Part shown: positions 1 to 48,400 of the stretch, piece by piece
Layout of the letters: every line of letters starts with the position of its first letter
Numbering within the stretch: position 1 is the stretch's first letter
Assembly (NCBI GenBank): GCA_017454625.1
Contig: JAFTCP010000035.1
Coordinates: 1-48,400, forward strand
Source of the DNA: Synergistaceae bacterium
GTDB lineage: Bacteria > Synergistota > Synergistia > Synergistales > Aminobacteriaceae
DNA length: 48,400 nt
Direction: 5' to 3'
The notes under the pieces: model-generated
Database searches by the model: none
What the model saw: the letters and a program-made list of their open reading frames with translations, nothing else
Told to the model about the DNA's origin: nothing
Position numbers and translations under genes: made by a program

Positions 1-120
1 ATAGATGTCCTGTTTGTGCCAGAAATCGAGAAAGCCCGGTTCACGTTTAGCTAAGTTCGCGCGCATTGGGAAATTAGTAACGGGTAAATTTAGGGTATCT
101 TTGTAATCTTTGTTGTCCAT
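1..120 (-). CDS. ileS: Isoleucyl-tRNA synthetase, N-terminal fragment
   Basis: Reading the minus strand from the ATG at 120 gives 40 codons before the window ends. The stretch [19 protein letters not shown] matches the well-conserved opening of bacterial IleS, the cytoplasmic class I synthetase that charges tRNA-Ile. The catalytic HIGH and KMSKS motifs would lie beyond the window edge and cannot be checked. A GGAGG at 137-141 is the only ribosome-binding candidate and sits rather far (16 bases) from the ATG. The upstream neighbour on the same strand is the hsdS-like gene ending at 195. The gap of about 75 bases is too short to hold a T-box leader. Partial at the 3' end. Confidence 0.88.
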
Positions 121-163
121 GTAAAATTTTCTAAAGCCTCCGAGTAAAAAATATTTTCTGCGT

Positions 164-190
164 ATAGTATCACAAAAACTACTGTTGCAA
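164..190 (-). promoter_or_regulatory. Possible promoter for ileS
   Basis: On the minus strand TTGCAA (185-190) is followed after 15 bases by TACTAT (164-169), about 44 bases before the ileS ATG. The spacing is short, so this is a weak sigma70-type candidate only. Confidence 0.25.
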
Positions 191-194
191 AAAG

Positions 195-1586
195 TTACGC
201 CGAAATTATTTCATGTTCCATTATGTTCATTGCCTCACGTTCGAGCTTGTAAGCCTCATAACGTCTTGAATTGGCCTGAAGCGCGAGCGAATTAATTTTG
301 TCCTGAGCGTCTTTATTCTTCAGAAATGGGAACGGGACACTCGCAACATGTTCAATCTCTACATGCTTGACCACAGCGCCATATGATAAACCATCAATGA
401 TAGCTTTCACGTAATCAGACTGAAGCCATATCCAAGCATAGCCTTCAAGCCCCGATTGAGGGATTACCCGTATGATGTCATGAGTTACTGCCCAGTTATC
501 CCAATGTTTAGGGACAAGCATAACATTTCCCAAAGTTCCGCTGCATGTTACTAGTATCATATTTTCACGTATAACAAGCTCATCATGTATTAACTTTTCA
601 TGCTGTGATAATGACAAATATTTTTTATCAGACGGGTCAAGTTCAAAGATGCTTCTACCGCCGAAAAACGGAACTCCGTAACCCTCTTCAACGTAGACGC
701 GCTTAAATCTTCCTGGCAGAATAATTTTCTTGCTGACCCTTTTATCGCCGACTGTTGTAACTTCTTCTGCTTCAGCTTGAAGATGTCTCACGATTTCCCC
801 GAACAACGGAGAATGATACGAGGCTTCAAATCTCCCTGAGTTCACAAAGTCAATGCCGTTAATCGAGAAAATCAATGCTCCGTCCTCCTGCTTCATTTCG
901 TTAATTGGAGGCAGACGAAGTTCACTCGCTAACAAACTTTCAGCCTCATCAAGCAAAACATTTGACTCATCGCGCAGAGCATAAGACTTCACAACGAGTT
1001 CATGAATTTTTCTGCGGAGTTCAGCCGGAGCATTAGGAACGGGGATACTTTGAAGATGTTCGGCCTCAATATGAGGGATAACAGCACCGTAAATCATAGA
1101 CTGAAGAATTTTCTGACCTGCTGAACTCTTGAGATAAGCATAAATATATCCGGCATCTTCTGGGTTCTTGCAGTCAATTCTTAACATGTCATGACTTAGG
1201 ATTTTATTATCGAGGCCATCAGACACATATACGGCGCGGCCTATGCTTCCTGAACATGTCAACAATACCTGCCCTTTATGTATTATCAGCTCCTCAATAT
1301 CAGAATATTGTTTTGCCCATAAATATCCGTCAATCTTCGGTTTTACGTCTGTAACGCTTGAAGGCTGATAAAAGGGGTATGGCGATTTTCCCGCAATAAC
1401 TCTAACCGAACGTCCAAGAGTGTAAGACTTCGCGACCTCAGAGAACTTCACAGCCGAATAATTTCCGCGTTCAACGTTTACGGCAGCACTCTCAGCTTCC
1501 TTGTCAAAAGTTCCAGCTTCTAGCCGCAAATCTTTATCCGTAAGAACTTCGCTTATATTCGAGACTGAACAATTTACCTGTTCCAT
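195..1586 (-). CDS. Restriction-modification specificity (S) subunit
   Basis: 463 residues with the duplicated layout of a type I or BcgI-like S subunit: a target-recognition domain (about 1-170), a helical conserved region (about 185-225), a second recognition domain (about 230-405) and a second helical region (about 410-455). The internal repeat is visible: [19 protein letters not shown] in the first half and [19 protein letters not shown] in the second. The protein should contact the two halves of a split DNA target and direct the methylase/nuclease encoded just upstream. Its ATG at 1586 lies 13 bases inside the end of the methylase gene, so the two are probably translationally coupled. 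The target sequence cannot be predicted from sequence alone. Confidence 0.85.
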
Positions 1587-3538
1587 ATCCAGGCCCAGAC
1601 ATACGCCGTTTTTTTTTGAGCCCAGTTCACGAAAATTTTCGGGATTTCAAGCGTCTGATCGTCAAGAATTTTTTCTTTCCCGTCCGTAATCTCCTCGCCG
1701 GTTTCGTCCCGCTTGTATAATTTATTTCCTCTTCGGTCATGGCCTACCTTGTCAATTTTCGCCATGAAAACAGGATAATTCGCCATATGATGCGTTATTG
1801 CTTCACCGATTTTCTCGCGTTCGGTCTTCTTCACTAGGATTAAGATTGAAGTCTGCGTTCCGTTATTAGGCTGGAAGGTGTCAGGCGTTAAATCTAAGCT
1901 GGCGACGACTTTGTGATTAATCAATATCCATTTGCGAATATAGCCGAGTCCAGGAGAGCCAAGAATAGAATCCGGCAGAACAATCCCCATTCTTCCGCCC
2001 TCACGTAATAATTGGGTACAGCGTTCAATAAATAATATTTCCGGCGGCACAGAAGACTTTATTTTGTCGGTCATTTCCCATTCACCGGAGACTTTATCGC
2101 GTTTCCAGATGTGAGCGAGTTCGAATTGTTCAAGAATATAATCATCCTTAATGGGAATTTTGCTTCCGAACGGCGGATTAGTTACTATAACGTCAAATAG
2201 TCCTATTGATTTATAATCCTTGAGTTCTGACGCATCGATGTCAAAAGCTCTGGCTAAGTGTGATTTGAACTCATCGGGCCATAACTTAGGCGGAAAAAGT
2301 GAGTTGACCTGCAAAATATTTCCGCTTCCGTCGTTATTCATGACCATGTTCATGCGTGTAGCTTTCACTAAGTCCGGGTTAAGGTCGAAGCCGAAGAATT
2401 GACTTGCGGCGAGGTCTTTTACTTTGTCCCGAAAACTCATTTCCTGCTCCTTGCTCCATTGTTCGCGAGGGATGCCGTTAATCGCCTCAACTTCGAGCTG
2501 TAATTTCCCTATCATGTGAGTTAAAGCGATTACGAGAAATCCGCCGGTTCCACAAGAGCTGTCGAGGACTTTATCATTCAAGCCGGGATTAATCATCTCA
2601 ACTGTCATTTTGGCGATGTTGCGTGGCGTGAAAAATTCTCCTTTGTCTCCGCGAAGGTTTGAGCCTACAATTTCCTCGTATGCTTTACCCTTAATGTCAA
2701 TGTGAGTATTCAGGAGATTATAACGCTGTAAAGCTCCGACGATATGAGCTAGGGTGCTGGGATTGAGTTTAATTTTGTCCTTTGGGTCAAAGATTGAGCC
2801 GTAAGTTTTCTTCACACTGTCAAAGATTGCGCCTATCCTGGCTGCGACTACTTTTTGGCCGTCAAAATCTCTTTGTTCCATTGAAGCTGCGTAGAAGTCA
2901 ACAAATCTAGATGAAATATTTCGTTCGTCCTGAATCTTGCAGAATATTATCTTCAAGAACTCGAAAAATGCCTGCTGTTTGCTCAGTCCTTCGTTTGCGT
3001 AAATATGATTATGGCAGGTCCTGAACACGAACAACAAATTATCCTTTGAGGCTTCGTTGAGATCTTTCCCGCGTTCGGGACGTTCGATAATTCTTCCGTT
3101 TGAGTCGGGAATATCATTGCATTCTAAAAACTCAATTTCGCCGTCATCTTTTTTCGTTTTCCTGAACACAAACTGAGTGAAGCTGTTAGTCCACATTCCC
3201 CACTCACAATTTGGACAAGCGGCCATGTAAGATTTGAGCTGTTCGATGCCGTCTTTTGCGCTCTCTGCTGGGATTGTTGACTTTTTGCACTCGATGATGA
3301 TTTTTGCGTTGTCCTGAGTCTGTTCGATGCCAGGTTCCCAGATGACAATATCTGCTCTCGGTCTTTGAACGCCGATTTTGATACCGAACTCAATTTTTAT
3401 GCGTGCAGGGTCATATCTCAGCTCATCGAGTAATCTGCTCTCTATGGTCTGACGCACGTATTCTTCCGGAGTATCATTGCGTAGAGCTCCGTCAACTTTA
3501 TCTAAAATTTTACCTTCCGGCACTGCGATTTGAGGCAT
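1574..3538 (-). CDS. Nuclease-methylase fusion (HSDR_N plus N6-adenine methylase)
   Basis: 654 residues from the ATG at 3538, chosen because GGAGAAATTTTATT precedes it; an in-frame upstream extension lacks a good site. Residues about 10-130 resemble the N-terminal PD-(D/E)xK nuclease domain of type I R subunits (Asp in PRADIVI, then IIECKK near 81-86). Residues about 290-560 are an N6-adenine methylase of the HsdM class, with FFTPRNIAKMTVEMI, the SAM motif SCGTGGFLV near 324-332 and catalytic NPPFG near 452. No separate HsdR helicase gene is visible. A combined cutter-methylase with a separate S subunit recalls BcgI-type (type IIB/IIG) systems more than classical type I. Whether it cuts or only methylates is uncertain. 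Confidence 0.85.
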   Translation of the reverse strand: MPQIAVPEGKILDKVDGALRNDTPEEYVRQTIESRLLDELRYDPARIKIEFGIKIGVQRPRADIVIWEPGIEQTQDNAKIIIECKKSTIPAESAKDGIEQLKSYMAACPNCEWGMWTNSFTQFVFRKTKKDDGEIEFLECNDIPDSNGRIIERPERGKDLNEASKDNLLFVFRTCHNHIYANEGLSKQQAFFEFLKIIFCKIQDERNISSRFVDFYAASMEQRDFDGQKVVAARIGAIFDSVKKTYGSIFDPKDKIKLNPSTLAHIVGALQRYNLLNTHIDIKGKAYEEIVGSNLRGDKGEFFTPRNIAKMTVEMINPGLNDKVLDSSCGTGGFLVIALTHMIGKLQLEVEAINGIPREQWSKEQEMSFRDKVKDLAASQFFGFDLNPDLVKATRMNMVMNNDGSGNILQVNSLFPPKLWPDEFKSHLARAFDIDASELKDYKSIGLFDVIVTNPPFGSKIPIKDDYILEQFELAHIWKRDKVSGEWEMTDKIKSSVPPEILFIERCTQLLREGGRMGIVLPDSILGSPGLGYIRKWILINHKVVASLDLTPDTFQPNNGTQTSILILVKKTEREKIGEAITHHMANYPVFMAKIDKVGHDRRGNKLYKRDETGEEITDGKEKILDDQTLEIPKIFVNWAQKKTAYVWAWIWNR

Positions 3539-3622
3539 AATAAAATTTCTCCGTCGTTGATAGAAATAGAAATTATTGCGTGAGATTATAACAAACGAGA
3601 TTGCCATAAACAGAGAGAAAAG

Positions 3623-3672
3623 GCCGACCGTCTATTTTTTCCCACCCACCCACCCCAAAATAGCCGGTCGGC
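3623..3672. repeat. Stem-loop with G-quadruplex motif in the loop (copy 1)
   Basis: Two 16-base arms (3623-3638 and 3657-3672) pair with one mismatch and enclose an 18-base loop. On the minus strand the loop holds GGGGTGGGTGGGTGGG, four G-tracts with one-base linkers, which is the most stable parallel quadruplex class. The element lies between the ppdK terminator and the start of the methylase gene. Its G-rich strand is the sense strand of the methylase, about 85 bases before that gene's ATG. A second element of the same build is at 7399-7442. Confidence 0.8.
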
Positions 3673-3679
3673 TGCATAA

Positions 3680-3724
3680 ACAAAACCCCTCCGGCCAATT
3701 TCAAACCAGAGGGGAAATTTTTTT
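3680..3724 (-). terminator. Rho-independent terminator of ppdK
   Basis: On the minus strand CCCCTCTGG pairs with CCGGAGGGG (one G-U pair) around an 11-base loop (3686-3714), followed by TTTTGTTT. The plus strand has AAATTTTTTT after the same hairpin, so it may work in both directions. Confidence 0.85.
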
Positions 3725-3738
3725 ACTCGTTACAAATT

Positions 3739-6396
3739 TTACTTCAGAACTCCAAGTGCCGCATGTGCCGCCGCAATCCTCGCAACAGGAACTCTGAACG
3801 GTGAACAGCTCACGTAATTAAGTCCGACCTGATGGCAGAACGCAATACTCGCAGGATTACCGCCGTGTTCTCCGCAAATTCCGATTGACATATTCGGGTT
3901 GACGCTACGGCCCTTCTCGACCGCGATTTTCACCAATTGGCCGGGACCTTCCCTGTCGAGTTCAGCAAACGGGTTCTCCTTGAATACTCCCTTGTCGATG
4001 TACTGGAACAAGAATTTATTCTCGGCATCATCACGCGAATATCCGAGTGTCGTCTGTGTCAAGTCGTTAGTTCCGCATGAGAAGAACTGTGCATATTCCG
4101 CTAACTGGTCAGCAACAAGTGCCGCTCTGGGAAGCTCAATCATCGTTCCGACGAGATAAGAGAAATCAACGCCGCTTGCCTTCTTGACTTCTGCCGCAAT
4201 CCTATCCGCCATCTCACGGAAGAACTTCATTTCAGCCTTTGTGCCTACGATCGGTATCATAACTTCGGGTTTCACGGTTACGCCCTGTTTCGTAAGCTCA
4301 ACGACCGCTTCAAAGATTGCGTTCATCTGCATCTCGTAAATTTCCGGATAAATCATTCCGAGTCTGCATCCTCTGAAACCTAACATCGGGTTATTTTCGT
4401 GAAGCTGGTGAATCTTTTCGAGAACGTTATTAAGTTTCTTTGCCTCTTCGGGTGTCGCTGTCTTGAGTGCCTCGAGTACGTTCGGTTCTTTCGGAAGGAA
4501 CTCATGAAGCGGCGGGTCAAGCAAACGAATAATTGCAGGAAGTCCGTCCATTGCTTTGAATATTCCGATGAAGTCTTCCTTCTGCATTACCTTTAACTTC
4601 GCGAGTGCATCAGCGCGGGCCTTCTTGCCTTCCTCTCCGACTTCTCCAAGCGCAACAATGAGGCTCTGCATTACCGGCAATCTGTCAACTCCCATGAACA
4701 TATGCTCAGTTCTGCAAAGTCCAACGCCCTTAGCTCCGAACTCGCGCGCACGTTTTGCATCTTCCGGAGTGTCGGCGTTCGTCCAGACCATTAACCTTGC
4801 GTTTTCGTCGGCCCAAGCAAGAATTTTCTTGAAGTCGTCGCTGAACGTTGCATCAACCATTTTTGCCTCGCCAGCTAAGAAGTTTCCGGTTGTTCCGTCA
4901 ACGGTTACCCAGTCGCCTTTTTTGAAAACTCTATCACCGACGGTTAAAGTTTCTTTGTCGAGGTCGATTACGGCCGCTTCACATCCGCAGACTGCCGGCT
5001 TGCCCATTCCGCGAGCAACAACAGCAGCGTGTGAGGTCATTCCTCCGCGTGATGTTACGACACCTTGAGACGCGAATAATCCGTGAATGTCATCCGGGCT
5101 TGTCTCAGGACGAGCGAGAATTGTAGGTTTGCCCTGACGTGCCCATTCTTCGGCTTCATCAGCGCTGAATACAAGCATTCCTGCTCCTGCACCAGGCGAG
5201 GCCGGAAGTCCCTTAGTGATTACGTCCTGTTTCGCTGACTTGTCAACTTGACGATGCAGTAACATTTCGACCTGCTCAGGAGATACGCGGGTTACGGCTG
5301 TTTTCGTGTCGATTAAGCCCTCATTAACCATGTCAACCGCAACTTTAACCGCCGCAGTAGCTGTTCTCTTTCCGGCTCTGGTCTGAAGAAGGAAGAGTTT
5401 ACCGCGCTCAATCGTGAACTCGATATCCTGCATCTCATGATAAGTCTTCTCAAGATGGCTCGTTAATCTGCAAAGTTCCTTGTAGATCTCCGGCATCTTC
5501 TGTTCAAGTTCAGCAATAGGCATTGGCGTTCTGATACCTGCAACAACGTCTTCACCCTGAGCATTGATGAGAAATTCGCCGTAAAGTTTGTTTTCTCCGG
5601 TTGACGGATTACGAGTGAAGCATACGCCGGTTCCGCAGTCATCGCCGAGATTTCCGAAAATCATTGCGATAACGTTTACGGCTGTTCCTAAGCTGTCATC
5701 AATCTTGTTAATCTTACGATAAGTTACAGCTCTGGGGATATTCCAGCTCTTGAAGACTGCTTCGATTGCACGGCGTAACTGAACCCAAGGATCTACAGGG
5801 AAATCATTACCGGTTGCGTTCTTGTAGATTGCCTTGTACTCGACGATTAACTTTTCGAGATTTTCCGCCGTAATTTTGTAGTCCTGCTTTGCGTCAGTAA
5901 TTCCCTGTGCTTCGCGTGCGCGTGCTAATGCCTGCTCGAATAAGTCAAAGTTTACTTCATCGACGACGCTTGAGAACATCTGAATGAACCTTCTGTAGCT
6001 GTCGAAAGCAAAACGCTTATTCCCTGAGCTCTCAGCAAGTCCCTTGACTGTCTCGTCGTTAAGTCCGAGATTTAAGATTGTCTCCATCATTCCAGGCATC
6101 GAGATTGGAGCGCCGGAACGAACCGAAACTAAAAGGGGATTTTTCGCATCGTTAAACTTTTTGCCGGTCTCTGCCTCAAGCTGAGCGACTGAAGCCTTAA
6201 CATCTCCCCAAATTTCGTCCATAATCGCGGGATCCTGCATGTATTTTCTGCAAACGTCCGTTGTGATTACGAATCCGGCAGGGATTGGAAGGTCAGCTTG
6301 CTTCATTTTGCAGAGGTTAGCTCCTTTTCCGCCGAGAAGCATACGATTTTCGCCGTCGCCGTCTTTAAGGTTGTAGACGTAGCGTTCTGTGGGCAT
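3739..6396 (-). CDS. ppdK: Pyruvate, phosphate dikinase
   Basis: 885 residues, the normal length for the family. It interconverts pyruvate, ATP and phosphate with PEP, AMP and pyrophosphate in the cytoplasm, typically in anaerobes with pyrophosphate-linked glycolysis or gluconeogenesis. The N-terminal ATP-grasp half opens with LLGGKGANLCKM. The swivelling phosphohistidine domain has GGMTSHAAVVARGMGKPAVC near residue 455. The C-terminal PEP/pyruvate barrel has CGTNDLTQTTLGYSRDD and ends with the active-site cysteine loop GICGEHGGNPASIAF. AGGAG stands properly before the ATG. It appears to be a single-gene unit with its own terminator. All catalytic motifs are intact. Confidence 0.97.
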   Translation of the reverse strand: MPTERYVYNLKDGDGENRMLLGGKGANLCKMKQADLPIPAGFVITTDVCRKYMQDPAIMDEIWGDVKASVAQLEAETGKKFNDAKNPLLVSVRSGAPISMPGMMETILNLGLNDETVKGLAESSGNKRFAFDSYRRFIQMFSSVVDEVNFDLFEQALARAREAQGITDAKQDYKITAENLEKLIVEYKAIYKNATGNDFPVDPWVQLRRAIEAVFKSWNIPRAVTYRKINKIDDSLGTAVNVIAMIFGNLGDDCGTGVCFTRNPSTGENKLYGEFLINAQGEDVVAGIRTPMPIAELEQKMPEIYKELCRLTSHLEKTYHEMQDIEFTIERGKLFLLQTRAGKRTATAAVKVAVDMVNEGLIDTKTAVTRVSPEQVEMLLHRQVDKSAKQDVITKGLPASPGAGAGMLVFSADEAEEWARQGKPTILARPETSPDDIHGLFASQGVVTSRGGMTSHAAVVARGMGKPAVCGCEAAVIDLDKETLTVGDRVFKKGDWVTVDGTTGNFLAGEAKMVDATFSDDFKKILAWADENARLMVWTNADTPEDAKRAREFGAKGVGLCRTEHMFMGVDRLPVMQSLIVALGEVGEEGKKARADALAKLKVMQKEDFIGIFKAMDGLPAIIRLLDPPLHEFLPKEPNVLEALKTATPEEAKKLNNVLEKIHQLHENNPMLGFRGCRLGMIYPEIYEMQMNAIFEAVVELTKQGVTVKPEVMIPIVGTKAEMKFFREMADRIAAEVKKASGVDFSYLVGTMIELPRAALVADQLAEYAQFFSCGTNDLTQTTLGYSRDDAENKFLFQYIDKGVFKENPFAELDREGPGQLVKIAVEKGRSVNPNMSIGICGEHGGNPASIAFCHQVGLNYVSCSPFRVPVARIAAAHAALGVLK

Positions 6397-6447
6397 GATA
6401 AATCACTCCTAAATAAAATTTTTGTTACTGGTTTGGATTGCTATAAA

Positions 6448-6453
6448 ATTATA
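6448..6453 (-). promoter_or_regulatory. -10 box candidate for ppdK
   Basis: A perfect TATAAT on the minus strand lies about 52 bases before the ppdK ATG. No convincing -35 box is seen at the usual distance. The rest of 6397-6603 shows no gene. Confidence 0.35.
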
Positions 6454-6603
6454 GAGAATTTTGCGTGAAAAATCATTGCGCTGTTTGACTTGTTTACATT
6501 CTTTATCTCAACGCATAGTGATATATCCTCGATATTGTGAGTAATTATCTATTGCGGGAATATCCGTAAGAAAAATTGATGCGACATAAAACGACGGCTT
6601 TAA

Positions 6604-7274
6604 CTAAGGGAATTTTTCAGTTTGTGCCCAGCTCGGCTTATTAATTAAAGCTGAAACTTTTTCAATGACAGTCTGCCATTCTTCGGGGCCGTCAAACCAC
6701 ATCTCTACAACACGATGAAACGTGCAATTATTCACGGATTGAAGCACGCGGCTTGAGAGCATACGATTTACTTCTTTCTGTTCTCGGAAACAAGGCAGAA
6801 CTTCATTCATCATCCATTTTTCGCCGTCATCAAAAGAAATCTCATCAGGATAACGCACCATGAACTGCCAGCGGTAATTTGGGCCGTCGGATAACATTCT
6901 GTGTTCGCCTTTAATGTCATCTTCCCACCACATAGGGACGAATGCAAATATAAACGGAGGAACATCATCACCTCCAGAAGCGCGGGCATCATCGCCGGTA
7001 TTCATTCCTTCAGGTGATTTGGGAGCATGACCCTGCCAGCGCAACACGTCAATATCGAAAGTTTCAGCAAAGGCCTTATGAATTGTGAGATTTTCCATAG
7101 GATTGACGTTCCAGTAATGTTCGGTTAATTGCATTCTCACAGCTCCGAAAAGTTCACCGCCGGACGGAACAGGAAGAGCATTATAGAAAGCATATTTTGT
7201 TACGTAAGGGCCGAGCAGTCGACGTAGATTAAACTGCGCATGGGCTGGTACTTGGGAAATAAATTCTCGTTCAT
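6604..7274 (-). pseudogene. Hypothetical protein, frameshifted just after its start
   Basis: The ATG at 7272-7274 has an excellent GGAGG eight bases upstream, but its frame stops after 24 codons. The neighbouring frame is open over the same DNA (REFISQVPAHAQFNLRRLLG) and runs without a break into the long C-terminal part (YNALPVPSGGELFGAVRMQL and on), down to 6604. One base lost within the first dozen codons explains both facts. The restored protein would be about 220 residues, soluble, and rich in Trp and Met, with a C-terminal segment VVEMWFDGPEEW that faintly recalls dimeric alpha/beta-barrel (EthD-like) proteins. I do not recognise the family. Internal starts such as the ATG at 7140 would give only a truncated product. 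It could also be a sequencing error. Confidence 0.6.
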
Positions 7275-7398
7275 GATTGTTACCTCCAAAATTTATTTGT
7301 CAAAAGTATACAACCTTTAATGCCGAATGATTGAAACTTGCAACAAAATATTCATTACGCTATATTCGCGGTTACAAAGCAAAATACACTATTTATAT

Positions 7399-7442
7399 GC
7401 GTCGGCTTTCGCTCCCACCCGCCCGCCCGCTCAAGCCGACGC
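7399..7442. repeat. Stem-loop with G-quadruplex motif in the loop (copy 2)
   Basis: Perfect 10-base arms GCGTCGGCTT and AAGCCGACGC enclose a 24-base loop. The minus strand of the loop reads GGGCGGGCGGGTGGG, again four G3 tracts with one-base linkers. The arms share a GTCGGC/GCCGAC core with copy 1. As in copy 1, the G-rich strand is the sense strand of the next minus gene, whose start lies 125 bases away. Apart from this element, the 23-base repeat and the tRNA promoter, I see nothing in 7275-7763. Confidence 0.8.
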
Positions 7443-7649
7443 TGAAGCCTTACACAATAATTTATTGCTAACTTTCAGAGAACTTGTGATAAAAAGTTGT
7501 TCGATTTGTTCATCTCAATATTTTGCAAACGATGTAAAGATTTTCATTCCTCCTAACACAAAACTTTAAGTTCATATCGGTATCAGCAAGCAATATAAAA
7601 ATTTCCTGCCGATTTCACAACTCAATTCTCTTGCCCCTGTGCATGATAA

Positions 7650-7672
7650 AAAAATATAACACGTTCTATTTT
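7650..7672. repeat. 23-base exact repeat, copy 1
   Basis: An AT-rich 23-base stretch with core AACACGTTCTATTTT occurs here and identically at 24771-24793. Chance identity of this length within 48 kb is very unlikely. Its function is unknown. Confidence 0.7.
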
Positions 7673-7714
7673 GTCGCTGATAATTTTTTGAGCAAATAAA
7701 TTTTCCCGTGAAAC

Positions 7715-7742
7715 TTGCAATAAAAATTTTTTGTGGTAAGAT
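7715..7742 (+). promoter_or_regulatory. Promoter of the tRNA-Glu gene
   Basis: TTGCAA (7715-7720) and TAAGAT (7737-7742) are separated by 16 bases. Transcription would begin about 15 bases before the tRNA. Confidence 0.6.
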
Positions 7743-7763
7743 TTTCCCGCAATAAAAGTAATT

Positions 7764-7839
7764 GGCCTCATCGACTAGCGGTCCAGGTCGTAGCCCTCTC
7801 AAGGCTAAAACACGAGTTCGAACCTCGTTGAGGCTACCA
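7764..7839 (+). tRNA. tRNA-Glu (anticodon CUC)
   Basis: 76 bases fold as a full cloverleaf. The acceptor GGCCTCA pairs with TGAGGCT (first pair G-U). The D arm is GAC...GTC. The anticodon stem TAGCC/GGCTA carries loop CTCTCAA and so anticodon CTC. The T arm ACGAG-TTCGAAC-CTCGT is perfect. The discriminator A and 3' CCA are encoded. It reads GAG codons. It is a single gene with its own promoter and terminator, next to the 36-base-class repeats rather than a rRNA operon. Confidence 0.95.
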
Positions 7840-7853
7840 TAAATGAGAGTAAC

Positions 7854-7887
7854 AGCTTCCGTTGAAATGAATACGGAGGCTTTTTTT
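7854..7887 (+). terminator. Rho-independent terminator after tRNA-Glu
   Basis: AGCTTCCGT pairs with ACGGAGGCT (9 pairs, one T-G) around a 10-base loop and is followed by seven T. It ends the tRNA transcript before the next gene. Confidence 0.85.
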
Positions 7888-7938
7888 ATGCCCATGATGA
7901 TTTATAATTATGGCACATAAAGGACGGACAAATTTACG

Positions 7939-10455
7939 ATGAGAGAAAAGACAGCAGAGGAAAAATTACGAGAAGAGCTTGAAGGCGATTCAAGCGGAAA
8001 TTTACACGACAAAGAACTTGTGAGAAGACTACGTGCTAAAAAAACCGCGAGGGCTTCAAACATAGGCAGGAAAGCAGATTCATTCATTGACGATTTCGAG
8101 CGTCGGGTTGAGCAAAGTATTAACGCTGGAAATATCTTTAAATCTCCTTCAGAAGTTCAGCGTCAGGATAACAAGCCTCGTGCTGTGAAAAAACTTAATA
8201 TTCCTGCAGCTCCAAAAGTGAAAGCAAAGCCTGAGCCTAAAGCCGAATTGATGGAGTATGAAATCTTACCTGAACCAGAAACAAAACTTGTAGAGCCTGA
8301 AACTTTTACCGTTGAGCAAGTCCCAGTCATGGAACAGGAAGAGCCGGAAATTCCCATTGTCGAACCAGAAACCCCGACGATTGAGCCGGAAATCCCAACC
8401 GTCGAACCAGAAGCAGAACTTGAAGCTCCCGTTGTTGAACCTGAAATTCTGCCCGAACCTGTCGAAGCTGAGCTTGAGCCTGAAATTTTGCCAGTGTCCG
8501 AACAAAACGAACCAGAGTCGGAAAATTTACCCATATCAGAACTCGATGAACAAAATCCTGAAGTTTCGCCCGTTGAACTTGAGCCGGAAATTATTCCCGA
8601 GTTGGAAGATGAAGAGCTGGAAGTTACGCAGGAACTTGAAACGCATGAAACTGACGACGGAGAACTCCCGGATATTCCCGTGATTGAGCCGGACGAAATT
8701 CAGGATATTAACAGAGAAGAAAACGAGAGCGAAATTTCAGACGGAGAATTGCCGGATATTCCCGTGATCGAAGACGACACAGGAAACGAAAATAACGTTG
8801 TTGACGATACGGAAGAAAACGAGGAAGAAACTCCCGAAGAAAGTTCATCACAGACAGCTGATATTGTCGTGAATGTTGATGATGAACTGCCGGAACTACC
8901 TGAAACTTTCGCCGAGCCTGACCCCGAAGCTGAAGCCGTGCCCGTCAGTGTTATAATGCCGGAATCAACGAAGACCGCCGAAGATAAGTTAATGGCCGAC
9001 ATCGCCGAAGCAATGACAGGAAGCCCGTTAAATCTCGACTCGCCGGAAGCTCCAGCGCCGTATCAACTGCCCGAAAATTTCCTGAATGCCAATCTCGAAA
9101 ACTCCGACCCGTCGCAACAATCCGCCGAAGATAAATTAATCGCGAATATTGCTCAGGCCATGAACGAATCGCCGTTAGATACAGCACAAGAACAGGCGCA
9201 TCAAAACTTAGAGCAGGACTTAAATCCCTTTGAGGAGATGAGTTTACCCGAGCTGGTTCGTGAAGAGCCAGAAATTAAGACGGAAGCTGAAACGCCAGAC
9301 CCTGAGCCTGAAACACAAGATGAGCAGGAAGAACAAGAACAGGAATTTTTGCCTGATTTCTCGGATAATGATAAAACTCAAGAAGCCGTGAATGACATTG
9401 AGGAAGCTGACCCCTTCGCCTTGAACGATGAGCAGGACGAACAAGAAAATCTTGATGAGCCTGAAATAGAGGCAGTAAATGAAGTTGAGCCTGAAAATTT
9501 CGACGATGAGCCGGAACAAACGCAGACAGATCCGCAGCTTGAAGAATTGATGCCGCCGCCTGAACCTGAACACGAACAACAGGAAGACGAAAACGAGGCT
9601 TTAGAGCTAAGTCCGGAAGAAGCTATTGCTATGCTCGCTGGTGATGACGACGAAGAAGAAGAGGACGCTAGCGAGGAAAATAAAGACGCTGAACCTGAAA
9701 TTCTGACAGCTGAACAGAGATTACAACAGGAAATCGCGAATTTCTCTCAGGCTCAGCCCGAACCAGAAATCAACGCCGGTATAATTTCGCCGGAGATTAA
9801 CATAGACACTCAAGAAAATATTCAAGAGGAGGTACAACCTGAAAATAAAATGCCTGAACAGAGCTTATTAGATGAAAATTCACAGGATATTAACGAAGAA
9901 AACGGAGATGACTGGGATATTTCTTCGCTCGGTGAACTCAGTGAAGCCGCTTCAATCCCAGATGATGAGCCCGAAGACCTCACGCCCCAAGAAACACCGA
10001 CAACTATAATCATGGACAATTCAGAACAAGCAGAACAGGAGAAAACTATGGGTATTCGCGAAAAATTAGCAGAACGAAAAAATGCCGCATCAGCAAAGAA
10101 AGCATCAACATCTTCATCTTCTTCATCAGGAGGCAGAGGAGGAATTTTACTTCCGATTTTACTGGGCCTGCTTTTATTGTTGGGAGGCGTTATTGCCTGG
10201 CAGCTTCACCAGATTTCTGACAAAATTACAATGGCAATGATGAACTCAGCCGGATTTGAAAACGTATCAGGCTTCGAGGCTCCTCCGTCTTATGATTACA
10301 CGATTGATTTCATTCTTGACCCGAATATAGCTGAACGAATGGCCGCAAGAGGACGTGAAGGCTGGCAGGTTGTCGGCTCACGAAGAACTCAGGACAGCAC
10401 AACAGGACAATACGGCTATGAATTTATCTTTATGCGCAGAAGGTCAGGAAGATAA
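7939..10455 (+). CDS. Acidic, Pro/Glu-rich membrane protein with C-terminal DUF4177-like domain
   Basis: 838 residues. About 40-720 are extremely rich in Glu, Asp, Pro and Gln with many PEPE-type runs, so probably unstructured. One membrane segment (GGILLPILLGLLLLLGGVIAW, about 735-757) follows a Ser-rich linker. The last 50 residues (MAARGREGWQVVGSRR, then YGYEFIFMRR) match the small DUF4177 fold. With no signal peptide, the long acidic part is most likely cytoplasmic and the DUF4177 part external, although this orientation is not certain. A short motif recurs: TAEEKL (5), TAEDKL (346), SAEDKL (395) and TAEQRL (590), each heading an amphipathic stretch. GELPDIPVIE occurs twice. It lies 68 bases upstream of ftsY on the same strand. 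Function unknown. Confidence 0.8.
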   Translation: MREKTAEEKLREELEGDSSGNLHDKELVRRLRAKKTARASNIGRKADSFIDDFERRVEQSINAGNIFKSPSEVQRQDNKPRAVKKLNIPAAPKVKAKPEPKAELMEYEILPEPETKLVEPETFTVEQVPVMEQEEPEIPIVEPETPTIEPEIPTVEPEAELEAPVVEPEILPEPVEAELEPEILPVSEQNEPESENLPISELDEQNPEVSPVELEPEIIPELEDEELEVTQELETHETDDGELPDIPVIEPDEIQDINREENESEISDGELPDIPVIEDDTGNENNVVDDTEENEEETPEESSSQTADIVVNVDDELPELPETFAEPDPEAEAVPVSVIMPESTKTAEDKLMADIAEAMTGSPLNLDSPEAPAPYQLPENFLNANLENSDPSQQSAEDKLIANIAQAMNESPLDTAQEQAHQNLEQDLNPFEEMSLPELVREEPEIKTEAETPDPEPETQDEQEEQEQEFLPDFSDNDKTQEAVNDIEEADPFALNDEQDEQENLDEPEIEAVNEVEPENFDDEPEQTQTDPQLEELMPPPEPEHEQQEDENEALELSPEEAIAMLAGDDDEEEEDASEENKDAEPEILTAEQRLQQEIANFSQAQPEPEINAGIISPEINIDTQENIQEEVQPENKMPEQSLLDENSQDINEENGDDWDISSLGELSEAASIPDDEPEDLTPQETPTTIIMDNSEQAEQEKTMGIREKLAERKNAASAKKASTSSSSSSGGRGGILLPILLGLLLLLGGVIAWQLHQISDKITMAMMNSAGFENVSGFEAPPSYDYTIDFILDPNIAERMAARGREGWQVVGSRRTQDSTTGQYGYEFIFMRRRSGR

Positions 10456-10523
10456 AAGTTATGAGAGAGTTTGAGAGTTGGCGTAAAAAAATTTATTACA
10501 TGCATGCAGAAAGGTAAAAATAT

Positions 10524-11441
10524 ATGGCATTCTTCAAAAAGTTACGAGAGAGCCTGAAAGGTGTACGCGAAAAATGGAGTTCAGGGCTTGCAAAGTTATT
10601 CAGTTCCGGGAAATTTGACGCTGATTTTTGGGACAATCTCGAGGAAAAATTAATTGCCGGCGACACTGGACTTGAATTTACCGAAGAGATTATCGATTTC
10701 CTGAAAGACGAGGCCAAGCGCAAGAAGATTAATAATCCTGCTGACCTGAAAGATATTTTTGTGTCGAAGATTGCGGGAGAATTAAACGCTGTGCCGGGAA
10801 TGGGAAAAAGTTTCGACCTGACGAATAAGCCTCTTGTTCTGTTATTGGCCGGAGTCAACGGAAGCGGAAAAACAACGTCAGCCGGAAAATTAGCCGCAAT
10901 GTACTCAAAGCAGGGTAAAAAAGTCATCATGGCCGCCGCAGACACTTTCAGAGCCGCCGCAGTTGAACAGCTAAAAATTTGGGGAGAACGTTCAAACGTG
11001 AGAGTTATTGCTCAAGGTCAGGGAAGCGATCCTGCCGCAGTAGCCTTTGACGCATGGAAAGCCGCAGAGAGTTCAAACGCTGACTTGTTAATCGTCGACA
11101 CAGCCGGAAGATTACACGACAAACATAATCTCATGGAAGAGTTGCGAAAAATTCACAGGATATTATTGCGCGAGGCCGGAAGTGATAGGCTTGAAGTTGT
11201 CCTTGTGCTTGATGCCGTGTTGGGTCAAAACTCCGTCGCTCAGGCTGAAACGTTCAATAAAATTATTCCCGTCTCGTCGATAATCCTAACGAAATATGAC
11301 AATACAGCTAAAGGCGGCGTTGTAATCTCGATCGCGAGAAAGTTAAACGTCCCAGTGAGATTTATAGGCTTAGGCGAGGGCGCGGACGACCTGAATAACT
11401 TTGACGCTGAGGACTTCGCTAATGCCCTCATGGAAAATTAA
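10524..11441 (+). CDS. ftsY: Signal recognition particle receptor FtsY
   Basis: 305 residues: helical N domain (about 1-95) and SRP-type GTPase domain. Visible motifs are the P-loop GVNGSGKTTSAGKL (from 110), AADTFRAAAVEQL, the G3 loop DTAGR, and TKYDNTAKGG, where most FtsY proteins read TKLDGTAKGG. It receives ribosome-SRP complexes at the inner membrane and drives co-translational insertion through the SecYEG channel. It lacks the long acidic A domain that FtsY has in E. coli, yet the gene just upstream encodes a strongly acidic membrane protein. A link between these facts is speculation. GAAAGG precedes the ATG. The next gene starts three bases after its stop. Confidence 0.96.
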   Translation: MAFFKKLRESLKGVREKWSSGLAKLFSSGKFDADFWDNLEEKLIAGDTGLEFTEEIIDFLKDEAKRKKINNPADLKDIFVSKIAGELNAVPGMGKSFDLTNKPLVLLLAGVNGSGKTTSAGKLAAMYSKQGKKVIMAAADTFRAAAVEQLKIWGERSNVRVIAQGQGSDPAAVAFDAWKAAESSNADLLIVDTAGRLHDKHNLMEELRKIHRILLREAGSDRLEVVLVLDAVLGQNSVAQAETFNKIIPVSSIILTKYDNTAKGGVVISIARKLNVPVRFIGLGEGADDLNNFDAEDFANALMEN

Positions 11442-11444
11442 TTC

Positions 11445-12362
11445 GTGAATAACTTAACGCCCGAATCAACGCTAATATTTTTCCTGCGTACTCTCTTCAG
11501 TTCAGCTGTGGATTACGCCGTGTATATTCCTGACTCCGGAGACGTGATAATTCTCACGAAGGGGCAATTAGTTTTTCTCGTTGAGCGCGGCTGTGCTGAT
11601 ACGATGATAAAAACTCTTCCTCAGCTGGTCAAACGCAACATCGTTACGCCTCTTAATCCCGAAGAGATTGAATATCCTCAAGAAGTCCGAGCAATTTACG
11701 TTGAGACTGCCGGGACATTCATAAACACTCTGGAAGCCGCTTTGTCGCCCGATGAGCCGCAATATCCTGAATGGTGGAATGCTCCCGTTCCCTTTGCGAT
11801 TTCATCACGAGGAGTTTTACGCTTAAACGAGACAGCAAGAAAAATGTTCGGTCAAGGCCTTGAAAAATTAAACGCTCAGGAGCTGCCGGAACGCGATGAA
11901 TTTATCGTGAGACTTGAAGGGACAAACGGAGCGAGATTTATAGCATTCAGGAAGTTAAGGCCGGGAATTTTCACGATTGATGACTGCACGGATGACTTGA
12001 ACGACGCTCAGGATATAACTTGGTGGGCGGCTGTCGGTCAAGCGTGGGTACGCGAGATTGAAGCTCAGGGGGGAAAATGGCAGAGACTTGATGAGCCTCC
12101 GGAGGGAAAAACTAAGGGATTTCGAGCGTGTGAGTGGAACGGAGAGTTACAGGGTTATCTTGATGTTGAGATGCCGACAAGAAATAAAGCTCCGGAGAAA
12201 AAGAAGGTTGAAGCTCCTGAACCTCAGAATGAGAATGACAACGCGGAAATTCAGGAGCCTATCCAGCCTGAGCCCATGCCTGAGCTTATTCATGATGACG
12301 TTATCGACAGAATAGGCCCGCAAGCAATGGGATTATTAGCCGCCGGAAATCAATATATCTAG
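11445..12362 (+). CDS. Hypothetical protein, possible PAS-like core
   Basis: 305 residues from a GTG start three bases after the ftsY stop, so probably translated by coupling. No signal peptide or membrane segment. The middle (about 110-215) has the feel of a PAS-type sensor fold (FAISSRGVLRLNETARKMFG, later a Phe-Thr-Ile-Asp-Asp-Cys strand), but I cannot name a family. The C-terminal 70 residues are rich in Glu, Pro and Asn and look disordered, echoing the acidic protein two genes upstream. The three genes probably form one operon. Its TAG stop shares the four bases CTAG with the stop of the converging gene, and no terminator hairpin fits between them. Confidence 0.7.
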   Translation: MNNLTPESTLIFFLRTLFSSAVDYAVYIPDSGDVIILTKGQLVFLVERGCADTMIKTLPQLVKRNIVTPLNPEEIEYPQEVRAIYVETAGTFINTLEAALSPDEPQYPEWWNAPVPFAISSRGVLRLNETARKMFGQGLEKLNAQELPERDEFIVRLEGTNGARFIAFRKLRPGIFTIDDCTDDLNDAQDITWWAAVGQAWVREIEAQGGKWQRLDEPPEGKTKGFRACEWNGELQGYLDVEMPTRNKAPEKKKVEAPEPQNENDNAEIQEPIQPEPMPELIHDDVIDRIGPQAMGLLAAGNQYI

Positions 12363-13480
12363 AGAGTAATTCTTATCCTGTTAATGTTGTCAGAATATTC
12401 ATACTCAATTTTTCCCTTAGCAATCCTCTTCAACACGATTACGCCTAAATGAGCTTCATCATCGTCCTCGTTGTCCTCTTCAAGCTCAAAAGGATTAAAC
12501 TTTTTCCCGGAACTCGTTAAATTAATTTCGGTTAATGAGTCAGCTTCGGAGTATGATATTTCCAGGCCAATTTTCACAGGCTCATGATTATTCTCATAAC
12601 ATCCGGCGAGAACTTCATATATTAATTCCTCACAGCAAAGTTCAAGCCTATTTGTCAACTTAGAACTCAGGCCGTATTTTTCCCCGAAGTTGTGAATTCC
12701 TCCCTGCATATTTAACAGGTCAAAATCCCGTCGGGTAATCTCATAGACAAAAAACTTCAGCTTCCTGATAAATGCAATCGTCTTTTCACGTTTGGGAGCG
12801 TCAAAAATTTCCGTCGGAGTTCCCTGCTCGTAAATCCCCCTGTCGGCTAAAAATAACACGCGGCTTGCAACTTCACGGGCAAAATTCATCTCATGAGTTA
12901 CGATTAACATTGTCATATCCTGTTTGGCAAGCATTCGTATCATCGCGAGGACTTCCCCGACCATCGTAGGATCTAATGCGCTCGTAGGCTCATCGAATAA
13001 TAAAACTTTCGGTTTCATCATGAGACATCTGCAAATCGCAATCCTCTGCTGCTGACCTCCTGACAAATTCGCGGGCATTGAGTGAACTTTTGACGTTAAG
13101 CCGACTTTCGAGAGCCAATCCATAGCTTGAGCTTCAGCGTCGGATTTACTCATTCCCAAGAGCTTGACGGGAGCAACGCATAAATTTTCGAGAACGTTCA
13201 TATGTGAGAATAAATAAAACTTCTGATAGACCATCCCCATTTTGCGACGGATTTTGTTAACGTCAGCATTAGAAGCCGTAATCTCCTCGCCGTCAATAAA
13301 GATTTTCCCGGAGTCCGGCCTCTCTAAAAGCTCAAGTGAACGGAGAAATACACTTTTGCCGCATCCAGAGCCGCCGATTATCGCAATTCGTTCGCCTTCG
13401 TTGACATCAAGATTAACATTTTCCAGAACATGAAGACTTCCGAAGGACTTGCATAAATTTTCAACTTTGATTAAGCTCAT
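12359..13480 (-). CDS. Amino-acid ABC transporter ATPase fused to an RsbW-like domain
   Basis: 373 residues. 1-240 are a GlnQ/HisP-type ATPase with every motif: Walker A GGSGCGKS, Q-loop VYQKFYLF, signature LSGGQQQR, Walker B LLFDEP and H-loop THE. About 245-373 are an extra domain resembling the HATPase_c_2 (RsbW/SpoIIAB) fold: LSSKLTNRLELCCEELIYEV and, near the end, HLGVIVLKRIAKGKIEYEYS. The latter aligns with GLGIYMVKKSMDDIVYEYKD in the SpoIIE-type protein of the same operon. The N-box Asn is replaced by Glu and the G1/G2 glycines are mostly lost, so kinase activity is doubtful. It energises the permease upstream; the extra domain could tie transport to the switch proteins. AGGAGG precedes the ATG, and the start overlaps a micro-ORF as ATGA. 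Confidence 0.9.
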   Translation of the reverse strand: MSLIKVENLCKSFGSLHVLENVNLDVNEGERIAIIGGSGCGKSVFLRSLELLERPDSGKIFIDGEEITASNADVNKIRRKMGMVYQKFYLFSHMNVLENLCVAPVKLLGMSKSDAEAQAMDWLSKVGLTSKVHSMPANLSGGQQQRIAICRCLMMKPKVLLFDEPTSALDPTMVGEVLAMIRMLAKQDMTMLIVTHEMNFAREVASRVLFLADRGIYEQGTPTEIFDAPKREKTIAFIRKLKFFVYEITRRDFDLLNMQGGIHNFGEKYGLSSKLTNRLELCCEELIYEVLAGCYENNHEPVKIGLEISYSEADSLTEINLTSSGKKFNPFELEEDNEDDDEAHLGVIVLKRIAKGKIEYEYSDNINRIRITL

Positions 13481-13566
13481 GAACTCTTCCTCCTGAATGC
13501 AAAAACCTCACGTAAACTTTTATCCAGCGAAAAAACGACACGAGATTTATAGTTGATTATATTCAT
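13477..13566 (-). CDS. Micro-ORF D, 29 residues, diverged permease-tail copy
   Basis: ATG at 13566, stop TGA at 13477-13479. Its start overlaps the stop of micro-ORF C as ATGA and its stop overlaps the ATG of the ATPase gene as ATGA. GGAGA lies eight bases before the ATG. The part RVVFSLDKSLRE still lines up with EIFTLTDYSLLR of copy C, so it is the most diverged of the tail copies. It also contains the ribosome-binding site of the ATPase gene. Whether the peptide is made or the frame only couples translation is open. Confidence 0.4.
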   Translation of the reverse strand: MNIINYKSRVVFSLDKSLREVFAFRRKSS

Positions 13567-13652
13567 GTAATTTCTCCATTTCTCAGCAGCGAATAATCAG
13601 TCAACGTGAAAATCTCATAAATGACATATGCAGGTTCTAGATACAAGCTCAT
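13563..13652 (-). CDS. Micro-ORF C, 29 residues, permease-tail copy
   Basis: ATG at 13652, TGA at 13563-13565, with ATGA overlaps at both ends. AAAGGAAG stands about eight bases before the ATG. The peptide begins MSLYLEPAYVIYEIFTLTDY and clearly copies the permease C-terminus (IYLGLAYIIHGIFALSDY). Unit length is 86 bases. The frame is intact despite considerable base divergence. Confidence 0.45.
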   Translation of the reverse strand: MSLYLEPAYVIYEIFTLTDYSLLRNGEIT

Positions 13653-13729
13653 GCCGTTACTTCCTTTCGTGTCGGGACATAATCACATAACGCGAAAATC
13701 TCAGGAATGACGCAAAAGATGAAGTTCAT
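13649..13729 (-). CDS. Micro-ORF B, 26 residues, permease-tail copy
   Basis: ATG at 13729 overlaps the permease stop as ATGA; TGA at 13649-13651 overlaps the next micro-ORF. GGGAAG precedes the ATG. The peptide contains IPEIFALCDYVPTRKE, against HGIFALSDYLQTRREE at the permease end. Unit length is 77 bases. Confidence 0.45.
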   Translation of the reverse strand: MNFIFCVIPEIFALCDYVPTRKEVTA

Positions 13730-14397
13730 GCCGCTTCTTCCCTTCTCGTCTGGAGATAATCACTCAATGCGAAAATCCCATGAATAATATATGCTAATCC
13801 CAGATAAATCAACATTCCGATTATTATCGTAATCATCGGCTGCATCGTTCGTGAAGCTATGTTGTTGATTACCCGCGTTAAATCCGTGATTGAGACATAA
13901 CCGACAACGCTTGTCCATTGGATTAAGTTTATCGTCGTCGATTGGTAGACGGGCTTAGCAATTCTGATTACCTGCGGAAGAGTTACGAGCCTGAAGGCCT
14001 GCCACGCCGAAAATCCCAGAGTTCTGGCCGCCTCAACTTGTCCGTAATCCGTCGCGTCAATCGAAGCCCTGAGTAATTCTGCGATATGAGCGGCGACATT
14101 CAGCGAGAAAGTTATCACGGCGATTGTCTCAGCTTCAAGGCTTGAACGCGCAAAAATTCCGTAATACATCAGCATTAACAGCATCAAGACGGGCGAACCC
14201 CGAAGGATTAAGATATAGACGCTCGATATGAACTTGAAGACTTTCACACGCGACATTCTCAGCATGCAGATTAAAGCTCCTAAGATTGTGCCGATAATCA
14301 ACGAAAAACAGGAAATTCTGAGTGTTGCAAGAAGCCCGTTGAAGATGACTTTATACGAGCCGCCCTGAATTAATATTCGATAAAGTATTTCGCTCAT
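13726..14397 (-). CDS. Amino-acid ABC transporter permease (HisM/GlnP type)
   Basis: 223 residues, typical length, with about five membrane helices. The cytoplasmic EAA loop that contacts the ATPase is clear: EAARTLGFSAWQAFRLVTLP. This is the only permease in the operon, so it probably acts as a homodimer, as in several polar amino-acid transporters. It would move the ligand delivered by one or more of the three binding proteins encoded upstream. It begins seven bases after the stop of the last binding protein gene and ends in ATGA with the first micro-ORF. The last 28 codons are repeated three times downstream. Confidence 0.93.
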   Translation of the reverse strand: MSEILYRILIQGGSYKVIFNGLLATLRISCFSLIIGTILGALICMLRMSRVKVFKFISSVYILILRGSPVLMLLMLMYYGIFARSSLEAETIAVITFSLNVAAHIAELLRASIDATDYGQVEAARTLGFSAWQAFRLVTLPQVIRIAKPVYQSTTINLIQWTSVVGYVSITDLTRVINNIASRTMQPMITIIIGMLIYLGLAYIIHGIFALSDYLQTRREEAA

Positions 14398-14404
14398 GAT
14401 TAGA

Positions 14405-15265
14405 TTATTCCGTGTCGCTCAAAGTTACGTGAAAGAATTTATCCCAGTTCAGATATGGCATTGACAAAATTACCTCGTCAGGAACATCCGGCTGAACGCT
14501 TAAACTTTTATTAATCTCGTACCAGAAAACTATATCAGCACGTCCAGACACAAGCGCGGCGGTTCGTGCTCCAGCATTAACGTTGATTATGGAAATATTC
14601 ACGTGAAGTCTCCTGCCGATTTCAGCCAGAACAGCAACACTGTATCCTGCCGGAAGTCCGTCCTCTCCGATAAAGTCAACCGGAGGCAAGTCCCCTGTAA
14701 CAGCAACTTTCACGGTCGGGGCATCTTTGAAATGCTCAAACTTTATGCGCTTTTCCTTGTTGAGCTGCTTTCTGTTAATCCCGTAAATTTCGTCGTAGCT
14801 CTCGTCCTCAGGAATATTTTTCACGTATTTGTAAGCAAGCCCGATTAAGCTGTAATCATTCAACATTGAGCTTAGGGCCTCATTCCATTTGTCGCGTAAA
14901 GCCGCGTTCTCCTTCATGAAGCCGAAGCATAATCCCATTTTCCCTGAGCTTGATATACAGCATCGTGAATAATTGTAATTAATCTTGAGCAGGTAATCAG
15001 CGACGAAATCAGGCAAAATCATCTCGTCAATCTCGCCGCTGTTCAGAGCTAATTGCATCTGCGTCAACGTGTCGTAAAATCTTGCCTTGCTTGATGAGTG
15101 ATCCCCTCCGAGAATTACCCAGCCGCCTGTTGACCAGGAATTTTTCATCATCATAAAAAACTCATCAGGTGTCGTCTTAAGCCGCGAGAGAAAACCGACG
15201 TAATCATCAGCAAACGCTGAACTCGTAACAAGCAAAATTGCTAATACCAACAAAAATTTTTTCAT
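14405..15265 (-). CDS. Circularly permuted solute-binding protein 3
   Basis: 286 residues from the ATG at 15265 (AGGA upstream; signal peptide MKKFLLVLAILLVTSSAFA). An in-frame extension to 15322 lacks a ribosome site. It belongs to the SBP_bac_3 (type II periplasmic binding) family, but the halves are swapped. The block with FYDTLTQMQLALNSGEIDEM and LCFGFMKENAALRDKWNEAL, normally C-terminal, comes first. The normally N-terminal block VKVAVTGDLPPVDFIGEDG, then GYSVAVLAEIGRRL and SGRADIVFWY, comes last. It carries an insertion (about 165-180) not found in its two paralogues. Periplasmic, presumably amino-acid-like ligand. Confidence 0.85.
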   Translation of the reverse strand: MKKFLLVLAILLVTSSAFADDYVGFLSRLKTTPDEFFMMMKNSWSTGGWVILGGDHSSSKARFYDTLTQMQLALNSGEIDEMILPDFVADYLLKINYNYSRCCISSSGKMGLCFGFMKENAALRDKWNEALSSMLNDYSLIGLAYKYVKNIPEDESYDEIYGINRKQLNKEKRIKFEHFKDAPTVKVAVTGDLPPVDFIGEDGLPAGYSVAVLAEIGRRLHVNISIINVNAGARTAALVSGRADIVFWYEINKSLSVQPDVPDEVILSMPYLNWDKFFHVTLSDTE

Positions 15266-15299
15266 AAAATATTTCCTCGTCCAAAAATTTTTAATCATC

Positions 15300-15337
15300 A
15301 TTAACAGCTCCCAGAAATCCATATTAAGAATGTTGCT
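15300..15337. repeat. Decayed copy of the 3' end of binding protein gene 2
   Basis: CCAGAAATC followed by a run close to ATTAAGAAT here matches CCAGAAATCACGATTAAAAAT at 15413-15432, the tail of the upstream gene, about 102 bases away. In translation both carry a DFW motif. It explains most of the 117-base gap. An 18-codon frame (15324-15380) crosses this gap but has nothing to recommend it. Confidence 0.55.
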
Positions 15338-15382
15338 GTTTCTCTGATGAATGAGCTTCTATATTACTCTGAAATATCATAA

Positions 15383-16255
15383 TCAATCCTTAATATACAA
15401 ATTCCAGAAATCACGATTAAAAATATTCCAGCCTCCTGATGAAGCCTCTTTAGTCTTACGTTTCAGGTGAATGAACTTGTCCCACTCGTAATAAGGCTCT
15501 GACAAAATTATTCCGTCGGGAACGTCTGATTGAACCCGTGAAGATTTATTGATTTCGTACCAGAAAACTACATCAACACGTCCTGAAGCAAGCGCGGCAT
15601 TCCTGGCTCCGGCCTCGATATTTACGATCTGAATATTCCTGTTGATACGTGCGCCAATCTCAGCGAGAACGGCTGTGTTAAATCCTGCTGGAGTTCCGTC
15701 GGCGGCGATTAAGTCAATCGGGGGCAAGTCTCCAGTAACAGCAACACGAATTGTCGGAGCATCATCGATTTCCGCGAATTTTACGGGTTCAGGGTCATCA
15801 ACTCTTTGTGAAGCTATGTAAATTCCTTCGAGAACTGAAAGAGTCCAATCATCACGCAAACTTCTCAAAGCCTCGTTGAATTTTCCCCTCAACTCCTCAC
15901 TGTCAGCACGAAATCCGAAAGCTAAGCCCGTTCCTTTTGAGTGCAGGACTAAAGCGGGAGTGTATTCGTTCGACGCTTTCATGACGTAATCAGCTGTGAA
16001 GTCAGGCAGAACCATTTGATTAATCTCGCGGGAGTTCAAGGCCATCTGCATTGACGTGAGAGTGTCATAGAATTTCACGATGACTTCGAGAATTTCATTG
16101 TGAGGCGCAAAAGTTTTTCGCCAAGTTTCAGCAAATTGTTCTTCGGTCGAGTTCAACTTTGAGAGTATTCCGAGACGGATAACCTGTTTTTCGAGTGAAC
16201 CCGCCGAAGATGAGATTAACGTTAATATAATCAACGCATAAAGAAATTTTCGCAT
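15383..16255 (-). CDS. Circularly permuted solute-binding protein 2
   Basis: 290 residues. The ATG at 16255 is preferred over a TTG three bases earlier because AGGAGGG stands seven bases before it. Signal peptide at residues 1-20. Same permuted order as its two paralogues: first KFYDTLTSMQMALNSREINQ with LAFGFRADSEELRGKFNEAL, then IRVAVTGDLPPIDLIAADG, AGFNTAVLAEIGARI and LSEPYYEWDKFIHL. A 17-residue tail (about 274-290) goes beyond the paralogues. It is the shortest and cleanest example of the permuted form. Periplasmic; ligand unknown. Confidence 0.85.
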   Translation of the reverse strand: MRKFLYALIILTLISSSAGSLEKQVIRLGILSKLNSTEEQFAETWRKTFAPHNEILEVIVKFYDTLTSMQMALNSREINQMVLPDFTADYVMKASNEYTPALVLHSKGTGLAFGFRADSEELRGKFNEALRSLRDDWTLSVLEGIYIASQRVDDPEPVKFAEIDDAPTIRVAVTGDLPPIDLIAADGTPAGFNTAVLAEIGARINRNIQIVNIEAGARNAALASGRVDVVFWYEINKSSRVQSDVPDGIILSEPYYEWDKFIHLKRKTKEASSGGWNIFNRDFWNLYIKD

Positions 16256-16303
16256 CAATTATCCCTCCTTTTATTGTGCCAATTCATAAGAGCTGCAACA
16301 AAC

Positions 16304-16339
16304 TATATTAGACAAGTTAAATATAAATCCATGTCCATA
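16304..16339. repeat. Decayed copy of the 3' end of binding protein gene 1
   Basis: AAATCCATGTCCA here matches AAATCCGTGTCCC in the gene tail 63 bases away (16388), with flanking similarity on both sides. It fills part of the gap between the two binding protein genes. Confidence 0.5.
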
Positions 16340-16365
16340 ATATGAAAATTACAGCCGCAAAAAAA

Positions 16366-17253
16366 TTATCTTGAACGGGTGATGATTAAATCCGTGTCCC
16401 ACTCGTAATAAGGCACTGAGAGAATTACTCCGGGCGCTGCATCACGAACAACATTTTTGAGCTTGCTACTGGGGATTTTGCTTGTCTCGGTGTTGCGGTA
16501 CCAGAAAATTACATCAGCTCGTCCAGACGCAAGAGCCGCAGAACGTCCGCCGGAATCAACGCTTATTAATCTAACATTTTTCTTTATCCTTCGGCCAATT
16601 TCAGAGAGTATCGCAGTGTTATAGCCCGTAGGTTTTCCGTCAGCAGCAATATAATCAATCGGCGGCAAATCTCCCGTTACAGCAACTTTGATCGTCTCGG
16701 CATCTTTGAAACTCGTAAATTTCTCGGCCTTAGGCTCCCCGTTAAGCTCAGTGATAAATTTTTTCCCAAGCCTTGAAAGTGTCCCGTCCTTTCTCATCGC
16801 TGAGATTGCATCGTTAAATTCCTTCTGAAGTTTCGTGTTGCCCTGCTTAAATCCGAATGAAATCGTCGAAGGCATCATGTTTAACGAGAACGAAATATCA
16901 TAATTCGCGTTGTTCGTGATTAAATACATTCCGACCGGCTCAGGTAAAACTATCTCGTCAATTTTTCGCGAGCGTAAAGCCATCTGCATTGACAATAACG
17001 AATCATAGAAGTGTACAACTCGGCGATTTTTCACGAGTTCCATTATGAAACCTTCAAGCCTGTCTTCTTCTGCCCAGTTACTTTCATCCGCAGGAATTAA
17101 CGGAGCTACAGCCTTTCGCAAGTCGTCAAGTCCCTCCTGAAATTCGCCTTCAGTCGTGCCGAGATAAGTCAATATTCCGCTGTCAACAAAATCTTTAGCA
17201 TAAACGGAACTCGCGATTAACACTAAAATTAGGGCAAGTAAAAACTTTTTCAT
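16366..17253 (-). CDS. Circularly permuted solute-binding protein 1
   Basis: 295 residues from the ATG at 17253 (GGAGG upstream; signal peptide MKKFLLALILVLIASSVYA). Residues about 79-168 are the normally C-terminal part of an SBP_bac_3 domain: HFYDSLLSMQMALRSRKIDE, ISFGFKQGNTKLQKEFNDAI, then RKDGTLSRLGKKF. Residues about 186-295 are the normally N-terminal part: IKVAVTGDLPPIDYIAADGK, GYNTAILSEIGRR, ALASGRADVIFWY and VPYYEWDTDLIITR. Standard family members have the reverse order, as does the domain at the C-terminus of the symporter at 46010-48286. First binding protein gene after the receptor phosphatase gene. Confidence 0.87.
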   Translation of the reverse strand: MKKFLLALILVLIASSVYAKDFVDSGILTYLGTTEGEFQEGLDDLRKAVAPLIPADESNWAEEDRLEGFIMELVKNRRVVHFYDSLLSMQMALRSRKIDEIVLPEPVGMYLITNNANYDISFSLNMMPSTISFGFKQGNTKLQKEFNDAISAMRKDGTLSRLGKKFITELNGEPKAEKFTSFKDAETIKVAVTGDLPPIDYIAADGKPTGYNTAILSEIGRRIKKNVRLISVDSGGRSAALASGRADVIFWYRNTETSKIPSSKLKNVVRDAAPGVILSVPYYEWDTDLIITRSR

Positions 17254-17300
17254 GATTATATTTCCTCCTGTAAAAATATTTTTCCCCGTCATGTTTGAAC

Positions 17301-17334
17301 GTGATACATTCTTCTTGATAGGGAAAATTTTCTC
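17301..17334. repeat. Decayed copy of the 3' end of the receptor phosphatase gene
   Basis: CTTCTTGATAGGGAAAATTT resembles the gene's tail at 17371 onward (CTTCTTGATC, then an AATATTTTTCCC run), 60 bases away. It accounts for part of the 108-base gap. Confidence 0.45.
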
Positions 17335-17361
17335 CAGTCCTGTTGACCATAAGGCTGGGCT

Positions 17362-19779
17362 TTAAAGTTCCTTCTTGATCGTCAGAATATTTTTCCCATC
17401 CTTATACTCGTAAACAATATCGTCCATGCTCTTTTTGACCATGTAAATCCCCAATCCTCCGATTTGTCTTTCTTCAGCCGGGAGCGTAATATCCGGGTCT
17501 TCCTTCGCTAATGGGTCATAAGGAACGCCATTATCAATAAACGTAATCAAAACGGCTAAAGGCTCTTCCTGAAGTTCAACTCTCACGGTTGCCGGGCCGG
17601 TCTCAGGATTATAGGCATAATGAGCAATATTCACGAACAATTCTTCAACTGCAACGTCAATTTGCATCTGGATTTTCGGTGAGCAGTCATGTGCTTCAAG
17701 CTGTTCATCGACGAACGAAATTACTTTTTCAAGATTATTCACATCAGCTTCAATTGTTAATTCTTTCATGAAATTTTTACCTCCAAAATATCTTAAGCAA
17801 AGCATTGTAATATCATCAAATTGGGGAGCGTCTCCGGTGAACGCGTCAACATCTTGTTTCATTGACGATAAAATCTCTTCAGCCGAGAAATTCTTTGTGT
17901 CGTCAAGAGCTTTAAGCATCCTGTCAGTCCCGTATAATTCCTCGTTAGAGTTCGTAGCCTCAGCAACTCCGTCCGTGTAAAGATAAAGATTATCGCCTGG
18001 ATTGAGCGTAAATTCATTCTGGCGGAACTTTAAGCCTTCCATTGTTGCAACTGCCGGGCTGGGTTTACTTTTTATGAGTTCGTAATTTCCTCCGACGTGT
18101 CGAATTGCCGGGTATTCATGGCCTGCGTTTGAGGCTGTAACTTTTCCCGTCGAGATTTCCAAAATTCCGAGCCAGACGGTTACGAACAAATCGGCTTCGT
18201 TTCCTTCGCATAATTGATTATTAACGTCGTGAAGAATTTCCGAAGGTGAGCCGCCAATTTGAGAACGAGTTTTTATTAACGTCTTAGCAATCACCATGAA
18301 CAACGCCGCCGGAACTCCCTTACCCGAAACGTCAGCCATAACCAAAGCTAAATGGTCATCGTCAATCATGAAGAAGTCGTAAAAATCTCCCCCAACTTCT
18401 TTTGCCGGTGTCATTGTAGCGTAAATGTCAAATTCTTTTCTATCAGGAAAAGGAGGGAAAATTCGCGGGAGCATGTCAGCTTGAATTTGTGTAGCAACGT
18501 TGAGTTCCGCACCAATTCTCTCTTTCTCGGCTGTAACAGCGGCTAAGTTCTTCACGTACTCTTTCAGGGAAGCCGCCATGTTGTTGAAGTTCTGTGCTAA
18601 GTCTCCGATTTCGTCATCACTTCGGATTTCGGCCCGGTAATCTAAATTTCCTCCGCTGATTTTCTCGACATCATGACCGAGTTCAATTATCGGGTTCGTT
18701 AAACGCGTTGAGAATGTCCGTGAGACGAACGCGACTATCATAATAATCATCAGGAAGACGACGAGGAATAAAATTATCGTGATGATAATATTACGATTAA
18801 CTCTGTTTACCGGCGATAAAATTACGTCTCTAGGAATTGTGATGCAGAACTTCCAGCCCGTACTTTTTATCGGAGTGTAAGCGTAATAAGTCATGTTATC
18901 GGCTAGAGATATTCCCGTTTTTCCAGAGAGAATTTCACCAGCGACCGACGGACGAAGAACATCACTTTCATTTAACTCTTGGCCTGAAGGATTGATAATT
19001 TTTCCCGCTTCGTCAACAAGAAACGCAAAGGCCTCTTCTCCCAAATCAATATTAACGACAGCTTTATGCAAATCCGAGATTAATATATCCATACCGACGG
19101 CTCCGGCAAATTTATTATTCGCGTCATAGAACGGAGCTAAACAAGTTATCATTAAGCCGCGATTATAAGCGTCGTTGTAAATGTCAGTGAAATATGTTTT
19201 CCCAGTTTCTTTTGCGAGTTTATACCATTCGGATTTTGAGTAATCGTAATAAACATCGTTTCCGCCATTGTCGCTGATTTCCGATTGGTCATCATAAGCA
19301 ATCATAAAGCCGCTTTCTGTGCCAAAATATATTGTCGTGATTACGCCCTTGTTTGACTGCATAACCGGAGCCCAGACCTGTTCAACATTTCCAAGAAGGC
19401 TTGACTCGTCTTTTACAGCATCTTTGTTGACTGTTTCGTCGCGATAACCTTTCTGAAGAACAAGAACTCCTGCGTTTTCTTTCGTAGGGGGAAAGACTTC
19501 ACGGCTCACGTAACCCGATGGATTTTTATAAATCTCATGGATATAGCCCGCGAAGTTTTCAATGTAATTCGTGAATTTCCCAAGTTCGGAATCCGCAAGC
19601 TCGGCTTTATTGGTCGTAATGTTGTATAAATTCTGCTCCATCTGGTGAATTAACGCGCTCTCGCTGTTGCCCCTGATGAGGAACATGCTGATTAATCCGA
19701 CCGTTGAAGTTATGATTAATGCCGCAATCGATACAGCAAGAACCAGACTTTGAACTTTCTTACGAATTGGCCGCCTCAT
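17362..19779 (-). CDS. Receptor phosphatase: dCache-HAMP-SpoIIE with C-terminal RsbW-like kinase domain
   Basis: 805 residues. TM1 about 13-35; a periplasmic double-Cache sensor about 40-325 (WYKLAKETGKTYFTDIYND, GAVGMDILISDL); TM2 about 330-353; HAMP to about 410; PP2C-type SpoIIE phosphatase about 430-650 (GGDFYDFFMIDDDHLALVMA, DVSGKGVPAALFM, LYTDGVAEA, DDITML); HATPase_c_2 domain about 670-805 (AVEELFVNIAHYAY, DNGVPYDP, GGLGIYMVKKSMDD). This last copy keeps the N-box Asn and the glycine box. One protein therefore holds both activities of a partner switch: it could dephosphorylate and rephosphorylate the STAS protein of the same operon according to a periplasmic ligand. AGGAGG before the ATG; the start overlaps the preceding stop as TAATG. 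Confidence 0.94.
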   Translation of the reverse strand: MRRPIRKKVQSLVLAVSIAALIITSTVGLISMFLIRGNSESALIHQMEQNLYNITTNKAELADSELGKFTNYIENFAGYIHEIYKNPSGYVSREVFPPTKENAGVLVLQKGYRDETVNKDAVKDESSLLGNVEQVWAPVMQSNKGVITTIYFGTESGFMIAYDDQSEISDNGGNDVYYDYSKSEWYKLAKETGKTYFTDIYNDAYNRGLMITCLAPFYDANNKFAGAVGMDILISDLHKAVVNIDLGEEAFAFLVDEAGKIINPSGQELNESDVLRPSVAGEILSGKTGISLADNMTYYAYTPIKSTGWKFCITIPRDVILSPVNRVNRNIIITIILFLVVFLMIIMIVAFVSRTFSTRLTNPIIELGHDVEKISGGNLDYRAEIRSDDEIGDLAQNFNNMAASLKEYVKNLAAVTAEKERIGAELNVATQIQADMLPRIFPPFPDRKEFDIYATMTPAKEVGGDFYDFFMIDDDHLALVMADVSGKGVPAALFMVIAKTLIKTRSQIGGSPSEILHDVNNQLCEGNEADLFVTVWLGILEISTGKVTASNAGHEYPAIRHVGGNYELIKSKPSPAVATMEGLKFRQNEFTLNPGDNLYLYTDGVAEATNSNEELYGTDRMLKALDDTKNFSAEEILSSMKQDVDAFTGDAPQFDDITMLCLRYFGGKNFMKELTIEADVNNLEKVISFVDEQLEAHDCSPKIQMQIDVAVEELFVNIAHYAYNPETGPATVRVELQEEPLAVLITFIDNGVPYDPLAKEDPDITLPAEERQIGGLGIYMVKKSMDDIVYEYKDGKNILTIKKEL

Positions 19780-20270
19780 TAATACGCCTCCTTAACTTTC
19801 AGAATATAATAATCTTCCCTATAATCCTTCACGGACAACGGGAACTTTTCAGCGTGTACAAACATTTTCTCGCCTAACTCCTCATCAACGAGCTTCTGCA
19901 TTTCTTCACGTTTCGACGATAACGCTTTACAATTGGGAGCTAACGCGATAACGAGCTGTGAACCTTTTTGCATTAGCGACAGAGGCCAGATTGCACACTC
20001 AAAAAATTTATCCTCGCCGAGAATACATCCCTTGCCTTCGTTGAACCAGCAAAGCGCTTCTTCTTCGGGGTCATCAGTCTTGTAGCGTCCTGAAAGGTCC
20101 ATAGTCGCATAATCACCGTAAACTTTGAACTTCGCAAATGGATATTTCCGCTTCAACTTCTCAAGCAATGTTAAATCAAATCTCGGTGTTTCCCATAAAC
20201 TTGCGCGCCTGTGAGAACAACAGAATTTACACTTTGCACACTCTGATGGCGATAAAACTTTTCGTAACAT
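19779..20270 (-). CDS. Cysteine-cluster protein resembling the YkgJ (UPF0153) family
   Basis: 163 residues, soluble. The opening CAKCKFCC (Cys 11, 14, 17, 18) with later cysteines (GCILG, FFECAIWP, NCKAL) resembles the zinc/iron-cluster family YkgJ, whose biochemical role is not well established. GGAGAG precedes the ATG, and the stop overlaps the next ATG as TAATG, so it is tightly coupled to the receptor phosphatase. Its place inside a signalling operon suggests an accessory role, possibly redox sensing; that is inference only. Confidence 0.7.
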   Translation of the reverse strand: MLRKVLSPSECAKCKFCCSHRRASLWETPRFDLTLLEKLKRKYPFAKFKVYGDYATMDLSGRYKTDDPEEEALCWFNEGKGCILGEDKFFECAIWPLSLMQKGSQLVIALAPNCKALSSKREEMQKLVDEELGEKMFVHAEKFPLSVKDYREDYYILKVKEAY

Positions 20271-20292
20271 TCTTTAACTCTCCTACTCTCAA

Positions 20293-22092
20293 TCAAACGA
20301 CGACATGAATAAAATTCTCGTTATCGCCGTAAGAATATGACGCTCGCAACGCCCGGTGTTTAATTATCTTCAAGCTCATAATGTCGAGCATATCTTCGTC
20401 CTTCCGGATTATGAACGGGTTATATTTCGCGCCCATGTAATTCATCTTGACCGATACGGCATTCCCAAAACGAACCTGAATATTAATTTTCGCTTCCGGC
20501 TGAACATTTAATATCCTGATTGATAATTCTTCAATACAGCTTTGAATTTCTAGAACTTGTTTCATCGATGCCCTGAACTTGAAGCCTGCTGTCTCTAAAG
20601 TTTCGTTAGCTTCGTTGAGTGTCTCAGGGTCAGAGTTAATCACAAATTCAGCGTCGTATTTTATCGTGAGATTTCCCGGCAAAATCGGATCAATCCCCAG
20701 CAAGCTCCCGAAGATTATGTTGATGGGAAGAGCGATTAATAATCCGGAGGCAATGTAAAATCCCGAAATTCTCACGTCCAAGCATAACGCCGATAACATG
20801 AGGACAAGAGAAAAATATCTCATGTAATGCTTCGGAAGCTGAAATAATATCCTGTGTGATCGCGACAATGAATGCCAGCCCGCCCAAATTCCCAAGCCGG
20901 TAATCGAAATATAAACGCATTCATGAAACATCATGCTTGCACTCAGGCCAATTAACGAGAACGATAACGCACAGCCTAAGCAGCATCCGATTACGCCGTT
21001 AATCCCGAAGAATAATCCGAGTGTGAAGGGCAGAAAGTTTTTAATTCCGACATGAACAGGGAAAATATCAGCAAGCTGAACGGGAAAATCTATCAGGAAA
21101 TAAGCCGCCGCCGAAGCAATAATAATCTGTTTATGAAGCCTGATGCTCAAAAAATTTTTCACGCTGATTTTCTTATCATGCCCGCCGACGAAAAACTTTT
21201 TTATCAATCCCGTAAATCCCGGCTCAGTTAATAATAATCCGCCGACAATTAAAACGCTTCCGACAATCTTGAACGCCGTAATATTCTCCGGAGGAGTTCC
21301 GAAAAATCGCGACATCAACGGGGAAATGAACGTCGTCATGATTATCTCGGTCGAAAAAATTAATGACGTGTTCAGCGGCGTAACGTACCTTTGCGCGTAA
21401 ATCTGAACTATCCCGTAAAGTCCGCGCATGAAAAAGCTCACGTAAATTACGGCTCCCCAAAATGCACGAATTGAAGGAAGAGTGAACGATGCCCCGAAAA
21501 ATAAACTCTCACCAGCCCAGAGAACGAGCGAGAACACGAAGCAGAAGAACATCTGCCCCATTGCTAATATTGAAGGATTTGACGTTGAGGCATAAGCTCC
21601 GATCGTGAGAATGTAAAGCGCAAGAGCCGCATCAGCCAGTACGAGATAAAATACATTCGCATCGAACAAGCCTTTAATGTCCGCGTCAATCATCAAGAAT
21701 AATCCCGCAAAAACAGTAATAACTCCGGCAATCGTGAATTTATCGGGAAAAATTTTCATGAATATGGCCGAGAATATCACGACAAAGATAAAATATAACG
21801 ACAAAACCGAAGCCGTAATCGTCGAGCTGAGTCCTGAAGCTCCAAGAAGCATAAACAGGTTAAACACGACGAGTTCAGACGAGAGTATCATGCTTTGAAA
21901 AATCTGCCTGGTGTCGAGCCTGAATAATTCACCGAAGAAAAACGCAAACGCTATCACAAATCCGACAAGGTTAGTTATGCACAGAAACGCGAAATGTGAG
22001 ACGCTCTCAGGAACTCCGGCAAGAAAAACGTATTGCACTGAGCCTAAGAAAGTTATGATTAACAGTGAGATATTAGCTTCAAGTTTGCTCAT
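20293..22092 (-). CDS. DMT (EamA) transporter fused to a second membrane block and an RsbW-like domain
   Basis: 599 residues in three parts. About 5-300: ten hydrophobic helices with the two-fold EamA layout of drug/metabolite exporters. About 315-480: a further five or six helices (IKNFLPFTLGLFFGINGVIG, GLGIWAGWHSLSRS) that resemble sensor-type membrane modules but that I cannot name. About 485-599: a degenerate HATPase_c_2 domain (VLEIQSCIEELSIRIL, then DIMSLKIIKHRALRASYSYG). The N-box Asn is replaced by Arg and the glycine box is absent, so it may bind partners without kinase activity. The fusion parallels the ABC ATPase fusion ten kilobases away. Start and preceding stop overlap as ATGA. 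Confidence 0.85.
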   Translation of the reverse strand: MSKLEANISLLIITFLGSVQYVFLAGVPESVSHFAFLCITNLVGFVIAFAFFFGELFRLDTRQIFQSMILSSELVVFNLFMLLGASGLSSTITASVLSLYFIFVVIFSAIFMKIFPDKFTIAGVITVFAGLFLMIDADIKGLFDANVFYLVLADAALALYILTIGAYASTSNPSILAMGQMFFCFVFSLVLWAGESLFFGASFTLPSIRAFWGAVIYVSFFMRGLYGIVQIYAQRYVTPLNTSLIFSTEIIMTTFISPLMSRFFGTPPENITAFKIVGSVLIVGGLLLTEPGFTGLIKKFFVGGHDKKISVKNFLSIRLHKQIIIASAAAYFLIDFPVQLADIFPVHVGIKNFLPFTLGLFFGINGVIGCCLGCALSFSLIGLSASMMFHECVYISITGLGIWAGWHSLSRSHRILFQLPKHYMRYFSLVLMLSALCLDVRISGFYIASGLLIALPINIIFGSLLGIDPILPGNLTIKYDAEFVINSDPETLNEANETLETAGFKFRASMKQVLEIQSCIEELSIRILNVQPEAKINIQVRFGNAVSVKMNYMGAKYNPFIIRKDEDMLDIMSLKIIKHRALRASYSYGDNENFIHVVV

Positions 22093-23078
22093 TCGTTTTC
22101 AGTCAGAATAAATTTCTCAATCATATATGCCGGTTGATAACGCGTTTTCATTGACCTCAGGCCCTCAATCCCTAAATCTTCCTCCATGTTGAGATATTCG
22201 TAGCCGTCAGAGCGAAGACGTGTAGCTTCTGCAAATGTGAGAACTTTATAGATATTCGTGATATTTCTGTCGCCCTTCTGAACAATCCCGTCAAAAACTT
22301 TTTCCGACAACGGAGCACCGTATGCATAACCTTTAACTTCGCCGTCAATGAATAAAATTATCCCGGAAAGTCCAAGCGCGGAAAAATTATCAAGTGCGGT
22401 CATTATGCCTTCATTCTCATGATCAAGTAAAGCATCATGGGACAGGTCATATTCACTCAGGGATTTTTTCTCGAACCATTGAGCCTGAAAATTCCTGATT
22501 AGGTCAATATGTTCCGGAGTTATTCGTGTGATTTCATAATGTCCTTCGTAATCCCGAAAGAATTTTTTCACGTCCTGACGTTTTCTTGCAAGAGCAGGGC
22601 CGGGAAGATTAACCAGATTTTCAACACTGAAAACGTATTCCGAGAAATCGCGATTTCCCTCAATCGAAGAATAATTTACTTCCGGTGTTAAAGTCTCAGA
22701 ATTTATTAACTCGTTATTGCCATTAACAGAAAACTTTCCGGGAAATAATTCACTCACAATTTCCATTGCTCGGCGTGTCAAAGTCTCGAATTTCACGTGT
22801 GAGTTATGGGCGTGAGCGTCATCAAGAATATTTTGCATGGCCAATTTGAGATTATCGCGTTTACCATGAGGGAATAAATACACTCTTTCTTTATCCGAAC
22901 ATTTTTTAGCTCTCAGTGTGTAAAGAAAATTATCATGCTCGCAGAACATATCTCCGTATTTCCCGGCCAAGCAGAATGAGGACACGAAGGAATGTTGACA
23001 GGAACCCTCGCCGAATTTGAAGGTGTAACTGTCGATTAATGCCTTCATGTCCAGACTTACAGGCTGAAAATCGAGCAC
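22089..23078 (-). CDS. DUF2156 (GNAT-like, phosphatidylglycerol lysyltransferase C-terminal) protein
   Basis: 329 residues. The part YVFSVENLVNLPGPALARKR and the following GNAT-like core (FIDGEVKGYAYGAPLSEKVF, LNMEEDLGIEGLRSMKTRYQ) are typical of DUF2156, the acyl-transfer domain found in MprF-type lysyl-lipid synthases and in stand-alone proteins of uncertain substrate. No membrane segment. A GTG start at 23078, five bases after the STAS stop, is taken; an ATG at 23048 is possible but has no better ribosome site. Its role in a partner-switching operon is unknown; modification of a lipid or a small molecule is a family-based guess. Confidence 0.82.
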   Translation of the reverse strand: MLDFQPVSLDMKALIDSYTFKFGEGSCQHSFVSSFCLAGKYGDMFCEHDNFLYTLRAKKCSDKERVYLFPHGKRDNLKLAMQNILDDAHAHNSHVKFETLTRRAMEIVSELFPGKFSVNGNNELINSETLTPEVNYSSIEGNRDFSEYVFSVENLVNLPGPALARKRQDVKKFFRDYEGHYEITRITPEHIDLIRNFQAQWFEKKSLSEYDLSHDALLDHENEGIMTALDNFSALGLSGIILFIDGEVKGYAYGAPLSEKVFDGIVQKGDRNITNIYKVLTFAEATRLRSDGYEYLNMEEDLGIEGLRSMKTRYQPAYMIEKFILTENE

Positions 23079-23083
23079 GAATA

Positions 23084-23383
23084 TTATTTCTCGATATTCA
23101 GAATTTCATCAAATCCCGTAACTTCAAATATGTCAAGAATTTCCTGGCTTGCGTTTTTGACCGTCATTTTCCCCTGCTTGTTCATGACCTTTTGAGCCTT
23201 GAGCAATACACGAAGTCCCGCTGATGAAATATACACGAGCTTGGACATGTCGATGGTTAAGTCCTTTACGTCTTTAAGTCCTTCCCTGAGTTCAATTTCA
23301 AGCTGAGGAGCTGTTGTCGTGTCAAGTCTGCCTTCGAGTGCTACTGTTAAAGCGGATCCGTTTGCTTCTTTAGTGATATTCAT
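23084..23383 (-). CDS. STAS-domain anti-sigma factor antagonist
   Basis: 99 residues, a single STAS domain of SpoIIAA/RsbV type. The phosphorylation site region is YISSAGLRVLLKAQKVM with Ser 53 and Ser 54; GRLDTTTAP and VTGFDEIL are also typical. In the known scheme the unphosphorylated form binds the HATPase kinase partner and releases that partner's target; the SpoIIE-type phosphatase resets it. All three kinds of partner are encoded here. No sigma factor gene lies in the window, so the output target may be a protein of this operon rather than a sigma factor. GGAGG precedes the ATG. Confidence 0.94.
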   Translation of the reverse strand: MNITKEANGSALTVALEGRLDTTTAPQLEIELREGLKDVKDLTIDMSKLVYISSAGLRVLLKAQKVMNKQGKMTVKNASQEILDIFEVTGFDEILNIEK

Positions 23384-23399
23384 GAAGAGATTACCTCCG

Positions 23400-24014
23400 T
23401 TAAAAGTATTTGATAACGATTAATTTTACACTATCTTTTGTTACTCCGACTTGAACATCATCGGCAATATTCGCGATTATTGACTTTTCGAGTTCATCCC
23501 AAGCGTCAGAATTTACCGAGCGTTCTGAATTGATATTGTCCTTGTACTTCTGCATTGACCAGGCATAAACGGCTTCGGAAATTCCTGCGTTAACGCCGTC
23601 GATTGCTCCGTAAGCGAACATTCCTGTTCCGTATTGTGCCTGAATGTTAAAACTTTCCTGCATGCTGTAAAGTCCGGCCTCGAAGATCTCACGAATTTTT
23701 TCCATGATGCCGCGATGAGAGATATTTTCACCTTTTGTTGAGACATCGAGAAATTCCCGGCGTTTTGCGTAATCAAGTTCAGCTTTAGCCTCAAGAATTA
23801 ACTTGCACGTGTGATTTTCTTCTTCAAGCCAGAAATCCCCTTTGAAATTTTCCGTTATGGCCCGAACCATGCTTAAGAGTTCTTCAGCCAGCAGTCTTAA
23901 GTGAAAGGCTTTTTTTCGTTGGAGCTTGAGATAATCAGCAAGTTCATCAGTGAGCTCGAGAGCTTCATTCATTCCTTCGCCTGATTTTGAAACTTTGACT
24001 TTCTCAGTGATCAT
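23400..24014 (-). CDS. RsbW-like HATPase-fold protein
   Basis: 204 residues from the ATG at 24014 (AAGGTGAT upstream; an in-frame extension to 24047 is less likely). The N-terminal half reads as a degenerate anti-sigma kinase fold: KAFHLRLLAEELLSMVRAI fills the place of the N-box helix, followed by a strand-rich stretch (ENHTCKLILEA). The C-terminal half (about 100-204) has a Gly/Tyr-rich segment GTGMFAYGAIDGVNAGISEA. The catalytic Asn is not evident. First gene of the operon, 16 bases before the STAS gene, its most likely partner. Confidence 0.7.
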   Translation of the reverse strand: MITEKVKVSKSGEGMNEALELTDELADYLKLQRKKAFHLRLLAEELLSMVRAITENFKGDFWLEEENHTCKLILEAKAELDYAKRREFLDVSTKGENISHRGIMEKIREIFEAGLYSMQESFNIQAQYGTGMFAYGAIDGVNAGISEAVYAWSMQKYKDNINSERSVNSDAWDELEKSIIANIADDVQVGVTKDSVKLIVIKYF

Positions 24015-24052
24015 TAAATCACCTTCCTGTAAAAATTTATTAATCACGTAAA

Positions 24053-24093
24053 ATTATAGCGAGTTGACTTAAAAATTACTGTGATATTATAAG
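24053..24093. promoter_or_regulatory. Divergent promoter region
   Basis: On the plus strand TTGACT (24064-24069) and TATAAG (24088-24093) are 18 bases apart and point toward DUF4416. On the minus strand TATAAT (24053-24058) lies about 40 bases before the ATG of the signalling operon, with no clear -35 box. The overlap of the two makes shared control possible. Confidence 0.5.
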
Positions 24094-24172
24094 CGATACA
24101 TGAACCAGAAAAGAAAATTTATTAATAAACGAAGAGTTTTTGCTGAAATGAACATGAAAAGAGAGAAATAGC

Positions 24173-24265
24173 ATGAGTATAAACGTAAAACGCATAACAG
24201 GAATACTTTATCCCATTGGAGCATTGACGAACTCGCCGAAGCTCAACTGGGTAAGGGAGAAATAA
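24173..24265 (+). pseudogene. Truncated tandem copy of the DUF4416 gene head (30 codons)
   Basis: The first 14 codons (MSINVKRITGILYP) are the same as those of the following gene. After a short deletion the copy continues in another frame over the DNA of the GALTNS region and ends with TAA one base before the real ATG. Copy and original start 94 bases apart. The copy has kept a ribosome-binding site and could be translated as a leader peptide. Confidence 0.6.
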
Positions 24266-24266
24266 C

Positions 24267-24779
24267 ATGAGCATAAACGTAAAACGAATAACAGGAATAC
24301 TTTATCCCAACGAGGAATTATTGCGCTGGAGCATTGACGAACTCGCTAAAATCTGGGGACAGCCTGAAATTTACAGTGAGCCTGTGCCATTTGACCGTAC
24401 GAATTATTATGATGAGATTTCGCCGAACCTGACACGAATATTTTTATGTTTTCCCGGACTTGTGAACGCATCCGAATTGGCCGACTGGAAGCATCAGGCT
24501 ATCGAGATTGAAGCACGAAGCCGAGAGCCGATTAGAGCGGTTAATATTGATCCGGGATATGTCGACGGAGCGAGATTAATTTTAGCGTCAACAAAGGATC
24601 ATGCTCACAGGATTTATTTGCGCGACGGGATTTATGCTGAAGTTACGATGCGTTATCGATTTAAGAAGTGGCAGAGCTTCGATTACACGTTTCCTGATTT
24701 TGCGAGCGGAGTTTACGACAAATTTTTATTGCAAGTCCGGAGAATGTGGCTTCAAGAGATTAAAAGCATAAAAATATAA
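24267..24779 (+). CDS. DUF4416 family protein
   Basis: 170 residues. GILYPNEELL at the start and VNIDPGYVDGARLILASTKD with HAHRIYLRDGIYAEVT in the middle are the hallmarks of DUF4416, a conserved family of unknown function found mainly in anaerobic bacteria. The protein is soluble and full length. GGGAG precedes the ATG. It is transcribed away from the signalling operon, and the secreted-protein gene follows after about 30 bases. Confidence 0.88.
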   Translation: MSINVKRITGILYPNEELLRWSIDELAKIWGQPEIYSEPVPFDRTNYYDEISPNLTRIFLCFPGLVNASELADWKHQAIEIEARSREPIRAVNIDPGYVDGARLILASTKDHAHRIYLRDGIYAEVTMRYRFKKWQSFDYTFPDFASGVYDKFLLQVRRMWLQEIKSIKI

Positions 24780-24793
24780 CACGTTCTATTTTT
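24771..24793. repeat. 23-base exact repeat, copy 2
   Basis: Identical to 7650-7672. Here it covers the last codons of the DUF4416 gene and the start of the spacer before the ribosome-binding site of the next gene. Confidence 0.7.
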
Positions 24794-24809
24794 AGGAGAT
24801 TGATAACGC

Positions 24810-25265
24810 ATGAAAAAATTTCTAGCAAGTTTGCTTTTATCAATGTCAATAATTTCTTCTTCATTAGCTTTTGAGCTTCCTGATGAAATTTCTTCGTGGC
24901 ACTCAGTTAGTGAACACGTTGTGAATATCACGCCGACTTCAACCGGAGAAAATTTAGGCCGAGTTGTCTACAGGGATTATTCGCGCGGAAAATCGACATT
25001 GCAGATAATCTTGACGGAAGGAGCCGGAGCGGGTGAGCTTTATGTTCCTGAGCGTGTTAATGATTTGAAGGGAGTAATGTCGTCCGAAGCTGATTATAAA
25101 GTTCTGGAAGTTGCAGGCTGCAAATCAATTCTGGAAGTTCGCTCATTTATGCCCGTTGCTTTAGCCGTGAGACTTGATGATAATTCTTCGCTGACAATCG
25201 AAAGTTTCGCATTAAACGAAGCCGAGATTGTGAAATTTGCTGAAGACCTGATAAATTTACTCTAG
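24810..25265 (+). CDS. Small secreted protein
   Basis: 151 residues with a clear Sec signal peptide (KKFLASLLLSMSIISSSLAF) and a mature part of about 130 residues, mixed alpha/beta, one Cys. I do not recognise a family. The signal peptide resembles those of the binding proteins on the other strand. AGGAG stands upstream of the ATG. Probably cotranscribed with DUF4416. Periplasmic location is likely. Confidence 0.75.
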   Translation: MKKFLASLLLSMSIISSSLAFELPDEISSWHSVSEHVVNITPTSTGENLGRVVYRDYSRGKSTLQIILTEGAGAGELYVPERVNDLKGVMSSEADYKVLEVAGCKSILEVRSFMPVALAVRLDDNSSLTIESFALNEAEIVKFAEDLINLL

Positions 25266-25267
25266 CC

Positions 25268-25323
25268 CGTAAAAGTTTTCAGGCTCTAATGTCCGTGAAA
25301 ATCTTGCGTAAAAGTTTTCAGGC
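25268..25323. repeat. 17-base direct repeat, spacing 39 bases
   Basis: CGTAAAAGTTTTCAGGC occurs at 25268-25284 and 25307-25323, with a related segment between. It fills the gap between the secreted-protein and aminotransferase genes. No hairpin terminator was found. Confidence 0.75.
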
Positions 25324-25368
25324 GTAAATCAATCAGGCTTTGAAGCATTAGGAAGTGAATAAATTATC

Positions 25369-26589
25369 ATGGAGAGATACGAAATAGGCTTAATTCCCGG
25401 CCCTGTGAGTATTCCGGAAGAAATCAGGCGGGTATGGCTGAATGACTTTGCAAGTTCTGACTTGGAGGAAGAATTTTTTGCGTTATATCGTGAAAATCAG
25501 GCTTTAACTCAGAAACTTTTACACACGAAAAATGATGTCGTCATAACCTCAGGCGAGGCAATGTCAATATTATGGGCTTCGTTGAAGTGTACGCTTAAGC
25601 CCGGCGAGAAAATTCTTGCTGTCTCGTCTGGATTATTCGGTTCGGGATTTGCTGATATGGCCCTGACGTTTGGAGCTGAAGCGGAAATTTGCGAGTTCCC
25701 TTATGATGAAGTTCCGGAGCCTGAAAAAGTTTACGAACACGCAAAAAAGTTCAGACCGAAAGTTATTACGGCTGTTCATTGTGAGACACCTTCAGGGACA
25801 TTAACGCCGTGCCTTGCTGAAATCGGGAAAATCGCGCATGAGCTTGATGCTTTGTTCGTCGTTGATTTCGTCTCGAGCGCTGGAGGCTGTGAACTTGATG
25901 TTGACGCGTGCAAAATTGATATTGGATTATTAGGGAGCCAAAAAGTTCTGTCATTAACTCCATCAATATCAATCTCGACAATCTCACATCGTGCTTGGAA
26001 AGTCATTAACGACGTGAATTATTCCGGCTATGAAGCGTTCAAGGATTGGCGCGAAGTTCCGGAGAAACATTACATGCCTTACACTCACGATTGGCACTCA
26101 ATGAAAGCTCTCAACGTCTCACTCGAAAATATCATGAATGAGAGTAATACGAGCAGCGTAGATTCATGCCGAGATTGGGAGCACGAAAACTTTTTCATCA
26201 ACACAGGAACTATTGAGGGAAATTCTGAAGTTGCGAAGTCATGTCGGGAGTTGAAGCGTGAAAACTCTCTTGACCTTTTTCCACACAAAGGAGCTATTGC
26301 CAGACACTATGAAGCCGCAAAGTTATGCCGGGACTTGGGACTTGAAATTGGCCTAAAACTTTTTCCCAAGAGTGAAGAAATTTGCTCACCAACAGTTACA
26401 GCGTTTTATGTCCCTGAAAAATTTACGTGGGAAGAATTTAACGGGAAATTACGCGTGCGGGGCTTAGCAGTCGGCGGAAATTACGGAAGTTTAGCGGGTA
26501 AAGTATTCAGAATTGGGCATATGGGCTCTCAGGCTGATAATGACTTATTGAAAAGGGGTATGAATATTATTCGCGAAGTTTTAGCGTAA
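25369..26589 (+). CDS. Class V aminotransferase with internal tandem duplication
   Basis: 406 residues, PLP-dependent fold type I, of the alanine-glyoxylate/serine-pyruvate aminotransferase group. The PLP lysine is Lys 192 in LLGSQKVLSL; VDFVSSAGG precedes it, and the C-terminal RIGHMG is typical. Residues about 260-345 are unusual: an (A/V)-(A/D)-K-x-C-R-(D/E)-L motif with a following LFP occurs in three diverged copies (SSVDSCRDWEHE, EVAKSCRELKRENSLDLFP, YEAAKLCRDLGLEIGLKLFP). Only one copy is expected, so the protein is about 50 residues longer than usual. The frame is intact, so a working enzyme is possible. Confidence 0.87.
   Translation: MERYEIGLIPGPVSIPEEIRRVWLNDFASSDLEEEFFALYRENQALTQKLLHTKNDVVITSGEAMSILWASLKCTLKPGEKILAVSSGLFGSGFADMALTFGAEAEICEFPYDEVPEPEKVYEHAKKFRPKVITAVHCETPSGTLTPCLAEIGKIAHELDALFVVDFVSSAGGCELDVDACKIDIGLLGSQKVLSLTPSISISTISHRAWKVINDVNYSGYEAFKDWREVPEKHYMPYTHDWHSMKALNVSLENIMNESNTSSVDSCRDWEHENFFINTGTIEGNSEVAKSCRELKRENSLDLFPHKGAIARHYEAAKLCRDLGLEIGLKLFPKSEEICSPTVTAFYVPEKFTWEEFNGKLRVRGLAVGGNYGSLAGKVFRIGHMGSQADNDLLKRGMNIIREVLA
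26158..26390 (+). repeat. Three in-frame tandem units inside the aminotransferase gene
   Basis: Anchors CATGCCGAGA (26165), CATGTCGGGA (26240) and TATGCCGGGA (26324) mark units 75 and 84 bases apart, both multiples of three. The third unit is the family-typical one. Confidence 0.75.
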
Positions 26590-26616
26590 AAATTTTAGGA
26601 ACTCATCAAGAAAATT

Positions 26617-26691
26617 TTCAGAATTGGGAACATAAAATCTCAGGTAAATAATAATGAGGAAAAAAAAATTATCCGTGAAGTCTTAGGGTAA
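26617..26691 (+). repeat. Decayed copy of the aminotransferase 3' end
   Basis: TTCAGAATTGGG at 26617 repeats the gene sequence at 26506; CTCAGG follows in both. ATTATCCGTGAAGTCTTAGG before a TAA matches the true end ATTATTCGCGAAGTTTTAGC. The copy is 102-111 bases from the original and has small deletions. Confidence 0.75.
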
Positions 26692-26729
26692 AAAATTAAA
26701 GAGGGCCGGAGAAAAACTCACAAGCCCTC
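26688..26729 (-). terminator. Terminator of the metalloprotease gene
   Basis: On the minus strand GAGGGC and GCCCTC (26701-26729) pair, with further weak pairing inside the loop, and are followed by TTTAATTTTTT. Confidence 0.7.
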
Positions 26730-26741
26730 GTAAAATTTCGA

Positions 26742-29700
26742 TTAGTCTATTACAGGTTCAGCCTCAACAATTGAATTTATCCTGTAACGATTTCCCTTGT
26801 TGTTAATCCTGAAAACTTCCCAGTAACCGCCGGTTGATGCATCACTCGGAGGAGTAAATTTTTCCCGGAAATCCCCGTTGAAGTATAAGCTCACTTTCGG
26901 TTTTGCCCCGTTCCAGTCGACACTTTCGCCGCCGTCCCAGACAACATAAAACTTATACTCTGTCGAAGCAAAGTTAGTGAAGCGAATGTATTTACTCTTG
27001 CCGCCGTCCTTGTAGAAACATACTCCAGCTTGTCTTCCGTTCGGTGCATATTGAGGAGTGTTCGATGAGTTTACGCGTTGGATTGAGCCGCCGGAATATT
27101 TTATCAGCAAGTTCGGTGCTAAGAATGTCTTTGAGCTGCATTCAAAGTAGACGGTGTATATGCATTTCGCCGCTCTGTAGAGAGTTCTGTAAATATTTCT
27201 CGTCTCGTTCGGCGGAACAGTAACGGCGAACTTGTGATAATCATAGCCGGTTTTTCCGACGTAAATCGTGTAATTCCCGGAGTTAATGTTGCTGAAAGTG
27301 TATGTTCCTCCTGAATATGTCGGATATGCTGAAGTCCTCGTGTAGTTGTTGACCGCGCTGATTGATACTCCGCTCACTGAATTATCGTTCTCGTCGCTCA
27401 AGTGAAGCGTAATATTCCCCGTTCCTGTTTTCACTAACTCAGCATCAAGCCGAACTGTCTTATTTGCGGGGATATAAACTCTTTCTTGATAGGCTCTGTA
27501 GCTTCCGAATGTCGGTGAAACTATAACGTTGTAATTCCCTGCGTCAGCCTTAAGCTCATAATTCCCGTTTTGGTCGATAATTACGCTCTCTACCGTATTA
27601 TTTGCATCATCCCTCAGCGCAACCGTCGCGCCTCCCGTGATTGTTCCGCTGGTGTCCCAATCGGTAATTTTTCCCCTGAGAGTTCCTTTTGCTTCCGAGA
27701 TTTCGACTTTATCAAACGCCTTCTTAATCGTCAAAATTTTTGTGTCAGATAATCCCATTTGCAAAGCCGCTCTGATTACATTTCTTCTGACAGTGTGAAA
27801 ATTTGAGGTGTTATCAAGCCCGAAGCTAAGCGACTTATACCAGACCCAGCCGACTTCATTCCATGTTAAAGCCTGAGAAGTTGACCGGCCAATTTTGGAA
27901 GCTCCATCCTCATGCATTAAGTAAGCCGCGTGAGTTACAAGTCTGCAGTAAGTGTGGCATCCGTTGCCGTCATTCCCGTAATATTGAGGCGCGACAGTTC
28001 TATAATGCTCGTAAAGTTCATCAATCGTCGTAATCCCTGAAAGTCCGTAACTGCTCCGTGCTCCAGCCGAGAGGGATTTTACAGTAACATCTTCCCTTGC
28101 ATCTCTCAGGCATTGTGTGTTGTCAATGAAATATGTAAATCCCGTGTCCGGGTCATTGTCATAGTCAGCTCTCCAGCCATGCCGCCAGTCCTTATCTCTC
28201 AAGCACCCGAAAATGTCAGCATAGCCGTCGTTGATTGCTCCCGTTGCGTTTTGATAGCTTATTCCGCCCGTGATGTAATAAAGAACTGCATGGCCCGTTT
28301 CGTGAGTGAGAGTGTCAAGTCCGATTGCTCGCGTTTTGTCGTATAAAGTCGTGTCGCTTATATCTCCGACGCTGATTGTTTTATTTGAAGAGTTCCAGCA
28401 GGCATTATCAGAATATCCCGAACGGTGAGTGATGAGCTTGATTGCCATTCCTTTATCGTCGAGGGAATTTCGGTTGAACGTGTCTTTCCACCATCGAAGT
28501 ACAAGCCTCATGTTCGCGAACGCCGCGATTTGGTGCCTGTCAGTCCATGAGTTTTTATATCCCCATTCGCTTGTCGGAATATTGCTGTCGCTCTCGCTTT
28601 GTGAGTAAACTATGACTTCCGGCGAGCCGCTGTCCCGCAAATACTTCGTGTTATTCCTGCCCTTAACTGTAACGGGAAAACTTCTTGTATGACCGAGTTC
28701 GTCAGTGCCGTAATTATAAGTTGTCCACGTACAGACATCATCAATCGCCTCAATAACATTCAAGTCATAATCGCCGACAATAACAGTTTGATTAATGTCG
28801 TTCCCTGTAACTTTTACGACGAACGCGGGTTCAGGATTGGCCTCATATTCACCGAGCGAGTAAATAATTTTCTTTGTCTCCGATGAAATCACTTCGAGGC
28901 CGGTTGTTCCGGGATAATTCGCGAGCGCGGCACGTTCAGCTTCAGCTTCGGTGTGTGAAAAATAAAGTCCATTGGGGAAGGCCACATCAAGGCTTTCTGT
29001 AGCGATGAAACTTGAGCTTAAAAAGTCCGTTTCTCCCTCAGAGTTCGCCGAAATCATTAACGTTCTGCCGAAAACTTCTGCGCTCTCTCTGGAGTTCGAG
29101 TAAATCTGCCTGAATGAATATTGCGCGCCGTAATCATCTCTTGTAACGTTAAGGGGCTCCGTTTCGTTGTAGGGGTCAGTTATTCCTAATGCCTCGTGAA
29201 TTTCATATGCCGCGTCTAAAGCGTCGTCGGCGTTCTTAACTTCCAAGTTTGAAAATTTCCCGTCAATATGCCTGATTTGTTCCTCGTTGTCGTCGTAAAC
29301 GATGTTGAAATTATCATTGCTCTCATTCATCGTGATAATCTCGTCGGCAATAACAGGATATTCATCCGCAGAGGCTTTCACGTCGTCGATTTTTCGTGTT
29401 CGTGCGTGAATAACTTTTAGCGTGAAAGTTTTGCTTGCTGATTTTCCGGCGTTCGTTATCGTCGCGGTCAAGATAACTTCTGCGTCGTTTCCTGTTGGTC
29501 TGGTAACTTGGCCTGTGCTTGAGATTAATCCGGAATTGCTGGCCCATGTGATATTTATTCCTTCGGATTGTGCCGGAAGCGTTAAGTTTCTCGTAACGTA
29601 ATCCGGACCGTCGCCAGGCTGATAAATTATCGCGATTAATGCCGCCGCAATGTCAGCTTCATCCTGGTCCGGGTCATCATTCGCCCATTGAGCATAAAGC

Positions 29701-30032
29701 GTTAAATCCCTGCTGATTTTCTCGCCGTCAAGGCCGAACATGAAAATCTGCGTGAACTCGTTATTGTCCTTGAACCAGCCCGCGAAGATTGAACTTGCTT
29801 TTGTCGGTTCGTCAGGAGCTTCAATTGTCGTATCAGCGCTGACGGTCATACTTGCAACTTCAGATCCTCCGTTTGAGTCAAATTTTACGGTGTAAGTCGT
29901 GCCCTGATTATGATTGTTATTATTGTCATTGCTCCCGCCGCTGCCTCCGCCTCCGCCGCATCCTGATAAAGCAATCACGAAGAATAATGCGAAGAAAAGA
30001 GACATGAAAGCGAAAAATTTTCTGCCACTCAT
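26742..30032 (-). CDS. M4 (thermolysin-type) metalloprotease lipoprotein
   Basis: 1096 residues. Lipoprotein signal with lipobox IALSGC and a Gly/Asn-rich linker. In order: an InlB/Flg_new repeat (about 48-115, KFDSNGG to YAQW), an atrophied bacterial Ig-like domain (about 125-210), an FTP-type propeptide (about 250-400), an M4 catalytic domain (about 450-790), two carboxypeptidase-regulatory/CnaB-like beta domains and a C-terminal beta domain. The zinc motif HETGH is at 577-581. The third ligand region reads GAINDGYADIFG where family members have Glu (NE); here Asp 602. The late histidine helix THAAYLMHED is present. Surface-anchored protein degradation is likely, with activity uncertain because of the Glu-to-Asp change. 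Own terminator. Confidence 0.88.
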   Translation of the reverse strand: MSGRKFFAFMSLFFALFFVIALSGCGGGGGSGGSNDNNNNHNQGTTYTVKFDSNGGSEVASMTVSADTTIEAPDEPTKASSIFAGWFKDNNEFTQIFMFGLDGEKISRDLTLYAQWANDDPDQDEADIAAALIAIIYQPGDGPDYVTRNLTLPAQSEGINITWASNSGLISSTGQVTRPTGNDAEVILTATITNAGKSASKTFTLKVIHARTRKIDDVKASADEYPVIADEIITMNESNDNFNIVYDDNEEQIRHIDGKFSNLEVKNADDALDAAYEIHEALGITDPYNETEPLNVTRDDYGAQYSFRQIYSNSRESAEVFGRTLMISANSEGETDFLSSSFIATESLDVAFPNGLYFSHTEAEAERAALANYPGTTGLEVISSETKKIIYSLGEYEANPEPAFVVKVTGNDINQTVIVGDYDLNVIEAIDDVCTWTTYNYGTDELGHTRSFPVTVKGRNNTKYLRDSGSPEVIVYSQSESDSNIPTSEWGYKNSWTDRHQIAAFANMRLVLRWWKDTFNRNSLDDKGMAIKLITHRSGYSDNACWNSSNKTISVGDISDTTLYDKTRAIGLDTLTHETGHAVLYYITGGISYQNATGAINDGYADIFGCLRDKDWRHGWRADYDNDPDTGFTYFIDNTQCLRDAREDVTVKSLSAGARSSYGLSGITTIDELYEHYRTVAPQYYGNDGNGCHTYCRLVTHAAYLMHEDGASKIGRSTSQALTWNEVGWVWYKSLSFGLDNTSNFHTVRRNVIRAALQMGLSDTKILTIKKAFDKVEISEAKGTLRGKITDWDTSGTITGGATVALRDDANNTVESVIIDQNGNYELKADAGNYNVIVSPTFGSYRAYQERVYIPANKTVRLDAELVKTGTGNITLHLSDENDNSVSGVSISAVNNYTRTSAYPTYSGGTYTFSNINSGNYTIYVGKTGYDYHKFAVTVPPNETRNIYRTLYRAAKCIYTVYFECSSKTFLAPNLLIKYSGGSIQRVNSSNTPQYAPNGRQAGVCFYKDGGKSKYIRFTNFASTEYKFYVVWDGGESVDWNGAKPKVSLYFNGDFREKFTPPSDASTGGYWEVFRINNKGNRYRINSIVEAEPVID

Positions 30033-30257
30033 GAATTAATCAATCCTTCCAAGATAAATTTTAGCTGCTTATATTATTATCACATTAGACTTAACATGAG
30101 ATACAAAAATTATCAGCAATTATGAATAAATAACCCTTCCTGAAATATAACTATCACATGAGGCACAAAAAATTTTCCGGCACTCACGAATTATTCAATA
30201 ATCTCAAGATAAAATTTAGCTGCTTATATTATCACACCGGCTTTAACATAATTTTCC
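30013..30257. repeat. Three tandem copies of the protease gene's start and leader
   Basis: Unit 1 (30013-30104) covers the first codons and leader. Unit 3 (30167-30257) repeats it closely, sharing AATTTAGCTGCTTATATTAT and matching ends. Unit 2 (30105-30166) is a shorter, more decayed copy. The promoter-like AT-rich part is therefore present more than once. Confidence 0.75.
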
Positions 30258-30399
30258 CCTGTCAGCTCTGAAGTCAAAATTACGTCCCTATCATCAATTC
30301 TCAAGACGCAAAAAGTTTTACCCGTTATCATGCGTTGTAACGAGAAAATATTTAGTATGATTAGGGTAAATTTCAAGCATGATTTTTCATGTGTAGTAA

Positions 30400-30405
30400 T
30401 ATAAT
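30400..30405 (+). promoter_or_regulatory. -10 box candidate for the histidine kinase gene
   Basis: TATAAT 42 bases before the ATG, with no good -35 box. The stretch 30258-30399 otherwise shows nothing I can name. Confidence 0.35.
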
Positions 30406-30446
30406 TATCCTTGCAAACTATATTATTGAGGAGTTTAAAATTTTTT

Positions 30447-33400
30447 ATGTGCCATTCCCAGCCCGAAGAAGAAAAATTTATTGACATCATAAAACAATTA
30501 GGCAGAAGCGCAATACTTCTAAAAGTCCATGACGACGGAAGGCCGGAAGCCGTGTTTATTTCTGATGAATATATTAAGATGATGGAAGATACTCCGGAAG
30601 AAGCCGCAAGATTTAACGCAACCGGAGATTTCAGCGAAATAATTTATCACGAAGACAGGCCGCTTGTAGATTATATGCTTCAGCATCATGAATCTCCCGA
30701 TAAGACAAAAAAAATTCAGATACGAAAGATTACAGCTAAGAATAATATTATCTGGTGTGAAGCTCATTATGCATTCATAAATATTAATGATACGAATTAT
30801 ACATACATTACATTTTCAGATATAACGCTTTTCAAGAATTACGAGGAAAAAATCAGAACAAGCTATGATGCAATCGGCCAGAATTTTTATCATCAGGACA
30901 AATTTACTCTGGGAATGTTCCGGGCAGATTTAACGCTTGATAAGCTCGAAGAAGTCAGGGGAAAAGATTTATACAGTACGGATAAAAATCAAGATGTTTA
31001 CTCGGAGATGCTCAAGCTCCGGGCCAAGCATTATATTAATTTCGTCGAACGCAGAAAATTTATTGAGACATTCAACGTTGATTATCTTCTTGACACTTAC
31101 GCTAAAGGAAGAATAGGAACGCGCTTAGTTCTTCTTTCACGCCGAGAGAACGGGAATATCTGTTACGTCGAAATTTCCGCAATGATGACACGAAACCCAA
31201 TCACGGGCAACGTTATAGCTTTCATCACTGAACGGGAATGCAACAACTCAAAAGTTTATCAGACAATCGTAGACAAGATTTTAGCCCGTCAATTCGAGAT
31301 GATCGCTTACATGGCAATTGGCCGGTATCAAGTTACGGTGAGTGATGAACTTTCTGAAGGGAGTATTTTGCCGAAGGGAATTCATGACACGTTTAACTCT
31401 TATATTCATGAGGAAATTGTGCCGATTTTACACGGGACCGATGAACAAATTCAATCAATGGCTCATGCTTTAGCGCCGGACTCTATCGCCTTTGGAACTC
31501 AGAAAAACGCGCTTTACGAGGTCAACATTGCCTGTGAAATGGACGGTAAAGTTTTCTACAAACAGTTCAACTTTTACGCTGTCAATCCAGGTTTCTATAT
31601 TATTCTGGTTGCTGATACTACGAGGCTTCACAGGGAACAGCAGGAACGAAGCGAGCAATTAGAAGAAGCCCTAGAACTCGCAAAAGCCGCAATGCAGCAG
31701 GCCCGACGTGCGAACTCCGCAAAAAGTGAGTTTCTCGCGAACATGTCTCATGAAATCCGAACGCCGATTAATGCCGTCTTAGGAATGAACGAGATGATTA
31801 TACGCGAAAGCACGAGCGACAGGATTACGACTTATGCACGCAACGTTGAGAGCGCAGGAAGAAATTTATTATCTATCATCAATGACATTCTTGACTTCTC
31901 CAAGATTGAAGCCGGAAAAATGGAGATTGCCGAGAGCGATTACAAGTTAAGCTCAGTCTTGAACGACGTTACAAATATGATTGTCTTCAAGGCAAGGCAA
32001 AAGGATTTAAGGTTTGATGTCAGCGTCGACGAAGAATTGCCCGATGAATTATACGGCGATGAAGTCAGAGTTCGGCAGGTTGTTACGAACGTCCTTAACA
32101 ATGCTGTGAAATATACTCATGAGGGAAGCGTCGCTCTGAAAGTCTCCGGCGAAAAAACCTACGACGAAAACGGGCGCGGGAATATTAATCTCGTCTTCAG
32201 GATAAGCGATACAGGAATAGGCATCAGAGCGGAAGACCTTCCGAAACTCTTCAAGAAATTTGAACGCATTGACCTTGTCCAGAATAATACGGTTGAAGGT
32301 ACGGGCTTAGGCTTGTCGATAACTCATAATCTTTTACAGCTCATGAACGGAAGAATTGAGGTTGAGAGCGAATACGGGAAAGGCTCAACGTTTATAATTT
32401 ATCTGCCTCAGAGAATTGTTAATGATGAGCCGATTGGGAATTTCCACGACAAATTTGATCGTTACGTTCACACTATGAGGGCTTATCAAGAATCGTTCAA
32501 AGCTCCCGATGCTCATCTTCTCGTTGTTGATGATACCGATATGAATTTAACCGTAATCGAAGGACTTTTGAGCAAAACGGATATTAATCTTGAGACTGCC
32601 TCAAGCGGGGCTGAAGCCTTAGCTCTTACACGAAGCCAGAAATATGATTTAATCCTGATGGATCAGAGAATGCCTCAAATGGACGGAACTCAAACGATGC
32701 GGCATATTCGGGAGCAGGAAGACGGAATGAACTTAGACACTCCCGTGATATGTTTAACGGCTGATGCTGTGAGCGGAGCGCGCAATAAATATTTGGAGGA
32801 GGGTTTCACTGATTATCTTTCAAAGCCTGTTGAGAGTTCGACGCTTGAATCAACGCTGATAAAATATCTTCCTCCTGAAAAAATAGTCCTGCAGGATAAA
32901 TCCGAAGTTGAAGAGGAAATTTCACAGGAAAAATCCGCGCTTGAAGAGTTTTACGAGAAGACTTCGGGCTTGAGCTATTCTGAGGCGATAAAGAACTGTG
33001 CGACCGAAGAAATTTTGGCGAAGACGCTTCAGCAATTCTATAACTCAATCAGTAATAATTTGCGGGACATTGAAAAGTTTTACACTGAAGAGGATATTCA
33101 TAATTACACGATAAAAGTTCATGCATTGAAGAGTTCAGCGAGATTAATCGGGGCGCAGGAACTTTCATCACAGGCGGCTTATCTGGAAGATTGCGGGAAT
33201 GCTAACGATATCGACAGCATCAAGGATTTAACGCCTGACCTTCTGGCCAATTACAAGAGTTATTTTGAGAAATTATCGCCGCTTTATGCTCAGGACGAGA
33301 GCGCAGAAGTTATTGACCCTGAGAGATTGCACGAGGCTTACGAGGCCATAAAGGAATTTGCTTCAATGTTCGACAGTGATTCAATCGACGGGATTATTGC

Positions 33401-33515
33401 TATGCTGAGAGAATACAGAATGCCCGAAAATGAAATTGAGCGCTTTAATCAAGTTTCAACATGCGCTGACAGTGCGGATTGGGGAGGACTTGAAGAAGCG
33501 TTGAAAGATTTATAA
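30447..33515 (+). CDS. Hybrid sensor histidine kinase with receiver and HPt domains
   Basis: 1022 residues from the ATG at 30447 (GAGGAG upstream); no signal peptide or membrane helix, so a cytoplasmic sensor. About 1-400: PAS-type sensory folds. About 400-425: coiled coil. HisKA with His 435 in ANMSHEIRTPINAVLGMNE; HATPase with DTGIGI and GTGLGLSITHNLLQLMNG; receiver with Asp 739 in LILMDQRMPQMDG; C-terminal HPt with His 892 in VHALKSSARLIGA. This gives an internal His-Asp-His relay. The response regulator gene 24 bases downstream is the likely acceptor. Confidence 0.93.
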   Translation: MCHSQPEEEKFIDIIKQLGRSAILLKVHDDGRPEAVFISDEYIKMMEDTPEEAARFNATGDFSEIIYHEDRPLVDYMLQHHESPDKTKKIQIRKITAKNNIIWCEAHYAFININDTNYTYITFSDITLFKNYEEKIRTSYDAIGQNFYHQDKFTLGMFRADLTLDKLEEVRGKDLYSTDKNQDVYSEMLKLRAKHYINFVERRKFIETFNVDYLLDTYAKGRIGTRLVLLSRRENGNICYVEISAMMTRNPITGNVIAFITERECNNSKVYQTIVDKILARQFEMIAYMAIGRYQVTVSDELSEGSILPKGIHDTFNSYIHEEIVPILHGTDEQIQSMAHALAPDSIAFGTQKNALYEVNIACEMDGKVFYKQFNFYAVNPGFYIILVADTTRLHREQQERSEQLEEALELAKAAMQQARRANSAKSEFLANMSHEIRTPINAVLGMNEMIIRESTSDRITTYARNVESAGRNLLSIINDILDFSKIEAGKMEIAESDYKLSSVLNDVTNMIVFKARQKDLRFDVSVDEELPDELYGDEVRVRQVVTNVLNNAVKYTHEGSVALKVSGEKTYDENGRGNINLVFRISDTGIGIRAEDLPKLFKKFERIDLVQNNTVEGTGLGLSITHNLLQLMNGRIEVESEYGKGSTFIIYLPQRIVNDEPIGNFHDKFDRYVHTMRAYQESFKAPDAHLLVVDDTDMNLTVIEGLLSKTDINLETASSGAEALALTRSQKYDLILMDQRMPQMDGTQTMRHIREQEDGMNLDTPVICLTADAVSGARNKYLEEGFTDYLSKPVESSTLESTLIKYLPPEKIVLQDKSEVEEEISQEKSALEEFYEKTSGLSYSEAIKNCATEEILAKTLQQFYNSISNNLRDIEKFYTEEDIHNYTIKVHALKSSARLIGAQELSSQAAYLEDCGNANDIDSIKDLTPDLLANYKSYFEKLSPLYAQDESAEVIDPERLHEAYEAIKEFASMFDSDSIDGIIAMLREYRMPENEIERFNQVSTCADSADWGGLEEALKDL

Positions 33516-33539
33516 AAATTTTGTTAGGAGAGCTGATAA

Positions 33540-34244
33540 ATGAAAGAGAAAGTTTTATACATAAGCGACAGGCCCGCAATGGGAGCTGACATGCTGATTA
33601 AGAATTTGAGCGACACTTTCGAGATTACCCGTTCACGTTCGAGCGATAAAGTTGATTATGTCCCGAAATTTATTTTGGTGAACTTGGCTGGACTTGAAAG
33701 CCCTGAAAAGTTAGCCGAGAAGTTGAAGACTTTCACGAACGCGAAGATATTTTTGCTGGGAACTCAAGCGGAAGTTGACGGAGCGAAAATTTCCGGAGCC
33801 GAAGCGTTCATCAGACCGTTTAATGCCAACGAGATACGCGATAAACTTTCGGAACTCTCGAAGGACGCAAAAGATTTTCAACGAATGATTTTGCTTGTTG
33901 ATGATGATTCCGTGATGATTAAGACTTTGCGCGAGGGATTAAGCACGAGCTATAAAGTTTTGCCGGCTAATTCTGGGGCTAACGCGCTGAAAATTCTTGA
34001 ACGATTTGCACCCGATATGATTTTGCTGGATTACGAGATGCCGGAGATGAATGGGCCTCAAGTTCTCGAAGCAATCAGGAACAACGCGAAGACGGCGAAA
34101 ATTCCTGTGATGTTCCTGACAGCTAAGACCGACGCAGGGAGCATTGAGAAGATTGAAGCGTTAGAGCCTGAGGGGCATATGTTAAAGACTTTACCGTTGA
34201 AAGAGATTAAGGGAATAATTCAAAATTTCTTTGATAATATATAA
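33540..34244 (+). CDS. Response regulator with pseudo-receiver and receiver domains
   Basis: 234 residues. The second half (about 115-234) is a receiver domain with acidic pair DDD, phospho-acceptor Asp 164 (MILLDYEMPEMNG), Thr in FLTAKT and Lys in LKTLP. The first half (about 1-110) has a receiver-like layout (VLYISDRPAMGADMLIKNL) but no aspartate at the acceptor position (ILVNLAG), so it is probably a pseudo-receiver. No DNA-binding or enzymatic output domain is present, so it likely acts by protein contact or phosphate transfer. AGGAG precedes the ATG. Confidence 0.88.
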   Translation: MKEKVLYISDRPAMGADMLIKNLSDTFEITRSRSSDKVDYVPKFILVNLAGLESPEKLAEKLKTFTNAKIFLLGTQAEVDGAKISGAEAFIRPFNANEIRDKLSELSKDAKDFQRMILLVDDDSVMIKTLREGLSTSYKVLPANSGANALKILERFAPDMILLDYEMPEMNGPQVLEAIRNNAKTAKIPVMFLTAKTDAGSIEKIEALEPEGHMLKTLPLKEIKGIIQNFFDNI

Positions 34245-34293
34245 TAGTTTCATTTCACAATCATAAATTTATAAGGGAAGGTGTTTATTTATT

Positions 34294-36384
34294 ATGGGGG
34301 TACGTAAACCCGAAGACACACGGAGTTTCGCATTATGCGCACACGGAGGAGCCGGAAAAACTTCACTCGCCGAAGCTATGTTATTCGACAACGGAAACAT
34401 CACGCGCATGGGAAATGTCCAGAACGGTAACACTGTCAGCGATTTCCAATCAGAAGAACAGAAACGTAATATCTCAATCAGCACATCACTTCTTACACTT
34501 GAACGCAAAGGCAAAACTTTTTACGTGCTTGACGCTCCAGGCTACGCAGACTTCACCGGAGAAATGAGCGCGGCAATCCGAGTTGCTGATACCGCAGTAA
34601 TTCTCGTGAGCTCAGTCGGCGGAATCGAAGTTCAAACGTCAAAGGCTTGGGAATATGCCGAACATCATAATGCTCCTGTCTCGTTCGTAATCTCGAAGAT
34701 GGACAGAGAGAACGCGGACTTCGAGAAAGTTTTAGCGGATATTAAGGGCCAATTCTCACAGAATGCTCTGCCTGTTTTTCTTCCGATTGGTTCAGCCGAT
34801 AAATTTACGGGAATTGTCGACGTTCTCAAGGGTAAAGCATACACTTACAAGCCAGACGGTTCAGGAAAATTCACGGAAGGTGAAGTTCCTGCGGACTTGG
34901 CCGACGAGAGAGAAAGCGCGCATGAAGCTCTTGTTGAAGCCGCCGTTGAGATGGACGATGAACTCATGGAGAAATATTTAGAGGGCGAGACGATCTCAGA
35001 AGCCGACTTTGAGCGGACATTGAAGAAGGCTATTGCGTCGAAACGAATTATGCCGGTCTTCGCGTTATCATCAACAGCAAATATCGGAGTTCCTCAGTTT
35101 ATGGACTTTGTAGCTGATTATTTCCCGTCGCCTGTTGACATTGGAGCGGTTGAGGCGTTCGACGGCGATAAAAAAGTTACGGTTGAGCCGAAAACTGATG
35201 CGCCGTTCTCAGCACTTTGCTTCAAGGTAATGGCTGATGCTTTCGTCGGAAAACTTTCATTTATCCGCGTTTATTCGGGTTCGCTTTCGTCGGAAGGCAG
35301 CAATATTTACAACGTCAACAAGGGCGAGGATGAACGTATCAGCTCGTTTAAGATTATGACGGGCAAGGACGGAAAAGACGTAAAAGAAGTTATCGCCGGC
35401 GACATCGTAGCAATCCCGAAACTCCAGAGCGCGAAAGTTGGTCATACTTTGGCGACTAAAGGCGGATTTTCCGCACAATTCCCGGCAATCGAGTTCCCGA
35501 AGCCTGTTTACAGTGTTGCGGTCATTGCTAAAACTCGTGCAGACGAGGACAAGCTCGGTAATGCAATTTCACGTATTCTTGAAGAGGATTGCAGTTTGAC
35601 ATTCGAGAAGAACGCCGAGACCCGCGACAACGTTTTATCAGGAATGGGAGATATGCACATCAACATAGTTCTCGCGAAGCTGAAGGAACGCTACAACGTT
35701 GACTTAGACACGAAGACCCCGCAGGTTCCTTATCGTGAAACAATCCGGAAGATGGCCGAAGCTCAGGGCAAGCACAAGAAGCAATCCGGAGGACACGGAC
35801 AATACGGAGATGTTTATATTCGTTATCGTCCATTGGAAAGAGGAGCAGGCTTTGAGTTTATTGACAGCGTTGTTGGCGGAGCAGTTCCGAGAAACTTTAT
35901 CCCGTCAGTCGAAAAAGGTTTACGCGAATACATGAATTCCGGCCCGCTTGCAGGATTCCCGGTTGTTGACTTCAGCGCAGAGTTATATTACGGCTCATAT
36001 CACGATGTCGACAGCTCGGAAATGTCGTTTAAGCTCGCAACTCGTTTATCATTCAGGAAGGGAATTATGGACGCTAACCCTGTTTTGCTTGAACCGGTTA
36101 TGGACGTTGAAGTTACTGTTCCGGATCAGTTTATGGGCGACGTAATGGGCGATTTCAACTCCAGGCGCGGCCGAGTTATGGGAATGGAAGGACACGGGAA
36201 ATTGCAGGTTGTCAAAGCTCAGGTTCCATTGGCCGAGATGTTCAAGTATGCGACGGATTTACGCTCGATGACTTCCGGTGAAGGTTCGTTCTCGATGGAA
36301 TATTCGCATTATGAGGAAGTTCCAGCGGAAATAGCGAAGAAGGTAATTGCTGCTCACAAGAAGGAAGACGAGGACGAAGAGTAA
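34294..36384 (+). CDS. EF-G2-type translational GTPase
   Basis: 696 residues with the complete five-domain EF-G build. The G1 loop AHGGAGKTS (16-24) and the G3 loop DAPGYADF (80-87) differ from canonical EF-G (AHIDHGKT, DTPGH). The histidine essential for ribosome-stimulated hydrolysis is a tyrosine here, as known for the EF-G2 (fusA2-like) branch. SKMD serves as the nucleotide-specificity motif. The role of EF-G2 is less clear than that of EF-G; full translocation activity should not be assumed. GGGAAGG lies upstream, and a strong terminator follows. Neighbouring signalling genes may be cotranscribed. Confidence 0.9.
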   Translation: MGVRKPEDTRSFALCAHGGAGKTSLAEAMLFDNGNITRMGNVQNGNTVSDFQSEEQKRNISISTSLLTLERKGKTFYVLDAPGYADFTGEMSAAIRVADTAVILVSSVGGIEVQTSKAWEYAEHHNAPVSFVISKMDRENADFEKVLADIKGQFSQNALPVFLPIGSADKFTGIVDVLKGKAYTYKPDGSGKFTEGEVPADLADERESAHEALVEAAVEMDDELMEKYLEGETISEADFERTLKKAIASKRIMPVFALSSTANIGVPQFMDFVADYFPSPVDIGAVEAFDGDKKVTVEPKTDAPFSALCFKVMADAFVGKLSFIRVYSGSLSSEGSNIYNVNKGEDERISSFKIMTGKDGKDVKEVIAGDIVAIPKLQSAKVGHTLATKGGFSAQFPAIEFPKPVYSVAVIAKTRADEDKLGNAISRILEEDCSLTFEKNAETRDNVLSGMGDMHINIVLAKLKERYNVDLDTKTPQVPYRETIRKMAEAQGKHKKQSGGHGQYGDVYIRYRPLERGAGFEFIDSVVGGAVPRNFIPSVEKGLREYMNSGPLAGFPVVDFSAELYYGSYHDVDSSEMSFKLATRLSFRKGIMDANPVLLEPVMDVEVTVPDQFMGDVMGDFNSRRGRVMGMEGHGKLQVVKAQVPLAEMFKYATDLRSMTSGEGSFSMEYSHYEEVPAEIAKKVIAAHKKEDEDEE

Positions 36385-36396
36385 TAAAAGTTTATA

Positions 36397-36431
36397 TTCC
36401 CTCTCATTCATAATGGGAGGGAAATTTTTTT
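36397..36431 (+). terminator. Rho-independent terminator after the EF-G2 gene
   Basis: TTCCCTCTCATT pairs with AATGGGAGGGAA (12 pairs, one T-G) around a CAT loop, with a T-rich tract after it. It separates the housekeeping side from the decayed island that follows. Confidence 0.92.
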
Positions 36432-36484
36432 ATGCTATAATTTATAAAATTAAATCAGAAAGGAGCTTGACACAAGTAAAAATA

Positions 36485-37212
36485 ATGAAGTATACTTTGT
36501 TAAATAAAGTCAAGTTAACCTTATTGCCTCTTAACAGCTAAACTCCTATCAAATTTCTCTTTTGTTATTCATGTCGTTTTAGCAACTATTATCGCTTTGA
36601 TATTATCAAGTTCAGCATTTGCGGCCGAAACAAATCGTTATGTTGTCTTGATATTGGATACCTCTGGCAGTATGCGCGGCACCCCGGCGGAAGTTCAGAA
36701 GGAAGCGGCTAAAAAGTTTTGCTAGCAAATTCTAAACGCTCATGGCAATAATCATGTTGCTTTAGTTTCTCTGAATACTGAGGCTTCAACATTGAGTGAA
36801 TTTACAAGCGATTTTGAAAAATTAAGCTCCTAAATTGATACGCTGTCAGCAAATGGAGGAACCAACATTAACGGATCACTTGAACTTGCCAGAGGGCTTC
36901 TGGATAACATCACCACACAGAATGTAGTAAAAAATATAGTTTTGTGTTCATATGGACTGCCTGAGAGCGGCAAATATGAATACGACGGACGCTATAACTA
37001 CAGCGATTATTATTATGGTTATGCCAACGCTGCATATAGTACTGCGCAAAATCTTAAGCAGAATGGGTATAACATTTACACGCTCGGTTTCTTTCATAGT
37101 CTTGAAGGAGAATATTTAGAGTTCGGGCAGCGTTTCATGAAGGACTTGCAAGCGGCGGTTCATATTATGAAGTTACGGACGTTGAAAAATTAGAGTCCAC
37201 GTTTGCGGTATA
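36485..37212 (+). pseudogene. Secreted von Willebrand A domain protein, broken
   Basis: Joined frames give a signal peptide ending SSSAFA, then NRYVVLILDTSGSMRGTP with the metal-binding DxSxS motif and later SANGGTNINGSLELA. There is a frame change after 18 codons, an in-frame TAG after AAKKFC and a TAA after EKLSS. A second frame change near 37150 is followed by SYYEVTDVEKLESTFAV and a stop. With at least four lesions it cannot be a working gene. vWA proteins of this kind bind ligands outside the cytoplasm. Confidence 0.8.
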
Positions 37213-37242
37213 ATAAAATTTATTGGGCGAATACTCGTTAAA

Positions 37243-38645
37243 AGCTATATGAAACGTTTAATCTTTACACACCAGAAGAACAAATTGAGGTAAAATTTGT
37301 TTCTTTTATCAGCGCGAAGCTCACTGTCAACAAGGCTTTATTGACGCATAATCCAGGATATGTTGGTGCCTTAAAAGCTATATCTGAGTTTGAGCAAGAG
37401 CAGCTGTTAAACGGAAACTGGAAAGTTAGACGTGCTGCTGGACAATATTTTAAGAGGTCAAGAGTGTCGATACTTAACGCTATGCCAATTGATATTGTTC
37501 GTTGGGTTCGTGCTTGGGACTTAGCTGCAACTGCTCCGGGTGAAGGCAGTGAAACTGATGATTTATCACAGACTTCAAAAAGCACTAAACGTAAGGATAA
37601 CAGTGCATACACAGCAGGTGTCTTATTAGGTAAACGCAGAGACGGGCGAGTATTTATTTCAGATGTTATCAACGTCCGCGAAAATGGTGCTGATGTACGT
37701 CAGCTTATTTTGAATACCGCAAAAAGTGATACTGCTCTTTATGGAAAAGTAACTATACGTCTTCCGCAAAATTCCTGCCAAGCTGGAAAAGATCAGACAC
37801 AGAGTTTTGTTCGTATGCTTGACGGTTTCAATGTATCAGTTGAACTTGAGAGCGGTGATAAGGTAATACGTGCTGAACCGTTCTCTTCTCAGTGGCTCCC
37901 AGGAAATGTTGATGTTTGAGCGGCTAAGTGGAACGATGATTATTTCAGGCAGCTTGAGAATTTTCCAGCTGGCAAGTTGAAAAATATAGTAGATGCTTCA
38001 GCAAATGGTTATTCGGAGCTTGAAAAAGTGAAATCCAGATTTGACTTGTTTAAGGCATCAACTATTCGATATTTTCAAATTGTTAAAAATTACTATCAGC
38101 TTCCTACGCCAAGCTGGCTTAAGACTTACGAAAGAGATAAGTGCAAAGTATTTCAGACATGCGATATAGCTGGCAGTATGAAGTCAAGTGCGGATTATTT
38201 TGTTCTAGGAACTTTTGCTCTGTGTCCTGATGGAGAATTGCTAGTGCTGGACATATTCCGAGAACATCTTAACGGACCTGACCAGCCTGCTCTAATGTTA
38301 CGAAAGTTTCAAGAATGGAAGCCTTCGCTTGTTGGAGTTGAAGATTCAGAGATCAGCATCACAATGTATCAATTGTTGCGTCAAATGGACATTCCAATAA
38401 TTGAGCTGAATTCTGATGCAGATAAATATACTCGTGCAATTCCTGCTGCGGCACGTTATGAAGCTGGAATGATGTATCATCTCGAAAATACGCATTGGCT
38501 TATTGCTTTAGAGGCTGAATTATTATCGTTCCCCAATGGAATGCATGATGACCAGGTAGACGTAATTTCTTATGCAGTATTTATGCAGTCATGGGGATAT
38601 TTTAATAAAAAGAAAACTGGTGGCCGAGCGTTAGCACTTGGCTAA
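37243..38645 (+). pseudogene. Two phage terminase large-subunit fragments in one frame
   Basis: One reading frame interrupted only by TGA at 37917-37919. The first part is a TerL C-terminal region of tailed phages: ISAKLTVNKALLTHNPGYVG, IVRWVRAWDLAAT and IRAEPFSSQWLPGNVDV. After the TGA it resumes with KWNDDYFRQLENFP and IVDASANGYSEL, the usual nuclease end. The second part belongs to another TerL type: CDIAGSMKSSADYFVLGTFA, LDIFREHLNGPDQPAL, ARYEAGMMYHLE, ELLSFPNGMHDDQVDVISYA. Both lack the N-terminal ATPase and the true start. The nuclease acidic residues remain in both. This is a prophage remnant. Confidence 0.82.
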
Positions 38646-38656
38646 GAAAAATAGCT

Positions 38657-38836
38657 ATGAGCACATATTTTAGTCGTGAGTTTGTTAAACAAGTTAATTC
38701 GCAAATGACATCAGGACGTGCTGCTTCGCGTGTCATATCTCCAAAGGTTCGAGCTTACATTGAACGCAAGACACAACAAGAAATCACGAATGCATTGTCT
38801 TGGGCTTGGAGGAAAAATGCCGGTAGAGATGAATAA
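38657..38836 (+). CDS. Small phage-like protein, 59 residues
   Basis: An open frame from ATG to TAA right after the terminase fragment. Basic, helical, with FSREFVKQVNSQMTSGRAAS and a C-terminal Trp-rich end. No strong ribosome site. The position suggests a small head or terminase-linked phage gene, but I do not recognise it. Confidence 0.45.
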   Translation: MSTYFSREFVKQVNSQMTSGRAASRVISPKVRAYIERKTQQEITNALSWAWRKNAGRDE

Positions 38837-38843
38837 TAGCTGT

Positions 38844-38890
38844 TTCCGAACACTGAGAAGCTAAATAATTCACTATAGGAGCTTGACGGC
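38844..38890. repeat. Diverged repeat, copy 1 (island)
   Basis: TTCCGAACAC, then AGGAGCTTGACGG. The same two blocks with related sequence between occur at 40021-40076. AGGAGCTTGAC also occurs alone at 36461. No gene is seen in 38891-39021. Confidence 0.6.
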
Positions 38891-39021
38891 TTATTTCAGT
38901 TAGTGTAATTGCATTATGAATATACAATGTAAAGTACAGGATATTATAAAGATTTTTAAGATATAAATAGAGGCTGTAATGATATAATTTCTAATAATTA
39001 AACAATTATGAGGTGAATATT

Positions 39022-39207
39022 ATGCAGCTATTAAAAAATTTTTCTTCTAAAAAATCAGCTGTACTCTCACCATCTGAATATGTGCAGCTATATAATAATA
39101 ATTTTGACAGCATAGAAGCGGTTCACATGATTTTGCCGCGTATTGGTGTAGATAGTCATTTCGGAATGTTTAAAGTAGTGTATTCTCAGAATGCTGCGAG
39201 GACATAA
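39022..39207 (+). CDS. Hypothetical protein, 61 residues
   Basis: The ATG at 39022 is preferred because GAGGTGAATATT precedes it. The product is soluble, begins MQLLKNFSSKKSAVLSPSEY and has no recognised domain. Its stop is one base before the ATG of the next gene, with which it should be coupled. Confidence 0.55.
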   Translation: MQLLKNFSSKKSAVLSPSEYVQLYNNNFDSIEAVHMILPRIGVDSHFGMFKVVYSQNAART

Positions 39208-39208
39208 A

Positions 39209-39613
39209 ATGATAGGCTCTCAACGAGAAGAGAATGTTCCTGTGTCATTACATCTTGCGGAAAGTATTTTAGCTAATCAGGCAAAAGAAATTGAACTCAG
39301 GAAACAAGCAGAAGAAAACAAAAAACAAAGTCTAAAATATGATTACGACCTTGCGAAACAATCACTTCAAGTACAATTAGAGGATAGACGAGAGCAGAGA
39401 GCACACCAGAAAGTTTTATGGAAATGGTTTATGTGGTTTGGTGCTTTTCTTATTCTTATTACTTCAGGATTTGTTTGTTGGGCGTTGTATCTTGATAAGG
39501 AAGCATTCTTGCTAGAAATTATCAGGATTCTTTTCTATGGCGGCTCAGGTTTTTGCGCAGGAATATCATTGAATAAAATGAAGAAAAACGATTCTGAACC
39601 ACCACAAGAATGA
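39209..39613 (+). CDS. Coiled-coil protein with two C-terminal membrane helices
   Basis: 134 residues from the ATG at 39209, which has GAGG seven bases before it. About 15-70 form a charged coiled coil (ANQAKEIELRKQAEENKKQS). Two membrane helices follow (about 75-98 and 105-125), then a short Lys/Asp tail. Coupled to the 61-residue gene upstream, one base apart. The small pair in a mobile island recalls two-component defence or toxin modules with membrane effectors, but nothing in the sequence proves that. Confidence 0.6.
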   Translation: MIGSQREENVPVSLHLAESILANQAKEIELRKQAEENKKQSLKYDYDLAKQSLQVQLEDRREQRAHQKVLWKWFMWFGAFLILITSGFVCWALYLDKEAFLLEIIRILFYGGSGFCAGISLNKMKKNDSEPPQE

Positions 39614-39740
39614 GTGTCTCAAAATAAATAAATCGCACTTTGTTATTGTTTACATAGGTCGTTGTTAGTTCTGTTTTGAATTTTGCTCTCTTTAATTAGG
39701 GCTTTTTTATTGCAGAAAATTTCAGAGTAAAGCAGAGATG

Positions 39741-39788
39741 ACACAAAACTTTTTGTGTAAAGCAAAATGCAAAATACTTTACACAAAA
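39741..39788. repeat. Three alternating inverted 8-base boxes
   Basis: ACACAAAA (39741-39748), TTTTGTGT (39751-39758) and ACACAAAA (39781-39788). The last two extend to perfect 12-base arms TTTTGTGTAAAG and CTTTACACAAAA. They lie 45 bases before the next start codon, as an operator might. The rest of 39614-39832 shows no gene. Confidence 0.7.
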
Positions 39789-39832
39789 TACGGCCTCTAT
39801 TGAAGAGGTTATTTATTCTGGAGAGATTAATT

Positions 39833-40063
39833 ATGCTATTAATAGGCGGATGGAATTTAGACGAAATTAAAGGCTGTAACTTACCTCAGAAAGTGCGGAG
39901 TGCGTTTACAGCGATAATCGGCGAAATGATCGGAGCAGATTATGGAGCCTATTGCGTATCTTGGCTCTCAGGTTGTCAATGGTACGAATTATCGTATACT
40001 TGCAATACAGAAGCATACAATTCCGAACACGGGGAAGCGAATTGTGAAGATGATAATTCATGA
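39833..40063 (+). CDS. Hypothetical protein, 76 residues, Cys-rich
   Basis: The ATG at 39833 follows GGAGAG at good distance; a longer frame from 39767 lacks one. It starts MLLIGGWNLDEIKGCNLPQK and has four cysteines and an acidic C-terminus. No known domain. Its last codons lie inside a repeat shared with 38844-38890. Confidence 0.55.
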   Translation: MLLIGGWNLDEIKGCNLPQKVRSAFTAIIGEMIGADYGAYCVSWLSGCQWYELSYTCNTEAYNSEHGEANCEDDNS

Positions 40064-40076
40064 GGAGCTTGACGGT
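40021..40076. repeat. Diverged repeat, copy 2 (island)
   Basis: TTCCGAACAC and AGGAGCTTGACGG as in copy 1, 1.18 kb upstream. Copy 1 may be the remains of the tail of a related gene. Confidence 0.6.
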
Positions 40077-40301
40077 TCAGTGCGTTTATTTTCAATGAGC
40101 GGTGTAAACCTGTAAGCAAATGGAAGAAGAAGATATTGCAAATATTCTAATTAAGCATAGAAAGAAGTCCGTACGTATCCGAATAATAACTGTGAAAAAT
40201 ATATGTCATATATTGAACTTGAAGAAATCCCCTATGAATGCATTACCCTGAAATACCCTAATACCAAAATTCACAATTTGTGTAAGTCAAGATGAAAAGA
40301 A
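40077..40301. other. Mostly non-coding stretch with decayed frames
   Basis: A 43-codon ATG frame (40120-40251) and an overlapping protein-like frame without a start (ending CKSR, stop near 40295) are present. Neither has a ribosome site. Probably remnants of one gene. Confidence 0.35.
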
Positions 40302-40487
40302 ATGAACAATTTTACTTTGGCAACAGTATTAGCAAATAAATGTGAGATTGCGGAATCTAGACTTTTGGATTATGAGGCGGCATTCGGCGACAAACTTGTA
40401 AAGAATAATTTACGTATTGACTACCTTACATATTTCGAGAATACACTCGGTATTCCCTTGAAGAAAATAAGCAATGAAAAAGTATGA
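40302..40487 (+). CDS. Hypothetical protein, 61 residues
   Basis: An open frame with an acidic, helical product (MNNFTLATVLANKCEIAESR). Its stop overlaps the next ATG as ATGA. No recognised domain and no strong ribosome site. Confidence 0.4.
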   Translation: MNNFTLATVLANKCEIAESRLLDYEAAFGDKLVKNNLRIDYLTYFENTLGIPLKKISNEKV

Positions 40488-40687
40488 CTTATTTATTACT
40501 CATAAGGTGCAGAAATGAGCAAGCTGCTAAAAGAATTGCCCCATTAATTGAAGGCTTTTTCACCGGCAATATTCAAATTCAGATGGCTGGCGATAATGCT
40601 ACACAAATACAGACTAGCAGAGTGGATGAGCTATTAAAGAATGAGGGAATATTTTTTGCCGTCGTCGTTCTCAATGTACGAGCTTAA
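40484..40687 (+). CDS. Hypothetical protein, 67 residues
   Basis: Starts in the ATGA overlap with the gene before. MTYLLLIRCRNEQAAKRIAP opens a small alpha/beta-like protein. The overlap is typical of an intact gene pair, the only other support for it. Confidence 0.4.
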   Translation: MTYLLLIRCRNEQAAKRIAPLIEGFFTGNIQIQMAGDNATQIQTSRVDELLKNEGIFFAVVVLNVRA

Positions 40688-40817
40688 AAGAATAATTGCG
40701 AGGACAAGTCCATGTCTATTATTATTGCTATCCATGATGACATCAGAAGATTACAATGAATCGTAACTGCTGTTCTAGGGCATGAAGTAAAGCAGATTCT
40801 CAGGGAAAACTACATGT

Positions 40818-41330
40818 TCATTTACGCAAGCGCAGACATACTCTATGAATTTCCTGAAGACATCGTCTGTGAGTAGTCCGTCGATCTTTTATCTCAGCTC
40901 CTGATTCTGTTATTGTTGTGAGCAGCGGTTGTTCGCCGTATTCAATATTCAGCGGACATGTCGTGCCCTTGACCTCAGTAGCTGGCTTTACAGGCTAGCT
41001 GATTATTCCGTTGAGTAGAGTGCTCTTACCAGACGATTGTAGGCCAAGTATAACCACTTTGCATTTATGCCCAGAAAGACTTTTTAAGTTATCGTAGTAA
41101 GTTTTGCTGACAGCTATAATATCTTTTTCCGCCAGCGCCGGAGGACAAAGTCAATGCACTCGTACATTATCCCGCACACCTATATACTGTCTCATGAGCA
41201 GGCCAACTACATCACTGACAGTTTTAATAGGCATCACATAGAAACTTTCAGTAAGATAACTCTTCACGGCCTCATCGTTGGCTATGCCGTTCGCATTAGT
41301 TTTCTCGAACATCTGCTGAATTCACGCCGC
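40818..41330 (-). pseudogene. Dynamin-like GTPase fragment
   Basis: Minus-strand frame with GHKCKVVILGLQSSGKST, a P-loop of the dynamin-type GTPases, followed by an in-frame TAG and then TEVKGTTCPLNIEYGEQPLL, the switch region. A stop follows at 40818. Upstream (41151-41330) another protein-like frame ends VSDVVGLLMRQYIGVRDNVR with TGA. The C-terminal part of the gene is not found, apart from protein-like traces to about 40690. It follows the HerA-like pseudogene on the same strand. Confidence 0.6.
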
Positions 41331-44009
41331 AAGCCATAGATACCGTGAGTTTCCGCACCTTACCCGAAGTTTTGAACACATCGCATCATCACTGTTGGCG
41401 TAGAACTCCGTTAATCCCGTGTGAATACGTTTGCTGCGATAATTGGAAAATATCTTCCACTCTTTATCACAAATTCCGTCGTTCATAGCAATTATCCTCC
41501 CTATGAAAATCTCCGCTATATTGCACGAGTATTTTTGTGCTGCATAATCTTTCTTTGGTAAAACCCGTATTCCTGTCATCGCCAGCTTTCTCGTTAGCTC
41601 CATCTCTTTAGTGGCGCGCGAAAGCTCACTGTATCCGTGAAAGTAAATAAGTTTAGATACCTGTCGAAAGAACATTGGCAATGAGGCTTGTATCCCGCTC
41701 AATCCGTCAAACATAGCCTTATTTACGAACAATCGGCAGGAATTAATAAGATCAGCCGTGAAAGCAATACTGCTCATGATAATATTCGTCGCGCTTTTTT
41801 GCAAACTTTCACATGTAGGGCCTGTATTTTCTGCATGCGAGGAGGTCTCTTTATTCGATGACAACGACACAGCTGAAACAGCAGCTTTGTCCATTCCGCC
41901 GAAACTCACAAGAGCCTAACCGATAAGAAGTCTCGCTGTTGTAGTATCTCCTTCACGAAGATGCAATGCATCGCGGAGCAGTTCTATATCCTTACCGTAA
42001 TCTACCCTGTGAATGATCTTGATCGCAGTGTTCTTATATGATGAGGCCTTCACCTTACGCACGAATCTCGGCCAGCATGTTGCTCAATGATTCTGAGAGC
42101 TTGCGCCTAGCGACCCATTGTTGTGTAGCTTTAGATACTGGAAGTATTGAACAAGAACAGTCCCCGTTACAATGGACTTATCAGCATCATCAGCCATAGC
42201 GTCAAGTTCAAGAATGACGTTAATCCCTTCATTAATTATCCTGCCGAAGTCGATATGTGCTTGTTGATTCAATAGCATACCCTTAACCCCAGAAGTGAAC
42301 GACTATAGACGTGAAAGCAATGCACCCTTGTAGTTACCTTTGTCTCGCCCTGAAAGTCGCTAGTATTAATATAGGCTTCTATCTCTGCGCAAAGGTCATA
42401 GATCATAGGCTATAGTTTTTCATAGGGAAGTTTTCACTCGAAGACATTGTGCCCGGTTGCAATATTCCAACAAGAGCGTATGTATGTCCTGATCAAGCAC
42501 TGTTATAGGATATTCGGCATTGCGGCGTAGAGATCAAATGTTGAGGCAATGATGGTTTTAATGTTGTCGATGTGGTACTGAAGATTTCCGTCGACAGGAA
42601 ACCACAGCGGGTTCACCGGGCACATCTCGCTAGTGCTGATGTCCATAGTCGGACTTCAATACTTCGCTTAGCTAATGAACATAAAATCTGTACTCACCTT
42701 TGACGTGTTCAATGACAAGGAAGGGCACATATGTTTTGGTGAGTAGATGACACTCTGAGTTGGTCTTGCCAGAACCTGTCATCCCGCATATAAAAACATG
42801 ACGATTAAGTTCTTTCAACGGTATCGACAGCATATCAGGCAATCGCTGTCCGTTCCATACTACGTTGCAAAAATCAAGCGCGGATTTTCTAACGGAATGT
42901 TGATGTTGGAATCCTCGAGCTTATGTACTGAAAAGCCTGGAAAATTTTTCGATTGACAGAGAACATTGAACTCAGGGCATAATCTGGTAGCAATAGTGCA
43001 GCGTAGTCAATATGCCATTTTATGGTAATGTCGTTAAAAGCCATTGCGCCGGACAATACAGCCTTGAGTACTTGAAGGCAGGATTCATTTTTGACGACAG
43101 TAGTTAGGCTCACAGCATGAGCGCCGCCCATAAGCATCTGTTTAATGCGAGCAACACAGAACTTTAGCCTATCGGTCATATACTTTTGCATCGGTTCTAT
43201 AAAATGTCTAAATATCCGCGAAGATGAAGCTCTCATCCCGTAGCTTGGAATATCGTTTACACTATCTGCTACTGTCATGAAAGCTTCCTGCTGAATAGCT
43301 CCTAATGTTTTGTAACTATTACCTATGTTGCCTGATATCTGTAGTAAAGTTTCACGAAAGGACGAGAGCTTGTTGGTCAGGTTGTTGATACTGTCAAGGA
43401 GGGGGGCTCAGGAGGCTTTCGTCAGGAGAATCGAAGCGAATCTCCATAGAATATTTATTGCCGAGCAAGGCTGCCACTATTCTGTCGGGCCAATACACGG
43501 ACTCTTCGCGAGGAAACTTCTGCTTGCTAGTGTTAATGTCCATGAGGGTGATTCTGTATGACGCTTCGGCTCTATAAGCATTGTTAGGAGTCTCGTTTGT
43601 GGGAGACTTACGGACTACGGAATGCCTACAAGATGACCGCAGAACAGCCCTGACGGTATCGACATTGCCGCCGGAGAGCCCCATAGAGAAGGCAGGAGTA
43701 CTCCCGGAAGAATAACCCAGACCGAAACCCCGCGAAGGCTGAAGACAGGGCAAAACTGATTCGTGAAAAGTATTCGTCGCGTTCTTTGTCCTTGAGGTCT
43801 GCGGGACAACCCCGCTCTGTGATGTCGAACCAATCGAGAGAAGTTTCGCCGCGTTTGCAGGAAAGAGTGAGGTAGCTTTCGGCTTCGCGAAGGAGTTGGG
43901 GGAATATTTGTTACTATGATATATTATCATTAACGATGTCGGAAATTTCTCCGAGCAGAGAATCCTTAATGACTCTTTTTTGTCTGGCCAGAATGTTGCT
44001 ATTTTCCAT
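41322..44009 (-). pseudogene. HerA/DUF87-type ATPase, heavily degraded
   Basis: Joining minus-strand frames restores about 890 residues. It begins MENSNILARQKRVIKDSLLG (ATG 44009), has two stops, then QIFPQLLREAESYLTLSCKR. The N-terminal part includes LSSMFSV. The ATPase core reads LPDMLSIPLKELNRHVFICG with Walker A GMTGSGKTNS and LVIEHVKGEYR. Then come NPLWFPVDGNLQYHIDNIKT, FDLYAAMPNIL, NVILELDAMADDADKS and NTAIKIIHRVDYGKDIELL. The C-terminal 195 codons (41322-41909) are still open. Frameshifts and stops are scattered throughout. HerA-like proteins pump DNA, and many belong to defence modules. Confidence 0.72.
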
Positions 44010-44074
44010 GTTATCGCCGCCTATCTGCCAGAGCCTTTTTACCAGATTTGTTGATGATGTCATTGTACAAGGCC

Positions 44075-44429
44075 TCAATGACTTTGAATGTATGTTGCAC
44101 AAATTTTGCTGACACCCTTAAGCCTGCTGTAGACGTACAGGACACAGCCTCCGCAGTTGTGGCAGTACGGAGAGCTGACATCTAAAATGTCAAAATTTGG
44201 ATTGATTTCGCCGATCCATGAATGTATATCACGTAGCCTTCCGGTAACCTTCTGTTCCCTTGAGGCGGTTGAACTATTCTTCGTCAGTACCTTGGGTGAT
44301 TTCGTTCAATCTCTCAGCAACCAGTCTTCGTGAGATTTCCGCAACATCAATAACATCGATTGTCTCTATAGCTTTTGAAGCGACCTCTGCGACCTTTAGT
44401 GTTGTTTCTGCTACCTCTACTAATTGCAT
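44075..44429 (-). pseudogene. Papain-fold toxin-like fragment
   Basis: The ATG at 44429 has AGGAGG upstream and gives 51 codons (MQLVEVAETTLKVAEVASKA), ending in TAG at 44274. A neighbouring frame then continues with LRDIHSWIGEINPNFDILDV and SSPYCHNCGGCVLYVYSRL. This resembles the N-terminal part of polymorphic-toxin papain-like domains, where the Cys in NCGxC is catalytic. The rest of the domain is missing, so this is a broken remnant. The assignment rests on a short motif. Confidence 0.45.
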
Positions 44430-44599
44430 TACTTACGCCTCCTTCTAGCTTAGATAATATTACGTGCAAGACGTTCCAGTTCACTCACCCATTTATTCAG
44501 GACTTTACTGTTCTTTTGCAGTTGGTTATCAATAAGGCTATCAAAGCTTACGTTCTGGACAGGGATGTTGCTAAAATCGCTAGTTTTATCGTATGAGCC

Positions 44600-45060
44600 G
44601 TGTCATTCATCGTTGTTTCGGAATGTACTATACAGGACAAAGCCCAGCTAGACGCGGACTATGGCAAGGACGAATCAATCACGTCGAACTGTCATGTAAC
44701 GGGAGCCTATGCACCGAACAAAGTGGAGACAGCAAAATATCTTTCCGACCGATTAGGAGTAACGACGGTAATTAAGGAACAGGAGAGCATATCATTTCAG
44801 GGCGGAACAGGAATATTCGACAAGAAGAGCGTAACGAAATCTCAGCAGGAAGTTCAGCGAACAGTTTTAACTCCAGACGAAATAATGAGACTGCTTTGTC
44901 CAATAAAGGACGTGTACCAGTAGGCATGTTAGAGTTTGCGGCAGGTTTCCCGCCCATGTACGGGAAGCAAATTTTGTATTTCCTTGGCAAGACATTTGCA
45001 GAGATGTCAAAAATCGATGCGCTAGAGAAAAGCAATGTTATTGAACGAAAAGCGGAATAA
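44600..45060 (+). pseudogene. TraG/VirD4 coupling protein, C-terminal fragment
   Basis: VSFIVVSECTIQ, SNCHVTGAYAPNKVETAKYL, LGVTTVIKEQESISF and VLTPDEIMRL follow the C-terminal pattern of type IV secretion coupling ATPases. After a frame change near 44905-44930, LEFAAGFPPMYGKQILYFLG completes the usual end, with stop at 45060. The Walker A and B part is absent. It marks a lost conjugative element. Confidence 0.75.
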
Positions 45061-45112
45061 TAACAATTCATGTATAATTTCCTCAAGATTATAGAAATGA
45101 GGAGCTATATCA

Positions 45113-45298
45113 ATGGCAACATCAAGCATTTTTCATAACGTAATATTGAGAGAGCCAGAAGAAATCGAGGCTTTTATTAGAGCTTCGGAGGCCAATCCTT
45201 ATAGAAAACCAGAGGGCGCACCGACGTATAAAGTGAGCACAGACCCGGACGATATACGTAGACTATGGGAACTTCGCGAGAAAAACTTGAGAAAGTAA
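45113..45298 (+). CDS. Possible antitoxin-type small protein, 61 residues
   Basis: GAGGAG stands before the ATG. The product (NVILREPEEIEAFIRASEAN and STDPDDIRRLWELREK) resembles small proteins that precede GNAT-type toxins. The GNAT gene starts two bases after its stop, which supports a pair. Antitoxin function is inferred from context only. Confidence 0.55.
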   Translation: MATSSIFHNVILREPEEIEAFIRASEANPYRKPEGAPTYKVSTDPDDIRRLWELREKNLRK

Positions 45299-45300
45299 GA

Positions 45301-45877
45301 ATGGAAATGCAAATAACAAATATCCTTTATGACCTTAAGGATAAAGGCGAGGAAAAGGTCAGGCAATATTTGTCGCTATTTTCATGTCCGATTAACCCAG
45401 CAATCGAAAACTTCATAAGGAACAGAGCAATAAATTTTGCGCCGGAAGTTATCAATAACGTATCTAGTGAATGATTTAGATGATAGGCAGATATTGGGTT
45501 ATTTTGCAGTGACGCATAAAGCTGTATTAATTCCCAATGTTCGTTTAAGCAACACTTCACGGAAAAAACTCGAAAGATTTGCGAGACTTGACAGAGCTAC
45601 GGGAGATTATATGGCCTCAGCATTTCTCATAGCGCAGTTCGGAAAAAATTACGGAGTAGATAACGGCGAGCGCATCAGCGGCAAAGAGTTAATGGACATA
45701 ACGAATGATATTTTAGTGAATATCCAGCGTCAAATCGGAGGAGGAATAATTTATCTCGACTGCGAGGATAACGAAAAATTACAGCAGTTTTATATCGATG
45801 AGAATTTCCAGCGGTTTGGAGAAAGATTTTCCAAAGAAGATAACCAGAAATATCTTCAATACATGAGGTTTTTTTAG
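45301..45877 (+). pseudogene. GNAT acetyltransferase, frameshifted (toxin-like)
   Basis: The first frame (MEMQITNILYDLKDKGEEKV to RNRAINFA) and the next frame (KLSITYLVNDLDDRQILGYF onward to RFSKEDNQKYLQYMRFF) join at about 45440 into a protein near 190 residues. SAFLIAQFGKNY, IGGGIIYLDCED and FYIDENFQRFGER are typical GNAT segments of phage- and TA-associated acetyltransferases. One base change separates the parts, so it is inactive unless a frameshift is used. Confidence 0.6.
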
Positions 45878-46009
45878 AATAATATTTACCCGCCCTAAAA
45901 ATATTTCTGCGTAAACGTTGTTTTTTCTGCGTGAAAGTATACTTGATTATCTTCAAAATTCTTGCTTATCTGAAAGAATGAGAAAAATTTTAGGAGATGT
46001 TCAAGTTGC

Positions 46010-48286
46010 ATGGAAACGATTATTAGAATTAACAAAGTCATAAATAACTTCGTCTGGGGAATACCCGGCCTGACATTATTAGTTGGTACGGGCGTTTACT
46101 TGACACTTTTACTGAGATTGCCACAGTTACGATATTTTCTTTCGGCAATGGCAGAGGTCTTCAGTTTCCGGAAAGAAAGCGAGAATGATAAATCCGTTTC
46201 ATCTTTTGCTGCAATGGCTACGGCTATAGCCGCGACTGTTGGAACTGGCAATGTAGCAGGTGTAGCGACCGCACTTCACCTTGCCGGACCGGGTGCGCTG
46301 ATCTGGATGCTAATCTCTGCTCTCTTCGGAATGTGTACTAAATTCGCTGAAGTAACATTAGCGGTTCATTACAGGCAGAAGGACGCACATGATGATTGGC
46401 GCGGAGGCACAATGTACATTCTTGAAAACGGCTTATGTGAACGCGGCGGCATATGGAAGCCAATAGGGAAGTTGCTCGCGTTTTTGTTCTCACTCTTCAC
46501 GATACTTGCTGTTTTAGGTTCTGGCGCGGCAACTGAGGCAAACTCTGTAGCTGAAGCACTCTTCTTAGGCTGGAACGTGGAGCATCTTTATAGCGGTCTC
46601 GTAATGGCTGTTTTAGTGGGGCTGGTCATTATAGGCGGGCTATCCAGTCTTTCACGAGTTACGGTGCTCATTGTCCCTTTCATGTCCGTATTCTATATTG
46701 TGAGTTCCATCATTATACTTGTAAGTCATGCGCCGCAAATTCCTGCTGTTATCGCTGAATCATTCCGAATGGCTTTCAGCAACCCCGATCCCTCAGTCAT
46801 TACGGCAGGGCTTGCAGGCTGGGGCGTTAAAGAGGCAGTTCAAAGGGGCATTGCTCGCGGAGTATTTTCCAATGAGGCCGGTATGGGTTCCGCTCCTATG
46901 GCACATGTTACGGCAGATGTTGCGCATTCAGTACAGCAAGGGTTTTACGGAATATTCGAGGTCTTCTTGGACACAATTATTATCTGCACAATGACAGCAC
47001 TTATTCTTCTTGTTACTGGAACGCTGACCGACACACCAGAACTGACTGGCGCACAACTTGCACTCCGGGCGTTTGAGTTCGCATTAGGACCTATCGGCAA
47101 ATACATTTTTTCAATCGGCTTTCTGCTATTCACATTCACAACAACTCTGGGCTGGTATTGGTACGCTGAGACGGCAATAACGTATATGTTTGGTGTTAGG
47201 GCCAAGAGTATCATGAAACTTTTGATGATTACGATGATTTTATTTGGTGCGGCTGGAGCTCAGTTCTTCGGTTTGGCGGGCAACGAGTTTCTAAATAACT
47301 TATGGGACATATCGGACACTCTTAACGGCTTAATGGCACTCCCGAACCTAATTGCATTACTGCTTCTCTCCTTTACGCTCAGAAAAATTGTGAACGATTA
47401 CGACGCGAAAATTAAACGAGCTCAAGGAATTACGATTACGCGAGCTATGACGAGGAAAAAGCTGATGCCAAAGGAGATGCAAAAATTGTTGCTCGTGTCA
47501 GTGTGCGCAGCGTTACTTCCCATAGGAATGGTTTACTTTGGCGGCGGCCCGCGAGATAGAGTTCACGAAAGAGATTTTTCTTTGCAAAGGGTGCTTGAAG
47601 CCGGACATATAGTTTTGGGTGTTGATACAGCATTTCCGCCCATGAGCTTTGTGAATGATAAAGGTGAAATAGTTGGCTTTGATATAGATCTTCTACGTGA
47701 AGTCAGTAACAGATTGGGGATTGAGCTTGTAATACGGCCTATCAATTGGGACAGCAAAGAAAGTGAACTGCAGGACGGAACCATAGACTGCATAGGGAGT
47801 ATGTCGGTTGTTCATGAAGCGGTCGAGGCAATGAGTTTGTCGGAGTCGTATGTGAAGGAAGACCTTATCTTTGTTATCCGCGACGACAGCGGAGTAAAGT
47901 GGTTACGCGACCTCAAAGGCAAAACGATTGGCGTGCGGGCAGGTTCAACGACGCAGGAAGCACTTAATGCGATTGATATTATCGATGATATTACGATCGT
48001 TCCGCTTGATAATAACATGTTGGTTCTTCAGCAGTTGAAGGAGGGAAAACTTGATGCTGCTCTCGTGGATTCTCTTGCAGCATGTTATTTCATATTCTCA
48101 AGCGACGAACGATATTTTGTTCTTTCCGATAATCTCGGTGAGGAAGAATTAGCAATAGGATTCAGGAAGAACGACCGGAAACTTAGGGACAGAGTGCAGG
48201 AGGTAATCAGCGAAATGAAGGCCGACAATACTTTAGGCAAAATATCCCCAAAATGGTTTGGAAGCGATATTACAGTCGTAAAGTAG
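46010..48286 (+). CDS. Alanine/glycine:cation symporter fused to a periplasmic binding domain
   Basis: 758 residues. About 1-500 are an AGCS-family sodium-coupled amino acid symporter with about eleven helices: TAIAATVGTGNVAGVATAL, TKFAEVTLAVHYR and GVFSNEAGMGSAPMAH are family signatures. About 525-758 are a complete SBP_bac_3 domain in normal order: LGVDTAFPPMSFVNDKGEIV, GFDIDLLREVSNRLGIE, LKGKTIGVRAGSTTQ, then IGFRKNDRKLRDRV and KADNTLGKISPKWFG. The binding domain follows the last helix directly, so it would stand on the periplasmic face and could feed or gate the symporter. AGGAGATG lies upstream. A membrane-protein gene follows after 23 bases. Confidence 0.92.
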   Translation: METIIRINKVINNFVWGIPGLTLLVGTGVYLTLLLRLPQLRYFLSAMAEVFSFRKESENDKSVSSFAAMATAIAATVGTGNVAGVATALHLAGPGALIWMLISALFGMCTKFAEVTLAVHYRQKDAHDDWRGGTMYILENGLCERGGIWKPIGKLLAFLFSLFTILAVLGSGAATEANSVAEALFLGWNVEHLYSGLVMAVLVGLVIIGGLSSLSRVTVLIVPFMSVFYIVSSIIILVSHAPQIPAVIAESFRMAFSNPDPSVITAGLAGWGVKEAVQRGIARGVFSNEAGMGSAPMAHVTADVAHSVQQGFYGIFEVFLDTIIICTMTALILLVTGTLTDTPELTGAQLALRAFEFALGPIGKYIFSIGFLLFTFTTTLGWYWYAETAITYMFGVRAKSIMKLLMITMILFGAAGAQFFGLAGNEFLNNLWDISDTLNGLMALPNLIALLLLSFTLRKIVNDYDAKIKRAQGITITRAMTRKKLMPKEMQKLLLVSVCAALLPIGMVYFGGGPRDRVHERDFSLQRVLEAGHIVLGVDTAFPPMSFVNDKGEIVGFDIDLLREVSNRLGIELVIRPINWDSKESELQDGTIDCIGSMSVVHEAVEAMSLSESYVKEDLIFVIRDDSGVKWLRDLKGKTIGVRAGSTTQEALNAIDIIDDITIVPLDNNMLVLQQLKEGKLDAALVDSLAACYFIFSSDERYFVLSDNLGEEELAIGFRKNDRKLRDRVQEVISEMKADNTLGKISPKWFGSDITVVK

Positions 48287-48309
48287 CGTCAATAAGGAGA
48301 AAATGAAGC

Positions 48310-48400
48310 ATGGATACGAAAAAAGAAAAGAACGGCAACTCCGCCTTAAAGAAAGTTGATGTAACTACGATAATCATTCTGTTCTTCCTGAGTGTAGTCA
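48310..48400 (+). CDS. Start of a membrane protein, partial
   Basis: The ATG at 48310 has AAGGAG about ten bases upstream. About 30 codons are visible: a charged start (MDTKKEKNGNSALKKVDVTT) and the beginning of a hydrophobic helix, cut by the window edge. It is probably cotranscribed with the symporter fusion. The family cannot be told. Confidence 0.6.
   Translation, partial: MDTKKEKNGNSALKKVDVTTIIILFFLSVV

Follow-up and report, generated by a model that had tools for sequence, protein, structure and literature searches.

Three neighbouring genes of a rumen Synergistaceae almost certainly encode circularly permuted type II (family 3) periplasmic binding proteins. They lie in a stretch of 48,400 nucleotides, referred to as the window (Table 1). 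A normal family-3 binding protein runs in the order lobe1a - lobe2 - lobe1b. We denote as A its N-terminal half, which comprises the opening half of lobe 1 together with the first hinge strand; the remainder of the domain, i.e., lobe 2, the second hinge strand, and the closing helices of lobe 1, is termed B. Sequence comparison reveals both halves of an SBP_bac_3 (type II) domain in the trio, yet the normal order is lost, with B preceding A in all three proteins.

Table 1 Genes of the window and further permuted genes of the window genome.
Feature	Position	Strand	Basis or remark
Permuted SBP_bac_3 protein 1, P0006 (295 aa)	16366..17253	-	Pfam, half-domain HMMs
Permuted SBP_bac_3 protein 2, P0005 (290 aa)	15383..16255	-	AlphaFold2 pLDDT 91.8, pTM 0.86
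Permuted SBP_bac_3 protein 3, P0004 (286 aa)	14405..15265	-	Pfam, HMM swap test
Amino-acid-type ABC permease (BPD_transp_1), presumed partner of the trio	13726..14397	-	Pfam, kept gene order
ABC ATPase with C-terminal HATPase_c_2-like domain, presumed partner of the trio	12359..13480	-	Pfam, conserved
dCache-HAMP-SpoIIE phosphatase-HATPase_c_2 protein, upstream neighbour	17362..19779	-	Pfam; conserved in many relatives
Na+/alanine symporter (AGCS) with native-order SBP_bac_3 domain, internal reference	46010..48286	+	Pfam, half-domain HMMs
Permuted protein	C75:94-918		Window genome
Permuted protein	C75:2008-2811		Window genome; adjoins its own permease and ATPase
Permuted protein	C96:3675-4472		Window genome

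Order of the two halves

Pfam SBP_bac_3 matches each trio protein in two stretches of reversed order, the best of which lies near the C-terminus and covers profile positions 1-63 of 132. Separate HMMs built here for A and B likewise place B before A in 3/3 trio proteins, and read A then B in GlnH, HisJ, ArgT, ArtI, and ArtJ of E. coli as well as in the symporter-fused domain of the window. The exchange of halves claimed by an earlier, sequence-only reading is therefore confirmed by Pfam and by the half-domain HMMs, and its motifs are found where it had placed them: the N-terminal half holds FYDSL/FYDTL, GFK/GFR, and the N-A-x5-D-G-T-L helix, the C-terminal half VAVTGDLPP, ALASGRADVIFWY, and PYYEWD. 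Each protein carries one signal peptide, as claimed, of the Sec type. The native-order family member that it had named as internal reference is real, with the qualification that this SBP domain is fused to a Na+/alanine symporter. Comparable long frames (about 760-770 aa) containing this domain were observed in three relatives (G059, G070, G086).

ORF limits of the trio were counted from RBS-proximal ATGs. Each ORF has its own ribosome-binding site, an AGGAGG preceding the ATG at 17253 in the case of P0006, which further contains an insert of ~35 aa in its N-terminal lobe-2 part. A frameshift or assembly artefact was rejected, since the BA order was observed in 51 genomes and in 225 distinct ORFs, a recurrence that also places it far above chance.

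Swapping the halves restores a full-length match

Swap tests were performed against a reference profile of 53 native-order domains. Exchanging the halves raised the score in 205/214 permuted chains, with the median best-domain score rising from 37.8 to 66.0 bits and profile coverage from 0.41 to 0.97, whereas none of the 53 native controls gained and their score dropped from 263 to 135 bits. The swap hence restores one full-length match in permuted chains, while native controls lose theirs. For individual trio proteins, the two HMM matches of P0004 (30.9 and 26.3 bits) merged into a single one of 62.0 bits, and those of P0005 (30.1 and 24.9 bits) gave 57.5 bits. P0006 did not merge into one HMM match and stayed split upon swapping, because of its insert. 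Profile-profile comparison of the window family as written yielded two half matches with E-values of 5.9e-19 and 3.5e-18 (columns 155-256 on 2-98, and 21-137 on 107-222), and upon swapping a single match spanning 220 columns (E 3.1e-37). With only E. coli proteins as reference, the E-value changed from 9.8e-14 to 7.9e-27. A native control displayed the mirror behaviour. The anticipated better score of a halves-swapped profile search was consequently obtained for P0004, P0005, and the window family.

Predicted fold of the permuted chain

Mature P0005 was modelled by AlphaFold2 together with 120 relatives, with the scores given in Table 1. Lobe 2 of the model consists of strand-helix-strand-helix-strand-helix, followed by a long strand (79-97) and two helices, and the second part is a strand-helix series closing with a long strand (230-247). 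Secondary structure and Foldseek matches to type II folds thus point to a bilobed fold with two long hinge strands, which stand in permuted order. A search of the PDB with Foldseek, an order-dependent method, returned only type II binding-protein folds among the 50 matches listed, namely binding proteins, LysR-type regulator domains, and HisG, with TM scores of 0.30-0.46 by query length and at most 0.53 by target length, and rmsd values of 6.6-13 A. No native-order superposition was found among these 50 matches, and such low order-dependent scores are expected of a family-3 sequence in permuted order. The proposed type II fold is in line with these data, and no single native-order SBP domain spans the chain according to the two-stretch Pfam matches and the swap test. 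Circular permutation itself, the core of the sequence-only reading, is backed by HMM and profile-profile swap scores and by the order of secondary structure elements in the model.

According to the model, the chain would start at the first lobe-2 strand, run through lobe 2, and cross the hinge once before building the closing helices of lobe 1, from where a lobe-1 loop (about 18 residues in most relatives) would lead into the normally N-terminal half, and the chain would end with the other hinge strand. Fold and cleft would be kept, and the two termini would come to lie next to the hinge, on its lobe-2 side. They had been expected at the hinge; they are predicted to lie beside it, and the break is corrected to a position flanking the first hinge strand towards lobe 2. 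As the sequence-only reading suggested, such a topology may alter closure or contact with the permease.

One might instead regard the proteins as two separate half-domains, remnants of a tandem pair, with halves of different chains pairing in a domain-swapped dimer or string. Each half indeed matches the profile separately, and the trio forms a tandem gene array in which, on the DNA, the B of one gene follows the A of another in native order. We nevertheless give this explanation very little credence: AlphaFold2 returned one confident monomeric chain (pTM 0.86), solo permuted genes exist away from any other copy (on contig C96 of the window genome), and the B-to-A loop is nearly constant, with 16-20 residues in 187/225 solo chains and 17.8 +/- 0.9 residues (n = 62) in eleven fused arrays described below, fitting a connection within one domain.

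Genomic context of the trio

The trio resembles components of an ABC importer in having signal peptides and permease and ATPase genes alongside. Gene order around it is conserved, with the SpoIIE-type phosphatase upstream and, downstream, the permease and the ATPase with its HATPase-like tail. The HATPase_c_2 match on this ATPase reaches 26.1 bits, slightly below the Pfam cut-off of 27.4; the domain is of the anti-sigma-factor type, and the ATPase gene is conserved along with the permuted trio. One to five permuted genes are present per cluster, differing among genomes (L037, L039, L045, L050, and other relatives), and this varying copy number suggests that copies were repeatedly duplicated or lost. 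At 13559-13785, between the genes for the permease and the ATPase, lie three direct repeats of 64 nt in decayed form (64-80% alike), the last of which extends over the 3' end of the permease gene. Elsewhere in the window (26742-30032), a 1096-aa protein combines thermolysin-type peptidase domains with Ig-like and carboxypeptidase-regulatory repeats.

Permuted proteins in 51 Synergistota genomes

In addition to the trio, the window genome (G000, 2.47 Mb) encodes three permuted proteins elsewhere, six in total. Full-length permuted matches were identified in 51/188 Synergistota genomes, including all 43 genomes of the window's genus, four g11 genomes, and one genome each from g5, g8, and g10, genera of the same family; in one genome of another family, the permuted protein is fused to a permease (L166). 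Relatives are named Synergistaceae, Synergistales, or Fretibacterium and derive mostly from ruminant guts. The fetched loci contain 225 distinct ORFs in BA and 53 in AB order, counts that depend on the queries used and are not frequencies. Rather than an event confined to the three genes, the permutation is old and common to the family. A scan of genome contigs with the window type yielded 80 listed matches, all of them Synergistota. Five of the six matches checked among plasmid relatives are in native order, the B half alone being found in the sixth, and the viral contigs searched contained no relative of the permuted proteins. Some gut Clostridia may carry permuted family-3 proteins.

A single origin suffices

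A tree of 70 re-ordered domains was calculated from a 221-column alignment of the re-ordered halves. All 27 native rows fall on one side of one branch (90/88), and the best tree requires one change between permuted and native order, as do 85% of bootstrap trees. In all permuted groups, the cut site is the same, between the first hinge strand and the first lobe-2 strand. Given the single change in the tree and the shared cut site, one origin within Synergistota suffices, with moderate support. Repeated, independent origins of the permuted order within Synergistota appear unlikely on the same grounds, although long branches part the window type, canonical permuted relatives, and arrays, and more than one change is required in 15% of bootstrap trees.

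With respect to the route, the best PDB match of the canonical permuted paralogue P0001 is the SBD1-SBD2 tandem of GlnPQ (E 5e-45, residues 23-264 on 99-333), in an unbroken alignment that connects lobe 2 of SBD1 with lobe 1 of SBD2. A match across this junction is to be expected if the outer halves were lost after a tandem duplication. The sequence-only reading had suggested this very route, which fits both the GlnPQ match and the permuted arrays and is plausible as the origin of the permuted form. Both the canonical permuted amino-acid binders and the (BA)n-permease arrays probably trace back to the same single event.

Permuted arrays fused to a permease

Thirteen long ORFs consist of (BA)n fused to an amino-acid permease (n = 2, 2, 3, 4, 6 in four cases, 7, 8 in three cases, and 12), where n is a minimum for some arrays with ORFs cut by contig or fetch ends. 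They are located in relatives at L209:3848-13603, L159, L161, L164, L165, L163, and L160, and further at L162, L170, L210, L174, L167, and L168. The longest, at L209, holds twelve units in one open frame of 3252 codons. All thirteen begin with a B half and finish with an A half, to which the permease is joined. In contrast to the near-constant B-to-A loop, A-to-B junctions of eleven arrays measure 12.8 +/- 5.0 residues (n = 51) and are rich in Ser, Pro, Ala, and Lys, compared with 2-7 residues in native proteins. A two-unit array (L168) was modelled with pLDDT 92.5 and pTM 0.65. Foldseek comparison with native single binding proteins resulted in TMt of about 0.32-0.41 and rmsd of 11-20 A at 17-30% identity; owing to these low TMt and high rmsd values, A1 and B2 form no native domain in the model. 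Linker lengths and the Foldseek result for the two-unit model suggest that array units most likely fold as BA.

Pfam marks full AB stretches inside the arrays, as would be seen if their units were native AB domains with stray halves at the ends, only the solo proteins being permuted. We consider this quite improbable, since A-to-B junctions are long and variable compared with those of native proteins, 13/13 arrays open with B and close with A ahead of the permease, and the A1-B2 stretch of the two-unit model does not superpose on native binding proteins; a native-order reading of the arrays was rejected on linker lengths and Foldseek.

Among sampled array units, the equivalent of the ligand-binding Arg (see below) is kept in 74% and that of Asp in 50%. 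Judged from these residues, the units within a chain probably have different ligands, or binding has been lost in part. The sampled units in first position join in a clade of their own.

Binding site and putative function

Canonical permuted relatives keep the equivalents of HisJ Arg77 and Asp161, 100% each, the two residues by which alpha-amino acids are held. In the window type, Pro occupies the Asp161 position in 96%, and the commonest residues at the Arg77 position are V, A, I, or S, Arg not being among the common ones. The window type has accordingly lost both residues of the amino-acid-specific family-3 site. Based on this loss and on the conserved gene order, the trio may import a solute that is not an alpha-amino acid held in the conventional way, or may sense together with the phosphatase. 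Most likely, it would bind a small solute and pass it to the neighbouring permease and ATPase, its putative partners.

Discussion

The trio shares its two halves, lobes, and hinge strands with SBP_bac_3 (PF00497; GlnH, HisJ, ArtJ). Native members are in A-B order, whereas the trio has the order swapped and the Arg/Asp signature lost; canonical permuted members retain this ligand signature in common with PF00497 amino-acid binders. Circular permutation of binding proteins is known mostly from biosensor engineering. A literature search, with most subscription journals outside its range, found no natural permuted type II (family-3) binding protein and no report of permuted arrays of binding domains. 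A permuted type I protein, TpMglB-2 of Treponema pallidum, has been described by crystal structure as 'Type Ic / Cluster Bc' (PMC4990184). It has a type I (sugar) fold, whereas the trio is type II in sequence and predicted fold and hence not Type Ic. The cut differs as well: in TpMglB-2, the first three strands of one lobe are moved and a fourth hinge crossing is added.

Like the arrays, GlnPQ (PDB 6h30) strings family-3 binding domains together and fuses them to an amino-acid permease, as a native tandem SBD1-SBD2 (PMC8025302); it has two domains in native order, whereas the Synergistota forms are permuted and comprise 1 to 12 units. EvgS and BvgS, Foldseek matches of the array model, also carry tandem Venus-flytrap sensor domains of the same fold in one chain, but in native order and with a kinase part, unlike the permuted, permease-fused arrays. 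With up to twelve domains on one permease chain, the permuted arrays far exceed two-domain GlnPQ, and Pfam annotation places their domain borders in the other register.

A natural permutation that has been widely retained in a very common fold for amino-acid binding offers a ready set of working permutants, with native relatives in the same genomes. It permits a direct test of which hinge connection is required for closure and for docking to the permease. We see about even chances that one ancient permutation gave rise to a separate class of family-3 binders in which hinge-side chain ends allow arrays, with the trio maybe a phosphatase-linked sensing branch. If so, this class would be the type II counterpart of 'Type Ic' in Synergistota, with up to twelve permuted domains per permease chain providing many partly diversified capture sites per importer, and the trio, with its remodelled pocket, may represent a branch that senses ligands in connection with the adjacent SpoIIE phosphatase.
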